DNA of 64,000 bases from Bdellovibrionales bacterium. Its GTDB lineage: Bacteria > Bdellovibrionota > Bdellovibrionia > Bdellovibrionales > UBA1609. A program made the position numbers and the translations under genes. A model generated the notes under the pieces. The model was not told the DNA's origin and did no database searches. It worked only from the letters and a program-made list of their open reading frames with translations. The stretch lies in NCBI GenBank assembly GCA_020628165.1, contig JAHDFM010000019.1, forward strand, positions 1-64,000. The letters are read 5' to 3'. Shown here in pieces: positions 1 through 64,000 of this stretch (within the stretch, counting starts at the first letter, position 1; each line of letters opens with the position of its first letter).

Positions 1-1130
1 TCACCTTCACTTCTTTTAACTTTAGAAACTTGAATAACACCAATCAAATTAACATTTTCCTTGATAACTTTATCAATAGCATAAAAGAAACCATAGCCTC
101 TTTCTTTTCTTAATAAAGTAGTGTTGAGATCAAAAAGCATTTTAGGGCGGTTCAAATCTGTTCTTAAATTTAACAAGGTGAAGTGACGAGATAAATCAAT
201 GGCATTCGTTAAAGAAATCGACTCATCAGTTTGACTAGCACCTACAGGGCGAACGTATTTAAAATTAAAATTTTCAATGAGTACTTGGGTGTCATCTTTA
301 TCAGGGGGAACAATGCGCCCACTCATAAAAAGTCCAATCTCTTCGGTTATACTGTTAGACGTCCCAACAAATTCGCTTTTTGCGACAAGCTTTTCTTTTT
401 CAATGGCAAAGTCAAACCTTTGATTGGCCGTAACTTCAACGGGCTCATACGTTTTATAAGTTTTTATGTATCCACCCAAGTTTCCTAAGTTCAAATTAAA
501 CGACAAAAGGTTGGAGGATAAATTACCGAGTTGTGCTGTGAACAAAGAACTCAATGGACTTTCACTGTCGTATTTAATCTCAGCACGATTAGATCCTTCC
601 GCATTGGCGTTTCCCTGTTGACCGGAAAAGCCCAATTTAAAACCTGATTCGCCACTTGTGTTGTATTCAAAAATCATAAAGGTTAACTGATAGGTGTCTT
701 TGAATTTTATTTTTTTACGCACGTCTAATCTACGAGCAAGGTAATTGATTAAACTCTCACAACTGAGGTTCTCCAACGTTCGTGGCTGACCAGCTCTAAT
801 TTTATAACTGCATTGTTGTGAATTGGATGAAAATTTCAACACGCCATCTCTCACGGTGACTATTGTCTTCCCTGTAAGGTGGTGATCATCGGTAAAACGC
901 TCACCAACAACGGAGTTGGTTTTTATCGCCTCTCGAATATCAACTGCTAAAATTTCAACATCAGCGGTGCCTGGAGTGTAGGAACATTCTGTGCCAGAAC
1001 ACTTTTCAAACTCAACGGCATAGATATCTTCTTTGGTAAGGCTAGCTTCACTTTGATCGGCAAATGCCGGGGCCATAGCACATGCAAGAAAAAGCTGCAT
1101 GTTTAATAAAAATAAAATGAATTTAAACAC
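1..1130 (-). CDS. Secreted protein of unknown function, 3'-truncated by the window edge
   Basis: The minus strand is open from a GTG at 1130 to the window edge, about 376 residues with no stop, so the C-terminus lies outside. An AAGGAG ribosome binding site sits 7 bases before the GTG; an in-frame ATG ten codons later (1100) is the alternative. The N-terminus is a signal peptide (VFKFILFLLNMQLFLACAMA, then PAFADQ), so the product is exported. The mature part is polar, with three cysteines in the first 120 residues and no motif I recognise. It is divergent from the ABC ATPase gene at 1411, with 280 bases between them. Reading frame, RBS and signal peptide are clear; function is unknown. Confidence 0.8.
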   Translation of the reverse strand, partial: MFKFILFLLNMQLFLACAMAPAFADQSEASLTKEDIYAVEFEKCSGTECSYTPGTADVEILAVDIREAIKTNSVVGERFTDDHHLTGKTIVTVRDGVLKFSSNSQQCSYKIRAGQPRTLENLSCESLINYLARRLDVRKKIKFKDTYQLTFMIFEYNTSGESGFKLGFSGQQGNANAEGSNRAEIKYDSESPLSSLFTAQLGNLSSNLLSFNLNLGNLGGYIKTYKTYEPVEVTANQRFDFAIEKEKLVAKSEFVGTSNSITEEIGLFMSGRIVPPDKDDTQVLIENFNFKYVRPVGASQTDESISLTNAIDLSRHFTLLNLRTDLNRPKMLFDLNTTLLRKERGYGFFYAIDKVIKENVNLIGVIQVSKVKRSEG

Positions 1131-1410
1131 TTGAATGCTCCTTGTAGGGAATGTCAGCTATTGTCGACACACTAGATCATTTTTTGATGCACCTCAACAG
1201 TGGAGCCACCATTGTGAAAATTGGTGAATTTCCCAGCAAAGCCATAAGGTTTTTACATTCAAGGCAAAATGAAAAGTTATATAACTACCTAAAATGACAT
1301 TTAAATTTTAATTCAAGCTAGATTTTAGAAACTTGTTTTCTAGACCCATATTTGGTAGTAATCAATCTTTGTGATCTAACCTAAATCAAAACGGATCAAA
1401 TGGAGGAGCG
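1131..1410. other. Divergent intergenic region
   Basis: This 280-base AT-rich stretch separates two divergently transcribed genes, so it must hold both promoters. I could not pick a convincing -35/-10 pair on either strand, and I see no repeat, hairpin or short gene. The strong GGAGGAG ribosome binding site of the downstream ABC ATPase ends it. Confidence 0.5.
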
Positions 1411-3138
1411 ATGAGCAGTGAAGCACTTCTCAAAGTAGATAATTTATCAATTGAGTTCAAGACAGACAACGGGACTGTTAAGGCTTTAAAAAATGTGTCT
1501 TTTGAAATTCCTAAGGGAAAAACTATTGGTCTTGTTGGTGAGTCTGGCTCCGGAAAAAGTGTTTCCTCATTAGCCATTATGGGCCTTGTGCCAATGCCTC
1601 CAGGGAAAATCACCAGCGGCAAAATTCTATATAACAACGAAAACTTGCTCGAAAAAACAGATTCAGAAATGAGAAAGATTCGTGGCAATCAGATCTCTAT
1701 GATCTTCCAAGAGCCGATGACATCACTCAACCCGGTTTTCACTGTCGGTGATCAGATCTGCGAAACTCTAATGCTTCACCAAAACATGACCAAAAAAGAA
1801 GCCATGGATGAAGCCCTTGAACTTCTCGATCAGGTGGGAATTCCTGATCCAAAAGGTCGTATTAAGTCTTACCCTCACGAAATGAGTGGTGGGCAAAGAC
1901 AACGTGTGATGATCGCCATGGCCATTGCTTGCAAACCTGACTTACTCATTGCCGATGAGCCGACCACAGCTCTTGATGTGACCATTCAAAAACAAATTTT
2001 AGAATTGCTTGCCGACCTTCAAAAAAAATATGGCATGAGTGTTCTCTTTATTACTCACGACTTGGCCGTGATTGCTGACATTGCTGATGACGTAGTAGTT
2101 ATGTACCGCGGAGATATTGTTGAAAAAGGCAAAACTGAACAGCTGTTCACAAGCCCAGCACACCCTTACACCAAAGGGTTGTTGTCGTGTCGTCCGTCAT
2201 TAGAAAAAAACCCAGAACGCTTGCCAACTGTTGATGACTTCATGACCGAAGATGGCAAAGAAAAACAATTTGATGTTGAAAGTTTAAAAGTCGCTAAAGG
2301 CTTCCGCCCAATCACCGAAGAAAACCCTGTGATCTTGGAAGTTAAAAATTTAAAAAAATACTTTCCTCTCAAGAAAAACTTTTGGGGCAAAACTTTAACC
2401 CATGTCAAAGCCGTAGATGATGTCTCTATCAAAGTTCGCAAAGGACGTACTTTAGGACTCGTGGGTGAATCTGGTTGTGGTAAAACTACCTTAGGACGAA
2501 CAATTTTAAGACTGATCGAGTCCACTGATGGCAACATTGTTTACAAAGGGCAAGACATCACCCACATGAAAGGGGAAGAGCTCAGAAACTTACGCCGCAA
2601 TATTCAAATCATTTTCCAAGATCCTTACGCCTCACTCAACCCAAGAATGACTGTAGGAGCTGCTATCATGGAGCCACTTCTCATTCACGGAGTCGGTGCC
2701 AACAAAGATGAACGCAAAAAAATTGCCGGTGATCTCATGGACAAGGTGGGCTTGAGCCGAACCATGCTCAACAGATACCCGCATGAATTTTCTGGTGGAC
2801 AAAGACAAAGGATTTGCATTGCAAGAGCCCTTGCGGTGAAGCCAGATTTTATCGTTTGTGATGAGTCGGTCTCTGCCCTCGATGTGTCCGTGCAAGCGCA
2901 AATTTTAAATTTACTTTTAGATTTGCAAGATGAGTTTGATCTCACTTACATTTTTATTTCTCACGATCTAGCTGTGGTGAAGTTTATCTCTGATGAGTTG
3001 GCTGTGATGAACCAAGGTAAGGTTGTCGAGTTTGCCGACGCCGTTGGGATTTATGAAAACCCTCAGCAAGATTACACTAAAAAATTGTTAGGAGCGATTC
3101 CGAAAGGAAAGCCAAAAGTTCTTTTACAAACCACTTAA
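1411..3138 (+). CDS. yejF: Peptide ABC transporter ATPase with two fused nucleotide-binding domains (YejF type)
   Basis: Tandem ATPase of 575 residues that would power peptide uptake from the cytoplasmic face. Each half has a full ABC motif set: Walker A GESGSGKS and signature MSGGQRQRV in the N-half, Walker A GESGCGKT and signature FSGGQRQRI in the C-half, each with the C-terminal extension typical of OppD/OppF proteins ([11 protein letters not shown] in the first). Fused OppD-OppF ATPases are typical of YejF and GsiA systems. The ATG at 1411 follows a strong GGAGGAG site. The matching binding protein and permeases (YejA, YejB, YejE types) lie about 33 kb away at 36514-40220. That this ATPase serves them is inference; a dedicated Opp-like partner elsewhere is possible. 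metG follows after 12 bases. Confidence 0.85.
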
Positions 3139-3150
3139 AAGTACAAAGCT

Positions 3151-5172
3151 ATGAAAAAAAGAAATATTGTTGTTACTCCGGCACTGCCCTATGTGAATTC
3201 AAGACTTCATATAGGGCATATCCTCGAACACACGCAATCGCACATTTGGGCCTCATTCCAAAAAATGCGCGGACACAATGTTAAATTTGTGTGCGCAGGC
3301 GACAGTCACGGGACACCGATCATGTTATCAGCCAGAGCTGCAGGGGTTCCTGAAAAAGACTACATCGGGCAAATTAACAAACAACAACTACAAACACTCA
3401 ATGACTTTGGCTTTGAGTACGACAACTACTCATCTACGGACACAGAGACCAACAAAAAATTCGTTTACGAATTTTACAACAAAATGAAAGAGTCTGACGC
3501 CATAGAAAAAAGAACCATCGATCAACTTTACTGTGAAAAAGAACAAATGTTCTTACCGGACCGTTTTGTCAAAGGCACTTGCCCTAAGTGTGGAGCTGAA
3601 GATCAGAACGGTGATAGCTGTGACAATTGCGGTGCGACCTACTCGCCGATGGACCTCGGCAACCCTCGCAGTGTCACCAGTGGTGAAAAACTCGTGGTTA
3701 AAAAATCAGAGCATATCTTTTTTAAACTCAACAACTACCGCGACTTTTTAAAAGAGTGGCTGCCAGCGCACACCAGTAAAGAGATCGCCAACAAAATGAA
3801 AGAGTGGTTCAACGAAGACCTGCGTGACTGGGACATTTCTAGAGACAAGCCCTATTTTGGGTTTGAAGTTCCGGATGAGCCGGGTAAGTATTTTTACGTG
3901 TGGTTAGATGCTCCGGTGGGGTACATTTCGTCAACGGCAGAGGCTTGTGCAAAAACAGGCGAAGATGTGAACGACTACTGGAAAAACTCCGACTCAGAAG
4001 TTTATCACTTTATCGGAAAAGACATCATTTACTTTCACACTTTGTTTTGGCCGGCGATGCTCAAAGTGTCTGGCTTTAACACTCCCAATCGCGTCTTTGT
4101 CCACGGGTTTGTGAATACTGAAGGTGAAAAAATCAGTAAATCAAAAGGCAACTCTTTTACTTTAAAATCTTATTTAGATAATCTCGATTCGCAGTACTTG
4201 CGTTACTACTTTGCAACCAAGTTGTCTTCTAAACCCAATGACATTGAATTCACCTTTGAAGACTTTATGCAAAGGGTGAACTCTGATTTAGTGGGCAAAC
4301 TCATCAACTTAGGATCGCGTGGAGCTCAAATGCTTCACAAAAATTTTGCTGGCAAGTGCAGTGAAATTGATCCTAACTCTAGTGAGCTCATCAACGACTT
4401 TATCAAAGCCTCAGAAGAAATTGCGGGGTTTTACGAAGCGACAGAGTTTTCGAAAGTGACAACGTTAGTGCGTGATTTCACTGACAAATCCAATCAGTAC
4501 TTTGACTCTCTAGAGCCGTGGAAGCTTGTTAAGACAGACCCAGAACAAGTGCAAAAGATTCTCACCACTTTGTTAACCTTGTTTAAAACAGCTGTCATTT
4601 ACCTAAAGCCCATCTTACCTCAATTGGCAAAAGACACTGAAGATTTATTTAACGACACACCTTACTCGTGGGACTCTCTTGGGTTTTCTTTGGCTGGCAA
4701 AGAAATCAAACCATACAAACATCTGATGAAACGCATTGATAAAAAACAGATTGAAGCCATTCGCAATGATGCCAGCAACGTCACTAAAAGCACCAAAGCC
4801 AAAGACAGCAAAGCTAAAAAAGAAAAACCGTCGGCAACGCCCAAAGAAATCAGCATAGATGATTTCATCAAAGTGGACTTGCGTGTCGCTGAGGTGGTGA
4901 AAGCCGAACATGTTGAAGGTGCTGATAAACTGTTGCAACTGACTTTAAACGTTGGTGAAGAGAAAACCAGAAATGTGTTCGCCGGCATTAAATCAGCTTA
5001 CACCCCTGAAGACCTTACAGGTAAGTATGTTGCTTTTGTGTACAATTTAAAACCTCGCAAGATGAAGTTTGGCATGTCAGAAGGCATGGTGCTCGCAGCC
5101 GGTGCTGGAGGAAAAGATCTTTTTGTGATCTCGCCAGATAAAGGCGCAAAACCTGGAGATAAGATAAAGTAA
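3151..5172 (+). CDS. metG: Methionyl-tRNA synthetase with C-terminal tRNA-binding domain
   Basis: Class I aminoacyl-tRNA synthetase that charges tRNA-Met in the cytoplasm. The 673-residue product has the HIGH-type motif (SRLHIGHILEH, near residue 17), a zinc-binding knuckle (CPKCG...CDNCG, near residue 150), the KMSKS-type loop KISKSKG and an anticodon-binding helical domain. After a lysine- and alanine-rich linker near residue 550, the last 110 residues form an EMAP/Arc1p-type OB fold (ISIDDFIKVDLRVAEVVKAE; late NLKPRKMKFGMSEGMVLAA), as in the dimeric E. coli-type enzyme. Only 12 bases separate it from the ABC ATPase and 7 from the next gene, so the three are probably cotranscribed. Confidence 0.97.
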   Translation: MKKRNIVVTPALPYVNSRLHIGHILEHTQSHIWASFQKMRGHNVKFVCAGDSHGTPIMLSARAAGVPEKDYIGQINKQQLQTLNDFGFEYDNYSSTDTETNKKFVYEFYNKMKESDAIEKRTIDQLYCEKEQMFLPDRFVKGTCPKCGAEDQNGDSCDNCGATYSPMDLGNPRSVTSGEKLVVKKSEHIFFKLNNYRDFLKEWLPAHTSKEIANKMKEWFNEDLRDWDISRDKPYFGFEVPDEPGKYFYVWLDAPVGYISSTAEACAKTGEDVNDYWKNSDSEVYHFIGKDIIYFHTLFWPAMLKVSGFNTPNRVFVHGFVNTEGEKISKSKGNSFTLKSYLDNLDSQYLRYYFATKLSSKPNDIEFTFEDFMQRVNSDLVGKLINLGSRGAQMLHKNFAGKCSEIDPNSSELINDFIKASEEIAGFYEATEFSKVTTLVRDFTDKSNQYFDSLEPWKLVKTDPEQVQKILTTLLTLFKTAVIYLKPILPQLAKDTEDLFNDTPYSWDSLGFSLAGKEIKPYKHLMKRIDKKQIEAIRNDASNVTKSTKAKDSKAKKEKPSATPKEISIDDFIKVDLRVAEVVKAEHVEGADKLLQLTLNVGEEKTRNVFAGIKSAYTPEDLTGKYVAFVYNLKPRKMKFGMSEGMVLAAGAGGKDLFVISPDKGAKPGDKIK

Positions 5173-5179
5173 AACGAAT

Positions 5180-5920
5180 ATGCCCAAACAAGTTTCTTTA
5201 AAAAAAGTTTGGCACCTTTGTAACAACAGCTTGAATCATAACCATGAACCCAGTCACTTTGCCAAAGCCAAAGAGGCTTACGCTTTGTTGCGCCATTCTC
5301 AAAACACGTTGGTGCAAAGTTTACTGTCGAAGTTCGGCAATGATTTGTTAGAAAGCAACATTGAAAATATTTGTGTTTTTATTGAACACTCACTACAACT
5401 CCCTGTAAAAGACTCTGATTTTAATATCACTACCCGTGATCTGCAGAAAAGTAAGAATGATCCTTGTTCGCTAATATTTTACTTATACAACATTCGTTCT
5501 GGTTTTAATATTGGGTCCATGATCCGCCTTTCCGATGGTTTTAACATACGCGAAGTGATTTTGTCAGGATACACAGCCACACCAGAAAACATGCACGTTA
5601 AACGAACTTCTTTAGGTGCTGAAAATAATATTGTTATTAACAAAGATGATGATGATTTGACTCATCTAAAACGTTTAAAAAATGATGGCTATCATGTTGT
5701 TGCTTTAGAAACTGTTAAAAACAGTGAGAGTGTCCTTGATTACAAGTTTCCTGAGAGAACCGTTTTAATTGTTGGCAATGAACGAAAGGGACTGCCGCAA
5801 ACTTTGTTAAACATTGTAGACAGTGTTGTGCACATTCCAATGTTCGGAGTTAAAAACTCACTCAATGTGGTCTCTGCCCTGTCCATGTGCAGTTACGAAT
5901 GGGTGAAACAATGGAGATGA
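5180..5920 (+). CDS. SpoU/TrmH-family RNA 2'-O-methyltransferase
   Basis: SAM-dependent methyltransferase of the SPOUT (SpoU/TrmH) class, 246 residues, which would methylate a ribose of tRNA or rRNA. The three SpoU motifs are visible: motif 1 NIRSGFNIGSMIRLSDGF near residue 105, motif 2 LIVGNERKGLP near residue 195, and motif 3 IPMFGVKNSLNVVSAL near residue 220, the knot that binds SAM. The N-terminal 80 residues are a helical extension that I cannot assign. Which RNA position is modified cannot be read from the sequence. It starts 7 bases after metG and its TGA stop overlaps the ATG of the next gene. Confidence 0.9.
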   Translation: MPKQVSLKKVWHLCNNSLNHNHEPSHFAKAKEAYALLRHSQNTLVQSLLSKFGNDLLESNIENICVFIEHSLQLPVKDSDFNITTRDLQKSKNDPCSLIFYLYNIRSGFNIGSMIRLSDGFNIREVILSGYTATPENMHVKRTSLGAENNIVINKDDDDLTHLKRLKNDGYHVVALETVKNSESVLDYKFPERTVLIVGNERKGLPQTLLNIVDSVVHIPMFGVKNSLNVVSALSMCSYEWVKQWR

Positions 5921-6588
5921 AACCCATTGGCACTTTTTATTGCGAAGAGAGCAAAGCCTACGATGTTCCCAGGCAAGCCATTTTAAACACCAGAACAGCT
6001 AACATCCAACTTCACCCTGGACAGAATTACCATCAAGCTCTCGAAGACATTGAAGGCTTTAGTCACATTTGGTTGCTTTACTTATTTGACAACTCAACGT
6101 GGAAGCCAAAAGTGCAAACGCCGCGCGATTTAAGTAAAAAAGGTGTGTTTGCAACAAGGTCTCCTTACCGACCCAACCCTATCGGCATGAGTTTAGTAAA
6201 GCTCATCGAGGTGAATCAACTTTCGATCACCATTCAAAACTTTGATCTGCTCGACGGCACACAAATACTCGATATTAAGCCTTACATTTCAGATTATGAT
6301 GTTGTTAATAATTCAACATCAGGTTGGTTAGATGATGTCATTGAATATAATATCGAGTTCAAAGATCTTTTTTTAAAAAAAGTGAAGCAACTTAAAAATT
6401 ATGATGCTGACAAAGTCATAGCCTTTATAAAAAACCAGCTCACTTTTGCACCGGTTGGTCACCCCAATAAACGGGTAAAATTGATTGCAGATAACAGCTA
6501 TGAACTAGCGTATCAGTATCTGCGCATTTCATTTACACTGAACAACACGCAGATTATTATTTCAGATGTGATGGATTCTCTTTTTTAA
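5917..6588 (+). CDS. TrmO/YaeB-like tRNA N6-methyltransferase
   Basis: Member of the TsaA/YaeB/TrmO family, whose E. coli member methylates N6-threonylcarbamoyladenosine at position 37 of some tRNAs using SAM. The family signature is present: PIGTFYC at the start, FSHIWLLYLF, RSPYRPNPIGMSLVKL and DLLDGTQILDIKPYISDYD. I chose the ATG at 5917 because it overlaps the stop of the previous gene (ATGA), which suggests translational coupling; an ATG at 5911 and a GTG at 5887 are also in frame. The C-terminal 60 residues fit the family's accessory domain only loosely. With metG and the SpoU gene it makes a small tRNA-metabolism operon. Confidence 0.88.
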   Translation: MKPIGTFYCEESKAYDVPRQAILNTRTANIQLHPGQNYHQALEDIEGFSHIWLLYLFDNSTWKPKVQTPRDLSKKGVFATRSPYRPNPIGMSLVKLIEVNQLSITIQNFDLLDGTQILDIKPYISDYDVVNNSTSGWLDDVIEYNIEFKDLFLKKVKQLKNYDADKVIAFIKNQLTFAPVGHPNKRVKLIADNSYELAYQYLRISFTLNNTQIIISDVMDSLF

Positions 6589-6645
6589 AACGACGTGATT
6601 AAAAAAAATGCGCAACCATTTTATGCTTACACATTTAAAATAAAA

Positions 6646-6993
6646 TTACATGCAACCGTTTTTAGTGTGACGACCTTCATAGCAAATGTCATACTTTTGT
6701 GTTTGTGACTCATCAATAAAGTACTCTGAAGAATCCTGATTTAATTTTATAAAATAAATGGTCACTGATTCTGCAATAGAATCATCAAGAATGCCTTTTT
6801 CAGTCACTTTCACCTTGGCTTCGCTACGGTCTTCGACAGACACCCAAGTAAGATCAATTTCTAATGAACTCTCCATTTGATCGTGAAACTCCAACACCAA
6901 ATCGATAGGACCTTTGGTTGGTAAAAACGTTGCAAAAACTGACACTGTGAAAAAAGTTAAAACGGCAACAAACAATGACTTGATGAATGGCAT
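6646..6993 (-). CDS. Small secreted protein of unknown function
   Basis: A 115-residue product with a clear signal peptide (MPFIKSLFVAVLTFFTVSVFA), so it is exported. The mature chain is acidic, probably beta-rich, and ends with two cysteines ten residues apart (DICYEGRHTKNGCM) that could form a disulphide. A GGGGGAG run lies just upstream of the ATG at 6993. It stands alone between the TrmO-like gene and the fibre gene, convergent to the former. I recognise no family. Confidence 0.75.
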   Translation of the reverse strand: MPFIKSLFVAVLTFFTVSVFATFLPTKGPIDLVLEFHDQMESSLEIDLTWVSVEDRSEAKVKVTEKGILDDSIAESVTIYFIKLNQDSSEYFIDESQTQKYDICYEGRHTKNGCM

Positions 6994-6999
6994 ATCTCC

Positions 7000-7254
7000 C
7001 CCAATTTTTAATTATTTTTTAAAGCGCTACTCCTAATTTCAGTGATTTGTAATGATTTTTGATATTTGTAATATCTCGCAAAACCAGCTTTGAAAAAATC
7101 ACTGGCATGTATTTTTTACCCAAACTCAGCGATGGTCTCGTTACTCAATTAAGTACGGGACTTAAGTCTGCATTGTCTAAAGTTGAGATATAGTTTGACC
7201 AGTATTTATACACTTAAGTGGGCTTACTAAGGCACCGAAATATCTATTAAGTCT
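7000..7254. promoter_or_regulatory. Leader region of the fibre gene with a candidate sigma-70 promoter
   Basis: This 255-base divergent gap has no gene. The best promoter I can see is TTGAGA at 7183-7188 and TATACA at 7207-7212, with an 18-base spacer, leaving about 40 bases to the fibre ATG at 7255. No strong Shine-Dalgarno precedes that ATG. The promoter call is a consensus match by eye only. Confidence 0.35.
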
Positions 7255-10200
7255 ATGTATAAACTTTTACTTTTTATATTTTTAATAACTCCACAGTTAT
7301 TGTTGGCTGCTCTCTCGCCAACATTTATGACTTACCACGGACGCATCATTGCACCGAGCACTCTTCCTTTAGAAAACTCCAACGTCACATTCACCTTGCA
7401 AATTTTATCTCCAGGCACAGAACAATGTGTACTCTACGAAGAGACTCACACCCTCGACATGACTGGCAGCCAAGGATTGTTTAGTTTTAACATCGGTGAA
7501 GGCGCTGTGTCTGTGAATGACCCCGGTTTAGGGATCACTGGAACAGTTAGCAACAACTCTTCAAAAACAGGACTCACTTGTTCGACGGGAACGAGTTACA
7601 CACCGACGGCTGGTGACTCACGCTTGCTGCGAGTGACTTTTGATTATCCAGGCAGCACAGGCCCTGTGACCATCTCACCAGAAACAAAAATCACTTCATC
7701 ACCTTATTCAACGTATGCATCTATGCTTGAAGGCCTCGGAAAGGATGAGTTTTTACAAGTGAATTCTGGCGGTTTAAATGCACTTAACCAAGCGAACATT
7801 GAATCGGTGTTCACAACGACCAACTACCCTCTTCTAACTAGTGCTATCGACGGCACTCACACAGCTTATGCAAAAACATCTGACTTACCAGTCACCGGTG
7901 GAACATTAGACATGTCCGGAGGTGGGCAAGATATTTTAGTGACGGACACTCCGGCCAGCGGTGACTCTGTTGTAAACAAGGATTACAGCGATCTTCACCT
8001 TGGTGGCAAAATCATCGACACCACCAGTGTTGCAGGCCTCACCGACAGTGCAGGTGATGGGTTTGGTTTGATCTGGGATGAAGCCACAGAAACTTTTGTG
8101 GCTGGAACTTTGAGTTCTACCGACAACACCAAGCTTCCATTAGCTGGCGGCACCATGAGTGGCAATATCGATATGGATGAAAATGACATCATTGACATTG
8201 GCGACCTCACGGGCATTGATAACTTAGACCTCATCGGTTCAGGACAGGCCGACTTCAACGGCAGTAATTTAATTGAACTGGGCTTTGTCACTATAATGCC
8301 AGAAAGGTCTATCCATATGGGAACGTTCACCAACGCTCAAGAAATCACTTACACGGGAACATTGGGCGCTCCTGATGAAGGGAAACTTTGGTACAACTCC
8401 GACAGCAACGAACTCAAATTGTGGGATGGTGCAAGTGCTATAGCAACAGGTGTGCAAATTGGAACAACTGCTGGCACTGCGATGAGTGCTAGTTCTGTAC
8501 CTAATTGTACAGGCTCCCAAAAATTACAAATGAGTGCAGGCCCCATGTATACATGGAGTTGTGTGACTGAGTCTGGAAATATTTTAGACGGCGGAAACAC
8601 CAATGGAGCTGCCATCACCATTGGTACTAATGATAATTTTGACTTAGCTTTTGAAACAAATGGTTCAACGGCCATGACAATTCTAGATACGGGTGAGGTT
8701 GGTGTTGGAACGATCTCTCCAGCAAGTTTGTTTGAAGTAGAGAAGAATCAAAATGCAACAACAGATATCACCATAACAAACACAGACACAGGTGCAAGTT
8801 CTCGTACAGGTCTATTTATAAACAGCGGTGGTTCTGACTATGGCTACATAGGTGTCTACTCTGATACTTTCGCTAGCACATATTATCAAGATAAATTTGT
8901 TTTCTTTCCGGGCTCAACTGTAGATGGTGGAATGTTGATTAATACTCAGGGAAAAGACTTTGATCTTAATACTGGGGCGACAACTACAACAAGCCGTTTA
9001 TTTCTAGAAGGTTCTTCAGGTCATATTGGTTTGGGAACAACTTCACCGGATAATCAATTACATATATACTCTGCCACAACAAATAGAAATTTATTGGTAG
9101 AAAGTGGAACAACATCATCAGGTTTAACTTTAGAGTCCAATGGTAAAGAATGGGATTTATTTAATTCTGTTGGAATTGCCAATCAAGGCTTTGGAATTTA
9201 CGACAGAACGAACACAGTTTACAGACTAGCAATCGATGGAACTAGCGGTAACGTCGGCATAGGAATCAACTCCCCAACTAGAATTTTACACTTAAATAAT
9301 ACAAACGTGAATGGAACCATGATTAATTTTGACAATGACGATGCTGGAGGAAACTCATGGGTGGTGGGGTCAACAGGGTCTGCAAACTCACCTGGAGCTG
9401 GTCATTACGCCTTCTATAATAATAACGGCACTGCATACACCATGGTCTTAACCGAAAGTAATCGTGTGGGAATAGGAGACGAAACTCCTGAAACGCGTTT
9501 GGATGTTGAAGGAACTCTTAAAATCGCCAACGGTGGAGAAACCTGCTCCGTCGCAGCTGACGCCGGTATGTTCCGCTACAACTCAGGCAACATGGAATTT
9601 TGTAACGGCAGTGCTTGGCAAGCTCTTGGTACTGGAACTGGTGACGGTGATATTCTCGATGGAGGTAACACTGAAGGCGCTGCAATCACTATTGGTACCA
9701 ACGATAACTTTGACCTCAATTTTGAAACCAATGGTTCTAATGCAATGATTATTAAAAGTGATGGTGATGTTGGAATTGGTACCACAAGCCCATCAGGTAA
9801 AGTTCATATCAGTACTAATAATGGTGGTCCGACGCCACACACTTCGGCAGATGATCTTATTGTCGAAAACAATACTGGCCCTTCAGGAATTAGCATACTC
9901 TCTTCCGGTGCCAATGGATCTAATATCTTTTTTGGAGACACGGCTTCTAACTTACAAGGTAAACTACAATACGATAATGCGATTGATGCAATGATTTTTG
10001 AAACTAATGCTACAGAGGCTATGCGAATAGACAGTTCAGGCCGTTTAGGAATAGGAACTACTATTCCTGGAGAACTTCTACACGTTAACACTGCTGGTGC
10101 TCGTGATAATATAAAAGTAGGAAGCTGGTCTTATTTAGGTGGAGGGCCTGCTGGATACCCTTACTTTGGCTTTGCAAGTGTTTATACGGGAACGCAATGG

Positions 10201-13200
10201 GATTCTTTACATTCATCTGTTCCTGGTATGATGTTAAATTATAGTGCTTCAGGTTTAGATATATCTACACTACCTGCCAATACAACGAATGCAACAGCTA
10301 CAAGAAGAGTCACTATACTCAACACGGGCAATGTTGGAATTGGAGAAACATCACCTGACACATCTCTTGATGTCAGTGGAACCATCAAGCTTGCAAATGG
10401 TGGCGAAGCTTGCTCCGTCGCCGGCCATGCCGGAATGTTTCGCTACAATTCAGGCAATATGGAGTTTTGTAATGGCAGTGCTTGGCAAACTCTGGGAACA
10501 GGAACTGGTAGTGGCGATATTCTCGACGGTGGTAACACCGAAGCTGCTGATATCACTATTGGTACAAATGACAACTTTGATCTCAATTTTGAAACTAACG
10601 GTTCTACTCAATTGACTGTTGATACCTCTGGCAATGTTGGTATAGGAAATACTACCCCCGATCAATTATTACATATCGATAGTGGGGCGGCAGCTACGAG
10701 TCAAATTCATATGGAGTCTAATTCAGGGGGCGCGAACAGCTATTTAAAATCTTGGTTTAATGGCACGGAGTATTCATTTTCAATTGGCTCAGGAGCTTTA
10801 CCAGAGATTCTTACCTTAGGTAATGGAACTGGTCATGTTGGCATTGGAACTCCTACTCCTTCTACACCATTGCATATAGATGCAAACTCGCCAGGGTTAT
10901 TAAGACTTGAGCGAGATACAACGACAGATAGTTTTGCTGCCATTCAACTTCACAATACGTCTTCTGGAGGAAGCCATAACTCAAGTTTTGGTTCTAAAGC
11001 AGAAACAACATTATCTGACAGTTACACTTACATCTCTGGTGATGACACAAGTATACATCTTGCTGTCAGACGAGATGGTCATGTCGGTATTGGAACAACT
11101 TCACCACAGGCACAGCTACATGTACTTGATACGGGGACTGCGGGGACACCAGCAATTGATAGCACCACCGTAGGAGTGTTCCAACGTTCTGGGTCTGCAT
11201 CAAATCGATCGCGTGTTTCTGTGATTGCTGGCACTAGTGGGAGAGCGGAAATTACATTCGGTGATTCCAGTGATCCATTAGAAAGTGCGATCAGTTATTC
11301 AAATACTGCAGACAGATTGCAGCTTGAGATTGCAGGTGCTCCAAGACTTTATATCGCCAACACAGGTCGCACTGGAGTTGGCGAACCAAGTCCTGACACC
11401 CTTTTGGATGTTGCAGGTACCATTAAGGTCGCCGATGGCGGTGAAACTTGCACTATCGCAGCCGATGCTGGGATGTTTCGTTACAACACAGGAAATATGG
11501 AGTTTTGTAATGGCAGCTCGTGGCAAACTCTGAGTGTTGGTGGCGGAAGTGGTGACATTTTAAATGGCGGTAACACAGGCACAGTGACCATTGGTTCTAA
11601 TACCAACAACGAACTGCGCTTTGAAACAGATAACACCGTTAGGATGCGAATGCTCGGCACTGGTGAAATTGGTATTGGTATTACAAATCCAACTGAAGCT
11701 TTACAAATAGGAGCAACGAGTAAGTTTAAGGTTGGTGGCTTGTCCGAGGGTCTTGAAATTGACAAAGACAGTAACTTCTCAAATCTTGTTTCTTTAGCAA
11801 ATGGATTTTTATTTCAAATTGATCGTGTTGATGCAAGCTACAGTGATTTTGTATTTAATCATAACAACTCTGTCACTACAGATAATGAATTGATGAGACT
11901 CACTGGTGACGGAAATCTAGGTATAGGTGTGATTAACCCTAATTCTACTTTAGACATTTTTAGTGCTTCACCAGGAACAAGCACAGACTACGTCGCTCAA
12001 ATTGAAGCTTCCGATTATCAATTTGGAATCTCCAATGGCACAGACCTTTGGGGTTTCTCAAACTTTTCAGGAAATTTATACTTTCAACGCAATGGTGCAA
12101 ATGCACTCACTTTGGCCGGGTCGGCGGCAGCTGGTTTTGGTGATACTGGGCCTGACGCTCACGTTGAGATCAGTGCCAACGGCACCTCGGGTGGCGCTGT
12201 ACTAATGGTGAGTAGTAACGACGGTGGTGATGGTGATTTATTTATTGTCAATGAAGATGGTAACGTAGGAATTGGTATCGTTGGACCTGCAGCCCCCATT
12301 CATGTGAGTTCCACATCAGCTTCTGTTCTTGGTCAATTTGACTCCTCTCTTAATGCAGCTCTCTTAGACATAAACACAAGCAATGGCACTCCAAACCGAT
12401 CAGGAGTTCGCTTCCTCAACGCTGGCACCGTTGCAGGTCAATTTCATTATGATCACGCCGATTCAAGGCTTGAATTATTTAGTGGAGGTTCCGGGGCTGG
12501 TGATCGTAAAATGGTGATTTTAAATTCTGGGAATATCGGTATTGGTAATGACTCTCCAAACTCTACTCTTGATATTGATGGTGACTTCAATATGCTTGAA
12601 ATGTCGTCCGCACCGACAGTTTCTGCTGCAGATGAAGGACGTATTTACTTTGATGCTACTGCCAATAAGTTTAAGGTTTCTGAAAACGGTGGAGCTTTTG
12701 TTGATTTAGTTCCAACATCTGGTGCAGGGGCTGGTGATATAATTGATGGTGGTAATTCTGAAGGGGCTGCAGTTACCATTGGTACCAACGACAACTTTGA
12801 TCTCAACTTGGAAGCCAATGGCTCTACTGTCATGACTATTGAAAATGATGGAGACGTCGGTATTGGCCTCACTTCACCAGCAAAGAAATTACATGTCTTT
12901 GAAGCCGTAGGAGGCGATACCCTTTCAAGATTACAAGTAGGTGATTCTCTTGGTGTCTACCAAGGCTTCCAAAACAGTGCACAGACATGGGTTATAGGTA
13001 TTAACTCAAATGAAGATTTTATTATAAGAGATTCAACCAATGCCAGCGCTATTCCTTTTGAAATTGAAAATGGCGCCCCCGAAGGATCTCTCTTTGTAGA
13101 CAGCACTGGTAATGTTGGTGTTGGAACATCCAACCCTTCAAGCATTTTAGATATAGTGAGTGAAGGGACCACTGATGTTAATTACACTATGTACTCATCA

Positions 13201-14316
13201 GCTGCAGCTTTAACAGCTCCTGACTTTGTTTTAAAAAGAGCTCGTAACACCAAAGCTGCTCCGCAAGCCGTGCTTGATAATGACAAGTTAGGAGGAGTCC
13301 GTGGTGAAGGTTATGATGGTTCTGACTTTGGGAACTATACGGGAGTTTTCTTTTTTGCTGATGGCAATTTCTCACCAGGAGATACACCCACTCGCATTGA
13401 GTTTGATACTATGCCCGATGGCACTTCAACGGCTCAAACACGCATGACTATAAAAAATAGTGGAAACATTGGTATCGGAGAAACAAGCCCTGATGAGTTA
13501 TTACATATTAGCGCTCCTTCATCGGGAACACATTTGAAACTCGAAACACTAAATTCCGCAGGTTCTTTTATCAGATATCAAAATTCTGCCCATGAGTGGT
13601 CAGCAGGTATTAACTCCGCAGAAAACTATGTTATTCGTGACCAAACCAACTCTCAAAATGAAATTGTTGAAATTGAAAATGGTGCTCCTGCGGGAACATT
13701 TAGAATTGATAGTTCAGGTGATGTCGGAATTGGTACAACCTCCCCGGCCTCTCAACTTCATGTCGATGCCACTGGTGCGGGCGGCGGTGTTTGTGTTACA
13801 TCAGACGGAACTTGCAGTGCTGTTCCGAACGGGGGTGAAATTTCAGCTGAAACCACCCTCAACACTGGTGCCGACTATGCGGAATACTTTGAAGCTGAAG
13901 AATCTATCGAAAAAGGAGAACTCGTTGCACTTAACCCTAAAACTGGTTTAGCCAGACGATTCCAAGTTGGAGATCAACTCATTGGAGTGGTTTCTACCAA
14001 CCCAGGTGTAATTGGTAACTCAGAACTCAAAAACTCTGACAGGGCTGTACTAGTGGCTTTAGTTGGGCAAGTGCCAGTTGTTGATGCACAAATTTATGAT
14101 AAAGATGGATATGTCTATACTAAAAGTGGTGAAGGTATTGGTTACCGTTTAGCCAACAATAATGTATATCTGAATATAAGCACCGGCACTCAGTCGTTGC
14201 AAAGAAAAATTAACTCTTTGCAAACAGAACTTAAAAAATTAAATAATAAGTACTACCAAGACATCATAAGCGTTAAAGGTCGTCTTGATGTTATTGAAAA
14301 GCAACTTACAAAATAA
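7255..14316 (+). CDS. Giant modular fibre/adhesin (Bdellovibrio MAT-type, phage tail-fibre-like)
   Basis: A 2353-residue secreted fibre. It has a signal peptide (MYKLLLFIFLITPQLLLAAL), then a globular N-domain with the usual MTYHGRI opening, then a spacer with phage tail-fibre phrases (LPLAGGTMSGNIDM near residue 297). A very long shaft follows, in which a G-x-(V/I)-G-(I/V)-G-x-x-x-P-x-x-x-L-(H/D) motif recurs about 20 times between residues 480 and 2180. Interleaved are near-copies of a cysteine-containing insert (ETCSVAADAGMFRYNSGNME) and of an ILDGGNTEGAAITIGTNDNF block. The last 180 residues form a terminal domain (GADYAEYFEAEE, GELVALNPKTG, LIGVVSTNPG) resembling intramolecular chaperone/autoprotease ends of phage appendages, plus a short coiled coil. 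Fibres of this plan are described in Bdellovibrio as mosaic adhesive trimeric proteins used in prey recognition. Assignment to that superfamily is inference from architecture. Confidence 0.85.
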   Translation: MYKLLLFIFLITPQLLLAALSPTFMTYHGRIIAPSTLPLENSNVTFTLQILSPGTEQCVLYEETHTLDMTGSQGLFSFNIGEGAVSVNDPGLGITGTVSNNSSKTGLTCSTGTSYTPTAGDSRLLRVTFDYPGSTGPVTISPETKITSSPYSTYASMLEGLGKDEFLQVNSGGLNALNQANIESVFTTTNYPLLTSAIDGTHTAYAKTSDLPVTGGTLDMSGGGQDILVTDTPASGDSVVNKDYSDLHLGGKIIDTTSVAGLTDSAGDGFGLIWDEATETFVAGTLSSTDNTKLPLAGGTMSGNIDMDENDIIDIGDLTGIDNLDLIGSGQADFNGSNLIELGFVTIMPERSIHMGTFTNAQEITYTGTLGAPDEGKLWYNSDSNELKLWDGASAIATGVQIGTTAGTAMSASSVPNCTGSQKLQMSAGPMYTWSCVTESGNILDGGNTNGAAITIGTNDNFDLAFETNGSTAMTILDTGEVGVGTISPASLFEVEKNQNATTDITITNTDTGASSRTGLFINSGGSDYGYIGVYSDTFASTYYQDKFVFFPGSTVDGGMLINTQGKDFDLNTGATTTTSRLFLEGSSGHIGLGTTSPDNQLHIYSATTNRNLLVESGTTSSGLTLESNGKEWDLFNSVGIANQGFGIYDRTNTVYRLAIDGTSGNVGIGINSPTRILHLNNTNVNGTMINFDNDDAGGNSWVVGSTGSANSPGAGHYAFYNNNGTAYTMVLTESNRVGIGDETPETRLDVEGTLKIANGGETCSVAADAGMFRYNSGNMEFCNGSAWQALGTGTGDGDILDGGNTEGAAITIGTNDNFDLNFETNGSNAMIIKSDGDVGIGTTSPSGKVHISTNNGGPTPHTSADDLIVENNTGPSGISILSSGANGSNIFFGDTASNLQGKLQYDNAIDAMIFETNATEAMRIDSSGRLGIGTTIPGELLHVNTAGARDNIKVGSWSYLGGGPAGYPYFGFASVYTGTQWDSLHSSVPGMMLNYSASGLDISTLPANTTNATATRRVTILNTGNVGIGETSPDTSLDVSGTIKLANGGEACSVAGHAGMFRYNSGNMEFCNGSAWQTLGTGTGSGDILDGGNTEAADITIGTNDNFDLNFETNGSTQLTVDTSGNVGIGNTTPDQLLHIDSGAAATSQIHMESNSGGANSYLKSWFNGTEYSFSIGSGALPEILTLGNGTGHVGIGTPTPSTPLHIDANSPGLLRLERDTTTDSFAAIQLHNTSSGGSHNSSFGSKAETTLSDSYTYISGDDTSIHLAVRRDGHVGIGTTSPQAQLHVLDTGTAGTPAIDSTTVGVFQRSGSASNRSRVSVIAGTSGRAEITFGDSSDPLESAISYSNTADRLQLEIAGAPRLYIANTGRTGVGEPSPDTLLDVAGTIKVADGGETCTIAADAGMFRYNTGNMEFCNGSSWQTLSVGGGSGDILNGGNTGTVTIGSNTNNELRFETDNTVRMRMLGTGEIGIGITNPTEALQIGATSKFKVGGLSEGLEIDKDSNFSNLVSLANGFLFQIDRVDASYSDFVFNHNNSVTTDNELMRLTGDGNLGIGVINPNSTLDIFSASPGTSTDYVAQIEASDYQFGISNGTDLWGFSNFSGNLYFQRNGANALTLAGSAAAGFGDTGPDAHVEISANGTSGGAVLMVSSNDGGDGDLFIVNEDGNVGIGIVGPAAPIHVSSTSASVLGQFDSSLNAALLDINTSNGTPNRSGVRFLNAGTVAGQFHYDHADSRLELFSGGSGAGDRKMVILNSGNIGIGNDSPNSTLDIDGDFNMLEMSSAPTVSAADEGRIYFDATANKFKVSENGGAFVDLVPTSGAGAGDIIDGGNSEGAAVTIGTNDNFDLNLEANGSTVMTIENDGDVGIGLTSPAKKLHVFEAVGGDTLSRLQVGDSLGVYQGFQNSAQTWVIGINSNEDFIIRDSTNASAIPFEIENGAPEGSLFVDSTGNVGVGTSNPSSILDIVSEGTTDVNYTMYSSAAALTAPDFVLKRARNTKAAPQAVLDNDKLGGVRGEGYDGSDFGNYTGVFFFADGNFSPGDTPTRIEFDTMPDGTSTAQTRMTIKNSGNIGIGETSPDELLHISAPSSGTHLKLETLNSAGSFIRYQNSAHEWSAGINSAENYVIRDQTNSQNEIVEIENGAPAGTFRIDSSGDVGIGTTSPASQLHVDATGAGGGVCVTSDGTCSAVPNGGEISAETTLNTGADYAEYFEAEESIEKGELVALNPKTGLARRFQVGDQLIGVVSTNPGVIGNSELKNSDRAVLVALVGQVPVVDAQIYDKDGYVYTKSGEGIGYRLANNNVYLNISTGTQSLQRKINSLQTELKKLNNKYYQDIISVKGRLDVIEKQLTK
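9499..9744 (+). repeat. Fibre module copy A (insert plus GTND block)
   Basis: First clear copy of a roughly 82-residue module in the fibre gene, beginning at Leu749. It runs from LDVEGTLKIANGGETCSVAA through FCNGSAWQALGTGTG to ILDGGNTEGAAITIGTNDNF and NFETNGS. Copies B (10366) and C (11404) share this layout, and much of the similarity is visible at the nucleotide level. Two cysteines per copy could make an intra- or inter-chain disulphide. Confidence 0.8.
10366..10611 (+). repeat. Fibre module copy B
   Basis: Second copy of the module, from Leu1038 (LDVSGTIKLANGGEACSVAG) to the FDLNFETNGST segment. It matches copy A at most residues, with changes such as ETCSVAADAGM to EACSVAGHAGM and TEGAAIT to TEAADIT. 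It begins 289 residues after copy A. Confidence 0.8.
11404..11642 (+). repeat. Fibre module copy C (diverged)
   Basis: Third copy, from Leu1384 (LDVAGTIKVADGGETCTIAA). Its first half is close to copies A and B. The second half has drifted and is shorter (ILNGGNTGTVTIGSNTNNEL). It begins 346 residues after copy B, so the modules are not evenly spaced. Confidence 0.75.
12565..12835 (+). repeat. Fibre module copy D (different first half, shared GTND block)
   Basis: A hybrid copy. The first half (LDIDGDFNMLEMSSAPTVSA, then DEGRIYFDATANKFKVSENG) resembles the tail-fibre-type insert near 8370-8440 (DEGKLWYNSDSNELKLWDG), not the cysteine insert of copies A-C. The second half (IIDGGNSEGAAVTIGTNDNF) is the shared block. 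The swap looks like module shuffling. Confidence 0.7.
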
Positions 14317-14355
14317 ATCTGATTTTGTGAACACAGATTTTAACTCTACTCTTTT

Positions 14356-14457
14356 CTGCAAAAGGATTTGATTAACTGATTTTTTTTAGGTTATCGTTTT
14401 TGTGCAAATCTTTTTGCAGAACTGATTCCTCATTCCAATTAAGCAATGAAGAATCAG
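14356..14457. terminator. Two hairpins between convergent genes (possible terminators)
   Basis: Two inverted repeats lie between the fibre stop and the 3' end of the opposing gene. The first pairs CTGCAAAAGGATTTG (14356-14370) with CAAATCTTTTTGCAG (14405-14419), with one mismatched pair and a 34-base loop. The second pairs CTGATTCCTCATT (14422) with AATGAAGAATCAG (ending 14457), also with one mismatch. Neither has a classic T-run on either strand, so a bidirectional terminator role is inference from position. Confidence 0.4.
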
Positions 14458-14468
14458 CTTAGTTTGAT

Positions 14469-15173
14469 TTACTTCACTCTTTTTAAAACGTACAGGTAAC
14501 CTTGCACCCCGTTTTCATCGTCACTTTGTCCGATGGTAATTCTTAAATCAGCATCTGTATACACCTCTGACAAAATACCACCTTTGAAAAAGCGCTTCAC
14601 AAGTTCACTAGATAAATCTGTTTTTTCGCCTGCTAGCTCGTTGCTCTCTGACAAAGCTGGAAGGTCGACATGCCTTAAGTTTTCAGGAAGTTTTTTTATG
14701 CTAGTTAATTTATTAAATTGAACTTTTAAATCATCGCCGCCGTTAACGTTAAACTCACCACGAAGTAAAGTGACCTTTCTAATGTCTTTACTGAAGCGAT
14801 TTAAATTATTGGTGACGTTATAATAGTAGCCATCTGGAAATACTACTTGATAAATATTATTCACGTCTGTTGTTGGATCAACACTGCGATCATTTTTTCT
14901 GTACTCGTAAGGCCCCCAAACCTGTTGCCAAGCTCCAGCAAGAAGATCTAATCTATTTTTAATTGGCTCTTGTGGTGCAAGTTCTAACAAACGCTCAACA
15001 TAAGGCATGAGTTCATTTTGAATTTTGAAATCGGGATCGCCCTGCCCGATGTATTGACTTGCCACTTTAACAAGTTCTGTTTTAACGCTTTCAACTGTTT
15101 TTAATTTTTCTGGAGCCATGCCTGCAAACGCACTAAAGCTCATCGTTAATAGAACAACGATTAATGATTTCAT
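14469..15173 (-). CDS. Secreted protein with a PAP/fibrillin-like domain
   Basis: A 234-residue exported protein. I place the start at the ATG at 15173, not the longer in-frame option at 15233, because AGGGGGG lies just upstream and the ATG opens a signal peptide (MKSLIVVLLTMSFSAFA). The mature part resembles the plastid-lipid-associated protein/fibrillin domain: a helical segment, then LLAGAWQQVWGPYEYR, then a beta-rich middle, and a C-terminal signature YTDADLRITIGQ...GYLYVLKRV matching the family's DLRI...G..FVL ending. Fibrillins bind lipophilic molecules in plastids and cyanobacteria; a bacterial periplasmic or outer-membrane version may bind lipids, but that is inference. Single-gene unit, convergent with the fibre gene. 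Confidence 0.65.
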   Translation of the reverse strand: MKSLIVVLLTMSFSAFAGMAPEKLKTVESVKTELVKVASQYIGQGDPDFKIQNELMPYVERLLELAPQEPIKNRLDLLAGAWQQVWGPYEYRKNDRSVDPTTDVNNIYQVVFPDGYYYNVTNNLNRFSKDIRKVTLLRGEFNVNGGDDLKVQFNKLTSIKKLPENLRHVDLPALSESNELAGEKTDLSSELVKRFFKGGILSEVYTDADLRITIGQSDDENGVQGYLYVLKRVK

Positions 15174-15299
15174 ATTTACCCCCCTATGAAATGTTACTAA
15201 TTGCAACATACTTGAGCAGAACAGATTGTTCAATATATTTTGAACAATCTAGTCCGTGCCAGGTAAATACTTGTAATTGCTTAATATTACAAAATGATG

Positions 15300-16223
15300 T
15301 TAAGCGTGAGCTTGATCATCGAGCCACCTTTCAGCGTCGATGGCAGCCATACAGCCTGTTCCCGCAGCAGTGACTGCTTGCCTGTAAACATGGTCTTGAG
15401 CATCTCCACAAGCAAAAACACCTTCAACGTTGGTGTAGGTGCAATCTGGCTTTGTATTAATGTAACCGACATCGTTAGTTTCAATAAAGTCTGTGAAAAT
15501 ATCAGTGTTCGGTTTGTGACCAATGGCTATGAAAACACCCTCTAAATTCATTTCAATGGTTTCATTGGTTTTATTATTAAAGACCTTTACACCCGTGACG
15601 GCTTTATCACCCAACACATCTTTAAGTTCTGTGTTCCAATGAATTTGAATTTTTTCGTGATTCATCACACGGTCCGCCATCACCTTGGAAGCTCTAAACG
15701 ATTCACGGCGGTGAAACACATGCACTTTACTGGCAAAGCGAGTTAAGAACAAAGCTTCTTCCATGGCCGTGTCACCACCACCGACGATGCAAACTTCTAC
15801 GTCTCTAAAAAAAGCACCATCACAAGTGGCACAAGCAGAAACCCCGCGCCCTAGTAAGCGTCTTTCATTTTCTAAGCCTAGGTACTTCGCCGAAGCTCCA
15901 GTAGAAATAATGATAGATTTTGACTGATACTCTTTGTCTTTCACCCAAACTTTAAAAGGGCGTGATGAGAAATCAACTTTTGTGACGTTATTAGAAATAA
16001 AACGTGTGCCAAAGCGTTCGGCTTGCTTTCGTGTGATCGTCATTAAGTCAGGCCCCATAACACCCTCAGGAAAACCTGGGAAGTTCTCAACATCAGTGGT
16101 GGTCATGAGCTGTCCACCTACCTCTTCACCTTCAATCATTAATGGATTTAAATTTGCTCTTGCTGCGTAAATAGCAGCAGTTAAACCGGCAGGCCCAGAA
16201 CCAATGATGATCACATTTTCCAT
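15300..16223 (-). CDS. trxB: Thioredoxin reductase
   Basis: FAD- and NADPH-dependent flavoenzyme that reduces thioredoxin, 307 residues, the usual bacterial length. It shows the FAD-binding motif GSGPAGLTAAIYAARA near residue 8, the redox-active CATC at C131 and C134 followed by DGAFF, the NADPH-binding GGGDTAMEEA, and the C-terminal FAD motif GVFACGDAQD. An AGAGGA site precedes the ATG at 16223. The next gene upstream on the same strand is an SDR 63 bases away. Confidence 0.97.
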   Translation of the reverse strand: MENVIIIGSGPAGLTAAIYAARANLNPLMIEGEEVGGQLMTTTDVENFPGFPEGVMGPDLMTITRKQAERFGTRFISNNVTKVDFSSRPFKVWVKDKEYQSKSIIISTGASAKYLGLENERRLLGRGVSACATCDGAFFRDVEVCIVGGGDTAMEEALFLTRFASKVHVFHRRESFRASKVMADRVMNHEKIQIHWNTELKDVLGDKAVTGVKVFNNKTNETIEMNLEGVFIAIGHKPNTDIFTDFIETNDVGYINTKPDCTYTNVEGVFACGDAQDHVYRQAVTAAGTGCMAAIDAERWLDDQAHA

Positions 16224-16286
16224 AGTTTTTCCTCTGATAGAATTAAGTCAAATTTCACAGACAAATTAACAAAATATCAGTGTGAA

Positions 16287-16943
16287 TTAAAGTTCTTTTA
16301 CTTCGAGCTGATAATGACGAGCACCATCATGGCTTTGTGACCATTTTATAAAAGTTTCAGCAACACAAGCGGGGTCGTCGACCACTTTGCTGTTATATAC
16401 CTTGGCTTTTTTGGGCAACAATGGAGTGCTCATATAACTTGGGCTGAACAAACGCAGATCAAAGGGCACACCTTCTAGCTGAACGGTTTTGATCAACCCA
16501 GCTAAACCATGCTTGGCAGAACTGTAACTAGCTGCGTTTGGATCGGGCAAAGCCTCAGCGACACTTGAGCCAGTAAAAATTAATTGCTCAAGCTCTAAGT
16601 TTTGCATGGCAAAATGTAAGAGCTTTGCTGGAAATAGCAAGTTCAATTGGTAGGCCCATAAGTGATCTTTATACTCTTTTTTTGCAAACGGACCGAAGGG
16701 CCCACCTCCAGAAAAATAATAAATGTGTGTCGGCCCAAATAGTTTTAAGTTTTGTAAAAAAACTGCGTGTGTACTTTCTTTGGTGGCATCAAACTTTTGT
16801 GTAGTGACTTGGCCCCCTACAACTGACAGTGCAGCCTTAGGGCTTCTTGAACACACTAAAATTTCACTGGCATCCGTTGCAATTTTTTTGAGAACTTCAA
16901 AACCCAAACCTTTTGCACCACCAATGAGGACATACTTTTTCAT
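16287..16943 (-). CDS. Short-chain dehydrogenase/reductase family protein
   Basis: A 218-residue Rossmann-fold oxidoreductase. The glycine-rich cofactor motif GGAKGLG is at residues 8-14 and the catalytic pair Y140 and K144 is in the YSSAKHG segment, with the active-site serine in FTGSSVAEA about 13 residues before the tyrosine. A variant NNAG-type motif (YFSGGGPFG) occupies the expected position. The substrate cannot be told. It lies just upstream of trxB on the same strand and is divergent from the ferredoxin gene, with only 42 bases between starts. Confidence 0.85.
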   Translation of the reverse strand: MKKYVLIGGAKGLGFEVLKKIATDASEILVCSRSPKAALSVVGGQVTTQKFDATKESTHAVFLQNLKLFGPTHIYYFSGGGPFGPFAKKEYKDHLWAYQLNLLFPAKLLHFAMQNLELEQLIFTGSSVAEALPDPNAASYSSAKHGLAGLIKTVQLEGVPFDLRLFSPSYMSTPLLPKKAKVYNSKVVDDPACVAETFIKWSQSHDGARHYQLEVKEL

Positions 16944-16985
16944 AGACCATCTTCTAAAAAATAAGTTAAACTAATTTAGTCTTTT

Positions 16986-17267
16986 ATGTTTAAAATTAAA
17001 ATTCCACAACTAAATAAAACGATCACAGCAGACCCTCATCAAACACTGATGTCGACTCTTCTTCGTCATGAAGTCCCAGTAGCTAGTTCCTGCAATGGAG
17101 ATGGTATTTGTGGTAAATGTGTTTTACAGGTTAAAAGCGAACAAGAAGTGCCTGATACGGAACTTGCTCAAAAACTTCGTCACAAACACCAATGGCAGCC
17201 ATCACAAAAAGCCAGCTGCCAAGTTGTTGTCGACCACGACATCACAGTTCACAGCACCTATTGGTGA
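16986..17267 (+). CDS. Small 2Fe-2S ferredoxin
   Basis: A 93-residue electron carrier of the 2Fe-2S ferredoxin fold. Cluster ligands are C36, C42 and C45 (C-N-G-D-G-I-C-G-K-C) plus C78 in QKASCQV. The C-x5-C-x2-C spacing follows the adrenodoxin/Isc-type pattern; plant-type ferredoxins have C-x4-C-x2-C. No partner reductase or oxygenase is adjacent; the divergent SDR and trxB are redox genes but not obvious partners. Its stop is one base from the stop of the convergent secreted-protein gene. Confidence 0.88.
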   Translation: MFKIKIPQLNKTITADPHQTLMSTLLRHEVPVASSCNGDGICGKCVLQVKSEQEVPDTELAQKLRHKHQWQPSQKASCQVVVDHDITVHSTYW

Positions 17268-17268
17268 T

Positions 17269-17811
17269 TTACTGATTGTTCTTAGTCATTTCACAAACCA
17301 GCCGGTGCTGATATCCCCAATGAGCCAGTAATAGCAAACGATCGTCACAAGTCTTAAACCAGTACTCAATTTCGCGATCGGCCTCTTCATTAGGGTAAAT
17401 CAAATATCCATAAGCTGGATCGTACTGAGTGACCGTATGACTTTTTTGCTCCAGCTTGCCGGCAAAGCTTTCTTGTGCTTCAGCCACAGTCATATCCTTA
17501 AAAGGGTTTTCACCAGTAAAAAAAGCATAACGACCTCCAAAGCGAAGGTCTCCGTCTCTAAGATCAAAATATGACACTCCAAATTGCTCGTTGTAACTAT
17601 CATTACCACGACCAACATGATAGCACGAGCCGCTGACGACAAAGTCACTCACTAACACCCGTGAATCAAATTTATTACAAGCTTGAAATTTATTAAAAAT
17701 AGCCTCCTGAGCTGGTGAACAAAAGCCAGGAAAGGAACAAAGGTTGAATGGCTTTTTAGCAAATGCAAAACTTGTAAAAATGGTGACAATTAGAATGATC
17801 AAAGCTTTCAT
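17269..17811 (-). CDS. Secreted cysteine-containing protein of unknown function
   Basis: A 180-residue exported protein with signal peptide MKALIILIVTIFTSFAFA. The mature chain has six cysteines, three of them close to the N-terminus (NLCSFPGFCSPAQ..QACNK), which suggests disulphides. A GGGGAGAG site precedes the ATG at 17811. I recognise no family. It converges tail-to-tail on the ferredoxin gene with a one-base gap. Confidence 0.75.
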   Translation of the reverse strand: MKALIILIVTIFTSFAFAKKPFNLCSFPGFCSPAQEAIFNKFQACNKFDSRVLVSDFVVSGSCYHVGRGNDSYNEQFGVSYFDLRDGDLRFGGRYAFFTGENPFKDMTVAEAQESFAGKLEQKSHTVTQYDPAYGYLIYPNEEADREIEYWFKTCDDRLLLLAHWGYQHRLVCEMTKNNQ

Positions 17812-17967
17812 AAAACTCTCCCCTTAAATATGAGCTCTTATATGAAATTATTACTAACTTTCAGAGAGTTGAAAAGATAATTCTGTGAAGAGTGTTCAAA
17901 GTCTTTCTTTTTCAGGAAATTGCCATTTTTTTTAAGTATCAATAATGAAATGTTTTTGGGAGGGCAA

Positions 17968-18729
17968 ATGAAGTTTTCAACATCTATAGTTTTATGGTTT
18001 ACACTGCTTTTGACTCACTCGTTGAATGCCAAAATTTTTGAAGCTCAGTACCAAGACAAAACTTCCTCTGAAATTGAAGCTGAAAATGTGCTCTTCTTAG
18101 CACATGCCACCAAATATTGGGACCCAAGAGAAGCCACTGAAACTGCCACACTAAAAACACTGCAGTTTGCCAAAGACAATAATTACTACAAAATTGCTAC
18201 TATCACTGCCGGGCAAATCGATCACCCGCAATTAGCTCCAATGTATTTTTTCAGGCAACCCGATATTGATTCGATCATTGAAAGTCAGTCTGGCACTCAT
18301 CGCATCACATTTCGTGGTTTGAAGAAAATTTTGTTTGTAGGTGGCAACGTAAATCGCTGCATGTGTGAGTCTTTGCGCGATGTTGCTATTGAACTTTATA
18401 AAAAAGATTTGCTGAATAACATTGATTTTTACATTGTCACAGATGCTTCTTTTGCAACCTACAATGACTACTCACCCATCACTGAAGTCAGTGTGGCAGA
18501 ACAGTTCGCAACCACTTTTTTTGTACCCGCATTTAACTGTCCCAGCCAAAACTGGGGGCGTGCCATTGAACGACGAACGGCCATGCCAGAAGTCAATATG
18601 TCAGTTTACTTTCGCGGAGACTTTATTGGAAAGTACAACTTAGAAAAAAAAGACACCAATGAATGCAAAGATTGCAACCAGATCAATATGCACTTCATAA
18701 CCTCTAATGATTTACATCTTTTAAAGTAA
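17968..18729 (+). CDS. Secreted protein of unknown function
   Basis: A 253-residue exported protein. The start at 17968 is chosen because GGGAGG stands 5 bases upstream and the ATG opens a signal peptide (MKFSTSIVLWFTLLLTHSLNA); a longer in-frame start at 17920 would bury that signal. The mature region looks like an alpha/beta fold: LKKILFVGGNVNRCMCESLRD and IDFYIVTDASF read as strand-loop-helix units. Cysteines cluster at CMC and near the end in NECKDCNQ. I recognise no family. It stands alone. Confidence 0.78.
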   Translation: MKFSTSIVLWFTLLLTHSLNAKIFEAQYQDKTSSEIEAENVLFLAHATKYWDPREATETATLKTLQFAKDNNYYKIATITAGQIDHPQLAPMYFFRQPDIDSIIESQSGTHRITFRGLKKILFVGGNVNRCMCESLRDVAIELYKKDLLNNIDFYIVTDASFATYNDYSPITEVSVAEQFATTFFVPAFNCPSQNWGRAIERRTAMPEVNMSVYFRGDFIGKYNLEKKDTNECKDCNQINMHFITSNDLHLLK

Positions 18730-18923
18730 TTTCCTTAGACATTACTCAGTTAAATTAGATTTTAAAAGAAAGGTCTATAAATTTAAACTTCGTAATATTA
18801 AAAGCTTTTTTGTAATAATCATATTTTAATTTCATTCAACTTAAAAGAATAAGTAGATTGTCTTAACTAATTCAACATCGCTCTTATGGTCGGCAAATTT
18901 ATTATTATTTCTGAGTTATATAC

Positions 18924-19697
18924 TTATCGCTTATAAGCTTTCAAATAATTGATTTTGATATCTTGTTTTATAAATATCTTTTCAAAGTGTGTTACAAAAT
19001 TTGTGGATGCAAATTTTGAGCTGTGAAGATCATAGGTTAAATCTTCAATGACGTACTCACTGGCTTTAAAAAATTCATGGGCCCAAATAAAATAATCGAG
19101 ACTATCTGTTTTGAATTCTATAAAAGAATTCTCTTTTTGTTTTTTGTGCATCTCTAAGAGAAACTTTGCATTGATCAATCTGTTTTTCTTTTTGCTGCGC
19201 TTCACCCATGGGTCTGGAAAGTGAATGTAAACATTGTCGAGCTCATTGTCTTTGAACAACTCCCAAATGTAATTGGCGTTGTATCTAGCAATGCGAGCAT
19301 TTTCACACCCTTGGCGTAAAGCTCGGCGTATAGATTGAATCAATGGTTTGTATTTTATTTCAATTCCTAGCAAACATCGCTCTGGATAAGAGATGGCATG
19401 ATGAGCGAAGTAAAAGCCATTCCCAGTTCCAATTTCTAAATCAAAAGGCACTGACTCATTCACTTTAAAAACATCTTCACGCCACTTGCCTCTAAAAGCG
19501 TGGGCACGCTCTTCGTTGAAAGAATAATTGGCAAACTCACCATCGATGGCTGCCGCATAGTAAGTGGGCTTTGGAATGTTCTTAGTCAATCGAATGTGTA
19601 AGTTGAGGCCTTCTTTCATAAAGCTTTGATAGCAAATCAAGACTTGAGTGTCTATTGTTGTGGTAAATTCTATAATTTTTGCGGGCTCTATCCTCAT
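18924..19697 (-). CDS. trmB: tRNA (guanine-N7-)-methyltransferase
   Basis: SAM-dependent enzyme that makes m7G46 in tRNA. Family motifs are clear: the SAM-binding FDLEIGTGNGFYFAHHA, then LGIEIKYKPLIQSIRRA, the ANYIWELF segment and the signature NVYIHFPDPWVKRSKKKNRL. From ATG 19697 the product is 257 residues. The family usually begins nearer to the ATG at 19619 (MKEGLNLHIRLTK), giving 231 residues; neither start has a good ribosome binding site, so the exact N-terminus is open. It is divergent from the ggt gene. Confidence 0.92.
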   Translation of the reverse strand: MRIEPAKIIEFTTTIDTQVLICYQSFMKEGLNLHIRLTKNIPKPTYYAAAIDGEFANYSFNEERAHAFRGKWREDVFKVNESVPFDLEIGTGNGFYFAHHAISYPERCLLGIEIKYKPLIQSIRRALRQGCENARIARYNANYIWELFKDNELDNVYIHFPDPWVKRSKKKNRLINAKFLLEMHKKQKENSFIEFKTDSLDYFIWAHEFFKASEYVIEDLTYDLHSSKFASTNFVTHFEKIFIKQDIKINYLKAYKR

Positions 19698-20021
19698 TGA
19701 AAAAGTTATTTAAATTCAACACCTTACATGTTATCCATTCGACTTCTAAGGGCTTGATTGACGTATGGTCATATGAATATGAATTAAAGCGGCTTAAGTA
19801 AAAAAACCTTAAGAAGCTTAGCGGCTTAAGTTCGGTCATGTGCAATGTATTTCACTAAAAGGAAACGAACATACGAAAGCAAATAAATTCAATTATTGTG
19901 GTTATTTAGGTTTGAAATCTTGACTCTTTTTGAAAACATAATAGAGAACATCATGACTTGCCTAACATCTCTTATCGGCATAAATATCTTCTTTAAAACA
20001 ATTCAAAAACTGGTGATCACT
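19698..20021. other. Divergent intergenic region between trmB and ggt
   Basis: Roughly 320 bases with no gene that I trust. The sequence AGCGGCTTAAG occurs twice about 32 bases apart (near 19788 and 19820), with the palindrome CTTAAG a third time between them. An in-frame extension of the ggt reading frame runs back to 19896, but it lacks the signal-peptide start and looks non-coding. Confidence 0.4.
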
Positions 20022-21686
20022 ATGTCAAAATATCTGTTCGTTATAGTTAACGTTCTTTTTCTCTTAACGCTTTCAAGCACTGTGCAGGCTGTACCCTTTG
20101 AAGGTTCGAAATTGTTAATCTCCTGCCAATCGCCCTATGCCGTGCAAGCTGGTAAAAAAATAGCCGCTCGTGGAGGCAATGTTGTTGACGTTGCAGTGAC
20201 CGTAGCTTTGGTTGAAGCAGTAACCTCACCTTACTTTGCAGGTCTCGGCGGAGGTGGGTTTGCTTTGATCCGAGCCAAAGATAAAACTGAAGTTTTAGAT
20301 TTCAGAGAAACGGCACCAAGTGCCACTCATCCTAATTTTTACTTGAAGCTAGGAAAAAAAGCATCGCAAGTGGGCGGAGCTGCTGTTGGAATTCCTGGTA
20401 TCCCTGCCGGGCTTTGGGAGATGCATAAAAAGCACGGCAAGCTGCACTGGAGCCGTTTGTTTGAAGACGCCATTAAGTATGCCAACAAAGGATTTGAAGT
20501 GTCTGGCGAATGGGTCAACCGTACCAAAAAATCTGAAAAAAAATTCAATGCTGCCGGTAAAAAGTATTTTTTTAAGAAAGGTGGCAAACCCTATAAGCCA
20601 GGCGAAACTCTAAAACAAAAAGAATTAGGCAAAGTTTTAAAAGAAATGCGCAACCGCAATGTCGTGCCTTTTTACCGAGGAGTCGTCGCTAGAGATATTG
20701 TCGAAAGTGTAAAAAAAGCCGGTGGTGTGATTACCATGGACGATATGAAGTCTTACAAGGTAAGATGGCTTGAGCCGATGACCACCCAATATAAAGGTCA
20801 CAAACTTTATTTAATGCCACCGCCAAGCAGTGGTGGAATTGTCATCACCTCCGCTTTGAAAATGCTTGAAAAAATGAAAGTAGATAAAATGACGCCTTTT
20901 TCAGGAAAAGAGTTGCATCACATTGGTGAAATCTTAAGTCGCTCCTTCAGAGGGCGCGCCCTTTTAGGTGACCCCAAGTTTCACAGCAACCCGACCGACT
21001 TTTTACTTTCTGATAAGTACATCACCAAAATGATCAAAAGCATTGATGACGATGAAACTGAAAAGATCAAACCTTTACTAGACAAAGACATCGTCAATGA
21101 AAGCAATGAAACCACACACATTTCAGTGATGGACAAAGACGGTAACGCTGTATCAATGACGATCACTTTGAATGGCAACTATGGCTCAGGTGTTGTGAGT
21201 GAAAAGTATGGTGTGGCCCTTAACAATGAAATGGATGACTTTACTACCAGGCCTGGACAAGCAAATATGTTTGGCTTGATTCAAGGTAAGGGCAACTATG
21301 TTCAACCTGGTAAAAGACCTTTGAGCTCAATGAGCCCCACTCTAGTCGAAAAAAATGGCAAAATCATTTTAGCCATCGGCTCCCCAGGTGGTCCTAAAAT
21401 CATCAGTTCTGTGATTCAAGGTTTGTACCGTATTCTTGCTAAAGACATGGACCTTGACCGCGCTTTACAAGCCCCAAGGGTTCACCATCAGTTCCTTCCA
21501 CATAAACTATTTATTGAAAAGAATTTCAAACCCTCGAGCTATGCCATTGAAGAACTTAAAGATTTTGACCACATCATTGAAGAACACAAGTGGTGGGCCC
21601 GCCTCTATGCTGTGCGCTTGCGAAGTGATGGTATCTTAGAAGCTGCTTATGATTCACGCGGTGAAGGTGCCGTTGGCGGTTTATAA
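20022..21686 (+). CDS. ggt: Gamma-glutamyltransferase (glutathione hydrolase)
   Basis: Secreted N-terminal nucleophile hydrolase that cleaves gamma-glutamyl bonds, classically of glutathione, in the periplasm. I start at ATG 20022 because it opens the signal peptide (MSKYLFVIVNVLFLLTLSST then VQA), giving 554 residues, close to the family's usual length. The self-cleavage and catalytic threonine is T364 in NETTHISVMDKDGNAVSMTI. Other conserved blocks are GGGGFALIR, LNNEMDDFT, RPLSSMSPTLV and GSPGGPKI. The precursor would split into large and small subunits at T364. An EamA transporter gene starts 2 bases after its stop, so the two are probably cotranscribed. Confidence 0.94.
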   Translation: MSKYLFVIVNVLFLLTLSSTVQAVPFEGSKLLISCQSPYAVQAGKKIAARGGNVVDVAVTVALVEAVTSPYFAGLGGGGFALIRAKDKTEVLDFRETAPSATHPNFYLKLGKKASQVGGAAVGIPGIPAGLWEMHKKHGKLHWSRLFEDAIKYANKGFEVSGEWVNRTKKSEKKFNAAGKKYFFKKGGKPYKPGETLKQKELGKVLKEMRNRNVVPFYRGVVARDIVESVKKAGGVITMDDMKSYKVRWLEPMTTQYKGHKLYLMPPPSSGGIVITSALKMLEKMKVDKMTPFSGKELHHIGEILSRSFRGRALLGDPKFHSNPTDFLLSDKYITKMIKSIDDDETEKIKPLLDKDIVNESNETTHISVMDKDGNAVSMTITLNGNYGSGVVSEKYGVALNNEMDDFTTRPGQANMFGLIQGKGNYVQPGKRPLSSMSPTLVEKNGKIILAIGSPGGPKIISSVIQGLYRILAKDMDLDRALQAPRVHHQFLPHKLFIEKNFKPSSYAIEELKDFDHIIEEHKWWARLYAVRLRSDGILEAAYDSRGEGAVGGL

Positions 21687-21688
21687 AC

Positions 21689-22534
21689 TTGCTGAAAACT
21701 CTATTTAGTCAAGGTCAGTGGCACATGCTACTGGCAGTTATCTTTTTTTCGATCACTCATGTCAGTGTTAAGAAACTCGCCCACATTCCATTTTTTGAAC
21801 TGGTTTTCTTCAGAGCACTGATCTCTATAGTCATATGCATTTATGTATTACAAAAAAATAAGATCAATCCTTTGGGGGTGCGCAAAGGCTTACTTTTTTT
21901 AAGAGGGCTGTTTGGCACCTTTGCACTGTGTTTATATTTTTACCTTTTGCAAGTGATCCCATTAGCCACCTCTGTGTCATTGCAATACTTGAGCCCAATA
22001 TTCACGGTGATCATTGCTAGCTTCTTGCTCAAAGAAAAGCTTAAGCTCTCATCTTGGTTTTACTTTTTATTGGCTTTTTTAGGCGTTTTACTGATTAAAG
22101 GTTTTGATACTAGCATCACTCTTAATCATATTTTAATTGGTTGTGCGTCGGCTATTGGGTCTGGCTTTGCTTATAATTTTGTACGTATGCTTAGAACCAC
22201 AGAACACCCCATGGTAGTGGTTTTTTACTTTCCTTTTGTGACCATTCCTTTTGTACTTCCACACACCATCAAGTATTGGGTGACGCCCATTGGTTGGGAT
22301 TGGTTTTGGGTGCTGTGTATTGGCCTGTTCACGCAAGCCGCCCAAGTCTACATGACCTATGCCTACCAAAGCGAAAAAGCCTACAAGGTCAGTGTGATCA
22401 ATTATGTTGGGCTACTGATTGCCATAGCTGTGGGTTATTTATTTTTTGAAGAATCATTAAATGCTTTATCTATAACTGGAATGTTATTAATTGTAAGTTC
22501 AGTATTTTTAGTTTCGAAGAACAAGCAAAGTTAG
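21689..22534 (+). CDS. EamA/DMT-family membrane transporter
   Basis: A 281-residue inner-membrane protein with about ten hydrophobic segments in two repeated halves, the plan of drug/metabolite transporters (first half LFFSITHVSVKKLAHIPFFE to LLIKGFD; second half ILIGCASAIGSGFAYNFVRM to LLIVSSVFLVSKN). Conserved EamA phrases are present, such as PLATSVSLQYLSPIFTVIIA in the first half. The frame begins at TTG 21689, 2 bases after ggt; an ATG at about 21725 is the alternative. Substrate unknown; position suggests export or uptake linked to glutathione breakdown, but that is speculation. Confidence 0.88.
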   Translation: MLKTLFSQGQWHMLLAVIFFSITHVSVKKLAHIPFFELVFFRALISIVICIYVLQKNKINPLGVRKGLLFLRGLFGTFALCLYFYLLQVIPLATSVSLQYLSPIFTVIIASFLLKEKLKLSSWFYFLLAFLGVLLIKGFDTSITLNHILIGCASAIGSGFAYNFVRMLRTTEHPMVVVFYFPFVTIPFVLPHTIKYWVTPIGWDWFWVLCIGLFTQAAQVYMTYAYQSEKAYKVSVINYVGLLIAIAVGYLFFEESLNALSITGMLLIVSSVFLVSKNKQS

Positions 22535-22716
22535 TTTAAGTAATTAGAACTTTAAAGGTATTAAAATTTGATACGTTTTCTAAAAGTTTCATTTTTTAAG
22601 CATCTACTCACCTTTTATGGTACGTTTTTTGTAATTGAGTAATTTGGAAGTATTTTTAAGCAACTCTCAACGAATTAAGATGTCTATTTAATTTACATGA
22701 AGGCGAAAATTGTAAA

Positions 22717-23484
22717 ATGAAAACATTAGTTTACTTACTACTTACTAGCATGACCTTCTTATCTATACCTTTGAAGGCTGCGGATAGTTGTGAAGACAAT
22801 ATTCATATCATTTCACCTTATGAGTATTTCTCACGCGATAATGGCTTAGATGATGACGAAAAAAGACCTTTTTTAGAACAAAACCCTGATTATGCAGATA
22901 TTGAGTATGTTGCCAAAGGAAGTGAAGTAACAACTTATGAGATCGATCTTAATTCAGGTGCGAGAAAAGCATTAAAGCTATTCCACAACCCAATGCACCC
23001 AATTTATAACTTTAGAAGGACTTTTCTTGATTTTTCACTTTTACAAGCAATTATTAGTGAGCTTATTGAAGATTATGGAATTGCTGAAAATCAAACTTTT
23101 CAAACTTACAAAGAAATAGCACCATATCAACAAGATAAAGGCTATGTGACAGACTTTACTGAAGGCAGAACTCTTCATGATGTGTTAAGTGACCCTAGTG
23201 TTGATCCTGAATATAAAGAAATATTACACAAAAGCTTTTTACAGAAAAGAGACTTAATACTTGAATATATAAAAATAAAAAGTAGTGAGTATGACATACA
23301 AATAAATACACAGCCAGAAGTTGTCAAAGCTACAACTTATAGAGCTGGTGACAATGAGCTAAAAACTGATTACTTGGAAGTGTCTTTTATTTTAGAAGGA
23401 ATAGATTTTCAGTTCACATTCAAAACCGATAATGTTGTTGTTAATACGGCAACTTTTGCATTGACTATTATAGATCCAAAATAA
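22717..23484 (+). CDS. Secreted kinase-like protein with degenerate catalytic loop
   Basis: A 255-residue protein with signal peptide MKTLVYLLLTSMTFLSIPLKA. The mature part looks like a protein-kinase-like fold: a glycine-loop-like EYVAKGSEVTTYEIDLNSG followed by ARKALKLF, where K87 sits where the ATP-binding lysine would be, then helices (FTEGRTLHDVL). Its last 28 residues (GIDFQFTF, KTDNVVVN, TIIDPK) align in pattern with a kinase catalytic loop and DFG segment, but the expected D/H and DF residues are lost and the protein stops at once. A separate short frame at 23523 encodes a second copy with those residues intact. An exported kinase-like fold is unusual. The assignment rests on motif order alone. 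Confidence 0.6.
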   Translation: MKTLVYLLLTSMTFLSIPLKAADSCEDNIHIISPYEYFSRDNGLDDDEKRPFLEQNPDYADIEYVAKGSEVTTYEIDLNSGARKALKLFHNPMHPIYNFRRTFLDFSLLQAIISELIEDYGIAENQTFQTYKEIAPYQQDKGYVTDFTEGRTLHDVLSDPSVDPEYKEILHKSFLQKRDLILEYIKIKSSEYDIQINTQPEVVKATTYRAGDNELKTDYLEVSFILEGIDFQFTFKTDNVVVNTATFALTIIDPK

Positions 23485-23522
23485 AATTATCAAAAACCTA
23501 TTGGTACTCTCTATAATACTTT

Positions 23523-23630
23523 ATGACATTTATCACTATTAATGACATAGAAATTCGCTACGATTTTCATGCTGAAAATATAATTGTAGATCCAAAAACT
23601 CTAGAAATAACTCTAATTGATTTTTACTAG
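23523..23630 (+). pseudogene. Detached copy of the kinase catalytic-loop/DFG region
   Basis: A 35-codon frame beginning at ATG 23523 and ending at TAG 23630. It encodes DIEIRYDFHAENIIV, then DPKTLEITLIDFY, which reads as a kinase-type catalytic loop (H-x-E-N) and an ID-F metal-binding step. Residue for residue it parallels the last 28 codons of the gene upstream (23398-23481), 146 bases apart. There is no obvious ribosome binding site. It is probably the remnant of a tandem duplication or of an ancestral longer reading frame, and not an independent gene. Confidence 0.5.
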
Positions 23631-23643
23631 TCATATGACTTTT

Positions 23644-24666
23644 TTATTTATTAGTAAACCAGCTCCAAAAATTAGGTCTTTGTTTAGAGATATCAAAGTG
23701 ATTACCGTTAAACTCTTTGTAATTCAGTTTAACTTTATAATTTTTTAAAATATTTTTTAACTTTCTAGCTCCGTACTGAAGATTGAACTGATCGTATTTG
23801 CCAACTTCTAAATATATACCGGATAGCTGTTCTATATTTTTTTTTCGTTTTTTTACAAAATGAATGGGATCGTGTTTCAACCAATGCTTCCACTCTTTGG
23901 TGATCAGCTCGCCCATCTTTAAAGAAAAAGGAAACTTTGGTTGTCCTGATTTGGCGCTGGAGTAACAGTGAGCCATGGCGATCACATTGATCACAGTGTG
24001 AGACTCACGTCGCCTAAAAAATGCACCACTCTTAAGTTCTTCTTTGATTTTTTTTAACCCACCCCATTTTTCTATCAATGGTAAGGCGTGATAAATCTCC
24101 GGAAGTAAACTCAAAGCAAAATCACAGTCTGGGGCGATAGCGGCTACTTTTCCAAAAATATGAGGGTGATTGCTCCCCAAGTGCAAAGCCCCGTAACCTC
24201 CTGAGGAGCCGCCAGTCACACAAATGTCTTTGGCATGTTTAGAAATATTAAACAATTCATGAATTTTGGGCAGCACTTCTTTAATTATGTAGTTTTCATA
24301 ATTACCTACTAGGGGTGAGTTTATAAACTGAGACCCACCCCAAAATGTGAAGGCATCAATAAAAACAACAATGCAATCATCTACTTTTTTTTCAAAACAC
24401 CATTCATCTAGGGTTTGTGGGTAGTTTTTTTCAAAAGGCTTGTGACCAAAATACTTAGTGCCGTTGCTGGTAAAGCCCGACAAAACTATCATCAGATTGT
24501 ATGACTTTTTATCATTATAGTTTTTAGGTTTTAAAACGAGATTGAATCTTTGGTGAGAGTCTTTGAGGGGATTTTTCTTTAGTTCGTCACTATCAATAAC
24601 GAGGGTTTGAATGTCAAATTGTTTGAGGGCGTATGCATAGGTGTTGTTGAGCAATTCGTGATTCAT
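23644..24666 (-). CDS. Alpha/beta-hydrolase esterase (esterase D type)
   Basis: A 340-residue serine esterase of the alpha/beta-hydrolase fold. The nucleophile is S155 in VTGGSSGGYGALHLG, the esterase-D-like arrangement; a late D (LEVGKYDQFN) and H (FNGNHFDI) complete a plausible triad. MIVLSGFTSNG near residue 60 supplies the oxyanion region. There is no signal peptide, so it is probably cytoplasmic. Its ATG follows directly on the TAA of the receiver-GGDEF gene upstream (TAAATG), which points to coupled translation and one operon. The substrate is unknown. Confidence 0.83.
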   Translation of the reverse strand: MNHELLNNTYAYALKQFDIQTLVIDSDELKKNPLKDSHQRFNLVLKPKNYNDKKSYNLMIVLSGFTSNGTKYFGHKPFEKNYPQTLDEWCFEKKVDDCIVVFIDAFTFWGGSQFINSPLVGNYENYIIKEVLPKIHELFNISKHAKDICVTGGSSGGYGALHLGSNHPHIFGKVAAIAPDCDFALSLLPEIYHALPLIEKWGGLKKIKEELKSGAFFRRRESHTVINVIAMAHCYSSAKSGQPKFPFSLKMGELITKEWKHWLKHDPIHFVKKRKKNIEQLSGIYLEVGKYDQFNLQYGARKLKNILKNYKVKLNYKEFNGNHFDISKQRPNFWSWFTNK

Positions 24667-25656
24667 TTAGGATGATTTTCTAAGTATTTTTTTATCTTTG
24701 GGCTCGAGAAGCACTGACTCATCTTTATCAAAATCATAGTAATGAACTCGGTTGCGTCCGTTTTCCTTAGCGTCGTAGAGGGCTCGGTCGGCATGTCTTA
24801 CAAAGGTTTTAGCATCTATGCCTTGAGTGCCACTGAACACAGCAAACCCCATACTCACGGTCAGCTGAATTTCATAATCGTTGCTCTTAAAGGTGTTGCT
24901 TTCTATTCTATCTCTTAAACGTTCAGAAAAAGATTTGGCCCCTTCGAGGCTTGTTTCAGTAAGTACAACCAAAAACTCATCGCCTCCGTAACGGGCAGCG
25001 AAGTCAATTTTACGTATGTTCTCTTTGATGATTCGCCCTACTTCTGAAAGAACAAAACTTCCAAACAAATGATCATGACTGTCGTTCACTCGTTTAAAAT
25101 GATCCATGTCCATCATAATCACACACAGGCCACGCTCATATCTTGAGGCGCGTTCAATTTCGTGATCTAATTTTGAATACAGTGATCTCATATTAAAAAG
25201 GCCCGTTAGATCATCTATATCGACGAGCTCTTTGAGCCTAGCGTTGGCTACGCGCAAGTCATCGTGTAGTTTTTTAATGCGAAGCTGAGTACGCACTCTG
25301 GCGAGCAGCTCACCAGTGTCATACGGCTTACAAATATAATCATCAGCACTTGCGTCTAAGCCTCTGATGATGTCTTCTGTATTAGATTCTCCTGAAACAA
25401 AAATAGTGGCTACGTACTCGTTGTTTGCTCTTAAATACTTCAAAGTGTCCAAACCGTTCAGACCTGGCATATTGATGTCTAATAAAACTAAGTGTGGGTT
25501 GTAGTGATTAATTTTGGTAATCGCTTCACGGCCTGAGTTAGCAGACTCCACTGTGTAACCTTCCCACTGGAGGGCTTTTGTTACTATTTTGATACACTCT
25601 GGGTCATCATCAACTACTAAGATCTTCTGTCCAAAACTCTCTAACTTCGTCACCAT
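24667..25656 (-). CDS. Receiver-GGDEF response regulator (diguanylate cyclase)
   Basis: A 329-residue signalling protein. Residues 10-125 form a CheY-like receiver with the acidic pocket (VVDDDPE), phosphoacceptor D60 (VLLDINMPGLNG) and the K of DDYICKPYD. A coiled linker (LRIKKLHDDLRVANARLKEL) leads to a GGDEF domain with the intact GGDEF at 224-228 and an inhibitory-site RxxD (R215-D218) five residues before it. It should make c-di-GMP when phosphorylated and be product-inhibited, as in the PleD family. No histidine kinase is nearby. Cotranscribed with the downstream esterase gene. Confidence 0.95.
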   Translation of the reverse strand: MVTKLESFGQKILVVDDDPECIKIVTKALQWEGYTVESANSGREAITKINHYNPHLVLLDINMPGLNGLDTLKYLRANNEYVATIFVSGESNTEDIIRGLDASADDYICKPYDTGELLARVRTQLRIKKLHDDLRVANARLKELVDIDDLTGLFNMRSLYSKLDHEIERASRYERGLCVIMMDMDHFKRVNDSHDHLFGSFVLSEVGRIIKENIRKIDFAARYGGDEFLVVLTETSLEGAKSFSERLRDRIESNTFKSNDYEIQLTVSMGFAVFSGTQGIDAKTFVRHADRALYDAKENGRNRVHYYDFDKDESVLLEPKDKKILRKSS

Positions 25657-25797
25657 GTCTAAATAATATAATAAATTTGGCAGATTGCAAAATCATTGCC
25701 CCATTACAGGTCAATAAACTGGGCAAATTTTGCTCTTTTATATAGGTGTTTCTAATTAAGACTAGACCAAATGAAAAAACTTTTACTTAACTCAAAA

Positions 25798-25825
25798 GAG
25801 AGCACTCCTTAGATGGAGTGCTCTC
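25798..25825 (-). terminator. Rho-independent terminator of the lipoprotein gene
   Basis: A perfect 11-base-pair stem (GAGAGCACTCC / GGAGTGCTCTC) with the 6-base loop TTAGAT. On the minus strand it is followed by TTTT, and it lies 46 bases beyond the stop of the lipoprotein gene that ends at 25872, so it fits a terminator for that gene. It also isolates the receiver-GGDEF operon from upstream read-through. Confidence 0.85.
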
Positions 25826-25871
25826 AATAACACCAAGCCCTCAAAATTGGCTCACTCATTTATAAATTCTA

Positions 25872-27140
25872 TTAAAAGAGGAAGCCTCCATGGGCCAAAT
25901 GGAATTTTTCAATGGCTGAGCGACATTTTGATGTATGTTTGTAGGGATGCATAGGACCATAGTCAAGAAATTCAAAGTCTGAAAATTCAGTATACCCCTC
26001 AATATTTATAGCTTGAAAGGCTTGCGAATCTGATGAAGAAAATGGGTAGAGTTTTACCTCTTCAAACTTATAGTTAAAGCCTCGGTATTTTATTTTTTTA
26101 TACATTGCTTTGCGCGATTTAGATAACTTTAAACAATCAAATTTTTTATAAACAGGATCTTTTAACCCCGGTAAATACAGGCTCATAGATAACTCTTGTG
26201 TTGATTTTGCAGCAACCCTTACAATGTAAAAATCATCTTTCTCTTTTATAAGACTGTTCTCTTCAAATGCAGCGACTAACTTTAGCTGATCGTATGCAAT
26301 GGTCCAATTTTTACCTAAAAAGAAGTGAGTGTAGACATTTACACTTAAAAACAAGTCTTTTTTATAAATCAAATATTCCCTAGCAACACCTTCATCATTG
26401 GTAATTTGCAAGTCACCCATATCAATGGTTGTGTTTGGCTCGTATTTTTTCTTATGAAGCGTTGGTTGAAAATGCAAGTTTGGTCTTTGTATCTGTTGGT
26501 TGATTGTGAAAGGCTTAGAGATAATGATTTTGTCTTTTTCTTGACCATACAGCAAACAATCGTACTTTCTGAGACTCACACCAAAATCAATGTCTAATTT
26601 GTTGTAAACGACCCCGCCACAACTCACAGAATAAGGTGTTTTTTTAATATCATCCATCGATATAAAACCCTTTTCGGCGATTGTTTCCGGAAGAGTTTCA
26701 ATATGATTGATATTGTTTTGCTCAATTGAAACTCTCAAGTCTTGTAATGAAAATAAGTGTTGATTGTTATTTTTATCAGTCAATTCAAAATTAAACGAGC
26801 AAGGTTTGATCACATTGCTGTCATAATTAGAAATCATTTTTTTCGGAACAAGTTCATAAATATAAAAGGTGGTCTTTAAATCCCCTGAATAATATTCGAT
26901 CTCATCTTCACAAGTAGTTACAATTTTTATTTGAACATTTTTAGTTTTTTTAAACTTAATTTTATCTGTCAATGCTAAGACCGATTGAGGCTCAAAATCA
27001 CTCAGAAGCAATTCACTGTTATTTTCGCCCTCAATGACAGGCTCAGTCACGCCCCAGGGCTGTTTTGAATCTGTATTTTTTTTGTCTTTACTACAGCCTA
27101 TTAAACTTAAGATCATAAATAATAAAATAATACGGTTCAT
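25872..27140 (-). CDS. Lipoprotein of unknown function
   Basis: A 422-residue lipoprotein. I start at ATG 27140, not at the longer in-frame option at 27272, because AAAGGAGATAAG stands directly upstream and the ATG opens a lipoprotein signal (MNRIILLFMILSLIGCSKD) with the lipobox cysteine at residue 16. The mature chain is polar with many beta-strand-like stretches and scattered cysteines. I recognise no domain. It is divergent from the SDR gene at 27301 and is closed by a strong terminator at 25798-25825. Confidence 0.78.
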   Translation of the reverse strand: MNRIILLFMILSLIGCSKDKKNTDSKQPWGVTEPVIEGENNSELLLSDFEPQSVLALTDKIKFKKTKNVQIKIVTTCEDEIEYYSGDLKTTFYIYELVPKKMISNYDSNVIKPCSFNFELTDKNNNQHLFSLQDLRVSIEQNNINHIETLPETIAEKGFISMDDIKKTPYSVSCGGVVYNKLDIDFGVSLRKYDCLLYGQEKDKIIISKPFTINQQIQRPNLHFQPTLHKKKYEPNTTIDMGDLQITNDEGVAREYLIYKKDLFLSVNVYTHFFLGKNWTIAYDQLKLVAAFEENSLIKEKDDFYIVRVAAKSTQELSMSLYLPGLKDPVYKKFDCLKLSKSRKAMYKKIKYRGFNYKFEEVKLYPFSSSDSQAFQAINIEGYTEFSDFEFLDYGPMHPYKHTSKCRSAIEKFHLAHGGFLF

Positions 27141-27300
27141 CTTATCTCCTTTTGTAGAAAAGAAGACCTGTGCAACATTTGGCCTGTCGCTAGAAGGTGA
27201 TAAGGACGCTTTCAAAAACAATGCATTCAAAGACTGACATATGTGTTCGAATATTGTATTTAAAATACTCATTTAATTTATATTATTGAAGAGGTGATTC

Positions 27301-27966
27301 ATGAAAAATATCGCAATTGTCGGCTGTAACAGAGGCATTGGCCTTGCCTTAGCTAAAAAATATAAAGATGAAGGACATCAAGTCTATGGGTTTTGCCGTA
27401 AAACTTCTAATGAACTTAACGAACTCGGTCTCGCCCAAGTGGTGGAAGGCTTTGACGTTTTAAATCCACAGGAACTTGAAAAGCTTATTCAAACTAATAT
27501 TGATGTCAAATTTGACCGACTTTTGCACGTGTCTGGAATCTTAACCTCAGAAAGTCTTGATAACTTCAACTATGAACAAGTCAAAAAACAATTTGAAGTG
27601 AACACCATAGGCCCAATAGCTTCAGTGAAAAGTTTTTTGAGCACCTTGAATGAAAATAGCAAAGTTGGTCTGGTTACTAGTCGCATGGGATCTATAGAAG
27701 ATAACTCGTCTGGCGGCAGATATGGTTATAGAATGTCTAAAGCCGCTTTAAACATGGCTGGAAAAAGTATGGCAATTGACCTAGAACCACAAAAAATTGG
27801 TGTTTATTTACTACACCCGGGATATGTACAAACAGATATGACAGGTAATAATGGAAATATCAACACCACAGAATCGGCTGACGGACTTTTCAATGTTTTT
27901 GAAAGTAAAACTCTTTCAGACAGTGGTACTTTTTGGCACATGAATGGTGAGCAATTGCCTTGGTAA
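27301..27966 (+). CDS. Short-chain dehydrogenase/reductase (C-factor-like)
   Basis: A 221-residue Rossmann-fold SDR. The cofactor motif is GCNRGIG at residues 8-14, the NAG-type motif is LLHVSGI, and the catalytic residues are S127 or S131, Y143 and K147 (YGYRMSKAALNM). The short length and the late LHPGYVQTDM...NGNINTTESADGL pattern resemble the CsgA/C-factor group of SDRs. The substrate is unknown. AGAGGTG lies upstream of the ATG. A membrane-protein gene follows after 15 bases. Confidence 0.87.
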   Translation: MKNIAIVGCNRGIGLALAKKYKDEGHQVYGFCRKTSNELNELGLAQVVEGFDVLNPQELEKLIQTNIDVKFDRLLHVSGILTSESLDNFNYEQVKKQFEVNTIGPIASVKSFLSTLNENSKVGLVTSRMGSIEDNSSGGRYGYRMSKAALNMAGKSMAIDLEPQKIGVYLLHPGYVQTDMTGNNGNINTTESADGLFNVFESKTLSDSGTFWHMNGEQLPW

Positions 27967-27981
27967 GCATTAGGTTAATTT

Positions 27982-28485
27982 ATGCTCTCATATAATTTTT
28001 TAAACAAAAGAATGTCTCGTTTACTGCTGCACACTTTATTTTATGTGATGAGCTTTATGTCGGCATCCACTCTTGGGTTATGGTTTGGTGTTCGCAGCAT
28101 GGGAGATAATCCAGGAGCCTTGTTTGGGGTATTTGCAGTCTTTATCTATACCTACCTACTGCTACTTGGAATTGAGTTCATCTTTAATAATGGCCTGCCC
28201 TATTTGTGGAAATTTAAAACCGTCACAGTTAAGTCTTTTTTTAACTATGTCATGAATGGTTTGCTACGAATCGTTAGCTTTTTTATTGCCATGACCCTCA
28301 GTCAGTTTATCTATTCCCTTTTTTATAACGAATATCTCTTATTCATCAACAATGGGTGGCTACAGATTTTACTAGTTTCGGTCAGTTTTTTAACTACTGA
28401 ATTTTTGATCAATCATTTTGTTATGCATACAAATCTGTTTCAGCCGAGCCAACTCAATCATACAAACAACTTTAAAACCTCTTGA
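27982..28485 (+). CDS. Small integral membrane protein of unknown function
   Basis: A 167-residue protein with four strongly hydrophobic segments (about residues 17-35, 42-62, 80-105 and 118-145) and no recognisable motif, so probably an inner-membrane protein with four helices. It follows the SDR gene by 15 bases and may share its transcript. Its last 28 bases overlap the 3' end of the convergent P-loop gene, so both C-termini are encoded in the overlap. Confidence 0.7.
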   Translation: MLSYNFLNKRMSRLLLHTLFYVMSFMSASTLGLWFGVRSMGDNPGALFGVFAVFIYTYLLLLGIEFIFNNGLPYLWKFKTVTVKSFFNYVMNGLLRIVSFFIAMTLSQFIYSLFYNEYLLFINNGWLQILLVSVSFLTTEFLINHFVMHTNLFQPSQLNHTNNFKTS

Positions 28486-28961
28486 ACACTATCTTGAGTT
28501 TCATGTAATGAGGTGTCGATAATCTGTAAATTGCGCTCAGTGGCTTGCACCCTTAGTAATTGAGCCCAATTCATCATATGCTCGTCAGCTAATTCAGACT
28601 GTCCTCTTTCCGTTAGGCGCTTTTTTCTGACCTCATTATTACAGTCAATCAAAACAAGAGTTATAAATTGTTTGCTGTTCACTTTGTTTATTTTTTCAGT
28701 CAAGTACTTAAGGTTCATCTGTCCTTCTAGCAGAATATTTTGATGTCTTTCAAACTCTTGGTCTATTTTATTGAGCCAATAATCTGTAGTTTGTTCTTGC
28801 CAGGCTTGACCGCTACCATACTTTGCTATCATTTCTTCATTAGATGGCACACCCACAGAGTCAAAAAAATAACATTGTACAGATTTTTTTAGTTTACCAA
28901 CTTCTTTGCAAATAGTTGTTTTTCCAGACCCTGAAGCTCCTGCTAATATTAATACGGACAT
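28458..28961 (-). CDS. P-loop NTPase, small-molecule or nucleotide kinase-like
   Basis: A 167-residue cytoplasmic P-loop protein with Walker A GASGSGKTT at residues 8-16, a plausible Walker B region (ITLVLIDCNN) and a lid-like basic stretch VRKKRLTERGQSELADEH as seen in nucleotide and gluconate-type kinases. The substrate is unknown. The 3' end overlaps the convergent membrane-protein gene by 28 bases. A damaged exported-protein gene lies just upstream on the same strand. Confidence 0.8.
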   Translation of the reverse strand: MSVLILAGASGSGKTTICKEVGKLKKSVQCYFFDSVGVPSNEEMIAKYGSGQAWQEQTTDYWLNKIDQEFERHQNILLEGQMNLKYLTEKINKVNSKQFITLVLIDCNNEVRKKRLTERGQSELADEHMMNWAQLLRVQATERNLQIIDTSLHETQDSVQEVLKLFV

Positions 28962-28982
28962 TGTTTACTCACTTTTTATAAT

Positions 28983-29486
28983 TTATTTAAAATGGTTCAC
29001 TTCTGGCTCTGAATTCGCCTCTTCAACTATTTCTGGTATAAACTCAAAAGCACTAACACCGTAAGAGTTGAACTCCATACCAAGACTTGTGATTTGACCA
29101 GAGCCATTCATCATTAGTGAGACAACAATCTCTACACCGTTGTTTACAATTTGAATAGACCCTTTTTTTATATGAGTCTCTTTTTCAAAAATTGACAATA
29201 GTATTGGCTCCTCAATTATCAGAGTCCCAATTTCAGGGTAAGAAGCCCCTTGAAATCCACCTTGTCGAAAAAGAAGGAGATCTTCTGACCACTCTATAAT
29301 ATCAAAAGCCCCTTGTTCTTGGTGGTTCAAATCAAGCTGTCTGACCTCACCGTTAAACAGTTTCACTTTAATGCCTGTCCCCTGAAATTGTGCCTCGGAA
29401 GACAAGCCCCCTTCATTGAGGTCTTAGGCAAAGGTGATTGAGCTTAGGCAAATTAAAAAAACGACAATCATTTTAAGTGTTTTCAT
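28983..29486 (-). pseudogene. Exported-protein gene interrupted by an in-frame stop after the signal peptide
   Basis: From ATG 29486 the minus strand encodes a perfect signal peptide (MKTLKMIVVFLICLSSITFA), then TAA at 29426-29424, then continues in the same frame as DLNEGGLSSEAQFQGTG and on for 140 codons to a stop at 28983. Signal and body are in one frame, so one base change (for example C to T in CAA) would explain the break. The body might be translated alone from TTG 29405, which has AAGGGGG just before it, but would then be cytoplasmic. The body (KVKLFNGEVRQLDL, GTLIIEEPILL) looks beta-rich and belongs to no family I know. A sequencing error is the other explanation. Confidence 0.65.
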
Positions 29487-29576
29487 GCTTTAAAAAATAT
29501 GCAAATAAGAGACCAACCGTTGCTAAAACCTGTCCATTGCATTTAAAATCATACGAACACAAAAAAAGAGGCGACA

Positions 29577-31976
29577 ATGGCTTACAAACACCTAGAAATC
29601 GAAGATAAATGGCAAAAAGCATGGGACGAAAGCAGGTGCTATGTGGCAGAAGATCAATCTGACAAACCCAAATACTATGCCCTCAGTATGTTCCCATACC
29701 CCTCTGGAGCTGGGCTACACATGGGACACATTGCCTCTTACACCCCCACCGACATTGTCGCTCGCTATAAAAGATCCAAGGGTTTTAATGTCCTTCACCC
29801 AATGGGTTACGATGCCTTCGGCTTACCGGCAGAACAGTACGCCATCAAAACGGGAGTGCACCCGGATGAAACCACTCAAAAGACCATTGCCGGGTTTAGA
29901 AAACTTCTCCAAGATTTTGGTTTTAGTTACGACTGGTCTCGTGAAGTGTCGACCTGTGATCCTAACTTTTACAAGTGGACGCAAAAAATATTTTTAAAGT
30001 TGTTTGAGAAGGGCTTAGCCTATCAAAAAGATGCACCCGTCAACTGGTGTCCTGCTTTAAAAACAGTTCTCGCCAACGATGAAATCATTGACGGCAAAAG
30101 CGAACGCGGTGGCCACCCCGTCGTGCGCAAGCCAATGAAACAATGGATGTTAAAAATCACAGACTATGCCGACCGCCTTCTTGAAGATCTCGAAAGCATT
30201 GATTGGCCCAACAAAACAAAAGAGGGGCAAAAAAACTGGATCGGCAAAAGTGTTGGCGCAAAGATTCAATTTAAAATTGATGGCTACGATGAATCGTTCA
30301 CAGTTTTTACCACTCGCCCCGACACTTTGTTTGGTGCGACCTTTATGGTTCTTGCACCGGAACATCCACTCGTTGCTAAGATTACAACTGATGTGCAAAA
30401 AGAAAAAGTGAATCAATACATCAGTGATGCCAGTAAAAAAAGTGAACTCGACCGAAAATCAAATCTGGATAAAACAGGTGTGTTCACTGGCGCATACACT
30501 CTTCACCCATTCACTGATGAGAAAATTCCTATATGGATTTCTGATTACGTGCTCATGGATTATGGCACGGGAGCGATCATGTCAGTCCCTGCCCACGACA
30601 CACGCGACTTTGATTTTGCCAAGCACTTTGAGATTCCAATTAAGCAAGTTCTTAATTCTAGTGGTGAGCCCCTTCCTTTTGAAGGCGACGGCACTTTAAT
30701 AAATTCTGACTTTTTAAATGGCCTCGATAAACAAACGGCCATTCAAACCATGATTAAAAAGCTTGAGGAGCTTAAAATTGGTGAAGCTCAAACTCAGTAC
30801 AAATTGAGGGACTGGCTTTTCAGTCGTCAAAGATATTGGGGTGAACCTTTCCCGATCATTCATAGTGAGGACGGCACGAACATTCCAGTGAGTGACGATG
30901 AACTTCCGGTCACTTTGCCAGAGGTGGCTGATTACGAACCTTCTGATGCCGGTGAACCACCGCTCGCTCGTGTTGATGATTTTGTGAACTATGACGGCCC
31001 CTCTGGGAAGGGCAAAAGAAACACCGACACCATGCCTGGAAGTGCTGGTTCCTCGTGGTATTTTTTGCGTTACATCGATCCGCACAACTCAAGCCAAGCT
31101 TTCAGTGATGAAGCCCAGAAGTACTGGATGCCAGTGGATCTCTACATAGGTGGTCCAGAACACACTGTGGGTCACCTTCTTTATGCGCGTTTTTGGCAGA
31201 AAGTTTTATTTGATGCTGGACTTGTTGATCACAAAGAGCCGTTTGATAAACTTGCCCACCAAGGCACTATCATGGGGCCTGATGGACGAAGAATGTCTAA
31301 GCGTTGGGGCAATGTGATCAACCCAGGAGACCTCAAACAAACTCACGGCGTTGATGCCACTCGTGTCTATGCCATGTTCATGGGACCTTTTGAAAAAGAC
31401 AAACCTTGGGACACTAACGGCATTGATGGAGCTCGTAGGTTTTTAGAACGAGTTTGGAGATTAGTCGCTGATGACAACGGTGACTGTGTGGCCGAAGACG
31501 TTTCGGTCTCTGACAACTTAAACAAAATGCTGCACAAAGCGATTAAAAAAGTGGGAGAAGACATCGAGAAGCTCAGCTTCAACACGGCCATTAGCACCAT
31601 GATGATTTTAGTGAATGAAGTCTACAAAGAAGGCGTTAAACCAAAAGCACTTTTAACAACGCTGTCACAATTATTGATGCCTTTTGCACCACACATCAGT
31701 GAAGAGATCTGGCAGAAACTCGGGCAAGACGGACTTGTGGCTCAATCGACCTGGCCGACCTACAACCCTGATTTGATTGTTGATGATGTCGTGACAATTG
31801 GTGTACAAGTCAGTGGGAAAATGCGAGGCAAGATTGAGATCAGCGTAGATTGTGATGAGTCTGAAGCCGTTGCCAAGGCCAAAGAGATTCATGCTGTGCA
31901 AAATGCCCTCGACGGAAAAAATATTTTTAAAGTGATTTACAAGGCTGGGAAGATACTAAATATCATTGCTAAATAG
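29577..31976 (+). CDS. leuS: Leucyl-tRNA synthetase
   Basis: Class Ia synthetase that charges tRNA-Leu. The 799-residue product has the HIGH motif (PSGAGLHMGHIASYTPTDI, near residue 40), an inserted CP1 editing domain with the conserved TTRPDTLFGATFMVLAPEHP near residue 240, the tail motif NTDTMPGSAGSSWYFLRYID, and the KMSKS-type loop as RRMSKRWGNVINPGD. The KMSKR form in place of KMSKS is a known variant in some lineages. It is shorter than the E. coli enzyme (860). AGAGGCG precedes the ATG. speA starts 7 bases after its stop. Confidence 0.97.
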   Translation: MAYKHLEIEDKWQKAWDESRCYVAEDQSDKPKYYALSMFPYPSGAGLHMGHIASYTPTDIVARYKRSKGFNVLHPMGYDAFGLPAEQYAIKTGVHPDETTQKTIAGFRKLLQDFGFSYDWSREVSTCDPNFYKWTQKIFLKLFEKGLAYQKDAPVNWCPALKTVLANDEIIDGKSERGGHPVVRKPMKQWMLKITDYADRLLEDLESIDWPNKTKEGQKNWIGKSVGAKIQFKIDGYDESFTVFTTRPDTLFGATFMVLAPEHPLVAKITTDVQKEKVNQYISDASKKSELDRKSNLDKTGVFTGAYTLHPFTDEKIPIWISDYVLMDYGTGAIMSVPAHDTRDFDFAKHFEIPIKQVLNSSGEPLPFEGDGTLINSDFLNGLDKQTAIQTMIKKLEELKIGEAQTQYKLRDWLFSRQRYWGEPFPIIHSEDGTNIPVSDDELPVTLPEVADYEPSDAGEPPLARVDDFVNYDGPSGKGKRNTDTMPGSAGSSWYFLRYIDPHNSSQAFSDEAQKYWMPVDLYIGGPEHTVGHLLYARFWQKVLFDAGLVDHKEPFDKLAHQGTIMGPDGRRMSKRWGNVINPGDLKQTHGVDATRVYAMFMGPFEKDKPWDTNGIDGARRFLERVWRLVADDNGDCVAEDVSVSDNLNKMLHKAIKKVGEDIEKLSFNTAISTMMILVNEVYKEGVKPKALLTTLSQLLMPFAPHISEEIWQKLGQDGLVAQSTWPTYNPDLIVDDVVTIGVQVSGKMRGKIEISVDCDESEAVAKAKEIHAVQNALDGKNIFKVIYKAGKILNIIAK

Positions 31977-31983
31977 GTGAGTT

Positions 31984-33864
31984 ATGAGTTGGGATTATAA
32001 AAAAAGTGTTGAGCTGTACGGAATCAATGAATGGGGTCGTGGTTACTTTGGCGTTAATAAAAAAGGCAATGTCATTATTAACCCAGAAGATGGAAAAGAA
32101 CTCGACCTCTATGAACTCACTAACGATTTGATCGAACGTGGGGTTCGCCCACCAATACTCATTCGCTTTCCCGACATCGTTAAAAAAAGAATTGAGCTAC
32201 TTTCACAGTGCTTTGCTAATTCCATTAAAGAAAGTAACTATCAAGGCACTTACTCAGGTGTTTACCCCATCAAAGTGAATCAGCAAAAGCATCTCGTTGA
32301 TGAGATTGTCAGTTATGGGTCTGTGCACCGACTAGGACTTGAGTGCGGCAGTAAGCCTGAACTTTTAATTGCTTTGTCGGTTATGAAAACGCCCAATGCT
32401 TTAATTATTTGTAACGGCTTTAAAGATAGTGAGTACATTGAGACAGCTTTGCTTTCACAAAAGCTTGGGCGACAAACATTTATCGTCGTTGACCGCATGA
32501 AAGAGCTCGAATTAATTATCAATGCCAGTAAAAAGCTAAACATCCAACCCAAAATTGGTTTCCGTACAAAGCTTGATAGCAAAGGGGGCGGTAAGTGGGT
32601 GGAGTCTAGTGGCGCCAGATCAAAATTTGGTTTAACTCCTACGGAAATGGTTTTAGGAGTCAACAAACTCAAAGAAGAAGGTATGCTTGATAGTTTGCAG
32701 CTTTTGCACTTTCACATTGGTTCACAAATCCCGTCCATTCAATACATTAAAGCCTCTATGAAAGAAGGTGCTCAAGTTTTCAGTGAGATGTACCGCATGG
32801 GTGCACCGCTTAAGTACATCGATGTTGGCGGAGGTCTTGGAGTTGACTACGACGGCTCTGGAAGCAGCGACAGTTCTATGAATTACGAACCACAAGATTA
32901 CGCTAATGATGTTGTAAATATCATTCAAAATATTTGTGCAGAAAAAGAAATCCCACACCCACATATTATCACCGAGTCTGGCCGATCATTGGTGGCTCAC
33001 ACATCTATTTTAGTTTTTGATGTGCTTGGTAAAAATCAAGTGGCCAAAAGCAAAGTGCATTTTGACGTCGATCACCATGACTCACGCATCGTGCAAGAGA
33101 TGTACGAAATGTATTCAACAGTGAACTCTAGCAATGCCAATGAATTCTATAATGACCTCATTGAGAAAAAACGCGACAGTTTGCAAATGTTCACTTACGG
33201 AGTGCTGTCGTTAGAACAGCGTGCAAAAGTGGAAGATCTTTACTGGTCAACACTCACTAAAATTTATCCATTAATGAAAGAGATCGATGAAGAGATTTTC
33301 TGGGAGATCGAAAAAAACTTATCTGACACTTACTTCTGTAACTTCAGTGTGTTTCAATCTCTCCCCGATTCGTGGGCCATTGGGCAGCACTTTCCAGTGA
33401 TGCCCATTCATAAGCTCAACGAAAAACCCACCAAACAGGCCACGATTGCAGACCTCACTTGTGACTCCGATGGAAAAATCGATAATTTTTACGACAATGA
33501 AACCTCTTCCACTCAAAGCTATTTAGAAGTTCACCCTGTGAACCCAGACGAGCCTTATTACTTAGCTGCCTTTCTCACAGGTGCTTACCAAGAGATCTTA
33601 GGCGACTTACACAATTTGTTCGGTGACACAGATGCCGTGCATATCTCGATTCATAAAAACGGCTACAACGTCGATCACGTTGTCGTCGGAGATTCCGTGT
33701 CAGAGGTGCTCAGCTACTTAGAGTACAATAAGTCTCAACTGATCGAAAACATACGCTTAGCCAGCGAAAACAGCATCGCCGCCGGAGTCCTAACTCGCCA
33801 GGAGAGTAAGCTCCTAATGAAGCACTACGAAGAAGGTCTCTCCGGCTACACCTACCTAGAATAA
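31984..33864 (+). CDS. speA: Biosynthetic arginine decarboxylase
   Basis: PLP enzyme of alanine-racemase-like fold that turns arginine into agmatine, the first step of the ADC route to putrescine. At 626 residues it has the usual SpeA length. Markers are the PLP lysine K97 in YPIKVNQQKHLVDEI, GLECGSKPEL, the glycine-rich phosphate site IDVGGGLGVDYDGS, and SGRSLVAHTS. An AGGTGA site precedes the ATG at 31984 and it is tightly spaced after leuS, so the two probably share a transcript. An agmatinase for the next step is encoded at 41145. The stop is followed by a palindromic element. Confidence 0.96.
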   Translation: MSWDYKKSVELYGINEWGRGYFGVNKKGNVIINPEDGKELDLYELTNDLIERGVRPPILIRFPDIVKKRIELLSQCFANSIKESNYQGTYSGVYPIKVNQQKHLVDEIVSYGSVHRLGLECGSKPELLIALSVMKTPNALIICNGFKDSEYIETALLSQKLGRQTFIVVDRMKELELIINASKKLNIQPKIGFRTKLDSKGGGKWVESSGARSKFGLTPTEMVLGVNKLKEEGMLDSLQLLHFHIGSQIPSIQYIKASMKEGAQVFSEMYRMGAPLKYIDVGGGLGVDYDGSGSSDSSMNYEPQDYANDVVNIIQNICAEKEIPHPHIITESGRSLVAHTSILVFDVLGKNQVAKSKVHFDVDHHDSRIVQEMYEMYSTVNSSNANEFYNDLIEKKRDSLQMFTYGVLSLEQRAKVEDLYWSTLTKIYPLMKEIDEEIFWEIEKNLSDTYFCNFSVFQSLPDSWAIGQHFPVMPIHKLNEKPTKQATIADLTCDSDGKIDNFYDNETSSTQSYLEVHPVNPDEPYYLAAFLTGAYQEILGDLHNLFGDTDAVHISIHKNGYNVDHVVVGDSVSEVLSYLEYNKSQLIENIRLASENSIAAGVLTRQESKLLMKHYEEGLSGYTYLE

Positions 33865-33898
33865 AAAACTTACCCCCCACCACTAAAGACAACCCACA

Positions 33899-34014
33899 AA
33901 GGTGGTCCGTACTTTTTTGCGAAACGCTGTGTTAATTCGTCTCATCTATTCATCACCAGTAATCCTGAGCCGCTCAAATAACGCGTAGTTTCGCAAAAAG
34001 GTACGGACCACCTT
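33899..34014. repeat. 116-bp palindromic intergenic element (REP/MITE-like)
   Basis: Two 27-base arms face each other: 33899-33925 and 33988-34014. They match at 26 of 27 positions as inverted repeats; the core GGTGGTCCGTAC pairs with GTACGGACCACC. A 62-base spacer separates them. On RNA this makes one long hairpin just after speA and ending 2 bases before the ATG at 34016. It encodes no protein. The layout, with AAGGT...ACCTT ends in each arm, resembles REP-type elements mobilised in trans by RAYT transposases, but no such transposase is in the window. It may also act as a terminator for leuS-speA. Confidence 0.75.
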
Positions 34015-34045
34015 AATGCGGGGGGTTGGTTTTGTTGGAGAGGGT

Positions 34046-35332
34046 GTGGTATTTTTATTTACTATGGCTTTAACAATGATCGGCATCGCGCTTTTGTTTT
34101 TTCTTGGACACGGACTTAATTGGTTTTTTGAAAAAACAAAAATTCCTGACTTACTTATTCTTACTATTATTGGCTACCTGCTTGGACCTGTTTTTGGAGT
34201 GATCAGTGCGGAAGACTTCGGTAAGGCCGGCCCTGTTATTTCCACCATGGCTCTGATTGTAATTCTTTATGAAGGTGGTCTTCACCTAAGTGCCAAAGAC
34301 CTGATGTCGTCAAGCTTACCCTCGGCTGCTCTTTCTATAATGAGCTTTGTTTTTATTGCAGTTTGTGGAAGCTTGCTTTCCTACCTAGTGCTTTTTAATC
34401 CGCTTCCCATCTCTATACTATTTGGAGTTGCCATAGGTAGCACATCTTCAGCAATTGTTATTCCCATGGTTAAAAAACTTTCCATTCAAAATAAAAATAA
34501 AACCATTCTATCACTGGAATCAGCGTTCACAGATGTCCTAACCATTGTTGTTTTTCTCGTTTTAGTTGAATCTTTTGCACGTGGACACTTTGACCTGCAA
34601 GAACTGTTAGTGGGTATTGGTCCAAAAACTGGGCTCTCTGCAAGCATAGGTATTTTTGCGGGCCTTCTTTGGGCTTTTTTTAAAAAAAGGTTTTCACCCA
34701 TCTTAACCATGGCCTTTGCTGGTGAAGCATGGGCACTATTACTCTTTGGCCTGATGGAGCTATTCACTCTCAACGGAGCCATTGCAGTGCTTACTCTTGG
34801 CTTTACATTAGCTAACTTAAACCTTGTGCCTAATTGGCTATCAAACAACTTTAGCTCAGTGCCCGTCTCTTACAAGGACATGTCTATCTTAAGTGAACTC
34901 ACATTTTTACTGCGCACTTTCTTTTTCATTTACCTTGGCCTTCTCGTTCAATTTAGCAATATCAATGTAATTCTGTTTGCTTTACTTATTACTATCGTCA
35001 TTTTACTGACTCGCTATATTGCGATCAAAATTTTATACAAGCCTAAGAACTATAATTTACTCGATGTACTTGTTGCTACGGCTATGGGGCCGCGAGGCCT
35101 AGCTTGTGCAGTGCTTGCGACCATCCCTCTCCAAAAAGGCATTCAAGGTGGACAATGGTTGCAAGATACATTGTTTGCTCTTATTCCAATTACAATTGCA
35201 TTTACGGCTATTGCTGTCTCTCTCAGTGAATCTAAAAAAGGACGACAAAAGCTGTCTTTCTTATACAAAAGTCACCTTGAAGAACTCACTGCCAATGATC
35301 AAGCGAACATAGAAGTAAAAAAAGACAACTGA
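34046..35332 (+). CDS. Cation/proton antiporter (CPA family)
   Basis: Integral membrane antiporter of the sodium/proton exchanger type, with 11-13 hydrophobic helices. Typical phrases are IPDLLILTIIGYLLGPVFG, ALIVILYEGGLHLS and SAFTDVLTIVVFLVLVE, where the acidic residues correspond to the ion-binding region. The frame is open from ATG 34016, which abuts the palindromic element; I prefer GTG 34046 because GGAGAGG is placed correctly before it, giving 428 residues; ATG 34064 is another option. The ion (Na+ or K+) cannot be told. There is no TrkA-type regulatory domain at the C-terminus. Confidence 0.85.
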   Translation: MVFLFTMALTMIGIALLFFLGHGLNWFFEKTKIPDLLILTIIGYLLGPVFGVISAEDFGKAGPVISTMALIVILYEGGLHLSAKDLMSSSLPSAALSIMSFVFIAVCGSLLSYLVLFNPLPISILFGVAIGSTSSAIVIPMVKKLSIQNKNKTILSLESAFTDVLTIVVFLVLVESFARGHFDLQELLVGIGPKTGLSASIGIFAGLLWAFFKKRFSPILTMAFAGEAWALLLFGLMELFTLNGAIAVLTLGFTLANLNLVPNWLSNNFSSVPVSYKDMSILSELTFLLRTFFFIYLGLLVQFSNINVILFALLITIVILLTRYIAIKILYKPKNYNLLDVLVATAMGPRGLACAVLATIPLQKGIQGGQWLQDTLFALIPITIAFTAIAVSLSESKKGRQKLSFLYKSHLEELTANDQANIEVKKDN

Positions 35333-35392
35333 ATTGAGTGAATATCTGTTTTCATATGACAGACCGTAAACACCAAACTACAATTTCTGATC

Positions 35393-35754
35393 ATGTTTAA
35401 AGAATTTGTAACAGCACTTTACTTTGTCGAAAATGTTCAACAAACCAAGAACTGGTATACAAAACTTTTAGGAATTTCACCCATTGAAGACTCTGAAAGC
35501 TTTGCATCTTTTAAAGTTGGTTCGTCTTTTCTAAATTTCCATTTAGCAGATAAGATGTCACCCGTCTCTACCGGAGGATGCGTTGCTTATTGGGCGTCTC
35601 TGACTTACAAGACATCATAAATAAAGCAACTTCTTTAGGAGCAAAGATTTACCGTGGCCCATTATTTATAAATGAAACTGGTCGTACAGTTTGTCAACTG
35701 CTCGACCCTTTCGGTAATGTCTTTGGTATAGAGGTAAATAATCAAGTTTTATAA
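35393..35754 (+). pseudogene. VOC/glyoxalase-family protein with a -1 frameshift
   Basis: The frame from ATG 35393 encodes a VOC (glyoxalase/bleomycin resistance) N-half: VTALYFVENVQQTKNWYTKL, then SFLNFHLADK, ending GGCVAYWASLTYKTS and a stop at 35620. From about 35595 another frame carries on seamlessly as VSDLQDIINKATSLGAK, IYRGPLF, TVCQLLDPFGNVFGIEV and stops at 35754. Restoring one G in the TATTGGGCGTC run would give AYWGVSDL, the expected VOC junction, and a 120-residue protein. So one base has been lost, in the genome or in the sequence. Metal-type residues H (FHLAD) and E (GIEV) are present in the two halves. Confidence 0.8.
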
Positions 35755-35776
35755 AAAACGCTTAAGCAGAAACAAA

Positions 35777-36340
35777 TTATCTAGATGAATCTTCACCCAA
35801 ATAACTTTCAGTAGATACACCCACCAATGGAACCTCAACAGAGCAGTCATTACCACTGCTATCTGTGTAACTAATTGTCATACTGTCGTTGTAACTTTTC
35901 ACTGCCCGTGGCCTGAACTCTAAGTTGAGAGAGCAATCTCTTGAAAGTGAATTCATCGAGCAAAGATCATAGTTGTGATAGGTCGCCTCACCTGGAAACT
36001 CACCTGAATTATAATAACCAAAAGGTCTCGAGAAGGAACTCACATTTGTAATAGTGTGACCAGAAGATTTAATTCTCAATCTTCTAAAAGCTCGACTTGT
36101 CACTTTTGGAGACCCAAAATCTATCTTTGTTCTGTTTAATTTGGCGTCACATGCTACAGAGTTTGATTCGTCATTAACACTCTCATCGACAACGGAATTA
36201 ACTGGCTCTTTTAAGTCAGCCATAGTTTCTTGGGCCTGCTCTGAAACTTGATCCTTAGCTTGCTCAATATCTTCTTTTTTATCTGAACTAGAACAGGATA
36301 CAAAAATAAGTAAAGATAACACAACTAAGATTGATTTCAT
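35777..36340 (-). CDS. Lipoprotein with a beta-sandwich-like C-terminal region
   Basis: A 187-residue lipoprotein with signal MKSILVVLSLLIFVSC and lipobox cysteine at 16, and a CAAGGAG site before the ATG. A charged, low-complexity tether (SSSDKKEDIEQAKDQVSEQA) of about 45 residues leads to a globular part with four cysteines. LNRTKIDFGSPKVTSRAFRR and CSVEVPLVGVS resemble the strands of immunoglobulin-like ASPM/SPD-2/Hydin-type repeats, as often seen in bacterial surface lipoproteins. Function unknown. Confidence 0.75.
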   Translation of the reverse strand: MKSILVVLSLLIFVSCSSSDKKEDIEQAKDQVSEQAQETMADLKEPVNSVVDESVNDESNSVACDAKLNRTKIDFGSPKVTSRAFRRLRIKSSGHTITNVSSFSRPFGYYNSGEFPGEATYHNYDLCSMNSLSRDCSLNLEFRPRAVKSYNDSMTISYTDSSGNDCSVEVPLVGVSTESYLGEDSSR

Positions 36341-36513
36341 TTCATAACTCCTTGTAAGTAACTAATAATTTACATAGAAAATAAAAATCCGTACATCTGT
36401 TGAAAAAAGAACTCGTCAAAAACTCGACCTAAGTCCTTCTTAAAAAACAATATCTTCAGTAAAATTATTTAGATCAGTCAACAAAATAAAGGTGATCAAC
36501 CTAATTACAGCAA

Positions 36514-37536
36514 CTAAGACTTTCTAGGATCAAAGGCATCTCTAACACCGTCACCAATTAAATTCATAACTAGCAAAGATATAAAAAGAGCAATCGATGG
36601 GAACACCGCAAGCCACCAAGCAATGGTAAAGTTTTTCTGCGCCTGTTGTAGCAACTCACCCCAACTCGGCGTTGGAGCAGGCAAACCAAAACCAAGGTAG
36701 TCTAAAGCCGCTAAGCTTGAAATACTACTTGAAATCACAAACGGAGAAAAAGTAATCACTGGCCCTAACGAGTTGGGCAAAATATGCTTGAAAATTTGTC
36801 GGAACTTGCTACCACCAATAGACTTGGCAGCTTCAACGAACTCTAGACGCCTTAGCTTTAAAAACTCAGCTCTAACATAATAGGAAATCCCCATCCATCC
36901 AAGAGCCGCTGAAAATATCACCAACAATGACATGCTCGCTCCAAATACAGAAACTAAGGTGATTAACATAATTAAACCTGGCAAGGATTCAATGATCTCG
37001 ACCACCCTTTGGCCAATCAAATCAACCCAACCACCTAAGAAGCCCATCAATGCCCCTACGACAATTCCAATAAAGTAGGAAAGCACCCAAACTAAAAGAG
37101 CAAAACCAAAGCTATATCTGAAGCCATAAAGAAGACGTGCAAAAATATCTCGCCCTCTGTCATCAGTTCCAAACCAATTCTCGGCTGTAGGTGCTGATGG
37201 GTACGATTCAATAGCTACGTTGGACTCATAAGGATCCCACTTATTGATAGGCCACAATTTCCAATCACCATCATTTTTTAACTCTAGTTTTTTGTATTGA
37301 GTGACAAACTCATCCTCAATACCAAAAATTGTTGGATGATAAGTTTTTATAACCGGGAAATATATAGAGCCATTAAACTTCATCATTAAGGGCTTACTAT
37401 TAGACCAAAAGTTAGCAGAAACACTAAAAGCTATTAAAAATAAGAGCAATAAAATCGCAAACACAGCAATTTTATTTTGCTTAAAGCGACGATATCTTTT
37501 TAGTGTTAAATCATTCTTTATTAAACTCTCAATCAC
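36514..37536 (-). CDS. yejE: Peptide ABC transporter permease (YejE type)
   Basis: A 340-residue inner-membrane permease of the OppC/DppC class. The N-terminal region carries the YejE hallmark (a long periplasmic loop after helix 1 containing NSKPLMMKFNGSIYFPV). GTDDRGRDIFARLLYG and the EAA loop EAAKSIGGSKFRQIFKHILPN are the family's conserved elements, followed by DYLGFGLPAPTPSWGELL. The start is GTG 37536. It is the last gene of a yejA-yejB-yejE operon (11-base gap to yejB). Confidence 0.92.
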   Translation of the reverse strand: MIESLIKNDLTLKRYRRFKQNKIAVFAILLLLFLIAFSVSANFWSNSKPLMMKFNGSIYFPVIKTYHPTIFGIEDEFVTQYKKLELKNDGDWKLWPINKWDPYESNVAIESYPSAPTAENWFGTDDRGRDIFARLLYGFRYSFGFALLVWVLSYFIGIVVGALMGFLGGWVDLIGQRVVEIIESLPGLIMLITLVSVFGASMSLLVIFSAALGWMGISYYVRAEFLKLRRLEFVEAAKSIGGSKFRQIFKHILPNSLGPVITFSPFVISSSISSLAALDYLGFGLPAPTPSWGELLQQAQKNFTIAWWLAVFPSIALFISLLVMNLIGDGVRDAFDPRKS

Positions 37537-37547
37537 AACAATCGCCT

Positions 37548-38570
37548 TTAATTAAAATCAATCCGTGGATCAACAACTAAATATAACAAATCACTTATAA
37601 TGCGACCGACGACCATCAATAATGACGAAACAAATATAATTGCCATCAACACATTAAAGTCACGGTCTAAAGCTGACTGATAAGCCAGCAAACCAATTCC
37701 GTCTAAACTAAAGATTTGTTCTATGATTACTGAACCTGCCAAGAAAAAGGCAAGAATACCACTTAAACCTGTCACAATCGGAATTAAGGCATTTCTTAGA
37801 GCGTGCTTATACACAACCACTTTTTCAGAAAGACCCTTAGCTCGTGCAGTTCTCACGTAATCAAGCTTAATCACATCTAGAAGTGAGTTCTTCATAAGCA
37901 TGGTCAATACTGTAAAGCTACCAATCATGTAACAAGTCATTGGCAGAATAAAATGATGAACCCGATCTTTGATTTTACCCCAAGTAGTGAGGTCATCATA
38001 GTTATCAGACATAATATCTGACATAGGAAATAGATCCCAGAAACTTCCACCAGCAAAAAATGTGATCAACAAAATACCAAGCATTAGCGCTGGTATCGAG
38101 TACATAACAACTAACAATACTGTAGAAACAACGTCGAAGGCCGAGTCTTTTTTTACGGCCTTTATTACTCCGAGAGGAATACATATGAGATAAGTAAATA
38201 TCAGTGACAGTATACCAAACTGCAAAGACACTGGGAGCTTGCTTTTAATAACATCTATCACAGGCTCTTCTGCACTGAAACTTTCGCCAAAATCTAACTT
38301 AACAATGTTCTTTAGCCAAATCCCGTATCTAACGTGCACAGGCTTATCAAAACCATATTGCTTTTTTAAAGCTTCAATAACTTCTTCAGAAACACCCATG
38401 TTGTTACTTGATGTCGCTGAGGTGTCACCGGCACCAGAGAATCTAATTTTTTGAATGGCTTGCTCGACGGGACCGCCGGGCGCCATATTGATAATTAAAA
38501 AACACACTAATGTGATACCAAGCAAAGTTGGTATCATCATAAGAAGTCTTTTAAAAAAGTACATTAACAT
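37548..38570 (-). CDS. yejB: Peptide ABC transporter permease (YejB type)
   Basis: A 340-residue OppB/DppB-class permease. It opens MYFFKRLLMMIPTLLGITLV and NMAPGGPVEQAIQKIRF, the YejB form, and carries the EAA-loop equivalent RTARAKGLSEKVVVYKHALRN and the terminal LLYLVVDPRIDF of the family. About six membrane segments. It pairs with YejE as the membrane channel. It is spaced 18 bases after yejA and 11 before yejE. Confidence 0.93.
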   Translation of the reverse strand: MLMYFFKRLLMMIPTLLGITLVCFLIINMAPGGPVEQAIQKIRFSGAGDTSATSSNNMGVSEEVIEALKKQYGFDKPVHVRYGIWLKNIVKLDFGESFSAEEPVIDVIKSKLPVSLQFGILSLIFTYLICIPLGVIKAVKKDSAFDVVSTVLLVVMYSIPALMLGILLITFFAGGSFWDLFPMSDIMSDNYDDLTTWGKIKDRVHHFILPMTCYMIGSFTVLTMLMKNSLLDVIKLDYVRTARAKGLSEKVVVYKHALRNALIPIVTGLSGILAFFLAGSVIIEQIFSLDGIGLLAYQSALDRDFNVLMAIIFVSSLLMVVGRIISDLLYLVVDPRIDFN

Positions 38571-38588
38571 GAGTGAAGCCTGCCTAAA

Positions 38589-40220
38589 TTATTTAGTGAT
38601 GTACCAGTAATTTTCACCAATTCCGTACGTGTAAGTTGGCTTTTCATACTTCATTCGGTCAGTGTAACCGTAAAAATCATAGTTGGCGTTGAATAAGAAC
38701 ACGTATGGAGCATCTGCAGCGATCAATTCATAGATCTGATTCCATACTTTAATTCTTTCGTTGAAATCTAAAATCTTACGACCATCAGTGATCAACTTAT
38801 CAACCTTTGGATTGCTGTAACTAATAAAGTTAGACCCTTTATTTTTAGCGCTATCTGTGTGCCAAATTTGTTTTGGATCATTTTCAATAGAACCACGGCC
38901 CCAGCCCAAGCTAACGGCTTCAAACTTTCTGTCATCAAGAGCTTTGATGAAACTGTTCCACTCGATCACCTTGAGGTCCATGTGGATACCGGCCTTCTTC
39001 AAGTCTTCTTTATATATAGTGAAGTACTTCTCACGGTCTTTACTTGGAAACATCAAAGTGAACTTAAATTCTTTTTTTGCTCCATTGATTGTTTTTTCTA
39101 AGACTCCATTTTTATCAGCATCTTTCCAGCCCGCTTTCTTCAAAAGCTCTTTCGCTTTTTTAGGGTTAAATGCTAGAGGCTTTACTTTTTTAGATGCAAA
39201 TGGGCTCTGTTGATACCAAGGACCTGTCGCTAATAAAGATTTACCAAAGTTGAACTTTTTATTCATAAGTTCTCTGTTCATAAGGTGAGCTAGGGCTACG
39301 CGAACATCTCTGTCTTTAAAAAGGTCATTTTTGAAGTTCCAACCTACAAATCCGTAACCTTTAACACCAGAGTTTTTAACTTGGTTTTTATGAACTTTTG
39401 TTCCCCAAACTTTGCCTTTTGCCTTTTTAACATACTGCTCAGGAGACAAGCCCATAAAGTCAATTTTGCCTTTTTTGAGCATTTCTAAACGCACATTTTC
39501 ATCCTTTACAAAGCGGATCTGAATTTTGTCAGCGTTGTAAACATATTTAAGTGAAGGTAATGATTTTCCCCACCAGTCTTTGTTTCTTTCAAGAACTAAG
39601 CTTTTTCCTTTTTTGTACTGACCTAATTTATACGGTCCAGAGCCCATGATAGTTTTGTTTAATTTTTTCTTAGGATCACCATAAAAGTGTTTTGGTACAA
39701 TATCTAGGCCAGCGATAATGTTAAAGTTGTTAAAGTATTTTCTTTTAAATTTAAAAACAACGGTTTGTGGATCTTTGATCGTTGCTGATTCAATGTCTTC
39801 GTAATATGACTTGTATTGAGCGTTTTGATATTTCCCGTTCACACGACATTCAAAACTAAATTTAACATCTTCAGCAGTGACCGGCTTTCCATCATGCCAT
39901 TTGGCACCCTTTCTTAGCTTAACAGTTGCCGACATTCCATCTTTATTAAGGACAACACTTTCAGCTAAGCGTGGCTCGAATTTGTAAGTATCTACATTTC
40001 TCACCATCAACTGATCAATTACATAATCTTGTATCATTGATGCATAAGCATCAGAACTTGTGATTGGATTTAACTTTTGAGGCTCAGCACTGAATACTTT
40101 GTAGAATGTGCCTCCTTTCGTTGCTTTTTTTGTACCCAATGTTTTAACTGGGTGCTGTAAAGAAAATGCCAAAGAAGAAATAAATAGTGTTGATAAAACA
40201 ACAATCAACTTTTGAATCAT
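38589..40220 (-). CDS. yejA: Periplasmic peptide-binding protein (YejA type)
   Basis: Family-5 extracellular solute-binding protein, 543 residues, with signal peptide MIQKLIVVLSTLFISSLAFS. Family features include KATKGGTFYKVFSAEPQKLN at the start of the mature protein, LNPITSSDAYASMIQDYVID, RLAESVVLNKDG, GAKWHDGKPVTAEDVKFSF and IMGSGPYKLGQYKKGK. It delivers peptides to the YejB/YejE channel. First gene of the operon; a 329-base intergenic region upstream must hold its promoter. The matching ATPase gene is not here but at 1411. Confidence 0.93.
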   Translation of the reverse strand: MIQKLIVVLSTLFISSLAFSLQHPVKTLGTKKATKGGTFYKVFSAEPQKLNPITSSDAYASMIQDYVIDQLMVRNVDTYKFEPRLAESVVLNKDGMSATVKLRKGAKWHDGKPVTAEDVKFSFECRVNGKYQNAQYKSYYEDIESATIKDPQTVVFKFKRKYFNNFNIIAGLDIVPKHFYGDPKKKLNKTIMGSGPYKLGQYKKGKSLVLERNKDWWGKSLPSLKYVYNADKIQIRFVKDENVRLEMLKKGKIDFMGLSPEQYVKKAKGKVWGTKVHKNQVKNSGVKGYGFVGWNFKNDLFKDRDVRVALAHLMNRELMNKKFNFGKSLLATGPWYQQSPFASKKVKPLAFNPKKAKELLKKAGWKDADKNGVLEKTINGAKKEFKFTLMFPSKDREKYFTIYKEDLKKAGIHMDLKVIEWNSFIKALDDRKFEAVSLGWGRGSIENDPKQIWHTDSAKNKGSNFISYSNPKVDKLITDGRKILDFNERIKVWNQIYELIAADAPYVFLFNANYDFYGYTDRMKYEKPTYTYGIGENYWYITK

Positions 40221-40549
40221 AACCTTATCCTTTAGTTAGATTTTTTATAGATAAACACACCACTAACGCTTAGTGTTGCTGGGCCTCAGATAACATGTTA
40301 TAAGTGGTTAATTTTTTCAAGGTTTTTGAATTTTTAAATCTATTTTTATAAACTCATTTTGCAACGCAAAATGGATAATCTCGTGACCTTAAAAACTTCG
40401 ATAAGTTATTAAAATATATCTACTTTAACTAAACCCACAAGCATATTAACACGTTTTTCGATAAGACCTCTTTATAACTGTTATAATTTTTATAAACCTT
40501 GAAAGGAAAATCCTAGTCGATAAAGCACCTTCCCTGTAGTTTATTTGCA
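40221..40549. promoter_or_regulatory. Divergent promoter region with a palindrome
   Basis: This 329-base AT-rich gap lies between the divergent yejA and YqaA-type genes. It holds one notable inverted repeat, CATTTTGC-AAC-GCAAAATG at 40355-40373 (8-base arms, 3-base centre), about 140 bases upstream of yejA. It could be an operator or a small hairpin. There is no T-run, so a terminator is unlikely. I see no gene in the gap. Confidence 0.35.
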
Positions 40550-41140
40550 ATGAAAGCAATAATAGAAATGCCACGAAAACTCTATGAATGGACGATCAAA
40601 TGGGCCTCTCACCCTAAAGGAGTGATTGCCTATGTTATCATCTCGTTCATTGAGTCTATATTTTTCCCCATTCCAGTTGATCCACTAGTGATGGCACTTT
40701 GTTTGTCTAATTATAAAAAGTCACTTTATTATGCTTTTATTGGTTGCGTGGCCTCTGTGCTCGGCGGAATCGTCGGTTATTACCTTGGTTATGGAGCCGA
40801 ATCTTTTGTGATGAGCTCTCTTGGCGATAATGATTTTATTCAAAAAGCCACTGCCATGTTTCAAGAGAACACTTTCAATGCCATGTTCATCGCAGGCTTT
40901 ACCTTTCTTCCTTTTAAAGTCTTCGCTATTTCGGCTGGCCTCTCGCAAGTTCCACTCATTCCATTTATATTAGGTTCGCTGGCCGGTCGAGGTCTACGTT
41001 TTTTCTTGGTAGGAGGCCTTATCTATTTTTATGGCCCGCCGATTAAGTCTTTCATCGACAAATACTTAGAAAAAATATTTTTAGCCATTGTTATTATATG
41101 TGTCGTAGCTTACGTCGCTTTAAAGCTCTTAAAAGGATAA
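40550..41140 (+). CDS. YqaA-type membrane protein (SNARE-associated/VTT family)
   Basis: A 196-residue inner-membrane protein of the VTT/DedA superfamily, YqaA branch. Conserved features are the short entry helix SFIESIFFPIPVDPLVMALC, the glycine-rich GGIVGYYLGYGAE and the FLPFKVFAISAGLSQVPLIPF segment followed by GRGLRFFLVGG. Members of the superfamily act in lipid scrambling or membrane homeostasis; the role of this one is unknown. It precedes the agmatinase gene by 4 bases, and the AAAGGA near its 3' end serves as that gene's ribosome binding site, so the two are coupled. Confidence 0.88.
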   Translation: MKAIIEMPRKLYEWTIKWASHPKGVIAYVIISFIESIFFPIPVDPLVMALCLSNYKKSLYYAFIGCVASVLGGIVGYYLGYGAESFVMSSLGDNDFIQKATAMFQENTFNAMFIAGFTFLPFKVFAISAGLSQVPLIPFILGSLAGRGLRFFLVGGLIYFYGPPIKSFIDKYLEKIFLAIVIICVVAYVALKLLKG

Positions 41141-41144
41141 CTGC

Positions 41145-42131
41145 ATGTCCGAAGCTCTCTTTGGTTTATCTACTAAATATGAAGATGCTCACATTGTTGT
41201 TATTCCTGTTCCATGGGAGGTCACAACCTCATATGGGTCTGGTGCCTCACTAGGACCTGAAGCTATTTTAAAAGCTAGCCCACAACTTGATCTTTATTCT
41301 TACGATAAAGACAATAAAATTAAAAAATCTCCGATTTTTTTTCTAAGCATCGACAAGACTTTAAAAAATAAAAACTTAGAAATGAAAAAACTCTCACAAG
41401 ACATCATTGCCACACTCGATAAAGGTGAGTCTTTAAGCCCTCAACAGCATAACAACTTAAACGCTATTAATGGCGAGAGTGAAAGTGTAAACACTTATGT
41501 TTATACTCAAGCTCAGAAAATTATGGAAGATGGAAAAACTCCAGTTGTTGTTGGTGGCGATCATTCCTCTCCATATGGACTCATTAAATTGCTGAGTGAA
41601 AAACAGGAAGCCTATGAAATACTACACATTGATGCTCATTTAGATTTGCGTGATTCATATCAAGGGTTTAAACACTCGCATGCCTCTATTATGAAAAATG
41701 TTCTTGGCCTTAACAACCCACCCAAAAACATAACCTCAATTGGTATTCGAGATTTTTGCGAAGAAGAAATGAACATCGTTAAGTCAAACAAACTCAACTG
41801 CCTCACCGATTTTGAGCTCGCAAACCAACTCTTTGCTGGTAAAAGTTTTCAAGCCTGCATTCAAGAGCACTTAAGTGTTATAAAACATCCGGTTTATATC
41901 TCATTCGATATTGATGGTTTGAGCCCTGATTTTTGTCCCAACACGGGCACACCTGTTGCCGGTGGTTTGAGTTTTAACCAAGCTCTCTTTGTTTTAAACT
42001 GGGTTAAACAGCATCACAAAGTCATTGGCTTTGACCTTTGTGAAGTTTCTCCTAGCCCCGACCTTAACGATGAGTGGGACGGCAATGTGGGAGCTCGCAT
42101 TTTGTTTAACTTGTGCAGCACTTTGTTTTAA
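41145..42131 (+). CDS. speB: Agmatinase/arginase-family ureohydrolase
   Basis: A 328-residue dimanganese ureohydrolase. The metal ligands are all present: H140 (VVGGDHSSP), D163, H165 and D167 (HIDAHLDLRD), and D255 and D257 (SFDIDGLSPDF). Because an arginine decarboxylase is encoded at 31984, agmatinase (agmatine to putrescine plus urea) is the likelier activity, but arginase or a related guanidino hydrolase cannot be excluded from sequence. It is tightly linked to the YqaA-type gene upstream. Confidence 0.85.
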   Translation: MSEALFGLSTKYEDAHIVVIPVPWEVTTSYGSGASLGPEAILKASPQLDLYSYDKDNKIKKSPIFFLSIDKTLKNKNLEMKKLSQDIIATLDKGESLSPQQHNNLNAINGESESVNTYVYTQAQKIMEDGKTPVVVGGDHSSPYGLIKLLSEKQEAYEILHIDAHLDLRDSYQGFKHSHASIMKNVLGLNNPPKNITSIGIRDFCEEEMNIVKSNKLNCLTDFELANQLFAGKSFQACIQEHLSVIKHPVYISFDIDGLSPDFCPNTGTPVAGGLSFNQALFVLNWVKQHHKVIGFDLCEVSPSPDLNDEWDGNVGARILFNLCSTLF

Positions 42132-42214
42132 CTGCAACTCATTTTTTTGTTGAGTGCATAAGTTTTTTCTCTCTACTTTTGCTATAGGGTTTGGTGATCA
42201 AAACTTCTTCAGCA

Positions 42215-42340
42215 TTAAATCCTCATCTCAACAACTCTTTACTCGTACTCAAACAGCCATGGGCAGCACCGCTCGCCACTGGCGAGCACCGCACCCACGG
42301 AACTCCGTGCGAGCAAAGTGTTGTTGAGATGAGGATTTAA
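42215..42340. repeat. 126-bp palindromic element with internal hairpins
   Basis: Two 32-base arms (42215-42246 and 42309-42340) pair as inverted repeats at 29 of 32 positions; the core ATCCTCATCTCAACAAC pairs with GTTGTTGAGATGAGGAT. Between them sit two more hairpins: GCTCGCCA-C-TGGCGAGC (42271-42287) and CACGGA-AC-TCCGTG (42296-42309). The whole folds into a long stem closed by two stem-loops, a three-way junction. It is richer in G+C than its surroundings. It could be a MITE or REP-type element or a structured RNA. No transposase is nearby and it differs in sequence from the element at 33899. Confidence 0.75.
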
Positions 42341-42342
42341 AA

Positions 42343-42417
42343 TTGAAAATTTTTTTGGGTTTCTTAACTTTGACGTTGTTCTGGTTTGGTTTGGTTTCGC
42401 TGCTTATTTGGCGCTAA
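42343..42417 (+). CDS. Possible 24-residue hydrophobic peptide
   Basis: Directly after the palindromic element a TTG at 42343 opens a 24-codon frame encoding a single hydrophobic segment (MKIFLGFLTLTLFWFGLVSL then LIWR). GAGGA, 7 to 8 bases upstream and inside the right arm, could serve as ribosome binding site, so folding would hide it. This is reminiscent of small membrane toxins, but a chance frame in T-rich DNA is at least as likely. Confidence 0.2.
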   Translation: MKIFLGFLTLTLFWFGLVSLLIWR

Positions 42418-42591
42418 TGCTCATTGTGTACTTTTTATACATAAGTCATTAACCTTAACTAACTTATAAAATAATTGTGTTTCATTTTTATGATTTAACT
42501 TGTTTATGATTTTTTTATTTTTAAGTTCAAGAAAAGCAATGTAGCTCTACTTTTTTGATATGCCAACTAAAAATTATATTTATGTATTTCT
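42418..42591. other. AT-rich intergenic sequence
   Basis: Between the palindromic element and the di-haem peroxidase genes the DNA is very AT-rich. It holds no frame, hairpin or repeat that I can support. As the downstream genes end here (minus strand), it is a 3' region. Confidence 0.4.
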
Positions 42592-43965
42592 TTATCGGCT
42601 TAAGAAAGTTTCATCTAGTAGACCGTTTTCTAAAAACTCTAGTAGGTCGTCTTTTTGTTCTTGTGTGAGGTTGAGGCCCTCTTTGTATATGTTTAATGGG
42701 ACGCGGCTCAGCTTGTCTTCCATCCTGGCTGCGTTTTTATCTGTAATCAATTCTAGTTCGTAATGTTTCCTAAAACTTTGTGGAATTTCGTAATTTAAAT
42801 TTCCTTCGCGAATATTGTTTTTAAATTCGATAACATCCCTCAATGTCTCGAAAGCACCATTATGCATGTAGGGAGCTGACAGCTTTACGTTGCGTAAGCC
42901 TGGAACTTTGAACTTGTACTTATCGCTATCGTTATTTGTCACTTGCTCTCTACCCGTGTCGTTTATAAATGGTTTGAAACCTAAAAATGGCGTTGCGATA
43001 TTTTCAAAGCTCTCTCTGGTGAACATTGTTCCCGTATGGCAGAATTGACATTGTCCGACGCCGTAAAAAACCTTCATGCCTTGTTTTTGTTGTTCGTTCA
43101 TTGCCGTTAAATCACCATTTAAATAACGATCAAATGGAGTGTCGTTGGCTAAGAACTGAGTTTTGAAAAAAGCTTTTATAGCTCTTGCAATATGACCTGG
43201 GTGAATTTCATCAAGAGGTGTGTTCGGAAAAGCATTTCTAAAAAACAACTGGTAATTACTTTGCGATAGAACTCGTTCGTTTAATACTTTGTCCCAAATA
43301 GCAGCATGGTTTTCTTTGCCCAGATTTGCAATCTCATTGTCAAAACCTAAGAACTCTACCGGTGTTATGATTGGAAACAATGGCTGTATTCCAGGACCAG
43401 TCTCCATCAGTTCTGGAATGTCTGGACGAAATGGTGAGGTGCCCGAAATTTCTGGAGCCGGTGTTTGCACCACACCAGGCGACACTAATTCAATGCGACC
43501 ATCCCACAGAGCAAACTTTTGCCCCTTTAAACCTTTGTTGAATAATGCAGGAGCATGTCTAGGCATAGGCTCACTTTTACCATTGATTTGTTTTCTATTG
43601 GGAAACTCACCCTCTCCGCCAGTTCCAATAGGAAGAGGTAAGCCGTCACCTGTTCCGGCCTCATTGAAGTGGCAAGTTGCACACGACGTGTCTTTGTCAC
43701 CGCTCAGTAAAGTTTCATTAAAAAGTGCTTCACCTAAAATAATAAGAGCTTCATCTTCTTCTTCAACATTAGGAAATGGCGTTAACTTGTTTTGACTGAT
43801 AATAACTTGCAACTCACTGTCTATAGGTGAAATCTGTAATAACTGACTTGAGTTTCCAGCTGTATCTAATAAGTCAAATTGTCCGCAGTTAGTAAAGTTA
43901 AACGCAACAAACAGCAAACCAAAGATGATACCAACTAATGCAATGTATCTCACCATCATACTCAT
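42592..43965 (-). CDS. Di-haem cytochrome c peroxidase-like (MauG/CCP family) lipoprotein, copy 2
   Basis: A 457-residue exported protein. The N-terminus is a lipoprotein-like signal (YIALVGIIFGLLFVAFNFTNC), then a peroxidase body with two c-type haem sites: CATCH in SCATCHFNEAGTG near residue 95 and CQFCH in GQCQFCHTGTMF near residue 310. LRNVKLSAPYMHNGAFETL is the conserved CCP/MauG segment between the second haem and the C-terminus. It would reduce hydrogen peroxide or oxidise a partner in the periplasm. It starts 6 bases after its paralogue's stop, so the two are cotranscribed. Confidence 0.88.
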   Translation of the reverse strand: MSMMVRYIALVGIIFGLLFVAFNFTNCGQFDLLDTAGNSSQLLQISPIDSELQVIISQNKLTPFPNVEEEDEALIILGEALFNETLLSGDKDTSCATCHFNEAGTGDGLPLPIGTGGEGEFPNRKQINGKSEPMPRHAPALFNKGLKGQKFALWDGRIELVSPGVVQTPAPEISGTSPFRPDIPELMETGPGIQPLFPIITPVEFLGFDNEIANLGKENHAAIWDKVLNERVLSQSNYQLFFRNAFPNTPLDEIHPGHIARAIKAFFKTQFLANDTPFDRYLNGDLTAMNEQQKQGMKVFYGVGQCQFCHTGTMFTRESFENIATPFLGFKPFINDTGREQVTNNDSDKYKFKVPGLRNVKLSAPYMHNGAFETLRDVIEFKNNIREGNLNYEIPQSFRKHYELELITDKNAARMEDKLSRVPLNIYKEGLNLTQEQKDDLLEFLENGLLDETFLSR

Positions 43966-43971
43966 ACTTAC

Positions 43972-45306
43972 CTATCTATTTTTAAAGGTTTCATCCAACA
44001 ATCCATTTTCTAAGAAGTCGACTAAATTTTGTTGTTCCTCTGGTCTTAAATTAATTCCTGCTTTTAATCGTGGATCACTCACTTGATCGATACGTTCTTG
44101 GTTGCGAGCACTGTCGTTGTCAAAAATTAAAGTCAACTCATAGTGTTGCTGAAAACTTGGTGGAATAGTGTAATTGTTAATGCTACTTTCTACGTTACTG
44201 TAATGTGAGATAACACTCTCTAAAGTATCAAAAGCACCATTGTGCATATAAGGAGCCGACAACTTTACATTTCTTAAACCTGGAGTTTTAAAGTGGTATC
44301 TATCAGCAGGGTTGCCCGTGTCATCTTCACGACCGCGATCATCTTGAAAAGGCGCAAACGTTAACTGCGGAACAGCAATGCCCTCAAAGTCATTATTAGT
44401 GAAAGTATTGCCTGTGTGACAAACGTTGCAAGCGCCGTTGGTATAGAAAGTTCGCATTCCCAATTTTTGATTTTCTGTAAGTGCGTGGATATCACCGGCG
44501 ATGTACTTATCAAAAGGTGAATTGTTAGCTACAAATGTTGTCCTAGTGTAGGCACGGATCGCCCTGGAAATATGACCAGGATTTAAGTTATTAGTAGCAA
44601 CATTTGGATAAGCTTGACTAAACAAGGTCACATATTTGGTCTGAGTTAATAACCTTTGAAAAAGAACTGTGTCCCATATCACTGATGGGTTGCCAAGATT
44701 AGCTAAAGGATTGTTAACCCCTAAGAATTCAGTTCGGTTAATTATTGGAAACAGTGGCTGAATATCAAAAGCGTTCTCAAACATGCTGGTAATGTCAGAC
44801 CGTTGCGGATTGGGGCCGGAAAGAATCGCTAGAGGTGTACTTGGGACACCATTAATTAAATTCAAACGTCCGTCCCACAAAGCGTGAGTCCTTCCATCTC
44901 GGCCCGTATTGAACAAAGCCATCGAGTGGCGACGCATTGGTAAAACCCCGGCGACCTGTCTTCGATTAGGAAAGGTGCCCGTTGTTCCAGAACCCAACGA
45001 CAATGGCAAACCATCACCACTTCCAAGGTTAGGACTGTGACAAGAGGCGCAAGATACATCATTCAATCCACTCATACTTGTATCAAAAAATAATTCCTTT
45101 CCCAGCGCAACAAGTTGTGGACTTTCTGCAGAGGGAGACTCCAAGGGAACAAGATCATTTGCCGCGATAATTAAATCTAATTGCTTGTCCAAGTCCGACT
45201 TAACACTTGTGACAAAACGACGACTGCTTCGGCCACAGTTTGTAAATGTAAAAGCAAGTAAGCTGATGCCAGTTATTAATACAATGAATGGAAATAACTT
45301 TTTCAT
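43972..45306 (-). CDS. Di-haem cytochrome c peroxidase-like (MauG/CCP family) lipoprotein, copy 1
   Basis: A 444-residue paralogue of the next gene, with the same plan: lipoprotein-type signal (KLFPFIVLITGISLLAFTF, TNC), haem sites CASCH (SCASCHSPNLGSGDG) and CNVCH (ACNVCHTGNTFTNNDF), and the block LRNVKLSAPYMHNGAFDTL. The two share long stretches, so a tandem duplication is clear. An AGGGGAC site precedes the ATG at 45306. First gene of a two-gene operon. Confidence 0.9.
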   Translation of the reverse strand: MKKLFPFIVLITGISLLAFTFTNCGRSSRRFVTSVKSDLDKQLDLIIAANDLVPLESPSAESPQLVALGKELFFDTSMSGLNDVSCASCHSPNLGSGDGLPLSLGSGTTGTFPNRRQVAGVLPMRRHSMALFNTGRDGRTHALWDGRLNLINGVPSTPLAILSGPNPQRSDITSMFENAFDIQPLFPIINRTEFLGVNNPLANLGNPSVIWDTVLFQRLLTQTKYVTLFSQAYPNVATNNLNPGHISRAIRAYTRTTFVANNSPFDKYIAGDIHALTENQKLGMRTFYTNGACNVCHTGNTFTNNDFEGIAVPQLTFAPFQDDRGREDDTGNPADRYHFKTPGLRNVKLSAPYMHNGAFDTLESVISHYSNVESSINNYTIPPSFQQHYELTLIFDNDSARNQERIDQVSDPRLKAGINLRPEEQQNLVDFLENGLLDETFKNR

Positions 45307-45680
45307 AGATGTCCCCTATCTTCATTATAAAATCGGAAAAAACCCTTTAATAGTTTAGCTTTAATTGAACAATTCCTCGACTTTTGATGGGCCATTGTGT
45401 TTCATATCGAGACGAATTTTAAAGTGGCGAAAGAAAAAAGGTGATCGCGAGCAGAATCATTACCGTTGCAATGACTTATCCCAGCAAAATGATCTCATCA
45501 GAACTAATGACCTTTTCATTCAAAGTTCATAAAAATGTTCAAAGACAAACGCATATATCTATGTCAAATAAAAGACTGTGCGCCTCCAACTTTAATAACT
45601 AAATAAAATATTTAAATATGAGTACCTGGATGAACATTTTTGATGTTTAGAAAAAAATTAATTTGTGTTAAATATTTATT
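45307..45680. other. Divergent intergenic region, no gene seen
   Basis: This gap of 374 bases separates the peroxidase operon (minus) from the YkgJ-like gene (plus). It must hold two promoters, but I found no persuasive -10/-35 pair, hairpin or repeat. The largest internal frame (about 23 codons) has no ribosome binding site. Confidence 0.4.
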
Positions 45681-46106
45681 ATGGATTCTTGGTATAAAAA
45701 TGGATTAAAATTTGAATGTCAGGGTTCAGGAAAATGCTGCACCTCTCATGGTGAGTATGGCTATGTTTACCTTACAAATAAAGACATAAAAAAAGCCAGT
45801 CAGTTTTTAAACTTAACTGTGAAAAAATTTATAAATGAATACTGTGAACTTGATCACGACAGTGAAAGTTACTTTTTAAATCAAGGCTCTGACAAAGATT
45901 GTCTTTTTCTTCAAAACAAGAAATGCAGTATTTATACTGCAAGGCCAATGCAGTGTAAGACATGGCCTTTTTGGCCAGAAACAATGAACGCTAAAACATG
46001 GAAAAAAGAAGTGGCCAACTTTTGCCCTGGCATAAACAAAGGGCGCCTATATAGCGCCCAAGAGATCGATAATATTGTTAATGAGCAATTGCTCAGTGAG
46101 ATTTAA
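45681..46106 (+). CDS. YkgJ-family cysteine-cluster protein
   Basis: A 141-residue protein with the UPF0153/YkgJ cysteine pattern, thought to bind Zn or Fe: C-x-G-x-G-x-C-C near the start (FECQGSGKCCTSHGEYGYVY) and C-x(7)-C...C in CLFLQNKKCSIYTARPMQC, with RPMQCKTWPFWPE typical of the family. It has no signal peptide, so it is cytoplasmic. The biochemical role is unknown. A GGGCGC/GCGCCC hairpin (46041-46059) lies inside its 3' coding region. It converges on the DksA-like gene. Confidence 0.85.
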   Translation: MDSWYKNGLKFECQGSGKCCTSHGEYGYVYLTNKDIKKASQFLNLTVKKFINEYCELDHDSESYFLNQGSDKDCLFLQNKKCSIYTARPMQCKTWPFWPETMNAKTWKKEVANFCPGINKGRLYSAQEIDNIVNEQLLSEI

Positions 46107-46110
46107 AAAA

Positions 46111-46137
46111 GCGTAGTTATCATCCTGATAAAAACGC
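46111..46137 (-). terminator. Candidate terminator of the DksA-like gene
   Basis: A hairpin of GCGT...ACGC and TATCA...TGATA with a 3 by 3 internal loop and a TCC apex. On the minus strand it is followed by TTTTTT and starts 16 bases after the stop of the DksA-like gene at 46153, as a Rho-independent terminator would. The broken stem makes it only moderately convincing. Confidence 0.45.
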
Positions 46138-46152
46138 CCCCAAACACAAATT

Positions 46153-46524
46153 TTAGCGCGCGTAACGCTTACCCATACTTTCTCTAATTTCAGCACCTTC
46201 TATGCTTAGGCGTGTCCACGGGATGGCCAGTAAGCGCTCATTTTCGATAAGCTCTTCTGTTTCTTCGCACACACCATAGGTGCCTGATTCAATTCTGGCT
46301 AAAGCCATTTCAATTTCAACAAGTTGTTTTCTAAAACGCTCGTTAAGACGCAAAAATTGGCTCTCTTCCAAGGCTCTAACCGTGAGGTCACCCTCATCGC
46401 CACCTTTATTGTCTTCTCTGTTGAAGTTCTCTCTCGCCTCTTTGATGCGGTTCAGTATATCTTCTTTGGATAGCAATAGCTTCTGTTTGCATTTTTCGAC
46501 CAAGTCTTTTGGTAGTGTAGACAT
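46153..46524 (-). CDS. DksA/TraR-family protein with a decayed zinc finger
   Basis: A 123-residue relative of DksA, which binds the secondary channel of RNA polymerase. The layout is right: an N-terminal coiled coil, the acidic tip loop (NKGGDEGDLTVRALEES) and a C-terminal GTYGVCEETEELIENERLLA then IPWTRLSIEGAEI. In zinc-binding members the C-terminal part has four cysteines; here only the first (CEET) remains, and the rest are replaced (E-T, and S-I-E-G-A where C-I-E-C is usual). The fold may hold without metal, as in the zinc-free DksA2 type. Strong GGGAGGG site before the ATG. Single gene, divergent from the CaCA antiporter. Confidence 0.85.
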   Translation of the reverse strand: MSTLPKDLVEKCKQKLLLSKEDILNRIKEARENFNREDNKGGDEGDLTVRALEESQFLRLNERFRKQLVEIEMALARIESGTYGVCEETEELIENERLLAIPWTRLSIEGAEIRESMGKRYAR

Positions 46525-46815
46525 AATTCCCTCCCTGTCGTTCCGTTAGCAACTTGTTAGTGCCAAAGTGGAACTGAACTATTTACACACTGACCAGGTA
46601 ATTTTTGCAAGAACTTTTTCTTAAAAACCCTTAATGTGCTTAAATATACTACATTAGTCTGGTTCAACCGATTGGACGAAAGTAAAGCCCATAGGGATTT
46701 TCAAAAACTTAAATTATCTAAAATTATATTATCTGTATGCGTCACGTTGCGACAATTAAAAACATTCTACACTCCCTTAAAATGATTATCTCAAAAAAAT
46801 AAGTTACCTTCGGCT
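46525..46815. other. Divergent intergenic region, no gene seen
   Basis: This gap of 291 bases separates two divergent genes. TATACT near 46650 could be a -10 element for the plus-strand antiporter gene, but no matching -35 is clear. I see no repeat, hairpin or short gene. Confidence 0.35.
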
Positions 46816-47763
46816 ATGACATTAATTACTGCGCTATTATTACTATTATTAGGTTTTGTATTACTTGTTTTTGGTGGAGACTTACTTGTTAAGGGCGCCA
46901 TTGGCCTTGCGGAGAAGCTAAATGTCTCCCCATTAATAATTGGCTTAACAATTGTAGCCGCTGGCACATCAGCCCCAGAAATTATCACTAGCTTCATGGC
47001 ATCTATGAAAGGCAATCCTGACATTGCCATTGGCAACATCGTCGGCTCGAACCTTTTTAATATGTTAGGTATCTTAGGTGTTACTTCATTATTAACAGTG
47101 AACATCATTAGTAAAACCATTATCAAATCTGAATTTGTACTGTTGGTCTTTTTTACTTTGGCTTTTATGGGACTCACCTGGGACCAGCAAGTAACGATGA
47201 CTGACTCTTCAATTTTTATAGCCTTGTTGGTTGGGTTTATTTTATTCACCATCTACAGAGCCAAAAAATATAAGTTACAACCTGTCGACGAAGAAGAACT
47301 TGAAAGTTACTCAAACTTTAAAGTCACCTTACTCGCACTCATTGGAGGCTTTGTTTTATTAATAGTTGGTTCTGAATTTGCTCTTCGAGCAGGGATTCGC
47401 CTTGGGCAAATAGCTGGCCTCTCAGACAGAATTATTGGGCTTACCATCATATCGGTTGGAACTGGTTTACCAGAACTTGCCGCCTCAGCAATGGCTGCTC
47501 TTCGCAAACAAGGAGATCTAGCTTTTTCTAATATTATTGGGTCAAACATTATTAATACCCTGGGCATTCCTGCCACTGCAGGCTTATTTGCTACGGCGCA
47601 AATTGATGCCTCTATTGTACAATTTGACTCACCTATTTTGCTTATATCTACTTTACTGATCTTCCCACTAGCTTACATTTGTAAATTTAGGTTTTCTAAA
47701 GTGAGTGGGCTCATACTCACCATTGCTTATTCAAGTTATATTGCTTATTTGTGTTTTAATTAA
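46816..47763 (+). CDS. CaCA-family cation antiporter (YrbG-like)
   Basis: A 315-residue membrane protein with about ten helices in two inverted halves, each with the alpha-repeat of calcium/cation antiporters: GLTIVAAGTSAPEIITSFMA with GNIVGSNLFN in the first, GLTIISVGTGLPELAASAMA with SNIIGSNIINT in the second. The conserved E of SAPE and LPE is the ion-binding residue. It would exchange Ca2+ or Na+ for Na+ or K+; which is unknown. Start ATG 46816 has a weak ribosome binding site. Confidence 0.92.
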   Translation: MTLITALLLLLLGFVLLVFGGDLLVKGAIGLAEKLNVSPLIIGLTIVAAGTSAPEIITSFMASMKGNPDIAIGNIVGSNLFNMLGILGVTSLLTVNIISKTIIKSEFVLLVFFTLAFMGLTWDQQVTMTDSSIFIALLVGFILFTIYRAKKYKLQPVDEEELESYSNFKVTLLALIGGFVLLIVGSEFALRAGIRLGQIAGLSDRIIGLTIISVGTGLPELAASAMAALRKQGDLAFSNIIGSNIINTLGIPATAGLFATAQIDASIVQFDSPILLISTLLIFPLAYICKFRFSKVSGLILTIAYSSYIAYLCFN

Positions 47764-47990
47764 TTGCCATGGCCCATATTCGTAAATAGGCATTAAAATT
47801 TATAGTGGAGATAGGGTCTTAACTATGTTGAAAAAATAAAGTTTAATTTTCAATCATAAATTGTTGAGCTTGCAGAATGGAAATCCTCAGCGAATTCTTA
47901 ATTGAGCCTATTTTTTTAAGGTAATGGTTCATTTTAAACTTTCTATCATTCAATATCGTTTATAATAAATTTGATATTATGATGTATGAT

Positions 47991-48485
47991 TTACTTATTT
48001 CTGTAAGAGGAAATATCTATAACATCTGCGTCTTTTTCAAGTGTTCGCTTCTTTTTAACAGGTTCGCTCTGTGAGCCCCTGTTTTCAAATGGGTTTCCAG
48101 TGTAAACATGAATTTTGCCAATGTTGATGCCTTTTTGAAAAAGTTTTTTCAAACTGATCACCCAAAAGTTTCTGGCAAAAGGAAGAATGAAGCTCATACC
48201 CAAAGCGTCGGTAATAAAACCAGGAGCGATCATCAAAAGTCCACCTACAAAAACCAAAAGGGCTTCGATAAAAAAAGTCGATGGTTCTTTGCCTGAACGC
48301 AATTGCGATTCAATTTGCCCTAAAACCTGCTTGCCTTGTGTTTTAGCGGCATAAGCACCGATGATGCCAGATACAATGATCAGCCCGACGGTGTCCCACG
48401 TACCGATCACTTCACCCACTTTTAAAAGCAGATAAATCTCAGCTAAGGGAACTAATGTAAAAATCGCAAATAAAATAAAAAACAA
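47991..48485 (-). CDS. fxsA: FxsA-family membrane protein
   Basis: A 164-residue membrane protein with the FxsA pattern: FILFAIFTLVPLAEIYLLLK, a short GTWDTVGLIIVSGIIGAYA helix, KTQG and LVFVGGLLMIAPGFITDALG. In E. coli overexpressed FxsA interferes with exclusion of phage T7 by the F plasmid; the general role is unknown. The start is TTG 48485; GGAG lies upstream inside the xthA stop region, so translation is coupled to xthA. The C-tail is basic and cytoplasmic. Confidence 0.88.
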   Translation of the reverse strand: MFFILFAIFTLVPLAEIYLLLKVGEVIGTWDTVGLIIVSGIIGAYAAKTQGKQVLGQIESQLRSGKEPSTFFIEALLVFVGGLLMIAPGFITDALGMSFILPFARNFWVISLKKLFQKGINIGKIHVYTGNPFENRGSQSEPVKKKRTLEKDADVIDISSYRNK

Positions 48486-49253
48486 TCACAACTCCATTTC
48501 TATAATGACTGGGCAGTGATCAGATCCATGTTGGTCTTGTAAGACTTGAGCTGAACTGACCTTGTCCATTAGACCCTTTGTAGCACAAATGTAGTCAATT
48601 CTCCAGCCCCTATTGGTTTTCCTTGCGTTCTCACGGTAAGACCACCATGAAAATTGACCTTCTTTGTCCGGGTGGAACTCTCTAAATGTATCGTAAAATC
48701 CAATACTTAAAAAATAATCCAGCCACTCTCGCTCTTCCGGCAAAAAGCCACTCACTCGTGACAACTTTACAGGGTCATAAACATCATGCTCTTTATGAGC
48801 CACGTTGTAGTCTCCCAAAACAATAACTTCTTCACCAGAGTCAATGAGCTTCTTTAAGTACTTAGTGAATCTTTTTAAAAAATCTTGCTTAAACAAATGC
48901 CGTTCTTCACGTGCTGATCCGTTGGGGAAATAAACATTAAATACAGTGAAGCCCTTATGTTTGGTCACAACAAAACGGCCCTCCGTATCAAATTTTCTTA
49001 TGCCTATCCCATAGTTTTGTTGTAAGCAGTCCTCTTTAAGAAAAGTGGCTGTTCCTGAGTAGCCCTTTCTAAAAGCCGCTGACCAATATGAAGTTCGGCC
49101 GTTTAAGTTCACTAACTCCGGCTCTAGTTGACCCGGGTGAGCCTTAGTTTCTTGCAAACAAAATATGTCGGGATCCTGTTGTGTATAAAAATCTAATAAA
49201 CCCTTCTGAGCACAAGCTCTAATTCCATTCACATTCCAAGATATAATTTTCAA
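48486..49253 (-). CDS. xthA: Exodeoxyribonuclease III
   Basis: AP endonuclease and 3' exonuclease of the EEP superfamily that acts in base-excision repair. At 255 residues it is standard length. Catalytic features are SWNVNGIRAC (N), CLQETKA (E), GDYNVAHKEHDV (D/N), RIDYICATKG (D) and the terminal GSDHCPVIIEME (DH). The start codon is TTG 49253, with AGG of GAGGTCCCA upstream. It is first in an operon with fxsA and is divergent from the ATP-grasp gene. Confidence 0.96.
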   Translation of the reverse strand: MKIISWNVNGIRACAQKGLLDFYTQQDPDIFCLQETKAHPGQLEPELVNLNGRTSYWSAAFRKGYSGTATFLKEDCLQQNYGIGIRKFDTEGRFVVTKHKGFTVFNVYFPNGSAREERHLFKQDFLKRFTKYLKKLIDSGEEVIVLGDYNVAHKEHDVYDPVKLSRVSGFLPEEREWLDYFLSIGFYDTFREFHPDKEGQFSWWSYRENARKTNRGWRIDYICATKGLMDKVSSAQVLQDQHGSDHCPVIIEMEL

Positions 49254-49316
49254 TGGGACCTCGTCTTTACTTTAAATACATGTTGCTTCTGAACCAGATA
49301 ATTTATAAAAAAAAAT

Positions 49317-50477
49317 ATGTCTGATCTCAGTTCTTTTCATATGAAAATTAAGCAATCGTTACAAGAAAATTATCCAAATTTAAACACTGACCTTGATAAA
49401 TACTTAAATGTTTTTAGTCCGAACACAGTTGAGCTTGACCATTCTATTTTGCAACAAATAAAAAACTTTGTAAGTGTCGCCTTTAAACTTTCACGCCATG
49501 AAAATTTACAAAAGCAACTTTTTGAACTTTACCCAGAAAAAGCAAATAACATTTATAAAAAAGCTCCAAACCAATCTGTTTTGATGTCTTATGATTTTCA
49601 TATCACTGATCAACATATAAAACTGATTGAAATCAACACAAATGCTTCAAGTTTCACTATTGGCAATGTTATATCAGAGTTGCAGCACAAAAAATCACAT
49701 ATAGAAGCGATTAAACAGAGCTTTCATCAAGAAATCAAACACACCGGTAAAAAACAAGTGAACCTTGCTATCATTGATGATTGTCCGTCAGAACAAAAAC
49801 TATATTTGGAATTTTTACTTTACAAAGAGCTCTTTAAAAGATGGGGACACACTTGCTCCATCATAGATGTGGATCAACTGCAGCTTAAAAATGGTGTCCC
49901 CATTGACTCATCAGGCACTCCTATTGATTTTATCTACAATCGCTACTGTGACTTTTACTTAGAAGAAGATCGATCAAAACAACTGCTGGAGGCTTACCTT
50001 AATCAAAAAGTGATTTTGAGCCCGCAACCCAAAGAGTATTTTTTACTCGCAGACAAACAAAGAATGACCGACTGGCAAACACTAAATCTCGATGAGTACA
50101 TTAACTCTGAAGAGCAAGATATCTTGTTTTCGACGCTTTTAGAGTCACGACTCATCAAACATTTTGATGCTGAAACACTTTGGCAAAATAAAAAGAAATA
50201 TTTTTTTAAACCAGCACAGTCCTTTGGTGGCAAGTCAGCCTATCGCGGTAAAAACATCACCAAAAAAGTGTTTCAAAGATTACTCAATGAAAACACTCTC
50301 GTACAAGAGTATGCAGCTCCTGGCACCATTGAAGCACAAGACCAAAAGTGGAAATACGATTTAAGAGTTTATTGTTATCAAGATAAAATAGATCAAATTG
50401 TCGCAAGAACCTACCAAGGTCAAACAACCAATGCTTCCACCCTGGGAGGGGGCATAAGTCTAGTCACATTTAATTAA
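49317..50477 (+). CDS. ATP-grasp-fold ligase-like protein
   Basis: A 386-residue cytoplasmic protein. The N-half contains SYDFHITDQHIKLIEINTNA, typical of the substrate domain of ATP-grasp ligases, followed by a Rossmann-like part (NLAIIDDCPSEQKLYLEFLL). The C-half has ATP-grasp elements: FFKPAQSFGGKSAYRG (ATP-binding lysine and glycine loop), NTLVQEYAAPGTIE (hinge), KYDLRVYC and ARTYQGQTTNASTLGGGISL (metal-binding acidic/asparagine region). Such enzymes join a carboxylate to an amine through an acyl-phosphate. The substrate is unknown. The next gene (SelO-like) begins 106 bases later on the same strand, and the two probably work together. Confidence 0.75.
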   Translation: MSDLSSFHMKIKQSLQENYPNLNTDLDKYLNVFSPNTVELDHSILQQIKNFVSVAFKLSRHENLQKQLFELYPEKANNIYKKAPNQSVLMSYDFHITDQHIKLIEINTNASSFTIGNVISELQHKKSHIEAIKQSFHQEIKHTGKKQVNLAIIDDCPSEQKLYLEFLLYKELFKRWGHTCSIIDVDQLQLKNGVPIDSSGTPIDFIYNRYCDFYLEEDRSKQLLEAYLNQKVILSPQPKEYFLLADKQRMTDWQTLNLDEYINSEEQDILFSTLLESRLIKHFDAETLWQNKKKYFFKPAQSFGGKSAYRGKNITKKVFQRLLNENTLVQEYAAPGTIEAQDQKWKYDLRVYCYQDKIDQIVARTYQGQTTNASTLGGGISLVTFN

Positions 50478-50583
50478 AATACAGCAGGACCAAAGTTATA
50501 TTAGGCCTAAATATTTTATGACAAAAGTGTGTTTATCACCAGCAAACGTAGAGTTAAAGCTGATTTAAGGCGATAATACACTT

Positions 50584-52392
50584 ATGGGTTTAAAGTCAGT
50601 CAAATCAAATACTAAGCAAAAAGATCTCTATAGAAAATTTGATAAAATCAATGGCACGCATCCTTGGAGTGACATCGAAAATGGTCACGTCAAGTATCAA
50701 GTCCGAGAGCTTGATAAAGGACAAACCATTTACTTTAACTTCAACTTAGCTAAAGAAATGGGACTTATTGATAAATGTCATCCCCACAAAATGAATGCTA
50801 AACTCAATAAAAAAATTCTTTCGACCTTTAATTTACGTATCATCAATGAATACGATGTTGAAAATAATTTATTCACTAATGAAGTGACAAAAGAGCACGC
50901 ATACATTGCCTCCAGATATTTACAATTACAGCACAAAGACAAGCGTGGTCTCTCATCTGGAGACGGCCGTGGATTGTGGAATGGGTATATCAAACACAAA
51001 GGTGTTACCTGGGATGTTAGCAGTCGTGGGACAGGAGTCACTTGCTTAGCTCCAGGTGCAGTGAAGTCAGGCCGCAACTTACAAACTGGCACTGAGGAGT
51101 TTGGTTATGGTTGCGGACTTGCTGAGATAGATGAACTCATTGGTACAGCCATTATGTCTGAAACCATTCACAACTATGGCTTTGAAACAGAGCGCATGCT
51201 TGCCATTGTCGATTTTGGAGATGGATGTGGTATCGGTGTGCGAGCTGGTAAAAACTTAATTCGACCGGCCCACCTATTTTTACATCTCAAACAAAATAAT
51301 CTTGAAAGCCTCAAGCAAGCTGTCGACTATTATATTGATAGACAAATCAACAACAAAGACTGGCAATTTGGCCCTAAAGAAAACAAATACAGTGCTATGT
51401 TAGACTATATTTGCGATAGCTTTGCAAGATTCAGCGCACGCTTAGAAAGAGAATATCTTTTTACTTGGCTAGATTGGGATGGTGACAACGTCCTTGCCAA
51501 TGCTGGGCTTATTGATTATGGCAGCATTCGGTGGCTGGGCTTGAGACACGATAAATATCGCTACGATGATGTTCAACGTTACTCAACAACTCTGAACGAA
51601 CAAAAAGGGAAAGCTCAACTCACTGTGCAAGTCTTCGCCCAACTCATAGATTACATAAAAACAAAAAAGAAAAAACCGCTGGTTGATTTTAAAAGCCATA
51701 AAATCATAAAACAGTTCAATGACCAGTTCGATGAACAGATTAAAAAACATTTTATGTATCAAATAGGATTGAATTCGAAAAATATCGAAAAACTTTTTAC
51801 ACGTCATAAAAAAATCATTGATGACATCTATTTTGATTTTCAATTTTTTGAAAAATTAAAAACAGAGCAAGGAGTCGTCGAAGTTGAAGATGGCATAAAC
51901 CACCCGCCGATTCTAAATATGCGTTATTTTTTATTGAAACTGCCACAATATCTTTTGATAGAAAATTTTGAACTCGACAATCCAAAAATTGATAGCTTTA
52001 TTTATGAGACTGCCAGTGAATTTGCCACTGAACACGACATCAAACACCTCAGCAAATATGAAGATCGTTTTATGAATTTAATTCGCAATTATTCTCAATT
52101 GATGACTCAATTTAATTCAAAACAAATTGATAAACTTATACAACGATCAAAACAAATCAATAAACAAGAACGAATGACAGGGAACGCTCTGATTTTTATT
52201 GTTCAAAAAATAATGAAATTAAAAGGTCACGTAAGTCATATTTCTATTCAAAAAATCATTGAAGCTTTGATCACAAAACAAATGCTGAATCTCGATGATG
52301 AAACCAGTTTTAACTACCGATTGAATCCAAAAGAAAAACAAGCTTTAAATAGCTTTGACAACTTAATTCAGATTTACAAAGAAGATCTTTAA
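50584..52392 (+). CDS. Divergent SelO-like (YdiU/UPF0061) pseudokinase, predicted protein AMPylase
   Basis: A 602-residue protein that I match to SelO by ordered motifs. SSGDGRGLWNGYI at 124-136 stands for the LGDGRA region; WDVSSRGTGVTCLAPGA for KGAGxTPYSR; AEIDELIGTAIMSETIHNYG for the REFL..SEAMH..G helix; GIGVRAGKNLIRPAHLFLHL for the VRVA..HIRFGHFEHF stretch; and LDWDGDNVLANAGLIDYGSI holds N302 and D311, with the same nine-residue spacing as the SelO NTDN...IDYG metal ligands. SelO transfers AMP from ATP to Ser/Thr/Tyr residues. Overall similarity is low and the 280-residue C-terminal part is unfamiliar, so AMPylation is inference. It probably shares a transcript with the ATP-grasp gene. 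Confidence 0.68.
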   Translation: MGLKSVKSNTKQKDLYRKFDKINGTHPWSDIENGHVKYQVRELDKGQTIYFNFNLAKEMGLIDKCHPHKMNAKLNKKILSTFNLRIINEYDVENNLFTNEVTKEHAYIASRYLQLQHKDKRGLSSGDGRGLWNGYIKHKGVTWDVSSRGTGVTCLAPGAVKSGRNLQTGTEEFGYGCGLAEIDELIGTAIMSETIHNYGFETERMLAIVDFGDGCGIGVRAGKNLIRPAHLFLHLKQNNLESLKQAVDYYIDRQINNKDWQFGPKENKYSAMLDYICDSFARFSARLEREYLFTWLDWDGDNVLANAGLIDYGSIRWLGLRHDKYRYDDVQRYSTTLNEQKGKAQLTVQVFAQLIDYIKTKKKKPLVDFKSHKIIKQFNDQFDEQIKKHFMYQIGLNSKNIEKLFTRHKKIIDDIYFDFQFFEKLKTEQGVVEVEDGINHPPILNMRYFLLKLPQYLLIENFELDNPKIDSFIYETASEFATEHDIKHLSKYEDRFMNLIRNYSQLMTQFNSKQIDKLIQRSKQINKQERMTGNALIFIVQKIMKLKGHVSHISIQKIIEALITKQMLNLDDETSFNYRLNPKEKQALNSFDNLIQIYKEDL

Positions 52393-52416
52393 TTTTTTAT
52401 ATCAAATAATGATCGC

Positions 52417-53529
52417 TTAATCAGTCTCAATCATTGTCAGAGCGTACTTAAAAGCAAACACCGTTGGACAGAATATAGACTGATTTCTTATATAATTTTC
52501 TTTTTCTTTGTCTGTTTTTATATCGTTATTTGGACAAGCTCCTAAATTATAAGGTTGTTCTAGCGGGGTCCAAGTTTTTTCTGTGTATAAGCTGTGGTTA
52601 AAAATTTCAGTATAACCCATTTCTGTGACCTCTGAGGGCGAACTTCTTTTGAGATCAATTCCTTCTTGTCCTTCAAAACTGCCCTTTAATGCCACCCTGT
52701 GTCTGTCGACTTCACAAGCCTTCATTTGTCTTAAAATTATGTCTTCGTAATCTTCATCTGTGGGGGTCGGTGTTTTCAAACATATTTTAGGATCACTGTC
52801 TTGATTGTTAGTGTGCATTTCAGCACTCTGCCAATCACCTATGATAAGAGTTGGATAAGTTTTAAATAACCTTGCTGGCACAGAGCTTGCCATATATTTT
52901 CTAAGATTTTTAATTTGTACTGTTCTTAACCCATCTCCTTTATTGCCATCAAAATCTCGCTCCATTAAATTGAGTGCCACTAAATTAAAAGCAAACTTAT
53001 TAGATTTTTTTCGAATCACACCATGAAAACCATATTTTGTAGCTGATCCTAAATTAATTTTGAATTCATCATCTTCGGGAGCAGCAATCTCAAAGTATTT
53101 ATTTGAAAAGCAAACGACAATATTACTGTCATTACTTTCACCGGTGGAAACACATTTTAACTGCACACCATTTAAAATTTGTAAGAGATGACTTGCACCA
53201 CGATTGCCATGAACATTGTTAAAAATGGCTATATTTGTTTCACTTTGTTCAAATATCTTTTTTTGCACAGTTGCTTTTAAGTAACGAACCTTACCAGCAT
53301 CCTCGTCATCTTTGTCTTTTGGGTTGTCTGGATCGGGAATATTAACGTTGTTACCAAGATCATCAAAACTAAAAACAGTAAAGTTAATTTCACCAGGCTT
53401 TGGAATTACAACCTTACCACTTGCTTGAGAGCCATTACCTCCGGGCGGTGTTTTATAAACACCTGGAGAGGTGCTGTTTCTGTCACATGAAAATAAGAAT
53501 GGGACCAAAAAAAGTATTAGTAGGCGCAT
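52417..53529 (-). CDS. Lipoprotein, possible EEP (nuclease/phosphatase-like) fold
   Basis: A 370-residue lipoprotein: signal MRLLILFLVPFLFSC with lipobox cysteine at 15, then a proline/glycine-rich tether. The globular part follows an endonuclease/exonuclease/phosphatase-like order: INFTVFSFDDLGNN, NIAIFNNVHGNRGASHLLQI, HGVIRKKSNKFAFNLVALNL with a following R..Q helix, and PTLIIGDWQSAE where the family has GDFN. The usual catalytic glutamate and the terminal DH are missing, so it is probably not an active nuclease. The fold is a guess from motif order. It converges on the SelO-like gene with 24 bases between. Confidence 0.6.
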   Translation of the reverse strand: MRLLILFLVPFLFSCDRNSTSPGVYKTPPGGNGSQASGKVVIPKPGEINFTVFSFDDLGNNVNIPDPDNPKDKDDEDAGKVRYLKATVQKKIFEQSETNIAIFNNVHGNRGASHLLQILNGVQLKCVSTGESNDSNIVVCFSNKYFEIAAPEDDEFKINLGSATKYGFHGVIRKKSNKFAFNLVALNLMERDFDGNKGDGLRTVQIKNLRKYMASSVPARLFKTYPTLIIGDWQSAEMHTNNQDSDPKICLKTPTPTDEDYEDIILRQMKACEVDRHRVALKGSFEGQEGIDLKRSSPSEVTEMGYTEIFNHSLYTEKTWTPLEQPYNLGACPNNDIKTDKEKENYIRNQSIFCPTVFAFKYALTMIETD

Positions 53530-53582
53530 CCAAAAATCCTTTTTTGAATTTAAATTTATGCAAAGAAAATCTCTTAATTTTT

Positions 53583-53789
53583 ATGACTACAATTAAAACT
53601 CAACTACAAATGATAACAGATTTATATTGGGCTGGGTTTTACAAATATTCAGTAGCTGGAGTCATATTTACGAGACAGACTTTACTCACATTACTTTTTA
53701 ATTATACAAATAAAAAAGTAGACCAACAAGAAATTAAGATGATACCGGAACAGATTCTGTTTTTTCACACTCGACTTGTTTCTACTTAA
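53583..53789 (+). CDS. Doubtful short ORF
   Basis: A 68-codon frame from ATG 53583 in the gap after the minus-strand lipoprotein gene. It has no Shine-Dalgarno, signal peptide or recognisable motif. A longer version in the same frame would overlap the lipoprotein gene's 5' end antisense and is less likely still. Listed so that the gap 53530-53958 is accounted for; the rest of the gap is AT-rich and must carry the promoter of the hydroxylase gene. Confidence 0.2.
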   Translation: MTTIKTQLQMITDLYWAGFYKYSVAGVIFTRQTLLTLLFNYTNKKVDQQEIKMIPEQILFFHTRLVST

Positions 53790-53958
53790 AGTGTGGATTT
53801 AAAAGTGTAAGCACAATCTTGCAATTCATATATGTTTATTTTATAAGCAATTTATTGATTAAAAAATTAAATAATTACAGTGCTTTACGGGTTATCCGCT
53901 GTCTTGCTATTCAATTTGATTAATATTATATTAGCAAACGATAAAGAGGAGCTATAGT

Positions 53959-55683
53959 TTGCCTGGGAAAATACCAAAGCACTTACAGAAGTACGTTGTA
54001 GAACAAAAGCTGAACCAGTACACAGCTAAAGATCATGCTGTTTGGCGATTTTCTATGCGCCAGCTTTATCATTACTTAAAAGACAATGCCCATGAAAGTT
54101 ATGTTGAAGGCTTAAAAAATACAGGCATAGAAATAGAAACCATTCCTAGCATTTCAACTATTAACGAAAAGTTAAATCAATTTGGATGGGGCGCCATTCC
54201 TGTGAGTGGTTTTATACCACCGACAGCTTTTATGGAGTTCCAGTCACTAGGCTACTTACCGATAGCCAGTGACATTAGAACCATGGACCATATTTTATAC
54301 ACACCAGCTCCCGATATTATTCACGAAGCTGCTGGGCACGCACCTATTATTTTTAATCCAGAGTTTTCTTCTTATCTAAAAAAATACGCAGAAGTTGCCA
54401 AAAAAGCGTTACTCAACAAAGACGACATTGAACTGTACAAAGCCATTCGCGAGCTGAGCGACATGAAAGAGCACCCTAGCTCAACAGCTGAGCAAATAGA
54501 GCAATGTGAAACTAAGTTACAAAATGTCTCAGACAACTTACAGGCCCCTTCAGAAGCCGCGTTGCTCAGTCGCATGAATTGGTGGACCGCTGAATATGGC
54601 TTAATTAAAGACGATAACGACGATCGAATCTACGGAGCAGGACTACTTTCATCAATAGGTGAATCTGAAAATAGTCTCAGAGATGATGTAAAAAAAATTC
54701 CTATCTCGATTGATTGCATTAACTACAGCTATGATATCACTGAAGAACAGCCACAATTGTTCACTGCTCAAAGTTTTAAACAGCTCGAAGAAATTCTCAT
54801 AGAATTTAGTGAAACGATGGCCTACAAAATAGGCGGCCCTAAGTCCGTTGAAAAGGCAATTCAAGCTGAAACCGTAAACACTTTTGAATTGAACAGTGGT
54901 GTACAAATTTCTGGTCTGATCACTCAGCAAATCTTCGCCGATCAAAAAACCTGTTTTGCTAAAACAGAAGGCCCTACACAAATCTCCTTCAACAATCAAC
55001 AGCTTGAAGGGCATAACAAAGAGTTTCATTCTCATGGATACAGCACCATTATTGATACTATCAATGGCAATTGTCTGAGTGAATTGTCGAAAGCTCAGCT
55101 CTCTGAAGTTGGGTTAGCACTCAATAGCGAAGTGAATTTGACGTTTGACCATGGCTTTAAGTTATCAGGCAATGTAAAAGACATTTTGTTTATTAATGAC
55201 ACTGCAAAGCTGATCAAATTTGTCGACTGCACCATCACTTATAATGACGATGTTTACTTTCAGCCGGATTGGGGTGATTTTGATTTAGCTTTAGGAAGTT
55301 CAGTCGTATCTGTCTTTAGTGGAGTTGCCGACAGCGTTAGCTACGGTGAACTCTATAATTTTGAAGTACAGACAGTGCCACCCATTGCCATAACACAAAA
55401 AGATCAACTCACCTTTAATTTTTACCAAGAAATTCGAGATTATAGAATTCAAAATAATGATGACTTAAATTTATTGAATGAGCTTATAAGTAAGTACCAA
55501 AAAGAATACAGCTCCGAGTGGCTTGCCGGGATAGAGCTTCTAGAATTAATTCAAAAAGTTGACCCGAACAATGACAAAGTTGATGAGCTCTTTTTACAAC
55601 TACAAGATCAAGCTGCTAATAACGTAAATATATCTATTTGTATTTTAAAAGGTTTACAATTGTCAGAACTAGAATTTCAATAG
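53959..55683 (+). CDS. Aromatic amino-acid hydroxylase (phenylalanine 4-monooxygenase type), long form
   Basis: Iron- and pterin-dependent hydroxylase. Residues 1-280 hold the catalytic domain: GFIPPTAFMEFQSLGYLPIA, the iron ligands H122 and H127 in DIIHEAAGHAP and E212 in WWTAEYGLI. It probably converts phenylalanine to tyrosine and so feeds HppD and HmgA encoded at 58963-61104. Usual single-domain bacterial PAHs have about 260-300 residues; this one carries an extra 300-residue C-terminal part, beta-rich at first (FELNSGVQISGLITQQIF), helical at the end, that I cannot assign. The start is TTG 53959 with AGAGGAG 7 bases upstream. No pterin dehydratase (phhB) is adjacent. Confidence 0.9.
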   Translation: MPGKIPKHLQKYVVEQKLNQYTAKDHAVWRFSMRQLYHYLKDNAHESYVEGLKNTGIEIETIPSISTINEKLNQFGWGAIPVSGFIPPTAFMEFQSLGYLPIASDIRTMDHILYTPAPDIIHEAAGHAPIIFNPEFSSYLKKYAEVAKKALLNKDDIELYKAIRELSDMKEHPSSTAEQIEQCETKLQNVSDNLQAPSEAALLSRMNWWTAEYGLIKDDNDDRIYGAGLLSSIGESENSLRDDVKKIPISIDCINYSYDITEEQPQLFTAQSFKQLEEILIEFSETMAYKIGGPKSVEKAIQAETVNTFELNSGVQISGLITQQIFADQKTCFAKTEGPTQISFNNQQLEGHNKEFHSHGYSTIIDTINGNCLSELSKAQLSEVGLALNSEVNLTFDHGFKLSGNVKDILFINDTAKLIKFVDCTITYNDDVYFQPDWGDFDLALGSSVVSVFSGVADSVSYGELYNFEVQTVPPIAITQKDQLTFNFYQEIRDYRIQNNDDLNLLNELISKYQKEYSSEWLAGIELLELIQKVDPNNDKVDELFLQLQDQAANNVNISICILKGLQLSELEFQ

Positions 55684-55684
55684 T

Positions 55685-57577
55685 TTAGGCTTTCTTCTTA
55701 AAGAAACCTGTCACAACAGTGCTAATATCATTAGAAAGAATACTGTCAGCCTTACCAGCTTTTTCTAATTGGCTCTTTAAATTCATGATTTCTCTTCGAG
55801 CCGGTAAAAAGTTTTTATTGTAACCGAGCGACTTTTCGAATTCATCCAAGGCATCTTGATACTTCTTTGATCTTTTATAAAAGATTCCCATAACCAAAGA
55901 ATAGAGTTCATTTCTTTTATCTTCAATTTCAAAGGCGATCAATTCATTATATATATCTAAACGCTCTTTTTTATCTTCAATTCTTTTATGTACTTTCAGA
56001 TAGCACCAATAGTAATAAAGAGTCAGCATAGGCTCATCATGCATAGACCTTGCTTTTTCAAACTCATGAAGGGCCTCTTTGTACTTTGAACGACTCAGGT
56101 ATGATTGGCCCTTTTCCTTAATACTCTCAGCCATAAGAATTTTTTCAGTCTCTTTGCTTTTAATCTCGTTCTCATATTTTTCTTTTCTCTTAGGATCAGT
56201 CAATATCCCATGAGCTTCTGACACAATTGAAAAGACTTTTTGATTTAAATCAATTAGACTTTGCGGTGCTGCTGAAGGAATTTTATCTGGATGGTTCAAT
56301 TTAGCAAATGTTTTGAAGAAGGTGGCCACAAATATTGCACGAGAGTCATCAACTCCTAAAAATTTAAAAACTTGCTCAGGTGACTTCCCTTCGACACCCT
56401 TTAAGATAAGACTAAGTCGATTAGCTAAATTTTCAAGCTCTTTTTCCGAAACTTGAGACTCACCAAATGTGATATACCCTTTTACCGTTAATAAGTAAAA
56501 TAAATCAAACATCTCCTCTTGAGTGGTCTCATGAAAAAGCTCATTTACATTATTATGTTTTTCCATCTCAGGAATTAAACCTGCATTCACTTGAAATATG
56601 GGAAATGAAAGTAGCTCTCTATCGTTCTTATAGGCATGGTTTACGCTATAACCAAAGTTCAAAATAGATTTTTTATAAGACTCTTTATCTTGGTCCGTCA
56701 TTTTATTGATGTAGTCTAAATAAATAAAATTTTCATTTTTAATTGTCAATTTTGATTTTAAATTACTTTGATTGAGTGGCGCTAGTCCCATATCAAAATT
56801 GATTGTTGTTTCATCAAATAAAAAATCATTCAACGCCGAGTTTAGAATATCGTTCTGAATGTCAGTAATAAGGTGTGGACTTACTATAGACCTAGATATC
56901 AACTGTTCACAAATCTCATCATTTTTATTGACATATCTATTCAGAATATCTTGAGTCGTATAGTTTAGATTTAAAATTTTCTGAACAACTGTGTTGTACT
57001 TGCCTTTAGCATCAATATTAACAATTTCACCGTCGAGCATATCAATACGATAATCTAAAAAATGTGTTTTAACAGAGGCTGATTGTTTCTTTAAGAGTGT
57101 TAAGAGGGGTAATATATCTGACTTGCCAATACTTATTATAAAACGCTCTTGCTCATAAGTTTTGTTAAGTATTTTATCTAACCAATCAGAAGCTCCACCT
57201 GAGACTGAATCTTCTTCTTGCTTAAAGATGGCAACTAACTTATCAAGGTCAAGAGGCTTGAATAAAAAATCTGTAGCTGCAGCCTTTTTAATTGAACTGT
57301 CTGCAAACTTTTGGTCTTTAAAAATCCCAGAAATTAAGACAATGTTTTTTTGAAAATTAATTTCTTCACGCATTTTTGTGGCCAAATCAACGCCATTAAT
57401 ACCTGGAATCATACAATCAACAACAACACCGTTGATTTTCTCAACTCTCAAAGTGCTTAATGCTCTTTTACCTTTTGTTTCAATGATAGTTTCAAAACCA
57501 CTACGGATGAAAGCTTCAGAAATAGCTGTAGCTACCGTATTGTCATCATCTACAATTAAAATTTTTGACTTTGCCAT
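55685..57577 (-). CDS. Response regulator fused to J-domain and TPR-like repeats
   Basis: A 630-residue multidomain protein. Residues 5-120 are a CheY-like receiver (ILIVDDD, phosphoacceptor D54 in VVVDCMIPGING, K of FLFKPLD). About 130-380 is a region resembling PATAN/DUF4388-type modules (FLDYRIDMLDGEIVNIDAKG, LLTVKGYITFGE). Residues 400-470 look like a DnaJ J-domain with the diagnostic H-P-D at 429-431 (LNHPDKIP) and the SEAHGILTDPKRKEKYE helix. From 485 to 600 there are TPR-like helical repeats (KGQSYLSRSKYKEALHEFEK; KYQDALDEFEKSLGYN). This would tie a phosphorelay to Hsp70 recruitment. No kinase is adjacent. Confidence 0.85.
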   Translation of the reverse strand: MAKSKILIVDDDNTVATAISEAFIRSGFETIIETKGKRALSTLRVEKINGVVVDCMIPGINGVDLATKMREEINFQKNIVLISGIFKDQKFADSSIKKAAATDFLFKPLDLDKLVAIFKQEEDSVSGGASDWLDKILNKTYEQERFIISIGKSDILPLLTLLKKQSASVKTHFLDYRIDMLDGEIVNIDAKGKYNTVVQKILNLNYTTQDILNRYVNKNDEICEQLISRSIVSPHLITDIQNDILNSALNDFLFDETTINFDMGLAPLNQSNLKSKLTIKNENFIYLDYINKMTDQDKESYKKSILNFGYSVNHAYKNDRELLSFPIFQVNAGLIPEMEKHNNVNELFHETTQEEMFDLFYLLTVKGYITFGESQVSEKELENLANRLSLILKGVEGKSPEQVFKFLGVDDSRAIFVATFFKTFAKLNHPDKIPSAAPQSLIDLNQKVFSIVSEAHGILTDPKRKEKYENEIKSKETEKILMAESIKEKGQSYLSRSKYKEALHEFEKARSMHDEPMLTLYYYWCYLKVHKRIEDKKERLDIYNELIAFEIEDKRNELYSLVMGIFYKRSKKYQDALDEFEKSLGYNKNFLPARREIMNLKSQLEKAGKADSILSNDISTVVTGFFKKKA

Positions 57578-57847
57578 TAATGAATATATCGGTGATTCTT
57601 CTGTTTTTTTAAAGATATTAGTGACGTTTAACTCGACTTATGTCAGATCATAAAACCAAAAAAATGAATCTTGATTGAGTATTAAAGTGATTATTTCTCT
57701 ACGTTAGACTTCAGTTCAATTTTTAAAACTTTCGTCGAGGTTATTTTTTTAATTAAATTTTTACCATATTGATTTGAAACACTGCTCACAACAACAAATC
57801 AACTTGTTGGCCTAAGTTTTTCATAAGATTTATGTAAGAGATCAAAC
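57578..57847. other. Intergenic region, no gene seen
   Basis: This 270-base AT-rich stretch lies between ribD's 3' end and the receiver-J-domain gene, both on the minus strand. CAACAA-ATCAAC-TTGTTG at 57792-57809 can form a six-pair hairpin 39 bases past the ribD stop, but with no T-run. It should also hold the promoter of the receiver gene. I see nothing else. Confidence 0.35.
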
Positions 57848-58984
57848 CTACTCTAAAAAGGCTGAATACAAAATATCATCATCAAATTTAATTAAGTGAC
57901 TCTTCTTCAAGCTAATTTTATCTTTAAATTCTGAGATGCTTAGGTCGCTGGTCCACGAAAGCCCGAGTTGATCCCCTAGTAAGTACGGCGTTATAAAGTT
58001 TTTTATGCAATTAAATGCTTGTTGTTGCAAAAATTGCGACAAAGTGTGAGCCCCCCCTTCCACCAATACACTTTTTATGCCTAGTTCAAAGAGGTTTTGT
58101 CGCAAGACATTTAGATCAATTTGACCATGTTTGTTCATTTCATAATTAACTGTTTTATAATCTGCAGTTTTCTTATTGGTTACAATAAAAATATTTTCAG
58201 ACGAATGACTCTTTAACAAATTAGATTGTTCTAAAAGAGGAATGGTCTCAAGTTGTGTATCAATCAATATAACCTTGTTCTCACGTATCAACTCACTTTC
58301 TAAATAGCGCACATTAAGACTCGGATTATCAATTAAAAAAGTATTTTTTCCAACGAGAACAGCATCGTGACCATTTCGCAACCGGTGTGTGTAAAAACGA
58401 CTCTTTTCATTAGATAACCATTTGCTCTCACCACTTTTAGCTGCCAAGTAACCATCTAATGTGGTGGCCATTTTTAAAGTGATGTATGACTTTTTTGATT
58501 TAGCCAAAAATAAATATTTATCTAAAACATTTTTGATATCAGTCTCTAAACCAAAAGTATTCTGTTCAACAACAGTGCCTCTCGCTTCAATGTCTTTTAA
58601 GCCTTGATCATCAAATAATGGGTTTGGGTCACTCACAGCATATATAAGGCGTGAAAAGTTATATTGATGCAATATCTGCTTACAAGGAGGTGTTTTTCCA
58701 AAGTGCCCACACGGCTCCAAAGTGACTATCATTTGCGCTTGTTCTAATAACTTTTTATCACTCACAGAGTCGATAGCGTTCACCTCAGCATGAGCCTTGC
58801 CGTACTGCTGATGATGTCCATAACCAATCAATGCATTGTCTTTACTTAATAAAACACAGCCGACAGGCGGGTTGGGCTCAACATAGCCAACCCCCTGCTC
58901 TGCTAACTGCAAAGCAAGTTTCATTGCTGATTTCAAGGTGTACTTTTGATTGAGTAAAGGTGCTAGCTCTTCCAAGACTGCCAA
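57848..58984 (-). CDS. ribD: Riboflavin biosynthesis deaminase/reductase
   Basis: Bifunctional enzyme for two steps of riboflavin synthesis. The N-terminal cytidine-deaminase-type domain has the zinc ligands H65 (GKAHAEVNAI) and C92, C101 (EPCGHFGKTPPCKQ). The C-terminal reductase domain starts near residue 165 (SYITLKMATTLDGYLAAKSG, ESKWLSNE, GIKSVLVEGGAHTLSQFL). At 378 residues it has normal length. The frame opens at TTG 58984 inside the hmgA 3' end (22-base overlap); ATG 58924 is an alternative that matches the family's usual MKLALQLA opening closely. There is no FMN riboswitch before it. It lies last in the hppD-hmgA-ribD cluster. Confidence 0.94.
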   Translation of the reverse strand: MAVLEELAPLLNQKYTLKSAMKLALQLAEQGVGYVEPNPPVGCVLLSKDNALIGYGHHQQYGKAHAEVNAIDSVSDKKLLEQAQMIVTLEPCGHFGKTPPCKQILHQYNFSRLIYAVSDPNPLFDDQGLKDIEARGTVVEQNTFGLETDIKNVLDKYLFLAKSKKSYITLKMATTLDGYLAAKSGESKWLSNEKSRFYTHRLRNGHDAVLVGKNTFLIDNPSLNVRYLESELIRENKVILIDTQLETIPLLEQSNLLKSHSSENIFIVTNKKTADYKTVNYEMNKHGQIDLNVLRQNLFELGIKSVLVEGGAHTLSQFLQQQAFNCIKNFITPYLLGDQLGLSWTSDLSISEFKDKISLKKSHLIKFDDDILYSAFLE

Positions 58985-60060
58985 TAATCACTCACTTCCA
59001 CTGACTGCAACACTTCATCCCTGAGAAGTGGCCAGCGACTGTCAATCATAACTGCCGTTTCATCGGTACGCTTTTTAGTTTGCACTGTGTCCACAGCCTT
59101 CGGATGTGGCCCGTGAGGAAAGCCAGCCGGGTGAAATGTCATCATTCCAGCATGTAAATTATCTCTCGAGAAAAAATCACCATCATGATAAAAAAGCACT
59201 TCATCATAATCAATGTTCTGATGATAAAATGGGACTTTTAAAGCGTCAGCATCTTCTTCTAAAGGGCGCGGTAAGAACGTACAAATCACAAAATCCTTAG
59301 CAACAAATGTTGTGTGCGCGCTCGGAGGTAAGTGAGAACGATGGCTCATCAATGGCATCATGTTGTCTGTATGCAATGTAAATGGGAAAAGATCACCTTT
59401 CCAACCGATGACATCATATATAGGCTCAGAGTAAGTAAATTTTGTATGCTCGTTGTTATGCTTCACCGTGATCAAATCCGTATTGACTTCATTGTCTTTT
59501 ACAAACTGGTTGAGCTTGTCTAAATTTGGTTTACCAATGGTTTCTATGTCATAAACAGCGTGCCTACCAGCAATGCCTCTGTCTGGCTCTTCATAGTGAC
59601 TGGTTTTATTCTCAATAATCAAAAACTCGGTCTCTTCACCTACATAGAACTCGTAAGTTAAGCACTTAGGAATAACAATGTAAGAGCCTTTTTTGTAATC
59701 TAATAAACCATACTCTGTGAGAACGTGACCAGAGCCCTGATGACAAAAGAAAATGGTATCTGCATCGGCATTTCTGTAAGCTTGATTCTTTAAGCCTGGA
59801 GACAATTTGCTAATGTGAACCGCTAATTGATGATTGTACAAAAGACGTTGCCACTTATTACTTTTGCTCAATTCTACTAAGTCAAAAAGCCTTGGCTTTA
59901 AAGGCCCCTCGATAGTCTCCCAACGTGTGCTCGGCTTTTTTTTGATGAGGTGAGAAACTGGCCCAAAAAAACCTTTCAGCCCCTGCTCTTCTTCGTAATA
60001 GCCTTCTGGAATTCCTTTATGTGCTTGTCGTGTTGGTTTTCCTTGGCTGTAATGATGCAT
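58963..60060 (-). CDS. hmgA: Homogentisate 1,2-dioxygenase
   Basis: Iron-dependent ring-cleaving enzyme that turns homogentisate into maleylacetoacetate, third step of tyrosine breakdown after transamination and HppD. The 365-residue product is the short bacterial form (MHHYSQGKPTRQAHKGIPEG at the start). Family marks are HQGSGHVLTEYGLL, the cupin-like metal-ligand region NIDYDEVLFYHDGDFFS, and GMMTFHPAGFPHGPHPKAVD. The ATG at 60060 abuts the hppD stop (TAAATG), so translation is coupled. Its 3' end overlaps ribD. Confidence 0.95.
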   Translation of the reverse strand: MHHYSQGKPTRQAHKGIPEGYYEEEQGLKGFFGPVSHLIKKKPSTRWETIEGPLKPRLFDLVELSKSNKWQRLLYNHQLAVHISKLSPGLKNQAYRNADADTIFFCHQGSGHVLTEYGLLDYKKGSYIVIPKCLTYEFYVGEETEFLIIENKTSHYEEPDRGIAGRHAVYDIETIGKPNLDKLNQFVKDNEVNTDLITVKHNNEHTKFTYSEPIYDVIGWKGDLFPFTLHTDNMMPLMSHRSHLPPSAHTTFVAKDFVICTFLPRPLEEDADALKVPFYHQNIDYDEVLFYHDGDFFSRDNLHAGMMTFHPAGFPHGPHPKAVDTVQTKKRTDETAVMIDSRWPLLRDEVLQSVEVSDYWQSWKS

Positions 60061-61104
60061 TTATAAATATCCTCTGCGGCGTTGATCTTCTTCGATAGCC
60101 TCAAACAGTGCTTGAAAATTACCTTCACCAAAACCCTTGTGACCTTTTCTTTGAATAATTTCAAAAAAGATCGGACCTATGAGGTTCTTGGTAAAGATTT
60201 GTAAAAGATAAGCTGAACTGTCGCCATCAACTAAGATTTTTAATTTTTTGAGAGTTTCTAAATCTTCGGTCACACCTGGAACACGGTCTAAGAGGTTTTC
60301 ATAGTAAGTGTCTGGTACGTCGAGGAACTGAACACCTTGCTCTCTTAAGGCTGCCACTGTGGCACAGATGTCATCGGTGCGCATAGCTAAATGTTGAATT
60401 CCAGACCCATCATACTCGTCTAAGTACTCTTGGATTTGTGATTTCGTATCCGTTGGTTCGTTGATAGGAACGATAATTTTTTTACAAGGTGACATCATTA
60501 CTTTAGAAACCAAACCAGTCTCCATTCCTTTGATGTCAAAAAAACGAACTTCTTTAAAGTTAAAAATCTTTTCATAAAAATCACACCACTGATCCATCGC
60601 ACCAGCAGGAACATTGTTAGTCATGTGATCTACAAAGCTTAACCCACAACCAGGCTGATCCGTGTTAGTATCAATAACAAAGTCTTGGGCAAATATTTTT
60701 TCAGAACCTTTTTCATCGATAAAGTAAATCAACGAATCACCAATTCCATAAACAGCCTTAAAACTGTGACCTTCACCTTCGTAAGGTTTCGCTCCTCTAG
60801 CGACAGCTGCTTCAAAAGCTTTTTCGGCATCATTCACGCGAAAACCTGTTGCACAGATAGAAGGACCATGTGCTGAGTTAAAAGAATCTGCAAAGCTATT
60901 CACTTCTTTATTCAAAATAAAGTGCACGTCGTTTTGTTTATAAAGATCTATGTTCTTACTGTGATGGCTACCAATCTTTTTAAATTGAAAATTTGCAAAG
61001 AGCTGCTCCATAGCTTCAGGGTTTTTAGTGCTATACTCAATAAATTCCATTCCGTTCAGGCCAACTGGGTTTTGGTCCGTTTGTGGTTCTCTCACCATTT
61101 CCAT
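60061..61104 (-). CDS. hppD: 4-Hydroxyphenylpyruvate dioxygenase
   Basis: Non-haem iron enzyme that converts 4-hydroxyphenylpyruvate to homogentisate. The 347-residue product has two VOC-fold halves. The iron ligands are H160 (GLSFVDHMTNNV), H238 (GSGIQHLAMRTDD) and E315 (GPIFFEIIQRKG), and the protein ends with GEGNFQALFEAIEEDQRRRG, the C-terminal gate helix of the family. An AGGAGATGA site precedes the ATG at 61104. First gene of hppD-hmgA-ribD; divergent from the GNAT gene. Confidence 0.96.
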   Translation of the reverse strand: MEMVREPQTDQNPVGLNGMEFIEYSTKNPEAMEQLFANFQFKKIGSHHSKNIDLYKQNDVHFILNKEVNSFADSFNSAHGPSICATGFRVNDAEKAFEAAVARGAKPYEGEGHSFKAVYGIGDSLIYFIDEKGSEKIFAQDFVIDTNTDQPGCGLSFVDHMTNNVPAGAMDQWCDFYEKIFNFKEVRFFDIKGMETGLVSKVMMSPCKKIIVPINEPTDTKSQIQEYLDEYDGSGIQHLAMRTDDICATVAALREQGVQFLDVPDTYYENLLDRVPGVTEDLETLKKLKILVDGDSSAYLLQIFTKNLIGPIFFEIIQRKGHKGFGEGNFQALFEAIEEDQRRRGYL

Positions 61105-61159
61105 TTCATCTCCTAAATCATTAAAAACAATATAAATCTATATATTTACAAGTTTTATC

Positions 61160-61192
61160 CCATTTTAAAATGAGATACAATAGCAATTGTAT
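61160..61192. promoter_or_regulatory. Two palindromes upstream of hppD, candidate operator
   Basis: CATTTTAAAATG at 61161-61172 is a perfect 12-base palindrome, and ATACAAT-AGCA-ATTGTAT at 61175-61192 is a perfect 7-base inverted repeat with a 4-base centre. They lie 57-88 bases before the hppD ATG, in the 168-base gap to the divergent GNAT gene, where a repressor or activator of tyrosine breakdown could bind. I do not see a TyrR box (TGTAAA-N6-TTTACA). Palindromes are easily found by chance in such AT-rich DNA. Confidence 0.35.
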
Positions 61193-61272
61193 AAAATAAA
61201 ATGACTGTAAGAATATGATATCTTTAGCTTTTATGAAGGATGTTTGTTTTTATTTAGATAAGTTGATAATTT

Positions 61273-61842
61273 ATGAATATGCAAACAACTGCCTTTATAG
61301 AAACTCTTAGCTCAAAACATAAAGATAAGTTCTTAAGCTTTTCAGATTTATTCATTGGTAAAAATTACTTCAATGAGAATAATTTTAATAAACTGTTAGA
61401 ACTGTCTACTTTACAAAATTTAACGGCTTCATTTGTTTTACTAGACACCAAGTCAGAAATCATAGGTGTGCGTGTGACCTATGTCCCCGGCAAATGGATG
61501 AATGAAATCTCAATGACTCACCTAAAAAACATCAACGTCCAAAACAAAGAGATCGCATATTTCAAATCTTTATTTATCCACAAACAACATCAAGGAAAAG
61601 GCTACGGCCCAATGCTTACCAACAAATCAATGCAAGTTCTTAAACAAATGGGAGCGAAAGCCATCTTGACTCACTCTTGGCTTGAATCACCTAACAACTC
61701 GTCAGTCAAATACTTAGAAAACATGGGTTTTCAACAACTAGGACTTGTCAAAAACTTCTGGATAGACTTTGACTACACCTGCAGTGGCTGTGGTTTACAA
61801 AATTGCACATGCACAGCGGTTGAGATGATTCTTATGCTATAA
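61273..61842 (+). CDS. GNAT acetyltransferase with a C-terminal cysteine cluster
   Basis: A 189-residue GNAT-fold protein. The acetyl-CoA loop is KQHQGKGYGPMLTNKSMQV near residue 100 (Q/R-x-x-G-x-G), after a beta strand EIAYFKSLFIH; GAKAILTHSW and VKYLENMGFQQLGLVKNFW are the family's last strands. It ends with a run of five cysteines in TCSGCGLQNCTCTAVEM, which could bind a metal. That tail is not part of the GNAT fold. Substrate unknown. ATG at 61273, weak ribosome binding site. Confidence 0.82.
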   Translation: MNMQTTAFIETLSSKHKDKFLSFSDLFIGKNYFNENNFNKLLELSTLQNLTASFVLLDTKSEIIGVRVTYVPGKWMNEISMTHLKNINVQNKEIAYFKSLFIHKQHQGKGYGPMLTNKSMQVLKQMGAKAILTHSWLESPNNSSVKYLENMGFQQLGLVKNFWIDFDYTCSGCGLQNCTCTAVEMILML

Positions 61843-62006
61843 GCTCAGTTGACACTTCTTAACTTTGATTAAGATTCTCCATGCTTTTTTAGCTCAGCTG
61901 GACAAATCAACCATCTTTAATTTTAACTTCAAAAAACCTAGCCTACTGATTGAGATTCAACTAGGATCCTTTTATAAACTATTCACACAACTATAAGGAC
62001 TCATTT

Positions 62007-63065
62007 GTGAAAGAATTATTTGCAGACACCCATTTTCACTTAATTTCTCAACAAATCACAATGCTTATTTTTTACTTCTTAGGATATGTATTGGCTTCTT
62101 TTATTTTCAGTGGTGTCTTTGGTTGGGCTTTAGAAAAAATAACTCCAGTTAGATGGGGGCTTCATATTAAAAGATTCAAGCACCCTGTTGTTTTATTGCT
62201 CTTACTCCCCGTTCTTTGGTTTCTGTTCACAAGGTTAGACCTAGCAAACAATTATAAGAAAGTCTCTTTGGCTTTATTAAAATCCGTTCTTTATGTCAGC
62301 GTTTTTTGGATTCTGTATTCTGCTTCAAATTACTTATTCTCAGGTTTTCGCATCATCACTTCAAAGACTTCCTCAAAACTTGATGATCAGCTTTTGCCTG
62401 TGCTTGAAAAAATCACACGCTTCTTAATTTTAAGTTTAGGCTTTTTATTGATCTTACAGAGCTTTGGACTAAATGTATTTTCACTCATAGCAGGTTTAGG
62501 CTTAGGTGGACTAGCGCTTGCTCTCGCTGCTAAAGACACGGCCTCTAATTTTTTTGGCTCATTGATGATTCTTCTAGATCAGCCTTTTAACATTGGTGAC
62601 TGGATCAAAACAGGAGAGATTGAAGGCACCGTTGAAGACATTGGCCTACGCTCCACACGTATACGTACATTTTATAATTCAGTAGTGGTCGTGCCAAATA
62701 GCGTGATCGCGATGAGCACCTTAGATAACTTAGGAGAACGCAAATACAGGCGCTTCAGACATATCATTGGCATCGAGTACGGAACTCCTGAAGCAAACGT
62801 AAAAGGTTTTATGTCAGAGCTCAAACAAACTATCAATGACAACCCTAAAACTTGGAATGAAAAAAATGAAGTTTCACTCAATCTGCTAGAAGATAGTTCC
62901 ATGGGAGTTCTCGTTTATGTTTTTTTCTCAGTCGAGGACTGGTCTGAAGAATTAGAGGAACGAGAAAAGCTCATTTTTAAAATCATGGAGCTTTCTAGTA
63001 AACACGATGCTAAATTAGCATTCCCTACACAAACTGTTTATTTGGCCAAAGATTCGCAACAATAA
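62007..63065 (+). CDS. MscS-type mechanosensitive channel
   Basis: A 352-residue inner-membrane protein with four or five helices and a cytoplasmic C-domain, one of the larger MscS variants. The pore helix is glycine/alanine-rich (LIAGLGLGGLALALAAKDTA, near residue 165), followed by NFFGSLMILLDQPFNIGDWI and GTVEDIGLRSTRIRTF with VVVPNSVIA, the diagnostic beta domain. It would open under membrane tension. The start is GTG 62007 with AAGGA 7 bases upstream. It stands alone. Confidence 0.94.
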   Translation: MKELFADTHFHLISQQITMLIFYFLGYVLASFIFSGVFGWALEKITPVRWGLHIKRFKHPVVLLLLLPVLWFLFTRLDLANNYKKVSLALLKSVLYVSVFWILYSASNYLFSGFRIITSKTSSKLDDQLLPVLEKITRFLILSLGFLLILQSFGLNVFSLIAGLGLGGLALALAAKDTASNFFGSLMILLDQPFNIGDWIKTGEIEGTVEDIGLRSTRIRTFYNSVVVVPNSVIAMSTLDNLGERKYRRFRHIIGIEYGTPEANVKGFMSELKQTINDNPKTWNEKNEVSLNLLEDSSMGVLVYVFFSVEDWSEELEEREKLIFKIMELSSKHDAKLAFPTQTVYLAKDSQQ

Positions 63066-63122
63066 CTACCAACCTATTATTTTACTAATGGTGGTAGCCA
63101 GTAGAAAAAAGGTACTTTTTAC

Positions 63123-63818
63123 TTAGTTTGGGATTTTGAACAATTTATGACTGTCTTTTATATCGGCTACTTTTTCACCATTTACTGAGTACCAAGAGGC
63201 TTCACATCCCCCCACTTGCAAGACCTTTGATTTTTCTAGGTTTAAATCAACTATTTCACACCCTTTAAATTCATACTCTGCAATTTCACCATCTGATTGG
63301 TTAACTTGTGCAATAACATTTACTTTTACTTGATGAAGAGAGCTCTGGTTGGTTAGCAATGAGGTTATACGAATACTTTCTTCATCCAAACCACTAACTT
63401 CAGGAGTTCTAATAGACCGTTTTACAAAAACAACATCAGAACTTAAGGTTCTGTTTACATCGTCTCTATAAATTTCAATTTCAGCTTTATTATCCACAGT
63501 GGTAAACTCTTGAGTGCAACCTTTTTTTATTGCAATTTTTTGGACACCATACTCGTACCCCAATCGATAGTCTTCCTTTTGTGCATCATTTTTAACAATA
63601 GCAATCCACTGACTCATAAAATTTTCTACCTCTGCTCTAGATACATAACTTGAATGAGATAGAACAAATTGATTTAAATCAGTTCCATTTAACACGTTAG
63701 CAAGATCCACTGCCTGTTCAGCGTTTTGGCCAGGATCACAAACCGATTCACTCACAGGGCTTGCGTACAGACTGAAAGTTAAAACAAAATAAAATAATGG
63801 TATTAACATAATTTTCAT
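63123..63818 (-). CDS. Secreted protein of unknown function
   Basis: A 231-residue exported protein. I start at ATG 63818, with AAGGA 8 bases upstream, not at the in-frame TTG two codons earlier. The signal peptide is MKIMLIPLFYFVLTFSLYA. The mature chain has four cysteines, two near the start and middle (VCDPG, KKGCTQEF) and two in the last third (KGCEIVDL, GGCEASWY). Secondary structure looks helical then beta-rich. I recognise no family. It converges with the MscS gene (57 bases apart). Confidence 0.78.
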   Translation of the reverse strand: MKIMLIPLFYFVLTFSLYASPVSESVCDPGQNAEQAVDLANVLNGTDLNQFVLSHSSYVSRAEVENFMSQWIAIVKNDAQKEDYRLGYEYGVQKIAIKKGCTQEFTTVDNKAEIEIYRDDVNRTLSSDVVFVKRSIRTPEVSGLDEESIRITSLLTNQSSLHQVKVNVIAQVNQSDGEIAEYEFKGCEIVDLNLEKSKVLQVGGCEASWYSVNGEKVADIKDSHKLFKIPN

Positions 63819-63824
63819 AAACAA

Positions 63825-64000
63825 TATCCTTGTACAAGTTTGTGTCTAATCGTTCTTTTACTCTCTACATCAGCAACTAAGACGTTTATTCTTTTAAAAT
63901 AAAGACTATATATTTTTATGAAATATAACATGTTTTTAGTTTAAAGATCTCTTCATTGAAAAAAAGTTAAGGTGTCTAATATTTTGACAGAAAAAATCAA
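63825..64000. other. AT-rich leader region at the window edge
   Basis: The final 176 bases are upstream of the minus-strand secreted-protein gene and very AT-rich. They should hold its promoter. I see no start of a further gene before the window ends. Confidence 0.35.

Follow-up and report, generated by a model that had tools for sequence, protein, structure and literature searches.

A giant mosaic adhesive trimer fibre from a Bdellovibrionia bacterium with a predicted phi29-type Peptidase_G2 cap

The window analysed here (64,000 nucleotides, positions 1 to 64,000 of contig JAHDFM010000019.1, assembly GCA_020628165.1, Bdellovibrionales bacterium) contains one uninterrupted open reading frame of 2353 aa at 7255-14316 on the forward strand. 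Its sequence identifies the product as a mosaic adhesive trimer (MAT) fibre of a Bdellovibrionia bacterium, and a structural model assigns its last 147 residues to the phi29 gp12 type of intramolecular chaperone cap. We consider it probable (roughly 0.7) that the protein is a MAT surface fibre into which a Peptidase_G2 (G2) cap has been swapped, that this cap is probably released, and that the end adheres most likely to prey glycans. The earlier note had given the coordinates and the description of the reading frame correctly. The features referred to below are as follows.

7255..14316, + strand: giant MAT fibre gene, 2353 aa (open reading frame and MAT N-terminal model)
7255..7308, + strand: probable signal peptide, aa 1-18 (sequence by eye)
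7255..8574, + strand: base region common to the genome's own paralogs, aa 1-440 (64-78% identity as far as about aa 400 and 53% beyond)
7297..7764, + strand: MAT N-terminal beta-rich domain, aa 15-170, presumed cell-surface base (NF053851 and AF2)
8380..8688, + strand: connector module 1, aa 376-478 (module alignment)
8692..13746, + strand: beta-helix shaft with 17 capping-loop repeats GxVGIGxxxP, aa 480-2164 (motif count; PDB 8ond, 8ol4, 8ojn, 8oml)
9466..9762, + strand: connector module 2, aa 738-836 (module alignment)
10333..10629, + strand: connector module 3, aa 1027-1125 (module alignment)
11368..11661, + strand: connector module 4, aa 1372-1469 (module alignment)
12535..12849, + strand: connector module 5, degenerate, aa 1761-1865 (module alignment)
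13750..14316, + strand: exchanged terminal module, aa 2166-2353 (absent from own paralogs; 53-60% identical to f5 tips)
13792..13815, + strand: conserved Cys pair C2180/C2187 just before the cap (invariant alignment columns)
13846..14067, + strand: Peptidase_G2 (PF11962) core (35.7 bits, cutoff 25)
13870..13875, + strand: predicted self-cleavage point between A2206 and D2207, followed by invariant DYAEYF with E2210 (alignment to phi29 gp12)
14179..14313, + strand: C-terminal helix, probable coiled coil, aa 2309-2353 (AF2 model)

Base, shaft and relation to described MAT fibres

The hydrophobic N-terminus ends in LLLA, and the first 18 residues resemble, by eye, a Sec signal peptide. Residues 15-170 match the NCBIfam model NF053851 (Bdello_MAT_N) with 125.6 bits (cutoff 60), as do all three sister fibres scanned with it. 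In a single-chain AlphaFold2 (AF2) model this N-terminal domain is confidently beta-rich, with pLDDT >90 across most of its length, in line with the conserved beta-rich stretch of ~130 aa that MATs carry behind their signal peptide. No PDB entry stands out as a match to the model, the best Z of 6.6 belonging to generic Ig-like sandwiches; this agrees with the statement in the main text of PMC10769870 that the MAT N-terminal domain is without a known structural relative.

The protein carries 17 copies of the motif GxVGIGxxxP (V/I/L allowed), compared with at most 1 (mean 0.005) in 200 shuffles. The shorter motif VGIGxxxP occurs 18 times in the 2353-aa protein and is accompanied by degenerate copies, so that the "about 20" shaft repeats counted earlier are a fair figure. 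The motif fits the capping loop reported in the main text of PMC10769870. By sequence alone, residues 464-681 match 8ond (Bd2133) with an E of 1e-8 and residues 1965-2087 match 8ol4 with an E of 1.2e-8, while weaker stretches match two further crystallised MAT structures, 8ojn and 8oml. Homology to these solved MAT beta-helices supports a trimeric shaft. Together with the NF053851 match at the base, the same hits bear out the earlier proposal of a MAT-type fibre. A connector module of about 95 aa starts at aa 376, 738, 1027, 1372 and 1761, and modules 2 and 3 share 76% DNA identity in a direct alignment. The "swapped inserts" of the earlier note are thus recognisable as a connector recurring four to five times and as a patchwork of identity between the shaft and different paralogs in a windowed comparison.

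Like the MATs of Bdellovibrio bacteriovorus HD100 (Bd3182, Bd2133, Bd2439) presented in the main text of PMC10769870, the fibre has a beta-rich base, a capping-loop beta-helix shaft, a variable end and several paralogs in the genome. It differs from them in its end, which is Peptidase_G2 rather than S74, TNF-like, C-type lectin or beta-sandwiches, and in its size, about twice the ~1,000 aa that the same text gives as typical. The description "unusually long" is therefore true against the described MATs but not within the genome itself, where paralogs of 2012, 2324, 2733 and up to 3201 aa were found, and one more is broken. This broken sister MAT (L067:5276-10680) contains a stretch of N that probably marks a gap in the scaffold, and the MAT count and lengths for this genome are hence lower bounds. 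With the ~550 A reported for Bd3182 (922 aa) taken as the scale, the fibre could be roughly 130-160 nm long.

MATs of B. bacteriovorus are surface-displayed prey adhesins. They are described as the first proteins found to recognise prey surfaces in a predatory bacterium, and are divided into S74 and non-S74 kinds (PMC10769870, main text). Carried over from that species, prey recognition by the present fibre is a reasonable expectation. Single MAT deletions in HD100 gave a weak phenotype or none, which makes the role of any one fibre uncertain. We also considered that the bacterium might be non-predatory, or attached to surfaces facultatively, and the fibre a general surface adhesin that would bind particles, algae or kin instead of recognising prey. 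This is rather unlikely. It would suit the wide occurrence of the base in the order (32 of 59 sampled genomes of the same order of Bdellovibrionia) and the fact that, as far as found, predation tests concern only B. bacteriovorus MATs; however, among characterised fibres the nearest relatives are directed at prey, and this genome holds six or more MATs whose shafts vary, as those of a recognition repertoire would. Prey recognition is the role preferred here.

The terminal cap

Peptidase_G2 turned out to be the sole Pfam domain above cutoff in the 2353-aa protein (32.1-35.7 bits vs. 25), and the Pfam scan found no C-terminal Peptidase_S74 with SDxxxK. In the whole genome, a profile search places Peptidase_G2 once, in this reading frame only, whereas Peptidase_S74 occurs five times, forming the ends of all five sister fibres, none of which has a G2 domain. 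An S74-type end of the present frame, considered as a candidate, was rejected on these grounds. The earlier note had left the type of the terminal domain unspecified (MAT tip or chaperone) and suggested a profile search of the C-terminus against known tips and chaperones; with Peptidase_G2 above cutoff and no S74, the chaperone option stands, and the type differs from the S74 of the sisters.

In the AF2 model of residues 2129-2353, confidence is low ahead of D2207 and very high from that residue onwards. With pLDDT >90 nearly throughout D2207-K2353 and a final helix of about 45 residues, the model agrees with the separate terminal domain with coiled coil that had been noticed at first reading; the C-termini of the sister fibres are likewise coiled-coil-like in sequence. 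The modelled cap matches phi29 gp12 with Z 12.4 for 3suc (rmsd 2.3, 103 aligned residues, 29% identity) and Z 11.8 for 3gqh. Residue 79 of the cap model, equal to D2207, aligns with gp12 residue 692, the first after the gp12 cleavage point, and 691 is the last residue of the mature gp12* tassel (PMC6542822). In the sequence alignment, A2206 and D2207 pair with gp12 S691 and D692, and E2210 pairs with gp12 E695. The DYAEYF motif, including D2207 and E2210, is invariant in 32 aligned bacterial and viral caps. At the position equivalent to E2210, the deposited "pre-mature" gp12 has Q and the other gp12 chain E, a difference suggesting that this glutamate is the one needed for cutting. Judged by the alignment, self-cleavage of the cap between A2206 and D2207 is likely. 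A disulphide between C2180 and C2187 is possible.

In comparison with the phi29 gp12 pre-neck appendage (3GQH, 3SUC), the cap shares the fold (Z about 12), the D-[YF]-A-E-[YF]-F motif with which the domain opens, and the location at the extreme end of a trimeric beta-helical spike, the trimer being assigned here by homology. However, its compact part spans ~100 residues and leads into a long helix, the cap sits on a bacterial surface fibre and not on a virion, and the residue before the predicted cut is Ala instead of Ser. Most viral relatives found also have Ala at this position, in a sample biased by being drawn partly with the pattern ADYAEYFE. At least 170 IMG/VR stretches with G2-cap relatives (viral contigs L087-L166) were collected with a search pattern that favoured the DYAEYF motif, and nearly all of those examined have Ala before DYAEYF; the longest viral G2-cap open frame noted has 2643 aa (L147).

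The Ala in place of the Ser that precedes the phi29 cut is one reason to consider that the G2 cap folds and trimerises the end and then stays uncut as a terminal domain, in the manner of non-S74 MAT tips, which according to the main text of PMC10769870 retain independent C-terminal domains. The deposited chain of the related tailspike Dpo31, which has the same ADYAEYFE motif, includes the domain, its entry not telling whether it is cut or not. We regard a permanently retained cap as unlikely, because neither D2207 nor E2210 varies among the bacterial and viral caps and because the confidently modelled part begins directly behind the position of the phi29 cut, as expected of a released domain. 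Release of the cap is the reading followed below.

Module exchange and genomic setting

Windowed comparison and the trees of bases and caps reveal a constant base and a diversified end, the arrangement that makes a MAT "mosaic". Approximately the first 400 residues are 64-78% identical to the genome's own paralogs vs. 34-46% to f5, a different family within the order. Beyond about aa 2176 the own paralogs have no match at all, whereas f5 caps reach up to 75% per window. The base tree unites the protein with four sister fibres from its genome and with a congener (98/96), and the hypothesis that all G2-tipped bases form one clade is rejected with p 8e-65. In the cap tree the bacterial G2 caps form one clade separate from the sampled viral caps (100/100). 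The conflict between the two trees indicates different histories of base and cap and hence an exchange of modules. The terminal module appears, from these comparisons, to have been exchanged as a unit against the S74 chaperone of the sisters.

Close cap relatives among 141 genomes of the order are confined to this genome and four f5 genomes, with a weak match in one further genome (G101); a survey of 369 genomes in the phylum added just three carriers of the G2 domain, all of family f12. The G2-tipped fibres of f5 (G039, G046, G051, G058) have caps 53-60% identical to the present one over the whole module and are also long (up to 2693 aa), and G058, the one whose base was scanned, matches the MAT model. 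Their bases, by contrast, are only about 40% identical to this one and lie elsewhere in the base tree. The cap may have come from f5, or it may be an old module kept here and lost elsewhere, the base having been homogenised with those of the sisters. This cap may or may not nest with those of f5 only, f12 excluded (p 0.43; FastTree 0.84). The GC content of the gene is 43% vs. 38% in its flanks, which is no sign of recent import, since the sister MATs are likewise higher.

Further G2-capped fibres were seen alongside. Two giant ones, 2693 and 2456 aa long, are tandem neighbours on a single contig of G058 (L071:3637-19288). The G2-capped fibres of f5 (L069, L072, L073) seem, by eye, to have common neighbours, namely a PP2C/SpoIIE-type phosphatase-like membrane protein and a protein with a beta-barrel-like end, both absent at the copy studied here. 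In f12, an open frame of 1814 aa (L084:6013-11454, G202) ends in the same G2 cap, as does one of 1833 aa (L085:4071-9569, G143); the base of the latter is not recognised by the MAT model, so the G2 cap may also sit on a different base.

The fibre gene lies among housekeeping genes. Upstream are genes for an oligopeptide-type ABC transporter ATPase, metG, a SpoU-type methylase and trmO; downstream are a PAP_fibrillin-like gene, trxB and an SDR gene, and leuS is also among the neighbours. The congener G002 (L187) keeps the flanks of the trmO-trxB interval (window 6589-15300) and has unrelated genes and no MAT inside, so that the fibre occupies a variable slot. Defence-system models gave no match. 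Elsewhere in the window, two adjoining genes of the di-haem cytochrome c peroxidase/MauG family were observed at 42592-45306.

That the gene encodes a phage or prophage tail fibre is extremely improbable: PHROG tail-fibre families do match the shaft and G2 caps are common in viral contigs, but the protein has a probable signal peptide and a MAT base, no phage genes were found among its neighbours (metG, trmO, trxB, leuS), 50,697 phage records contain no match to base or cap, and the bacterial caps are a clade apart from the sampled viral ones. Given the last point, there is also no support for a transfer of the cap straight from one of the sampled phages. A deeper viral ancestry of the cap is possible.

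Proposed function and significance

In the proposed mechanism, the signal peptide would export the fibre out of the cytoplasm and the beta-rich N-terminal domain would anchor its base at the cell surface. The middle would form a very long trimeric beta-helix shaft with capping loops and connector modules, whose end the G2 cap would bring to trimerise. The cap would then probably cut itself off between A2206 and D2207 and expose the shaft end, and this end together with the shaft surface may adhere, most likely to prey glycans.

In phi29, ATP is reported to promote maturation of the cap. It is conceivable that S74 and phi29-type G2, which are unrelated self-cleaving trimerisation caps, are interchangeable on one fibre scaffold and that the swap changes the timing of uncapping; by analogy with phi29, the G2 fibre might keep its cap outside the cell for as long as no nucleotide leaking from a breached prey cell reaches it; we offer this as a speculation and consider it very unlikely to be right as a whole.

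While the MAT family and the G2 chaperone are each already known, the main text of PMC10769870 makes no mention of Peptidase G2 or phi29, nor thus of the two being combined, and no other paper on the combination was found. The fibre adds a further MAT arrangement, in which an autoproteolytic-type cap from a different peptidase family is placed on the same base. It also provides natural evidence that fibre ends are swapped as whole modules carrying their own folding helper. With five S74 ends and one G2 end in a single genome, this bacterium offers a clean genetic contrast for the role of the cap type.
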